12,704 nucleotides of DNA from Oscillospiraceae bacterium (GTDB lineage: Bacteria > Bacillota > Clostridia > Oscillospirales > Oscillospiraceae). Position 1 is the stretch's first letter, and every line of letters begins with the position of its first letter. Position numbers and translations under genes: made by a program. The stretch is taken from positions 1-12,704 of the forward strand of contig JAFSFK010000114.1 in assembly GCA_017435245.1 (NCBI GenBank). The letters run 5' to 3'. This document shows, piece after piece, positions 1-12,704 of this stretch. The notes under the pieces are model-generated. The model saw nothing but the letters and a program-made list of their open reading frames with translations. It ran no database searches and had not been told where the DNA came from.

Positions 1-194
1 ATACGCACGGTCTCCACTCAGATCACACCCGAGCCCGGCTCGTGGACCTTCCGGGGCGGATGGGCGCCTAATTAGGCAGCCAGAGCAACAGTATTGTTGT
101 CAGTTAATTTTAAAAAGTTACCCGTTTTATCGTGGTCAGGCGCCACGGCTCGCTTATCCGGCCTCACTACCCCCGTCGAAACCAGTACGGCCCC
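1..194 (-). ncRNA. ssrA: tmRNA (5' part, cut by the window edge)
   Basis: tmRNA rescues ribosomes stalled on broken mRNAs: it enters the A site like tRNA-Ala and then serves as template for a degradation tag. On the minus strand the RNA begins at 194 with GGGGCCGUACUGGUUUCGACGGGGGU written in pieces: GGGGCC forms the 5' acceptor strand, and GGUUUCGACGGGG is the near-universal tmRNA signature. About 95 bases further on lies the tag frame ending in VALAA-stop (101-72), followed by UUAGGC and a GC-rich part suited to pseudoknot helices. The 3' tRNA-like half lies beyond position 1, so the acceptor pairing cannot be checked. Its neighbours smpB and ppiB lie upstream on the same strand, and SmpB is the obligate protein partner. 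The exact 5' end assumes RNase P cleavage before GGGGCC. Confidence 0.95.
72..101 (-). other. tmRNA tag-peptide frame, probably DNNTVALAA
   Basis: The minus-strand frame reads GAC AAC AAT ACT GTT GCT CTG GCT GCC TAA. It encodes a tag ending in the hydrophobic VALAA recognised by ClpXP-type proteases, with the first Ala supplied by the charged tmRNA. The resume codon is inferred to be GAC at 101-99, because UUAACU just before it resembles the determinant that precedes resume codons in other tmRNAs, and some clostridial tags also start with Asp. The same frame stays open further upstream, so an earlier resume codon cannot be excluded. The VALAA ending is certain; the first residue is not. Confidence 0.75.
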
Positions 195-222
195 GTATTG
201 AAGATAGGAGATAGGAGAGTGG

Positions 223-256
223 AGAGTGAAGATCATACTACATAGATCTTCACTCT
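223..256 (-). repeat. Perfect 12-bp inverted repeat between ppiB and ssrA
   Basis: Bases 223-234 (AGAGTGAAGATC) and 245-256 are exact reverse complements around a 10-base loop. In the ppiB transcript this forms a stable hairpin, but no U-run follows, so it is not a canonical intrinsic terminator. Adjoining it at 204-231 are four imperfect 7-base units (ATAGGAG, ATAGGAG, AGTGGAG, AGTGAAG). The hairpin overlaps the proposed ssrA promoter. Confidence 0.75.
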
Positions 257-260
257 TCAA
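232..260 (-). promoter_or_regulatory. Probable ssrA promoter
   Basis: On the minus strand, TTGAAG (260-255) and TATGAT (237-232) are separated by 17 bases. Transcription would start near 225, leaving a leader of about 30 bases for RNase P to remove before the mature tmRNA end at 194. The element lies in the 86-base gap after ppiB and inside a perfect inverted repeat. A second, weaker TATCTT (206-201) sits closer to the RNA but lacks a -35. Confidence 0.5.
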
Positions 261-280
261 TCTCAACGCTTGACTCTAAT

Positions 281-817
281 TTAAAATCTGCCGTAGGGAT
301 CGGGAAGCTTCTTGGGTTCGGGGTAGCTCACGCCCTTGGTGTCTACGCTGATGCTGGCGATCTTTTGCTCCTCTACGGGGCGATCCTGAGCGCCGGTGCG
401 GGTGGAAGCAATGGCATCCACAACATCCATACCGGAGGTCACCTTGCCGAATGCGGCATACTGACCGTCCAGATGACGGGCATCCTGGTGCATAATGAAG
501 AACTGGCTGCCGGCAGAGTTGGGGCTGGAGGAGCGGGCCATAGACAGAACACCACGCTTATGCTTCAATTCATTCTTCACACCGTTGAAGAAGAACTCGC
601 CCTTGATGCAGTAGCCGGGGCCACCCATACCGGTGCCCTCGGGGCAGCCGCCCTGGATCATAAAACCGGGGATGACACGGTGGAAGATCAGACCGTCATA
701 GTAGTTGTGATTGCACAGGTCGATGAAGTTGTAAACGCTCTGGGGTGCCTTTTCGGGGTACAGCTCACCCTCGATAACACCGCCGTTTTCCATAGTGATC
801 TTAAAAGTAGGATTCAT
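281..817 (-). CDS. ppiB: Cyclophilin-type peptidyl-prolyl cis-trans isomerase
   Basis: This 178-residue cytoplasmic cyclophilin catalyses cis-trans isomerisation of Xaa-Pro bonds during protein folding; no signal peptide is present. The family core is complete: FHRVIPGFMIQGG at 45-57 with catalytic Arg47, SAGSQFFI at 101-108, and LDGQYAAFGKV at 116-126. Position 115 is His where human cyclophilin A has the cyclosporin-contacting Trp, as is common in bacteria. The length is ordinary for bacterial single-domain cyclophilins, with a short Pro-rich C-terminal tail (YPEPKKLPDPYGRF). The ATG lies only 2 bases after the smpB stop codon, and its GAGAGG ribosome binding site lies inside the end of smpB, so the two genes are co-transcribed and probably coupled. 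The fold is certain; the symbol is by analogy, since Clostridia often carry several paralogues. Confidence 0.93.
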   Translation of the reverse strand: MNPTFKITMENGGVIEGELYPEKAPQSVYNFIDLCNHNYYDGLIFHRVIPGFMIQGGCPEGTGMGGPGYCIKGEFFFNGVKNELKHKRGVLSMARSSSPNSAGSQFFIMHQDARHLDGQYAAFGKVTSGMDVVDAIASTRTGAQDRPVEEQKIASISVDTKGVSYPEPKKLPDPYGRF

Positions 818-819
818 AT

Positions 820-1281
820 TTAGTACCTCTCTTTCATAGCACGGTCGATCTGACGCTTGGCGTCCCGATCAGCCGCAGTTTGTCTTTTATCATAGAGTTT
901 TTTGCCCTTGCACAGACCTACCTTGATCTTTACCCGGCTGCCCTTAAAATAGACAGTCAGAGGGATCAGAGAGTATCCGTCCTGCTTGACTTTTCCGTAC
1001 AGCCGCATAATCTCCCGTTTGTGCATCAGCAGTCGACGGGGGCGGCGAGGGTCTGGATTGAATCGGTTGCCGTGGTCGTAAGGTGAGATGTGCATCTGGT
1101 TCAGAAGCATCTGTCCGTCTTTAATACCGCACCAGGCGTCCTTTAGGTTTAAGGTGCCCTGCCGAATTGACTTGACTTCCGTACCTTGCAGTTCAATACC
1201 AGCTTCGTATTCTTCTTCGATATAATATTCGTGCCGTGCCTCCCGGTTGGTGGCCATGACTTTTATGCTTTCCTTTTCCAG
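820..1281 (-). CDS. smpB: SsrA-binding protein SmpB
   Basis: SmpB binds the tRNA-like part of tmRNA and places it in stalled ribosomes; its C-terminal tail senses the empty mRNA channel. The OB-fold hallmarks are clear: ATNREARHEYYIEE, then YEAGIELQGTEVKSIRQG, NLKDAW, the DPRRPRRLLMHKREI segment, the LIPLTVYF strand and the GKKLYDKR stretch, ending in a basic tail. The start is unusual. A perfect GGAGGTGA (1294-1287) points to CTG at 1281, 8 bases after GGAGG, giving 153 residues beginning MEKESIKVMATNREARH, which matches the family N-terminus. The in-frame TTG at 1296 lies at the start of the SD sequence and next to the predicted transcription start. The first ATG (1257) is about 32 bases past the SD and would remove eight residues. 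ppiB follows after 2 bases, then ssrA. Identity is certain; the start codon is inferred. Confidence 0.95.
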   Translation of the reverse strand: MEKESIKVMATNREARHEYYIEEEYEAGIELQGTEVKSIRQGTLNLKDAWCGIKDGQMLLNQMHISPYDHGNRFNPDPRRPRRLLMHKREIMRLYGKVKQDGYSLIPLTVYFKGSRVKIKVGLCKGKKLYDKRQTAADRDAKRQIDRAMKERY

Positions 1282-1304
1282 ATCTCTCACCTCCAAGCTT
1301 ATTC

Positions 1305-1313
1305 ATTATACCA
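1305..1313 (-). promoter_or_regulatory. Extended -10 promoter for smpB-ppiB
   Basis: The minus strand carries TGGTATAAT (1313-1305), a perfect -10 with the TGn extension. At 17-base spacing the -35 position holds TATAAT (1333-1328), so no good -35 exists. An extended -10 can work without one. Transcription would begin near 1298, only a few bases before the GGAGGTGA ribosome binding site, giving a very short leader. Confidence 0.6.
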
Positions 1314-1328
1314 TATGTGTCAAGGTGA

Positions 1329-1712
1329 TTATACAGTGATTTCGATTTGATTTCCCTCGAATCCAAGGATACAGCTTTCATAATATCCGTCGCCTGTTGT
1401 TCTTGGGCCGCTTAATACCGTATATCCGTCAGCGGCCAATCGGCAGGTCAAAGCATCCACAGCATCCTTGCTTCCAACGCTGAATGCCAAATGGATATAT
1501 CCGATGCGGTTTAAGGTTTTTTCACTATCTGTCATATTTGGCTTGTTCATTATTTCCAAACGGGAACCGCCTTCAAAAGTCAAAAAGTAGGAACGGTAAT
1601 CTGTGTTTGGATTGTGATAACCGTCGTTGCTGACAGCACCAAAGTATTTGCAGAAAAAGTCTTTTGCGCCTTCCAGGTCGTTTACATACAGAGCAATATG
1701 TTCTATCTTCAT
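1329..1712 (-). CDS. VOC-family (glyoxalase/bleomycin-resistance fold) protein
   Basis: This 127-residue protein is a two-repeat VOC domain. It begins MKIEHIALYVNDLEGAKDFFCKYFGA, the classic first beta-alpha-beta unit, and a second unit starts at IGYIHLAFSV. The four metal-ligand positions of the fold are present: His in EHIAL (residue 5), Glu in SRLEIM (53), His in YIHLAF (74) and Glu in QIEITV (124). A divalent-metal enzyme, such as a glyoxalase-I-like lyase or a thiol transferase, is therefore plausible, but the substrate cannot be read from sequence. The start is ATG at 1712, preceded by GAGG with 7 bases spacing; an ATG two codons earlier touches the ribosome binding site. The gene follows the HAD phosphatase gene with only 2 bases between, so the two form an operon and may act on related metabolites. 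Confidence 0.85.
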   Translation of the reverse strand: MKIEHIALYVNDLEGAKDFFCKYFGAVSNDGYHNPNTDYRSYFLTFEGGSRLEIMNKPNMTDSEKTLNRIGYIHLAFSVGSKDAVDALTCRLAADGYTVLSGPRTTGDGYYESCILGFEGNQIEITV

Positions 1713-1714
1713 AA

Positions 1715-2377
1715 TCATTCCTCAAACAAGAACATTTCCAGTGTGTTGGGAGAATCAAATGTATAGTCGCAGATGCTGCGCATTTCTGTTTCCAGTTCCG
1801 GGAAGTCTGCTTTGCTCCAGGCGGCAAAAGCGATTTCCACACCCAGAGACTGTGCCATCATCCATCCCAATTTCATATCATCTACTACCAGGATGTCTTT
1901 CGGCTGTAGATCATAGCGGCGCATCATATCTTCCAACGCCCAGGAACTGGGTTTTCTTTGATCCTTGGGAAGATCCCAGCCGTAGATGGCATCCGGTTGA
2001 ATACCGAAGTGGGTATCGTAGTCTCTGGAGATGTTCTCAATGCTGGAGTGGGATATCACGCATACAAGACCGCCGTTTTCTTTTTGGCGGCGGATCACAT
2101 TTTCGATTCCAGGGTAGGCGTCCGGAATATGGACTTTGATATAATCCATCCACCGGCGGTATTCATCTTTTTGCTCGGCTTCGGTAAACTGCCAGCGTCT
2201 GCGGCACATTTCGGCAAAACCGTAGTTGTGGCAATCCGAAACATAATCTGCAAGGGAAATGGTTTTGCCGGGACGGAATTCCTCCAGAATTTTACAGAAG
2301 AAAGGATAGCCCAGCGTTTTGTCGGTTTGTACCACGGTATCATCGTGATCCAAAACCAGACAGGGATATTTCAGCAT
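1715..2377 (-). CDS. HAD-superfamily hydrolase (phosphatase-like)
   Basis: A 220-residue cytoplasmic HAD enzyme with all four motifs. Motif I is LVLDHDDTVV with nucleophile Asp10 and acid/base Asp12, motif II is VISHSS (Ser109), motif III is the Lys of QRKPSSW (142), and motif IV is ILVVDDMKLG (Asp166-Asp167). An alpha-helical cap of about 80 residues lies between motifs I and II, typical of subfamily I phosphatases of small phosphorylated metabolites, phosphoglycolate-phosphatase-like. The substrate is not identifiable. ATG at 2377 is chosen because AAAGGTGG lies 8 bases upstream and the family begins a few residues before motif I. The frame extends to 2428, but that part covers the promoter. 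The downstream VOC gene begins 2 bases after the stop codon. Confidence 0.88.
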   Translation of the reverse strand: MLKYPCLVLDHDDTVVQTDKTLGYPFFCKILEEFRPGKTISLADYVSDCHNYGFAEMCRRRWQFTEAEQKDEYRRWMDYIKVHIPDAYPGIENVIRRQKENGGLVCVISHSSIENISRDYDTHFGIQPDAIYGWDLPKDQRKPSSWALEDMMRRYDLQPKDILVVDDMKLGWMMAQSLGVEIAFAAWSKADFPELETEMRSICDYTFDSPNTLEMFLFEE

Positions 2378-2399
2378 CGCACGCACCACCTTTTCTGGA

Positions 2400-2428
2400 A
2401 TTATATCAAATGGGGAGAAAAGAGGCAA
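2400..2428 (-). promoter_or_regulatory. Promoter of the HAD-VOC unit
   Basis: TTGCCT (2428-2423), a 17-base spacer and TGATATAAT (2408-2400), an extended consensus -10, lie just upstream of the HAD gene. Transcription would begin near 2393, and the ribosome binding site follows. This places the start codon at 2377 rather than at the end of the longer open frame. Confidence 0.65.
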
Positions 2429-2442
2429 CCATAAAATTCCCC

Positions 2443-2471
2443 TTGCTTATTACGAACAAATGTGCTACAAT
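2443..2471 (+). promoter_or_regulatory. Promoter of the small protein-dinB operon
   Basis: TTGCTT (2443-2448) and TACAAT (2466-2471) are spaced by exactly 17 bases. Transcription would start near 2478, directly before GGAGGTGA at 2481-2488. The spacer contains a LexA-box-like sequence, so the operon is probably SOS-repressed. This promoter is divergent from that of the HAD gene, with the two -35 regions about 15 bases apart. Confidence 0.65.
2454..2465 (+). promoter_or_regulatory. Putative LexA (SOS) operator
   Basis: GAACAAATGTGC matches the Gram-positive LexA box GAACNNNNGTTC at 7 of 8 fixed positions, the only difference being G for the second T in GTTC. It lies entirely between the -35 and -10 of the promoter in front of the Y-family polymerase operon, where bound repressor would block RNA polymerase. 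Y-family polymerase genes are common LexA targets, which supports the call. Confidence 0.6.
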
Positions 2472-2492
2472 AAAGCAAACGGAGGTGAGGGG

Positions 2493-2762
2493 ATGGAAAC
2501 CAATATATGTCCTGTGGATGTAATCTGTATGTGCAGCGCAGGGGGTGAGATCCGTCCGCTGCGTTTTCGGATGGAGGATGAAAATCATCAACTTTTACGA
2601 GTGGATATCGATGAGGTTATCAGTATGCGTCCCATTCAGTATGTGGGAATTGAGGCACAGCTGTTTTTGTGCCGTGCAGTGGTAGCGGAGAAGCAGTGGT
2701 TGTTTGAGCTTAAGTATACCATCCGCAGCCACAGCTGGTGTTTTTACAGGAGGGTGTGCTAA
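2493..2762 (+). CDS. Small conserved-looking protein of unknown function, coupled to Y-family polymerase
   Basis: An 89-residue soluble protein beginning METNICPVDVICMC, with no membrane segment or signal peptide. It alternates short hydrophobic strands and turns (EIRPLRFRM, LLRVDIDEVISM, AQLFLCRAVV, WLFELKYTI, SWCFYRRV), suggesting a small all-beta fold. Six cysteines (6, 12, 14, 60, 83, 89) include a CMC pair but no clear zinc-finger spacing. The pattern of PLRFR early, FLCR in the middle and FELKY near the end recalls small proteins encoded beside DinB/ImuB-like polymerases (DUF6504-like), but this is a weak resemblance from memory. The start is ATG after GGAGGTGA with 4 bases spacing. The stop overlaps the polymerase start as TAATG, so the two are translationally coupled and lie under the same LexA-controlled promoter. 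A role in translesion synthesis is inferred from context only. Confidence 0.8.
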   Translation: METNICPVDVICMCSAGGEIRPLRFRMEDENHQLLRVDIDEVISMRPIQYVGIEAQLFLCRAVVAEKQWLFELKYTIRSHSWCFYRRVC

Positions 2763-4039
2763 TGGCGGAACGGGTGATATTTCACGTGGATGCCAACAGT
2801 GCATTTCTGTCCTGGTCGGCGGCATACCGGATAAAAGTACTGGGGGAGCAGACTGATCTGCGGGAAATCCCATCGGTAGTGGCAGGAGACAAGGAATCCC
2901 GGCACAGCATCATTCTGGCAAAAAGCACTCCGGCGAAAAAATACGGTATCAAAACCGGAGAACCGCTGTTTCAGGCGTTGGAAAAATGCTCGGATCTGGT
3001 GGTGGTTCCGCCGGATTATCATCTGTATGTGGAGGCATCCCGGCACTTTGTTGCGATGCTGCGCCAGTTCAGTCCTGTGGTGGAGCAGTATTCCATCGAT
3101 GAAGCCTGGGTGGATATGACCGGTACCCAGCGGTTGTTTGGCGATCCCAGGCTGGCAGCGGAACAGATGCGTAAGCGTATCTGGGAAGAACTGGGATTTA
3201 CAGTCAATATCGGCATTTCCAGCAACAAGTTGCTGGCCAAAATGGCAGGAGATTTTGAAAAGCCCAATAAGGTGCATACCCTGTTTCCGGAGGAGGTTCC
3301 GACAAAATTCTGGCCGCTTCCGGTACGGGACCTGTTTTTGGTGGGTGCCGCAACGGAGCGGAAACTGAAACTGATGGGCATTTACACCATCGGCGACCTT
3401 GCCAAAGCGGATGAAAAGATACTAAAAAAACGCTTGGGAAAGCACGGTCAGACAATCTGGCACTTTGCCAACGGACGTAATGCAGACCTGGTGACTCCGG
3501 AGCCGGCGGAGAATAAAGGTTACAGCAATTCCATTACGACCCCCAGCGACGTTACCAATCACACAGAAGGACATCAGGTGCTGTTGAGTCTGTGCGAAAC
3601 GGTAGCAATGCGGATGCGCAAGGACGGAAAGTGCGGAAGCTGTATATCTATTCATCTGCGGACCAATGAATTTGAACATTTCTCTCACCAGGCGGTGCTT
3701 CACGGTGCAACGAATATTACCGAAGAAATATTTAAAGCAGCCAGCCGGATCTTTGACGAAGCCTGGGACGGAAGCGTTCCTCTGCGTCAGCTGGGTGTGC
3801 AGGTGACAAGGCTTTCTCAGGAACCCTATCAGCAGTTTGATTTGTTTTCGGGTATGAGTCCTGTACAGTATGAGAAAAAGCTGCGGCTGGATGAGGCAGT
3901 GGATTCTTTGCGGGATAAGTACGGGGAGGATATTATCCGCCGTGCCAAATTTACACAGGATCCGGAGGGGCATATGGCAGGCGGCCTGAGCAAAGCTCGC
4001 CGTACCGGTGTTACAAAACCGGTTCCGGATGAATTTTAA
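2762..4039 (+). CDS. dinB: Y-family translesion DNA polymerase (DinB/UmuC-like)
   Basis: This 425-residue polymerase is predicted to copy past damaged template bases. Palm carboxylates are Asp10 (HVDANSAF) and Asp113-Glu114 (YSIDEAW). Aligning HVDANSAF to E. coli DinB HVDMDCFF places the steric-gate aromatic at Phe15 and replaces the preceding Phe by Ala. ISSNKLLAKMAGDFEKPN (about 152-169) is the conserved palm/thumb stretch, VRDLFLVGAATERKLKLMGI (188-207) is the helix-hairpin-helix region, and the little finger starts near NKGYSNSITT (251-260). QFDLF (358-362) fits the sliding-clamp motif QxxLF and is followed by a C-terminal tail of about 63 residues, making the protein longer than classical DinB (about 350). 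GGAGGG lies 7 bases before ATG, and the start overlaps the upstream stop. The non-classical active-site segment and tail suggest a Bacillota UvrX/YqjW-like branch rather than orthodox Pol IV. Confidence 0.92.
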   Translation: MAERVIFHVDANSAFLSWSAAYRIKVLGEQTDLREIPSVVAGDKESRHSIILAKSTPAKKYGIKTGEPLFQALEKCSDLVVVPPDYHLYVEASRHFVAMLRQFSPVVEQYSIDEAWVDMTGTQRLFGDPRLAAEQMRKRIWEELGFTVNIGISSNKLLAKMAGDFEKPNKVHTLFPEEVPTKFWPLPVRDLFLVGAATERKLKLMGIYTIGDLAKADEKILKKRLGKHGQTIWHFANGRNADLVTPEPAENKGYSNSITTPSDVTNHTEGHQVLLSLCETVAMRMRKDGKCGSCISIHLRTNEFEHFSHQAVLHGATNITEEIFKAASRIFDEAWDGSVPLRQLGVQVTRLSQEPYQQFDLFSGMSPVQYEKKLRLDEAVDSLRDKYGEDIIRRAKFTQDPEGHMAGGLSKARRTGVTKPVPDEF

Positions 4040-4042
4040 TAC

Positions 4043-4071
4043 TGGAAAGTTGCGGATAGATGGAGTATAAT
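4043..4071 (+). promoter_or_regulatory. Possible promoter of the Nudix gene
   Basis: TGGAAA (4043-4048), 17 bases, and a consensus TATAAT (4066-4071) lie just after the dinB stop codon. Transcription would start near 4078, 21 bases before the Nudix ATG. The -35 matches the consensus at four of six positions. Confidence 0.5.
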
Positions 4072-4098
4072 GGTGAAAAAAGTAAGGGAGCTGGAGCT

Positions 4099-4563
4099 AT
4101 GTCTATCGTAACATTTTACCGAGGTCACCCCAATCCCCCCAAGACCACTATGCCCGCCCATTTGGGGGCCAACGCCATTATCACCTGCAACGGAAAGCTT
4201 CTTTTGGAAAAACGCCGGGACAGTGATACCTGGGGTTTGGTTGGCGGCGGCGTAAAAAAATATGAAACAGAAGTTCAGGCGATAGCCCGGGAGGTCTACG
4301 AGGAATTGGGGCTGCGTATTCCCAAGGAACGGTTTCAAAAGTTGGCAGTATATGGTGAACCCGGACGGATCGCAGCCTATCAGGACGGCAGTATCTGGCG
4401 GATGGTGATCGTGATATTTGGCTTGGATCTGCAGGAAGAACCAAAACTTAAGATCAGCGCCGAATCAAAAGCGCTTCGCTTTTTCACAAAAGAGGAGTTG
4501 AAGGATATTCCGATCGTGATAACCCACAGCGATGTGGTGGAGGATTGGTTTATAAACAAGTAA
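4099..4563 (+). CDS. Nudix hydrolase
   Basis: A 154-residue Nudix protein, a family that hydrolyses nucleoside diphosphates linked to another moiety using Mg2+. The Nudix box G-x5-E-x7-REV-x-EE-x-G is complete at residues 50-72 (GGVKKYETEV, then AIAREVYEELGL), with the metal-binding Glu65, Glu68 and Glu69 intact. Preceding strands ANAIITCNGKLLLEKR and WGLVGGGV match the fold. The substrate is not evident; house-cleaning of oxidised or surplus nucleotides would suit a neighbour of a translesion polymerase, but that is context only. ATG at 4099 is chosen for GGAG placed 8 bases upstream. An earlier in-frame ATG at 4060 lies before the predicted transcription start and has no ribosome binding site. 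A strong terminator follows the stop codon by 4 bases. Confidence 0.88.
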   Translation: MSIVTFYRGHPNPPKTTMPAHLGANAIITCNGKLLLEKRRDSDTWGLVGGGVKKYETEVQAIAREVYEELGLRIPKERFQKLAVYGEPGRIAAYQDGSIWRMVIVIFGLDLQEEPKLKISAESKALRFFTKEELKDIPIVITHSDVVEDWFINK

Positions 4564-4567
4564 GCAG

Positions 4568-4598
4568 AACCGGGGCGATTTGCCCCGGTTAGCTTTTT
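4568..4598 (+). terminator. Intrinsic terminator after the Nudix gene
   Basis: A perfect 9-bp stem, AACCGGGGC (4568-4576) with GCCCCGGTT (4582-4590), closes a 5-base loop and is followed by AGCTTTTTG with a run of five T. It separates the dinB/Nudix genes from the OLE RNA transcription unit. Confidence 0.92.
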
Positions 4599-4628
4599 GT
4601 AAAATTATGCATAAAGATGAAATAATAC

Positions 4629-4657
4629 TTGTATATTCAGTAATTCTATGATATTAT
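4629..4657 (+). promoter_or_regulatory. Promoter of the OLE RNA operon
   Basis: TTGTAT (4629-4634), a 17-base spacer and TATTAT (4652-4657) preceded by TGA (an extended -10) give a predicted start near 4664, exactly where the structured RNA begins. The surrounding 60 bases are strongly AT-rich, in contrast to the GC-rich RNA that follows. No other promoter is evident before dxs, so this one may drive the whole cluster to recN. Confidence 0.65.
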
Positions 4658-4663
4658 ACATCT

Positions 4664-5276
4664 CGACGGTGCAGTATCCTAGTCGGAATGGCCATTTTCC
4701 AGGAAGGGCCTAAAAATCCTTTGAAGGGCACATCGATGAAGTCCCTGGTGTCTGCTTTTTACGCCCAGTTTAGGGTGGATGCTGGGGGTTAAGGTTTCCG
4801 GGCGCGCTCCAATGGCATGGGGCATACGACCCGGTTTCCGTGGAGACTTGAACCTTGTGCGACGACGGGGAGAATCCCGGGAGGGATCCGATCGCGTACG
4901 AATCAAGTAAGAACCTGCAATGCAGTGCGCAGAATCGTGTTGCTGTGTGCAGCGTAGCCTGCCTTGAGTGAGTATGTGGGGAAAGGGGAACAGGCGGCTG
5001 TCTGCTATGGCCATAGCAGATGCCGATATTGCTCCTGGAAACCATACTTGCAAAAGAGGCTAAGACTATGGTTCATTCTGTCGTGGAAAACACCTAGGCT
5101 GTCGTAACTGGGCAGACAGGGGATTACAGCACGGACTAAGTGGCAATCGGGTATTCATTTTGGCAACACTTGAACTGACGGATCAAATGGAAACGGCCTG
5201 TGCGGCAACGGCAGGTTCTGTCAGGGGAAAACCAACCCGACCTAAGCCGTAAGATTTATCCTGTCTGCCGCCGTCA
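4664..5276 (+). ncRNA. ole: OLE RNA (ornate, large, extremophilic RNA)
   Basis: OLE RNAs are highly structured noncoding RNAs of about 600 nt that bind the membrane protein OapA and, in Halalkalibacterium halodurans, support tolerance to cold, ethanol and Mg2+ stress. Here a gene-free stretch of about 613 nt lies between a dedicated promoter and the oapA gene, which itself precedes dxs: the hallmark OLE position among isoprenoid genes. No credible protein frame covers it. Base composition is GC-rich with many short complementary runs: a 20-base perfect palindrome at 5001-5020 flanked by CGGC/GCCG (4995-4998, 5022-5025), GGGA-GAA-TCCC near 4869, and long-range GACGG (4665-4669) with CCGTC (5271-5275), adjacent to CGGCAG (5209-5214) with CTGCCG (5265-5270). 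Identification rests on size, structure signs and neighbours; a covariance-model search was not possible, and the ends are approximate. Confidence 0.88.
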
Positions 5277-5307
5277 TTTTATTATTTATGAAAAGGGGAT
5301 AATTCCC

Positions 5308-5892
5308 GTGTCTAAGCAAGACCCTTCCTCAGCAAAAAAAGAAAGAAACAAGACTATACGCTGGGTTGTGACGATTTTCTTTATAACGATCCTGATTTCC
5401 GGTACAATATCCTTTTTGTCGGATATCATTATGGAGTCCAGCACTATGGCGGTGGCGTTTTTGATCCTGCTGTTTATTGTGCTGCTGGGCATCGTGTTTG
5501 ACATCATCGGTATGGCTGTTGCAACTGCGGATGAAAAACCTTTTCACTCTATGGCTGCAAGGAAGGTACCGGGGGCACTGGAGTCCATTCGCTTGCTGCG
5601 CAATGCGGAGCGGGTAAGTTCTATTTGCAACGACGTTGTAGGTGATATCTGCGGCGTTGTTTCCGGTTCTGCTTCAGCAACCATTGCAGTGCAGATCCTG
5701 CAGAAACTCGATTTCTCCTGGCCTCAGATGGTGTCGCTTCTAATGTCTGCGCTGGTGGCGGGCTTGACAGTTGGCGGTAAGGCAATCGGTAAGACCTTTG
5801 CCATCAATTCCTGCACAAAAATCGTGTATTCTGTGGGAAAGATCATTTACTCTTTCCATAATATTCCCACTGTTTTTCAGAAAAAAAGATAG
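5308..5892 (+). CDS. oapA: OLE RNA-associated membrane protein OapA
   Basis: A 194-residue integral membrane protein that I recognise as OapA, the partner that brings OLE RNA to the cell membrane. A basic, polar N-terminus (SKQDPSSAKKERNK) precedes helix 1 (about 19-41) and helix 2 (about 47-71). Helix 2 runs into the family hallmark FDIIGMAVATADEKPFHSMAA (64-84, an acidic and polar stretch after the membrane segment). NDVVGDICGVVSG (108-120) and SLLMSALVAGLTVGGKAIG (143-161) form the second hydrophobic half, followed by a basic C-terminus. The start is GTG at 5308, with AAGGGG 9 bases upstream, about 32 bases after the OLE RNA end; the frame is open further upstream, but that part is RNA gene. 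OapA-like proteins are sometimes labelled as CorB-like Mg2+ transporters; a link to Mg2+ is suggested by OLE genetics, while transport itself is unproven. Confidence 0.9.
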   Translation: MSKQDPSSAKKERNKTIRWVVTIFFITILISGTISFLSDIIMESSTMAVAFLILLFIVLLGIVFDIIGMAVATADEKPFHSMAARKVPGALESIRLLRNAERVSSICNDVVGDICGVVSGSASATIAVQILQKLDFSWPQMVSLLMSALVAGLTVGGKAIGKTFAINSCTKIVYSVGKIIYSFHNIPTVFQKKR

Positions 5893-5904
5893 GTTGTGTT
5901 ACCT

Positions 5905-7785
5905 GTGTCTATATTAGAAACGATCCATAACAATAAGGATCTGGTTGCGTTAAATGCAAAGCAAAGAAAGGATCTTTGCGCTGAACTGCGGGATTGTTTG
6001 ATCCGCAATGTCAGTCGGACCGGCGGACACGTGGCCTCGAATTTGGGTGTCGTGGAGCTGACCGTGGCAATTGAAACGGTTTATAATACCCAAAAAGACC
6101 GCCTGGTTTTTGATGTGGGGCATCAGTCTTATATTCATAAGATGCTCACCGGTCGCCAGGCGGATTTTGCCGGTCTGCGCCAGTTTGGCGGTATTGCCGG
6201 CTTTCCCAAGCCCTCAGAAAGTGATGCGGATGCGTTTGTGGCAGGTCATGCATCCAGTTCCGTATCCATAGCCCTTGGAATGGCCAGGGCCAGAACCCTA
6301 ACAGGGCAGGACTACAATGTTATTGCGCTAATGGGTGATGGCGCTGCAACCGGCGGTATGGCCTACGAGGGGCTGAATGATGCTGCTGTCAGTGGGGAAC
6401 CCATTGTTGTGATCCTTAATGATAATGCCCTCTCTATCGATAAAAATGTGGGCGGAATGGCCTTCCATTTACGGAAATTGCGCTCGAAAGAGCGCTATCT
6501 TGGGATGAAGGAACACTATCGGGAATTTATGCTGAAGGTCCCCGGAGGACGTGGACTATATCGTTTTACTCGTCGGGCCAAGGACCGCCTGCGTCGGATG
6601 CTGATCCCCAGCAACATTTTTGAAAATATGGGGTTTACCTATCTGGGACCTGTGGACGGTCACGATACGGAAAATCTCATTGCTCTTTTACGAATCGCCA
6701 AGGAAATGAGAAGACCGGTGATTCTCCATGTTATGACCCAAAAGGGAAGAGGATATGCCCCCTCTGAGGAACATCCCAAGCTCTTCCACGGTATTGGTAA
6801 GTTTGACCCTGTAACCGGTGAACCGGAAAAAAAGGGCGGATATACTTTTTCGGATGCTTTTGGTGAAGAGATGGTCCGCTTAGCGGGTGCGGATGAGCGT
6901 GTTTGCGCCATTACCGCAGCAATGCCCGGCGGCACCGGCTTGTTGGAATTTAAGAGCAAATACCCCAAACGATTGTTTGATGTTGGTATCGCAGAGGAAC
7001 ACGCTATGTCTATGGCCGGCGGCCTTGCCAAACAGGGGATGGTGCCTGTGATTGCCCTGTATTCTACGTTCCTCCAAAGAGCTTACGATATGATCCTGCA
7101 GGATGTATGTATGCTGGGGCTTCATGTTGTTCTTGCGGTAGACCGTGCAGGTTTGGTGGGAGAGGACGGAGAAACGCACCACGGTGTGAATGATGTGGGT
7201 TTCTTACGCCATGCTCCTGGTCTGACCATATTGTGTCCTGCCAGCACGGCAGAGCTCAAAGATATGCTTGCCTGGTCTGTTGAGGAGCAGGATGGGCCTG
7301 TGGCTATCCGATACCCCAGAGGCGGCGATCGGAGTTATACACAGTCTGCCTGGGTGAATGATCCCGCTGTTAGAGGATATGGCGCACTAGCCTGCCACAG
7401 ACACGGTACGGACGTAACGATCATTACCTATGGAACACTTGTTGAAAACGCAATGAATGCAGCTGAGCTGCTGTCTGAGCGGGGGATCAGTGCGGCAGTT
7501 TTGCGCCTTATGAGTGTAGCACCGCTGCCCATTGAGCAGATTCTTGAGCGAATGTCCGATAATCCCCATATTCTCGTATTGGAAGAAGTCAGCGCCAACT
7601 GCGGTATCGGTCACAGTCTTGCCTGGGAACTGAAAAAGAGAAAAGACAATATCCGGGTCGACTGCATAGATCTGGGCAGCCGATATGTGACACACGGCAG
7701 TGTTGAGCAATTATATAAGCACTACGGGCTGGATGCCCGATCTGTTGCAGATTATATTCTGGAGGTGCATCAAAGTGAAAATTAA
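5905..7785 (+). CDS. dxs: 1-deoxy-D-xylulose-5-phosphate synthase
   Basis: DXS condenses pyruvate with glyceraldehyde 3-phosphate, using thiamine diphosphate and Mg2+, to start the MEP pathway for isoprenoid precursors. The 626-residue length is normal. Visible hallmarks (GTG-5905 numbering) are GGHVASNLG (40-48, active-site His42), DVGHQSYIHKMLTGR (70-84), the ThDP/Mg2+ motif GDGAATGG from 144 with NDNALSID following, GPVDGHD near 248, the catalytic Glu364 in VGIAEEHAMSMAGG, and GEDGETHHG near 419-427. GTG at 5905 gives MSILETIHNNKDL, as expected for the family. Another GTG at 5896 is possible, and neither has a strong ribosome binding site, so translation may depend on coupling to oapA, which ends 12 bases upstream. 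The stop overlaps tlyA by 11 bases. Confidence 0.97.
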   Translation: MSILETIHNNKDLVALNAKQRKDLCAELRDCLIRNVSRTGGHVASNLGVVELTVAIETVYNTQKDRLVFDVGHQSYIHKMLTGRQADFAGLRQFGGIAGFPKPSESDADAFVAGHASSSVSIALGMARARTLTGQDYNVIALMGDGAATGGMAYEGLNDAAVSGEPIVVILNDNALSIDKNVGGMAFHLRKLRSKERYLGMKEHYREFMLKVPGGRGLYRFTRRAKDRLRRMLIPSNIFENMGFTYLGPVDGHDTENLIALLRIAKEMRRPVILHVMTQKGRGYAPSEEHPKLFHGIGKFDPVTGEPEKKGGYTFSDAFGEEMVRLAGADERVCAITAAMPGGTGLLEFKSKYPKRLFDVGIAEEHAMSMAGGLAKQGMVPVIALYSTFLQRAYDMILQDVCMLGLHVVLAVDRAGLVGEDGETHHGVNDVGFLRHAPGLTILCPASTAELKDMLAWSVEEQDGPVAIRYPRGGDRSYTQSAWVNDPAVRGYGALACHRHGTDVTIITYGTLVENAMNAAELLSERGISAAVLRLMSVAPLPIEQILERMSDNPHILVLEEVSANCGIGHSLAWELKKRKDNIRVDCIDLGSRYVTHGSVEQLYKHYGLDARSVADYILEVHQSEN

Positions 7786-8575
7786 AAAAAGACTGGATGT
7801 GCTTCTGGTTGAGCAGGGCTATGCCGATAGCCGTACCAAGGCGCAGGCTATTATTATGAGCGGTATGGTGTATGTGGACGGCCAAAAGGCTGACAAGCCC
7901 GGTATGTCATTCGATGAAACACTGCCCTTGGAGGTGCGTGGCGCAGTTTGTCCCTACGTCAGCAGAGGCGGATTGAAACTGGAGAAGGCACTGCGTGATT
8001 TTGGTGTGGATCCCACCGGATATGTATGCAGCGATTCCGGCGCATCTACCGGCGGTTTTACCGATTGCCTGCTGCAGCAGGGTGCAAGTAAGGTGTTCGC
8101 CATTGACGTTGGCTATGGTCAGCTGGATTGGAAGATCCGTTCTGATCCCCGTGTGGTGGTAATGGAGCGCACCAATGTTCGTTATGTGACTCCGGAACAG
8201 CTTGGTGAGCCTCTTGATTTGTCCGTGATCGACGTGAGTTTCATCTCATTAAAGATCGTTCTGCCTGTAATCAAGACATTCTTAAAGCCAACCGGACAGG
8301 TTCTGTGTCTGATCAAGCCGCAGTTTGAGGCAGGCAAGGAAAAAGTAGGAAAAAAGGGAGTTGTCCGGGATCCCGCTGTTCATAAGGAAGTGCTGGATAT
8401 GTTTGTGGCACTGGCTGATGAACAGGGATTTAATATCTTGGGACTGACATTTTCTCCTGTGAAGGGGCCTGAGGGAAATATTGAATTTTTAGGCCATTTG
8501 AGCTTGGATAAACCAGGTATTCGTCCGGATACTGCGCAGGTCGTTGCGCAGGCACACGAAACATTGAAAGGGTGA
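7775..8575 (+). CDS. tlyA: TlyA-type rRNA 2'-O-methyltransferase
   Basis: TlyA proteins methylate ribose 2'-hydroxyls of 16S and/or 23S rRNA at cytidines using S-adenosylmethionine; in mycobacteria this sensitises ribosomes to capreomycin. The 266-residue protein has an N-terminal S4 RNA-binding domain (KKRLDVLLVEQGYADSRTKA onward, about 4-62), the SRGGLKLE linker (63-70), and an FtsJ/RrmJ-like domain with SAM motif DSGASTGGFTD (87-97). Catalytic-type residues are Lys68, Asp154 (IDVSFISL), Lys181 (LIKPQFE) and Glu237 (NIEFL). The start is GTG at 7775, preceded by GGAGG at 9 bases, giving an 11-base overlap with dxs. The dxs-tlyA-nadK-argR-recN order is a conserved Bacillota arrangement. Which rRNA nucleotide is modified cannot be told from the sequence. 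Confidence 0.94.
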   Translation: MKIKKRLDVLLVEQGYADSRTKAQAIIMSGMVYVDGQKADKPGMSFDETLPLEVRGAVCPYVSRGGLKLEKALRDFGVDPTGYVCSDSGASTGGFTDCLLQQGASKVFAIDVGYGQLDWKIRSDPRVVVMERTNVRYVTPEQLGEPLDLSVIDVSFISLKIVLPVIKTFLKPTGQVLCLIKPQFEAGKEKVGKKGVVRDPAVHKEVLDMFVALADEQGFNILGLTFSPVKGPEGNIEFLGHLSLDKPGIRPDTAQVVAQAHETLKG

Positions 8576-8579
8576 GGGA

Positions 8580-9443
8580 ATGAAAAAGATAATATTGACG
8601 CCCAATCCCTACCGGGACAAAAATTTCCATACGGTTCGCTCCGCAATGAAGATCCTGCGTGAGTGCGGAATGGAAGTTCGGCTGTGTTTACCCTTTGAGA
8701 TCGATAAGTCCTACGACCTGCCTAAGGACCTGCGCTTCTCCCGTTTAGACCGTGAGATCGGAACAGCGGATATGCTTGTCTGCTTTGGTGGTGACGGTAC
8801 CATTCTGCATATGGCAAAAACCGCTACACGCAACAATATCCCCATCCTCGGTGTCAACATCGGTACAATGGGCTTTATGGCGGAGCTGGAAAGCACAGAG
8901 CTGGATCAGTTGAAGCGCTTGGCCACGGGGGAGTACAGTATTGACGAGCGTATGATGCTGGATGTTACAGTTCACCGTGACCGTGACATTATTTTCCACG
9001 ATATTTGTCTGAATGACGTGGTGATCACAAAAGGGGCTGTTGCCCGGATCGTCCATATGGCGGTGAACTGTGACGGGGTCCAGGCATTAGAGTGTGGCGG
9101 TGACGGTATGATCATCGCTACGCCGACCGGTTCTACGGCATACAGCCTGTCTGCTGGCGGTCCGATCGTTGAACCGGATGCCCACAGTATTTTGATCACA
9201 CCCATTTGCTCCCACGATGTTGCCAGCCGATGCATCGTTGCGTCTGAAAACCGTACTGTAACGGTGATCCTGACCCGTAATAACCGCCGCTGTGCATACC
9301 TTTCTGCCGATGGCGGAAAGACACTGCGGATGAATATGGGGGATGTGGCAACTGTTAAGAAGTCTAATCTGACCACAAAGCTGGTACGGTTGAAGGACCG
9401 GAGCTTTTACGACGTGGTCAATATGAAATTTAGAATTAATTGA
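8580..9443 (+). CDS. nadK: NAD kinase
   Basis: NadK phosphorylates NAD to NADP in the cytoplasm, typically with ATP or polyphosphate in Gram-positives. The 287-residue protein has the catalytic GGDGT motif (70-74, Asp72), NIGTMGFMAE (93-102), LNDVVIT (144-150, NAD-contacting Asn145-Asp146, usually NE), and the glycine-rich GGDGMIIATPTGSTAYSLSAGGP (173-195), also diagnostic. ATG at 8580 follows the tlyA stop by 4 bases. The ribosome binding site AAAGG lies within the last codons of tlyA, so translation is probably coupled. NADPH supplied by this enzyme is used by the reductive MEP pathway steps downstream of Dxs, a loose functional link within the cluster. Confidence 0.96.
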   Translation: MKKIILTPNPYRDKNFHTVRSAMKILRECGMEVRLCLPFEIDKSYDLPKDLRFSRLDREIGTADMLVCFGGDGTILHMAKTATRNNIPILGVNIGTMGFMAELESTELDQLKRLATGEYSIDERMMLDVTVHRDRDIIFHDICLNDVVITKGAVARIVHMAVNCDGVQALECGGDGMIIATPTGSTAYSLSAGGPIVEPDAHSILITPICSHDVASRCIVASENRTVTVILTRNNRRCAYLSADGGKTLRMNMGDVATVKKSNLTTKLVRLKDRSFYDVVNMKFRIN

Positions 9444-9454
9444 GGTGTACTGCG

Positions 9455-9913
9455 GTGAAAAGTCAAAGACAAGCCAAGATTATGGAAATCATCTCCAACC
9501 AAAACGTTGAGACCCAGGAACAGCTGCAGGCACTATTGCTGAAGGAAGGCTTCCGTTGCACCCAGGCGACTATCTCCCGTGATATCAAGGATATGCGGAT
9601 CGTAAAAGAACTGACAAGTCTTGGAACGTACCGCTATACTACCAGCGGCAGTGAATTGAGTAGTGGTTTTTCCACCCGTCTGAACACGATCTTCCGTGAG
9701 TGCGTGATCGGGTATGACTATACCAATAACCTGATCGTGCTTCGCACCCTTCCGGGTCTGGCCTCTGCTGCCGGTTCTGCGGTGGATGCTATGAATATGA
9801 GCGCTGTGGTCGGTACCCTTGCTGGTGACGACACGGTTCTTGTTATTATGCGGGACAACAATGCTGCCGCAGCCTTCTGCGGTGAGATCAAGAGCCTTAT
9901 TAACCGTGGCTAG
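9455..9913 (+). CDS. argR: Arginine repressor ArgR/AhrC
   Basis: ArgR is an arginine-responsive hexameric transcription factor that represses arginine biosynthesis and activates catabolism. The 152-residue protein has an N-terminal winged helix-turn-helix (about 1-65), beginning KSQRQAKIMEIISNQ with the recognition-helix signature TQATISRDIKDM (36-47; Ser41-Arg42). The C-terminal oligomerisation and arginine-binding domain contains GTLAGDDTVLVIMRD (120-134; Asp125-Asp126 bind arginine). GTG at 9455 is chosen because GAGG, overlapping the nadK stop codon, lies 9 bases upstream and the protein then starts as usual for the family. argR immediately upstream of recN is a standard Bacillota pairing. 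I saw no obvious ARG box in the 11-base gap before it. Confidence 0.95.
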   Translation: MKSQRQAKIMEIISNQNVETQEQLQALLLKEGFRCTQATISRDIKDMRIVKELTSLGTYRYTTSGSELSSGFSTRLNTIFRECVIGYDYTNNLIVLRTLPGLASAAGSAVDAMNMSAVVGTLAGDDTVLVIMRDNNAAAAFCGEIKSLINRG

Positions 9914-9925
9914 GAGTGATTCTTT

Positions 9926-11575
9926 GTGCTGACCCTTCTGCATATTGAGAATATTGCGGTCATTGAGTGCGCTGACATATCCTTTGATGCCGGTTTTAAT
10001 GTGCTCACTGGTGAAACAGGTGCTGGTAAATCCATTGTGATCGATGCAATTTCTGCCATCCTCGGTGAGCGTGCCTATCGGGATATGATCCGTACAGGTA
10101 CCCAGAAAGCGTCTGTTCGAGCGGTGTTTACCGATGTTCCCAAGCTGGACTGGTTTGAACAAAATGGTGTTGAATACGACCCGGAAACTGTTATCCAGAG
10201 AGAAGTGTATCTTGACGGAAAGAACGTCTGCCGTGTCAACGGAACACTGGTTACGGTGAGCATACTGCGAAAGCTTGGCATCCAGCTGATCAATATTCAC
10301 GGTCAGCACGACAGCGCATCACTGTTTGATGAGAATAATCATTTGACCTATCTTGATTCCTTTGGTGACAGCGAGGCTCTTCTCACCGTATATGCAGAGA
10401 AATTTGCCGCTGTGGCTGAGCTCCGCCGTCAGATCCAACGGATGACTATGGACGAGGGAGAAAAGCTGCGCCGGATGGAGACACTGCGCTACCAGATCGA
10501 AGAGATCGAAAAGGCGCAACTGGAAGCCGGGGAGGACGAAGCGCTGGAAGAGCGCCGAAAAATCTTACAGAATGCTGAAAAACTTGCCGACGGTATTAAT
10601 GCGGCATCGGAATGTCTTTACGGCGGCGATGAAACCGACGGAGCGGCATCCTTGCTGGCTGAGGCCGAGCGGGAGCTTGCCCGTCTTTCACGGTATACGG
10701 ATGCCTTTGAATCCCTCCACGAGAAGGTGGCGGACCTGATGTATCAGGTTCAGGATGCCGCAGATGAAGTTCGAAACGCCCGGGATGATTTGTCCTATTC
10801 TGATAGGGAACTGGATGAGATCGAGGGTCGTCTGGACGTGATCCACCGGCTGCGTCGAAAATACGGTGCAACCTGTACAGATATTTTAGAGTATCTGGAA
10901 CGGGCAAAAGCGGAATTGGATGAGATTGAATTTGCCGACGATCATCTGGAAAGGCTGAAACGCAAGTGTGACAAGGCGGAAAAGGAAGCGTGGAATGCGG
11001 CCATCGAACTGCGTAAAAACCGCCAGAAGGCTGCTGTAGCCCTGTCGGAGCGGATTCTCAGCGAACTTGCACAACTGGATATGCCCAGAGTGCAGTTTTC
11101 CTGCGAATTTACGGAATTGGAACTGTCTGCCAACGGTGCCGATGCGGTGGCTTTCTATATGTCTGCCAATGCCGGCGAGGCCTTAAAGCCCTTGAGCAAA
11201 GTTGCTTCCGGCGGTGAGCTTGCCCGAATCATGCTAGCCATGAAGAATGTCCTTGCGGAGCAGGACCAGGTAAACACCTTGATCTTTGATGAGGTAGACA
11301 CCGGCGTGTCCGGCAGAGCGGCGCAGAAGGTAGCTGAAAAGCTCAGAAGTGTAGCTAAGGCTAAACAGGTGCTTTGTGTGACCCATCTGCCGCAGCTTGC
11401 CGCCTTGGCTAATACCCATCTGCTGATCGCCAAGGAAGAGAGGGGCGGCCGTACATATACCACCGTTACACCTTTGGATCTTGAAGGCAGAAAACGGGAG
11501 CTTGCCCGCATCATTGGCGGCACCAATATTACGGAAACTACCCTCAAGAGTGCGGAAGAAATGCTAAAGGCTTGA
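9926..11575 (+). CDS. recN: DNA repair protein RecN
   Basis: RecN is an SMC-like ATPase recruited to DNA double-strand breaks. The 549-residue protein has the expected length and layout. An N-terminal ATPase half carries Walker A GETGAGKS (29-36) and INIHGQHD (122-129). A helical, coiled-coil-rich middle covers about 155-385, with long charged runs such as ELRRQIQRMT and DEALEERRKI. The C-terminal ATPase half has the signature SGGELARIMLAMK (428-440), Walker B LIFDEVDTG (452-460) and the H-loop VTHLPQ (485-490). The start is GTG at 9926 with GGAG, overlapping the argR stop codon, 9 bases upstream. recN often belongs to the SOS regulon, but no LexA box was seen in the gap; here it appears to be the last gene of the OLE-dxs cluster. 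Its stop codon overlaps the -35 of the tyrS promoter. Confidence 0.97.
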   Translation: MLTLLHIENIAVIECADISFDAGFNVLTGETGAGKSIVIDAISAILGERAYRDMIRTGTQKASVRAVFTDVPKLDWFEQNGVEYDPETVIQREVYLDGKNVCRVNGTLVTVSILRKLGIQLINIHGQHDSASLFDENNHLTYLDSFGDSEALLTVYAEKFAAVAELRRQIQRMTMDEGEKLRRMETLRYQIEEIEKAQLEAGEDEALEERRKILQNAEKLADGINAASECLYGGDETDGAASLLAEAERELARLSRYTDAFESLHEKVADLMYQVQDAADEVRNARDDLSYSDRELDEIEGRLDVIHRLRRKYGATCTDILEYLERAKAELDEIEFADDHLERLKRKCDKAEKEAWNAAIELRKNRQKAAVALSERILSELAQLDMPRVQFSCEFTELELSANGADAVAFYMSANAGEALKPLSKVASGGELARIMLAMKNVLAEQDQVNTLIFDEVDTGVSGRAAQKVAEKLRSVAKAKQVLCVTHLPQLAALANTHLLIAKEERGGRTYTTVTPLDLEGRKRELARIIGGTNITETTLKSAEEMLKA

Positions 11576-11600
11576 CAAAGTATAAACTTTTTGCTAGGAT
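11572..11600 (+). promoter_or_regulatory. Promoter of the tyrS T-box leader
   Basis: A consensus -35 TTGACA (11572-11577), exactly 17 bases, and TAGGAT (11595-11600) with a TGC extension give a predicted start near 11607. The -35 contains the recN stop codon (TGA at 11573-11575), so the units are packed with no room for a recN terminator in between. Confidence 0.75.
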
Positions 11601-11606
11601 AACCAC

Positions 11607-11867
11607 AATATCAACGCATTGATGGGATGAAGTACGCAATCTTTCTTCTCAAGAGAACTGCCGGTTGGTGCAAGGCAGCAGATGAAGATGCTGAAATACC
11701 TCCCGGAGCGGCTTTTCTGAAATCACAGTAGGAGAAGACGGGCTCGCCCGATACAGCGAAAGCGTTTTTATAACGCTGTGAGGTTCTTACTGCGAGGTAA
11801 GGATAAACCAGAGGTGGTACCACGTAGTTTACGTCCTCTGTCCGTAAGGACAGGGGACTTATTTTTT
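11607..11867 (+). promoter_or_regulatory. Tyrosine-specific T-box riboswitch leader
   Basis: This leader senses uncharged tRNA-Tyr: the tRNA pairs with the specifier codon and its free 3' end stabilises an antiterminator, letting RNA polymerase reach tyrS. Stem I features are visible: the loop-E strand AGTA (11631-11634), CAAGAGA (about 11650), an apical GGTTGGTG (11663-11670), and GAAA followed by the specifier TAC (11697-11699) on the 3' side. TAC is a tyrosine codon, agreeing with the gene downstream. The T-box AGAGGTGGTACCACG (11810-11824) contains TGGT at 11815-11818; its variable base T matches discriminator A of tRNA-Tyr. AGAGG of the T-box can pair with CCTCT (11835-11839) to form the antiterminator, competing with the terminator stem. 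The leader accounts for the 315-base gap between recN and tyrS. Confidence 0.95.
11833..11867 (+). terminator. Conditional terminator of the T-box leader
   Basis: An 11-bp stem (11833-11843 with 11848-11858, one G-T wobble) closes a GTAA loop and is followed by TTATTTTTTA. Its 5' arm overlaps the 3' strand of the antiterminator, so the two structures exclude each other, as required for T-box control. Confidence 0.93.
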
Positions 11868-11890
11868 ATAATATTTTGGAGGAGATTCAA

Positions 11891-12704
11891 ATGAAATTAT
11901 ATGACGAACTGGTTGCCAGAGGTTTGATCGCCCAGGTTACCAATGAAGATGAGATCCGTGAGATGATCGACAACGGCAAGGCCACTTTCTACATTGGCTT
12001 TGACCCTACCGCCGATTCTCTGCATGTAGGCCACTTTATGGCGCTGTGTCTGATGAAGCGCCTGCAGATGGCTGGCAATAAGCCTATCGCCCTGATCGGT
12101 GGTGGTACTGCTATGATTGGCGACCCCTCCGGCAGAACCGATATGCGTTCTATGATGACCAAGGAGACCATCGACCACAACTGTGCCTGCTTCAAAAAAC
12201 AGATGGAACGCTTCATCGAGTTCGGCGAGGGCAAAGCACAGATGGTGAATAATGCCGACTGGCTGCTGGACCTCAACTATGTGGATGTGCTGCGTGAAGT
12301 GGGTGCTTGCTTCTCTGTTAACAACATGCTTCGTGCTGAGTGCTACAAGCAGAGAATGGAGAAGGGCCTTTCCTTCCTGGAATTCAACTATATGATTATG
12401 CAGTCCTATGACTTCTACTACCTGTATCAGAACTACGGCTGCAATATGCAGTTTGGTGGCAATGATCAGTGGAGCAATATGCTGGGCGGTACGGAACTGA
12501 TCCGCAGAAAGCTCCAGAAGGATGCCCATGCGATGACCATTACTCTGCTTCTCAATTCTGAGGGCAAGAAGATGGGTAAGACCGCAAAGGGTGCCGTGTG
12601 GCTGGATCCCAACAAGACTACTCCCTTTGAGTTCTACCAGTATTGGCGTAATGTTGAGGATGCGGATGTCCTTAAGTGTATCCGTATGCTGACCTTCCTG
12701 CCTC
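11891..12704 (+). CDS. tyrS: Tyrosyl-tRNA synthetase (3' end cut by window edge)
   Basis: TyrRS charges tRNA-Tyr with tyrosine using ATP. The visible 271 residues run open to the window edge; a full protein is usually about 400-430 residues, so the anticodon-binding and S4-like C-terminus is missing. Class I motifs are present: the HIGH-type HVGH (45-48) after [18 protein letters not shown] (77-83), [15 protein letters not shown] (165-179, tyrosine-binding region), FGGNDQWSN (188-196), and the KMSKS-type loop KMGKT (227-231). ATG at 11891 is preceded by GGAGGA at 7 bases. The tyrosine T-box directly upstream independently supports the amino-acid specificity. Codon choice here is more uniform than in the genes to the left, as expected for a highly expressed housekeeping gene. 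Confidence 0.97.

Follow-up and report, generated by a model that had tools for sequence, protein, structure and literature searches.

To our knowledge, few structured bacterial RNAs that still lack a known biochemical function are as large as OLE RNA. In Halalkalibacterium halodurans it is described, in PMC9723947 and PMC12265935, as part of a membrane ribonucleoprotein with the proteins OapA, OapB, and OapC that is associated with stress and Mg phenotypes; the latter paper also links oapA and argR, both in the ole cluster, to the OLE complex. PMC12286853 and PMC12265935 place the contacts of an OLE dimer in L4, P5.1/P6.1, and L9. A survey of GTDB genomes (PMC11332333) reports 2,822 OLE matches in Bacillota, an anticorrelation of OLE/OapA with MpfA, a top-ranking match of H. 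halodurans OapA to MtCorB (7M1U), and two OLE variants from uncultured gut Bacillota, variant 1 (TANB77) and variant 2 (RF39), in which P7 and P8 are short or missing. None of the papers searched pairs OLE RNA with Oscillospir- names; absence from print is not implied, since the survey of GTDB genomes probably covered the clade.

The window analyzed here (the whole 12,704-nucleotide stretch of DNA, from an Oscillospiraceae bacterium) had been proposed, in a sequence-only reading, to carry an OLE RNA-OapA locus that a covariance search could verify. That search was run on the whole window with Rfam cmscan and returned a full-length, plus-strand match to OLE RNA (RF01071; positions 1-616 of the 616-position model) with a score of 441.6 bits (E 4.4e-127) against a gathering score of 50, and the same covariance search found matches in none of 14 control genomes. 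It is nearly certain that oapA in the window adjoins a true ole gene of full length (Table 1), and the locus is confirmed as a further member of an already known RNA class. As in H. halodurans and Clostridium acetobutylicum, the RNA is full length, has the dimer loops, and is followed directly by oapA, and it contains hairpins that we take for P7 and P8; in matching the full-length model it differs from variants 1 and 2. Unlike the H. halodurans and C. acetobutylicum examples, the window's host belongs to the Oscillospiraceae, and its relatives point to the animal gut. Among named contigs, those that match best are metagenome-assembled genomes labeled Oscillospiraceae, Clostridia, or Bacillota, along with a few Faecousia and a single Pseudoflavonifractor, and their isolate names refer to the gut of sheep, goat, deer, buffalo, yak, cow, and rabbit. 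These nearest relatives suggest that the host is an uncultured animal-gut bacterium, an origin resembling that of the two variants.

Table 1. Positions of the OLE RNA, its promoter and dimer loops, and the neighboring genes in the window
Feature	Position	Strand	Remarks
Terminator-like hairpin after NUDIX gene, then T run	4568..4590	+	10 pairs, 7 GC
-35 element TTGTAT	4629..4634	+	Predicted OLE/operon promoter; conserved place in relatives
-10 element TATTAT with TG extension	4652..4657	+	17-nt spacer from -35
OLE RNA, full length (RF01071)	4650..5290	+	Covariance match and covariation; transcript predicted from ~4664
A-rich loop L4	4712..4716	+	CUAAAAA in 69/69; A-A intermolecular pairing in published dimer (PMC12286853)
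P5.1 loop GCCCA	4763..4767	+	GCCCA in 67/69; kissing partner of P6.1 loop (PMC12265935)
P6.1 loop region CAAUGGCAUG	4810..4819	+	GGCAU constant in 69/69
L9 symmetric kissing loop UGGCCA	5008..5013	+	Central four bases self-complementary in 69/69
oapA, 194-aa membrane protein, GTG start	5308..5892	+	DVVGD at residues 109-113
dxs, 1-deoxy-D-xylulose-5-phosphate synthase	5896..7785	+	TIGR00204
tlyA-family rRNA methyltransferase	7775..8575	+	TIGR00478; start ~7775 predicted, ORF listed from 7700
NAD kinase (nadK)	8580..9443	+	PF20143/PF01513
argR, arginine repressor	9440..9913	+	TIGR01529
recN	9926..11575	+	TIGR00634

For comparison, we aligned 69 OLE sequences, comprising that of the window, 29 from relatives, and 39 from named contigs. 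Among the named copies, incomplete ones and those >97% identical to a retained copy were removed, and the 29 from relatives were left unfiltered, three of them (L022, L023, and L028) being nearly identical. The promoter that the sequence-only reading assigned to the RNA was missed by a generic scan (two sites found, 2.1 expected), but the comparison recovers it as a conserved extended -10 promoter. In 62 of the 69 sequences, the pattern TTGnnn-N14-TG-N-TAnnnT lies 20-22 nt before the start of the OLE model, compared with 7 of 10,275 sampled control positions, among which there may be true sites. The seven sequences without it (L001, L002, L003, L004, L013, L017, and L027) all belong to other families within the order. 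Given the places of the -35 and -10 elements, RNA synthesis would start near 4664, 7 nt past the -10 box, in agreement with the start proposed previously. The hairpin after the NUDIX gene is weak on its own, because three terminator-like sites were found in the window and 1.6 are expected. A single conserved operon promoter of the extended -10 form before OLE, as predicted by this comparison, is a small new detail. Transcription from it would read through OLE into oapA-dxs-tlyA-nadK-argR-recN, and OLE would be either cut from the operon transcript or end within it.

The sequence features of the published dimer contacts are all kept here, and dimerization is predicted: by analogy with H. halodurans, contacts between two OLE RNAs would form at L4, between the P5.1 and P6.1 loops, and at L9. 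The two exceptions to the P5.1 loop sequence (L004 and L016) are one base shorter. The center of L9 is GGCC in 67 of the 69 sequences and GCGC in the other two (L019 and L095). The passage of PMC12286853 concerned with L9 names the palindromes GGCC, GAUC, and AGCU, with swaps of GGCC to GAUC or AGCU; relative to that passage, GCGC is a further one. This GGCC-to-GCGC swap is a second small new detail, and it fits an RNA dimer.

OLE and oapA are closely associated among relatives. Similarity to OapA identified 313 loci, and in all of the best 80, which were retained, OLE sequence lies upstream of oapA on the same strand with dxs downstream, one of them (L102) having only a short OLE piece. In a survey of 60 genomes (the window's own, 36 of its genus, and 23 of its order), OLE was found in 42 and OapA in 45, and no OLE genome lacked OapA. 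The three OapA genomes without a full OLE all have the locus at a contig start: G004 and G025 keep the OLE 3' part, and the contig of G005 begins inside oapA. A partial OLE in G017 likewise coincides with a contig end, and domain loss was rejected for it. Contigs beginning inside OLE account for 11 of the 80 named loci (L031, L055, L057, L061, L066, L068, L070, L071, L073, L094, and L104). Perhaps the conserved RNA breaks metagenome assembly, which would make OapA look OLE-less in surveys. We also note two unusual genomes. In G037, OLE (L235, contig C53) is followed after ~100 nt by another long ORF, Mfd-like by eye, and oapA with dxs is on another contig (L226, C30), where the ~200 nt upstream have no match to that OLE; the two genes seem to be unlinked in this genome. 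The order-level genome G041 has two different OapA genes, L236 (C41) and L224 (C94), one accompanied by OLE and the other next to dxs close to a contig end, reflecting either duplication or contamination.

The constant position of OLE upstream of oapA and dxs in the 80 loci, the conserved promoter at its 5' end, and its U-rich 3' end would also suit a long 5' leader regulating oapA and dxs in cis, like a riboswitch or attenuator, with no free ribonucleoprotein in the genus. We consider this improbable. L4, P5.1, P6.1, and L9 are all kept, and a change of L9 from one palindrome to another would be superfluous for a cis leader; in G037 the RNA precedes another ORF with oapA elsewhere; and the published OLE, as PMC12265935 describes it, is bound by OapA, OapB, and OapC as a ribonucleoprotein. 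The explanation of the locus as a whole, as an ole-oapA unit with an OLE RNA that would act in such a particle, is very likely correct.

Some close relatives have neither gene. We sought dxs in 18 of the 60 genomes. Five genomes of the genus lack OapA, and dxs is assembled in just two of them, G001 (99% complete) and G035 (98%); the other three (G008, G028, and G034) have no dxs over the cut-off in their assemblies and are not counted as OLE losses. In G001 the NUDIX gene is followed by the extended -10 promoter and then by dxs, and both OLE and oapA are missing from the interval. G035 has a different upstream gene and a promoter of the same form before dxs, and OLE and oapA are absent. A blastn search at E 1 found no OLE remnants in either dxs locus, and its only matches were two short, chance-like ones (E 0.59) in the G044 and G058 loci. 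On a dxs tree of 51 of the 88 collected rows, using every second named OLE row, G001 falls within a nine-row group that includes the window (support 99/96), and G035 branches basally among the rows of the genus. Because G001 groups with the window, its absence of ole-oapA reads as a loss, and this apparent natural deletion in a close relative is a further small new detail. Past the promoter, G001 has a dxs leader of ~130 nt (L222, ~1345-1480) with no detected OLE similarity; its predicted fold, including the promoter, is -34 kcal/mol, a single unshuffled value.

Where the RNA is present, its fold appears to be maintained. Of the 159 Rfam pairs projected on the window, 154 land on bases, and 142 of these are standard; across the 69 sequences, 91.2% of pair cells are standard. 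Changes on both sides occur at 97 of the 154 pairs (912 cells), compared with shuffle means of 57.5 pairs and 231 cells, and with a covariation score of 0.292 none of 500 shuffles, which ignore relatedness, reaches any of the five measures. Sliding the partners by one to three columns lowers the paired cells to 39-45%, a control that a model-derived structure tends to beat. The weakest helices are helix 18 (64% standard cells), helix 13 (a single pair, 74%), and helix 3 (77%). Seven individual pairs are also weak, each failing in 52 to 66 of the 69 sequences. The comparison indicates that the predicted OLE fold is kept through compensatory changes among relatives, above both controls. A decaying relic that hitch-hikes with dxs is thus very unlikely; the dxs loci of G001 and G035 illustrate that loss is possible, but the window has mostly standard pairs and an open oapA frame, and compensatory change among its relatives is strong. 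A reading of the stretch as the decayed remains of a coding sequence or as some other structured RNA, for which one might cite a 124-aa minus-strand ORF (4679-5053), can be dismissed, as the OLE match is nearly 400 bits above the gathering score, slid pairs lose more than half of their pairing, and compensatory base-pair changes contradict decay from a gene. The stretch had also been called gene-free and GC-rich; ORFs of at least 80 aa do occur in it, with covariation speaking against their being coding, and at 51.8% GC, compared with 50.1% for the window, it is hardly enriched.

The protein encoded downstream is supported as OapA by its linkage and co-occurrence with OLE, by its DxxxD motif, and by a CNNM-like predicted fold. 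The 194-residue ORF containing FDIIGMAV...ADEKPFH is present as originally described, and dxs, as was also claimed, follows directly (TIGR00204, 667 bits). D109 and D113 are invariant in all 31 aligned OapA proteins. The predicted fold is CNNM/CorB-like with MtCorB as the top match, although Foldseek gives no match at E 0.001 or better, and the protein itself has no Pfam or NCBIfam match at the thresholds used and no PDB sequence match at E 1. CNNM domain matches occur in 16 of the 31 aligned OapA proteins, the window's not among them. In a homologue search with OapA, at least 8,000 candidates matched, and among the 120 matches listed a single one carries a source name, "hypothetical protein". 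The window's OapA resembles that of H. halodurans, as compared through its published description, in being a predicted helical membrane protein with DxxxD and a predicted CNNM-like fold with MtCorB on top. It resembles the CNNM Mg exporters MpfA, CorB, and CorC (PF01595) in its predicted transmembrane fold, and the two are distributed in a complementary manner, but the 194-aa protein has neither the CBS nor the CorC domain of MpfA/CorC in a Pfam search, and CNNM domains, according to PMC11332333, lack DxxxD.

Relatives of the partner proteins OapB and OapC also appear to occur in the genus, judging from protein similarity and gene order. Neither infA nor rpsL was found in the window's own 63%-complete assembly, nor was an L7Ae match. 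A KOW-type protein, judged by motif and eye, is encoded upstream of infA in 12 of 13 same-genus loci, with L202 unresolved. A single candidate matched the PDB entry "OLE-associated protein B" only at E 0.025; a profile of 10 KOW-type proteins, five from the genus and five from the order (the latter including one from the OLE-less G052), matched "OLE-associated protein B" (7k9b) at 8.2e-16, with the next match at 0.013. An L7Ae protein is encoded beside rpsL in 23 of the 28 same-genus genomes with an rpsL start, all but G006, G023, G024, G026, and G036, and is present in 18 of 23 OapA-bearing and 5 of 5 OapA-less genomes. The one same-genus L7Ae protein that was searched matches YbxF (OapC; 4lck) at 1.3e-14.

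By analogy with H. halodurans, paired OLE RNAs would bind an OapA dimer in the membrane, helped by OapB and OapC, and the particle would tune Mg/Mn balance under stress, overlapping with CNNM-type Mg exporters. Metal-ion balance under stress is the most likely role here, and we give this mechanism roughly an even chance of being correct. CNNM matches above 100 bits occur in 12 of 15 OapA-less genomes and in 7 of 45 OapA-bearing genomes (Fisher p 1e-5, ignoring relatedness and completeness), many weaker CNNM matches being the OapA genes themselves. This distribution repeats the anticorrelation with MpfA described in PMC11332333. Within the genus alone the trend is not significant (2 of 2 versus 7 of 32, p 0.06); the two OapA-less genomes with dxs assembled, G001 and G035, both have a strong CNNM match, that of G001 being a separate CNNM protein. 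We tentatively suggest, as a possibility somewhat less probable than its opposite, that in this genus ole-oapA is a dispensable metal-homeostasis cassette between the promoter and dxs of a housekeeping operon. It would be lost whole, leaving the promoter in place, and species without it would depend on a full CNNM exporter. If this is true, G001 would represent a sister species of the window's organism in which the deletion has arisen naturally. With this locus come a well-sampled gut genus, close relatives that either have or lack ole-oapA at the same site, and the L9 loop swap; together they offer a natural comparison that bears on the proposed overlap of OLE-OapA with CNNM Mg exporters.

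Apart from OLE, the only Rfam matches above gathering score in the window are a T-box and a tmRNA. The T-box leader (11610-11841, 119.7 bits) lies before an ORF (11876-12704) that resembles tyrosyl-tRNA synthetase by eye, and the tmRNA (1-194, minus strand), truncated by the window start, is near smpB (820-1296, minus strand).
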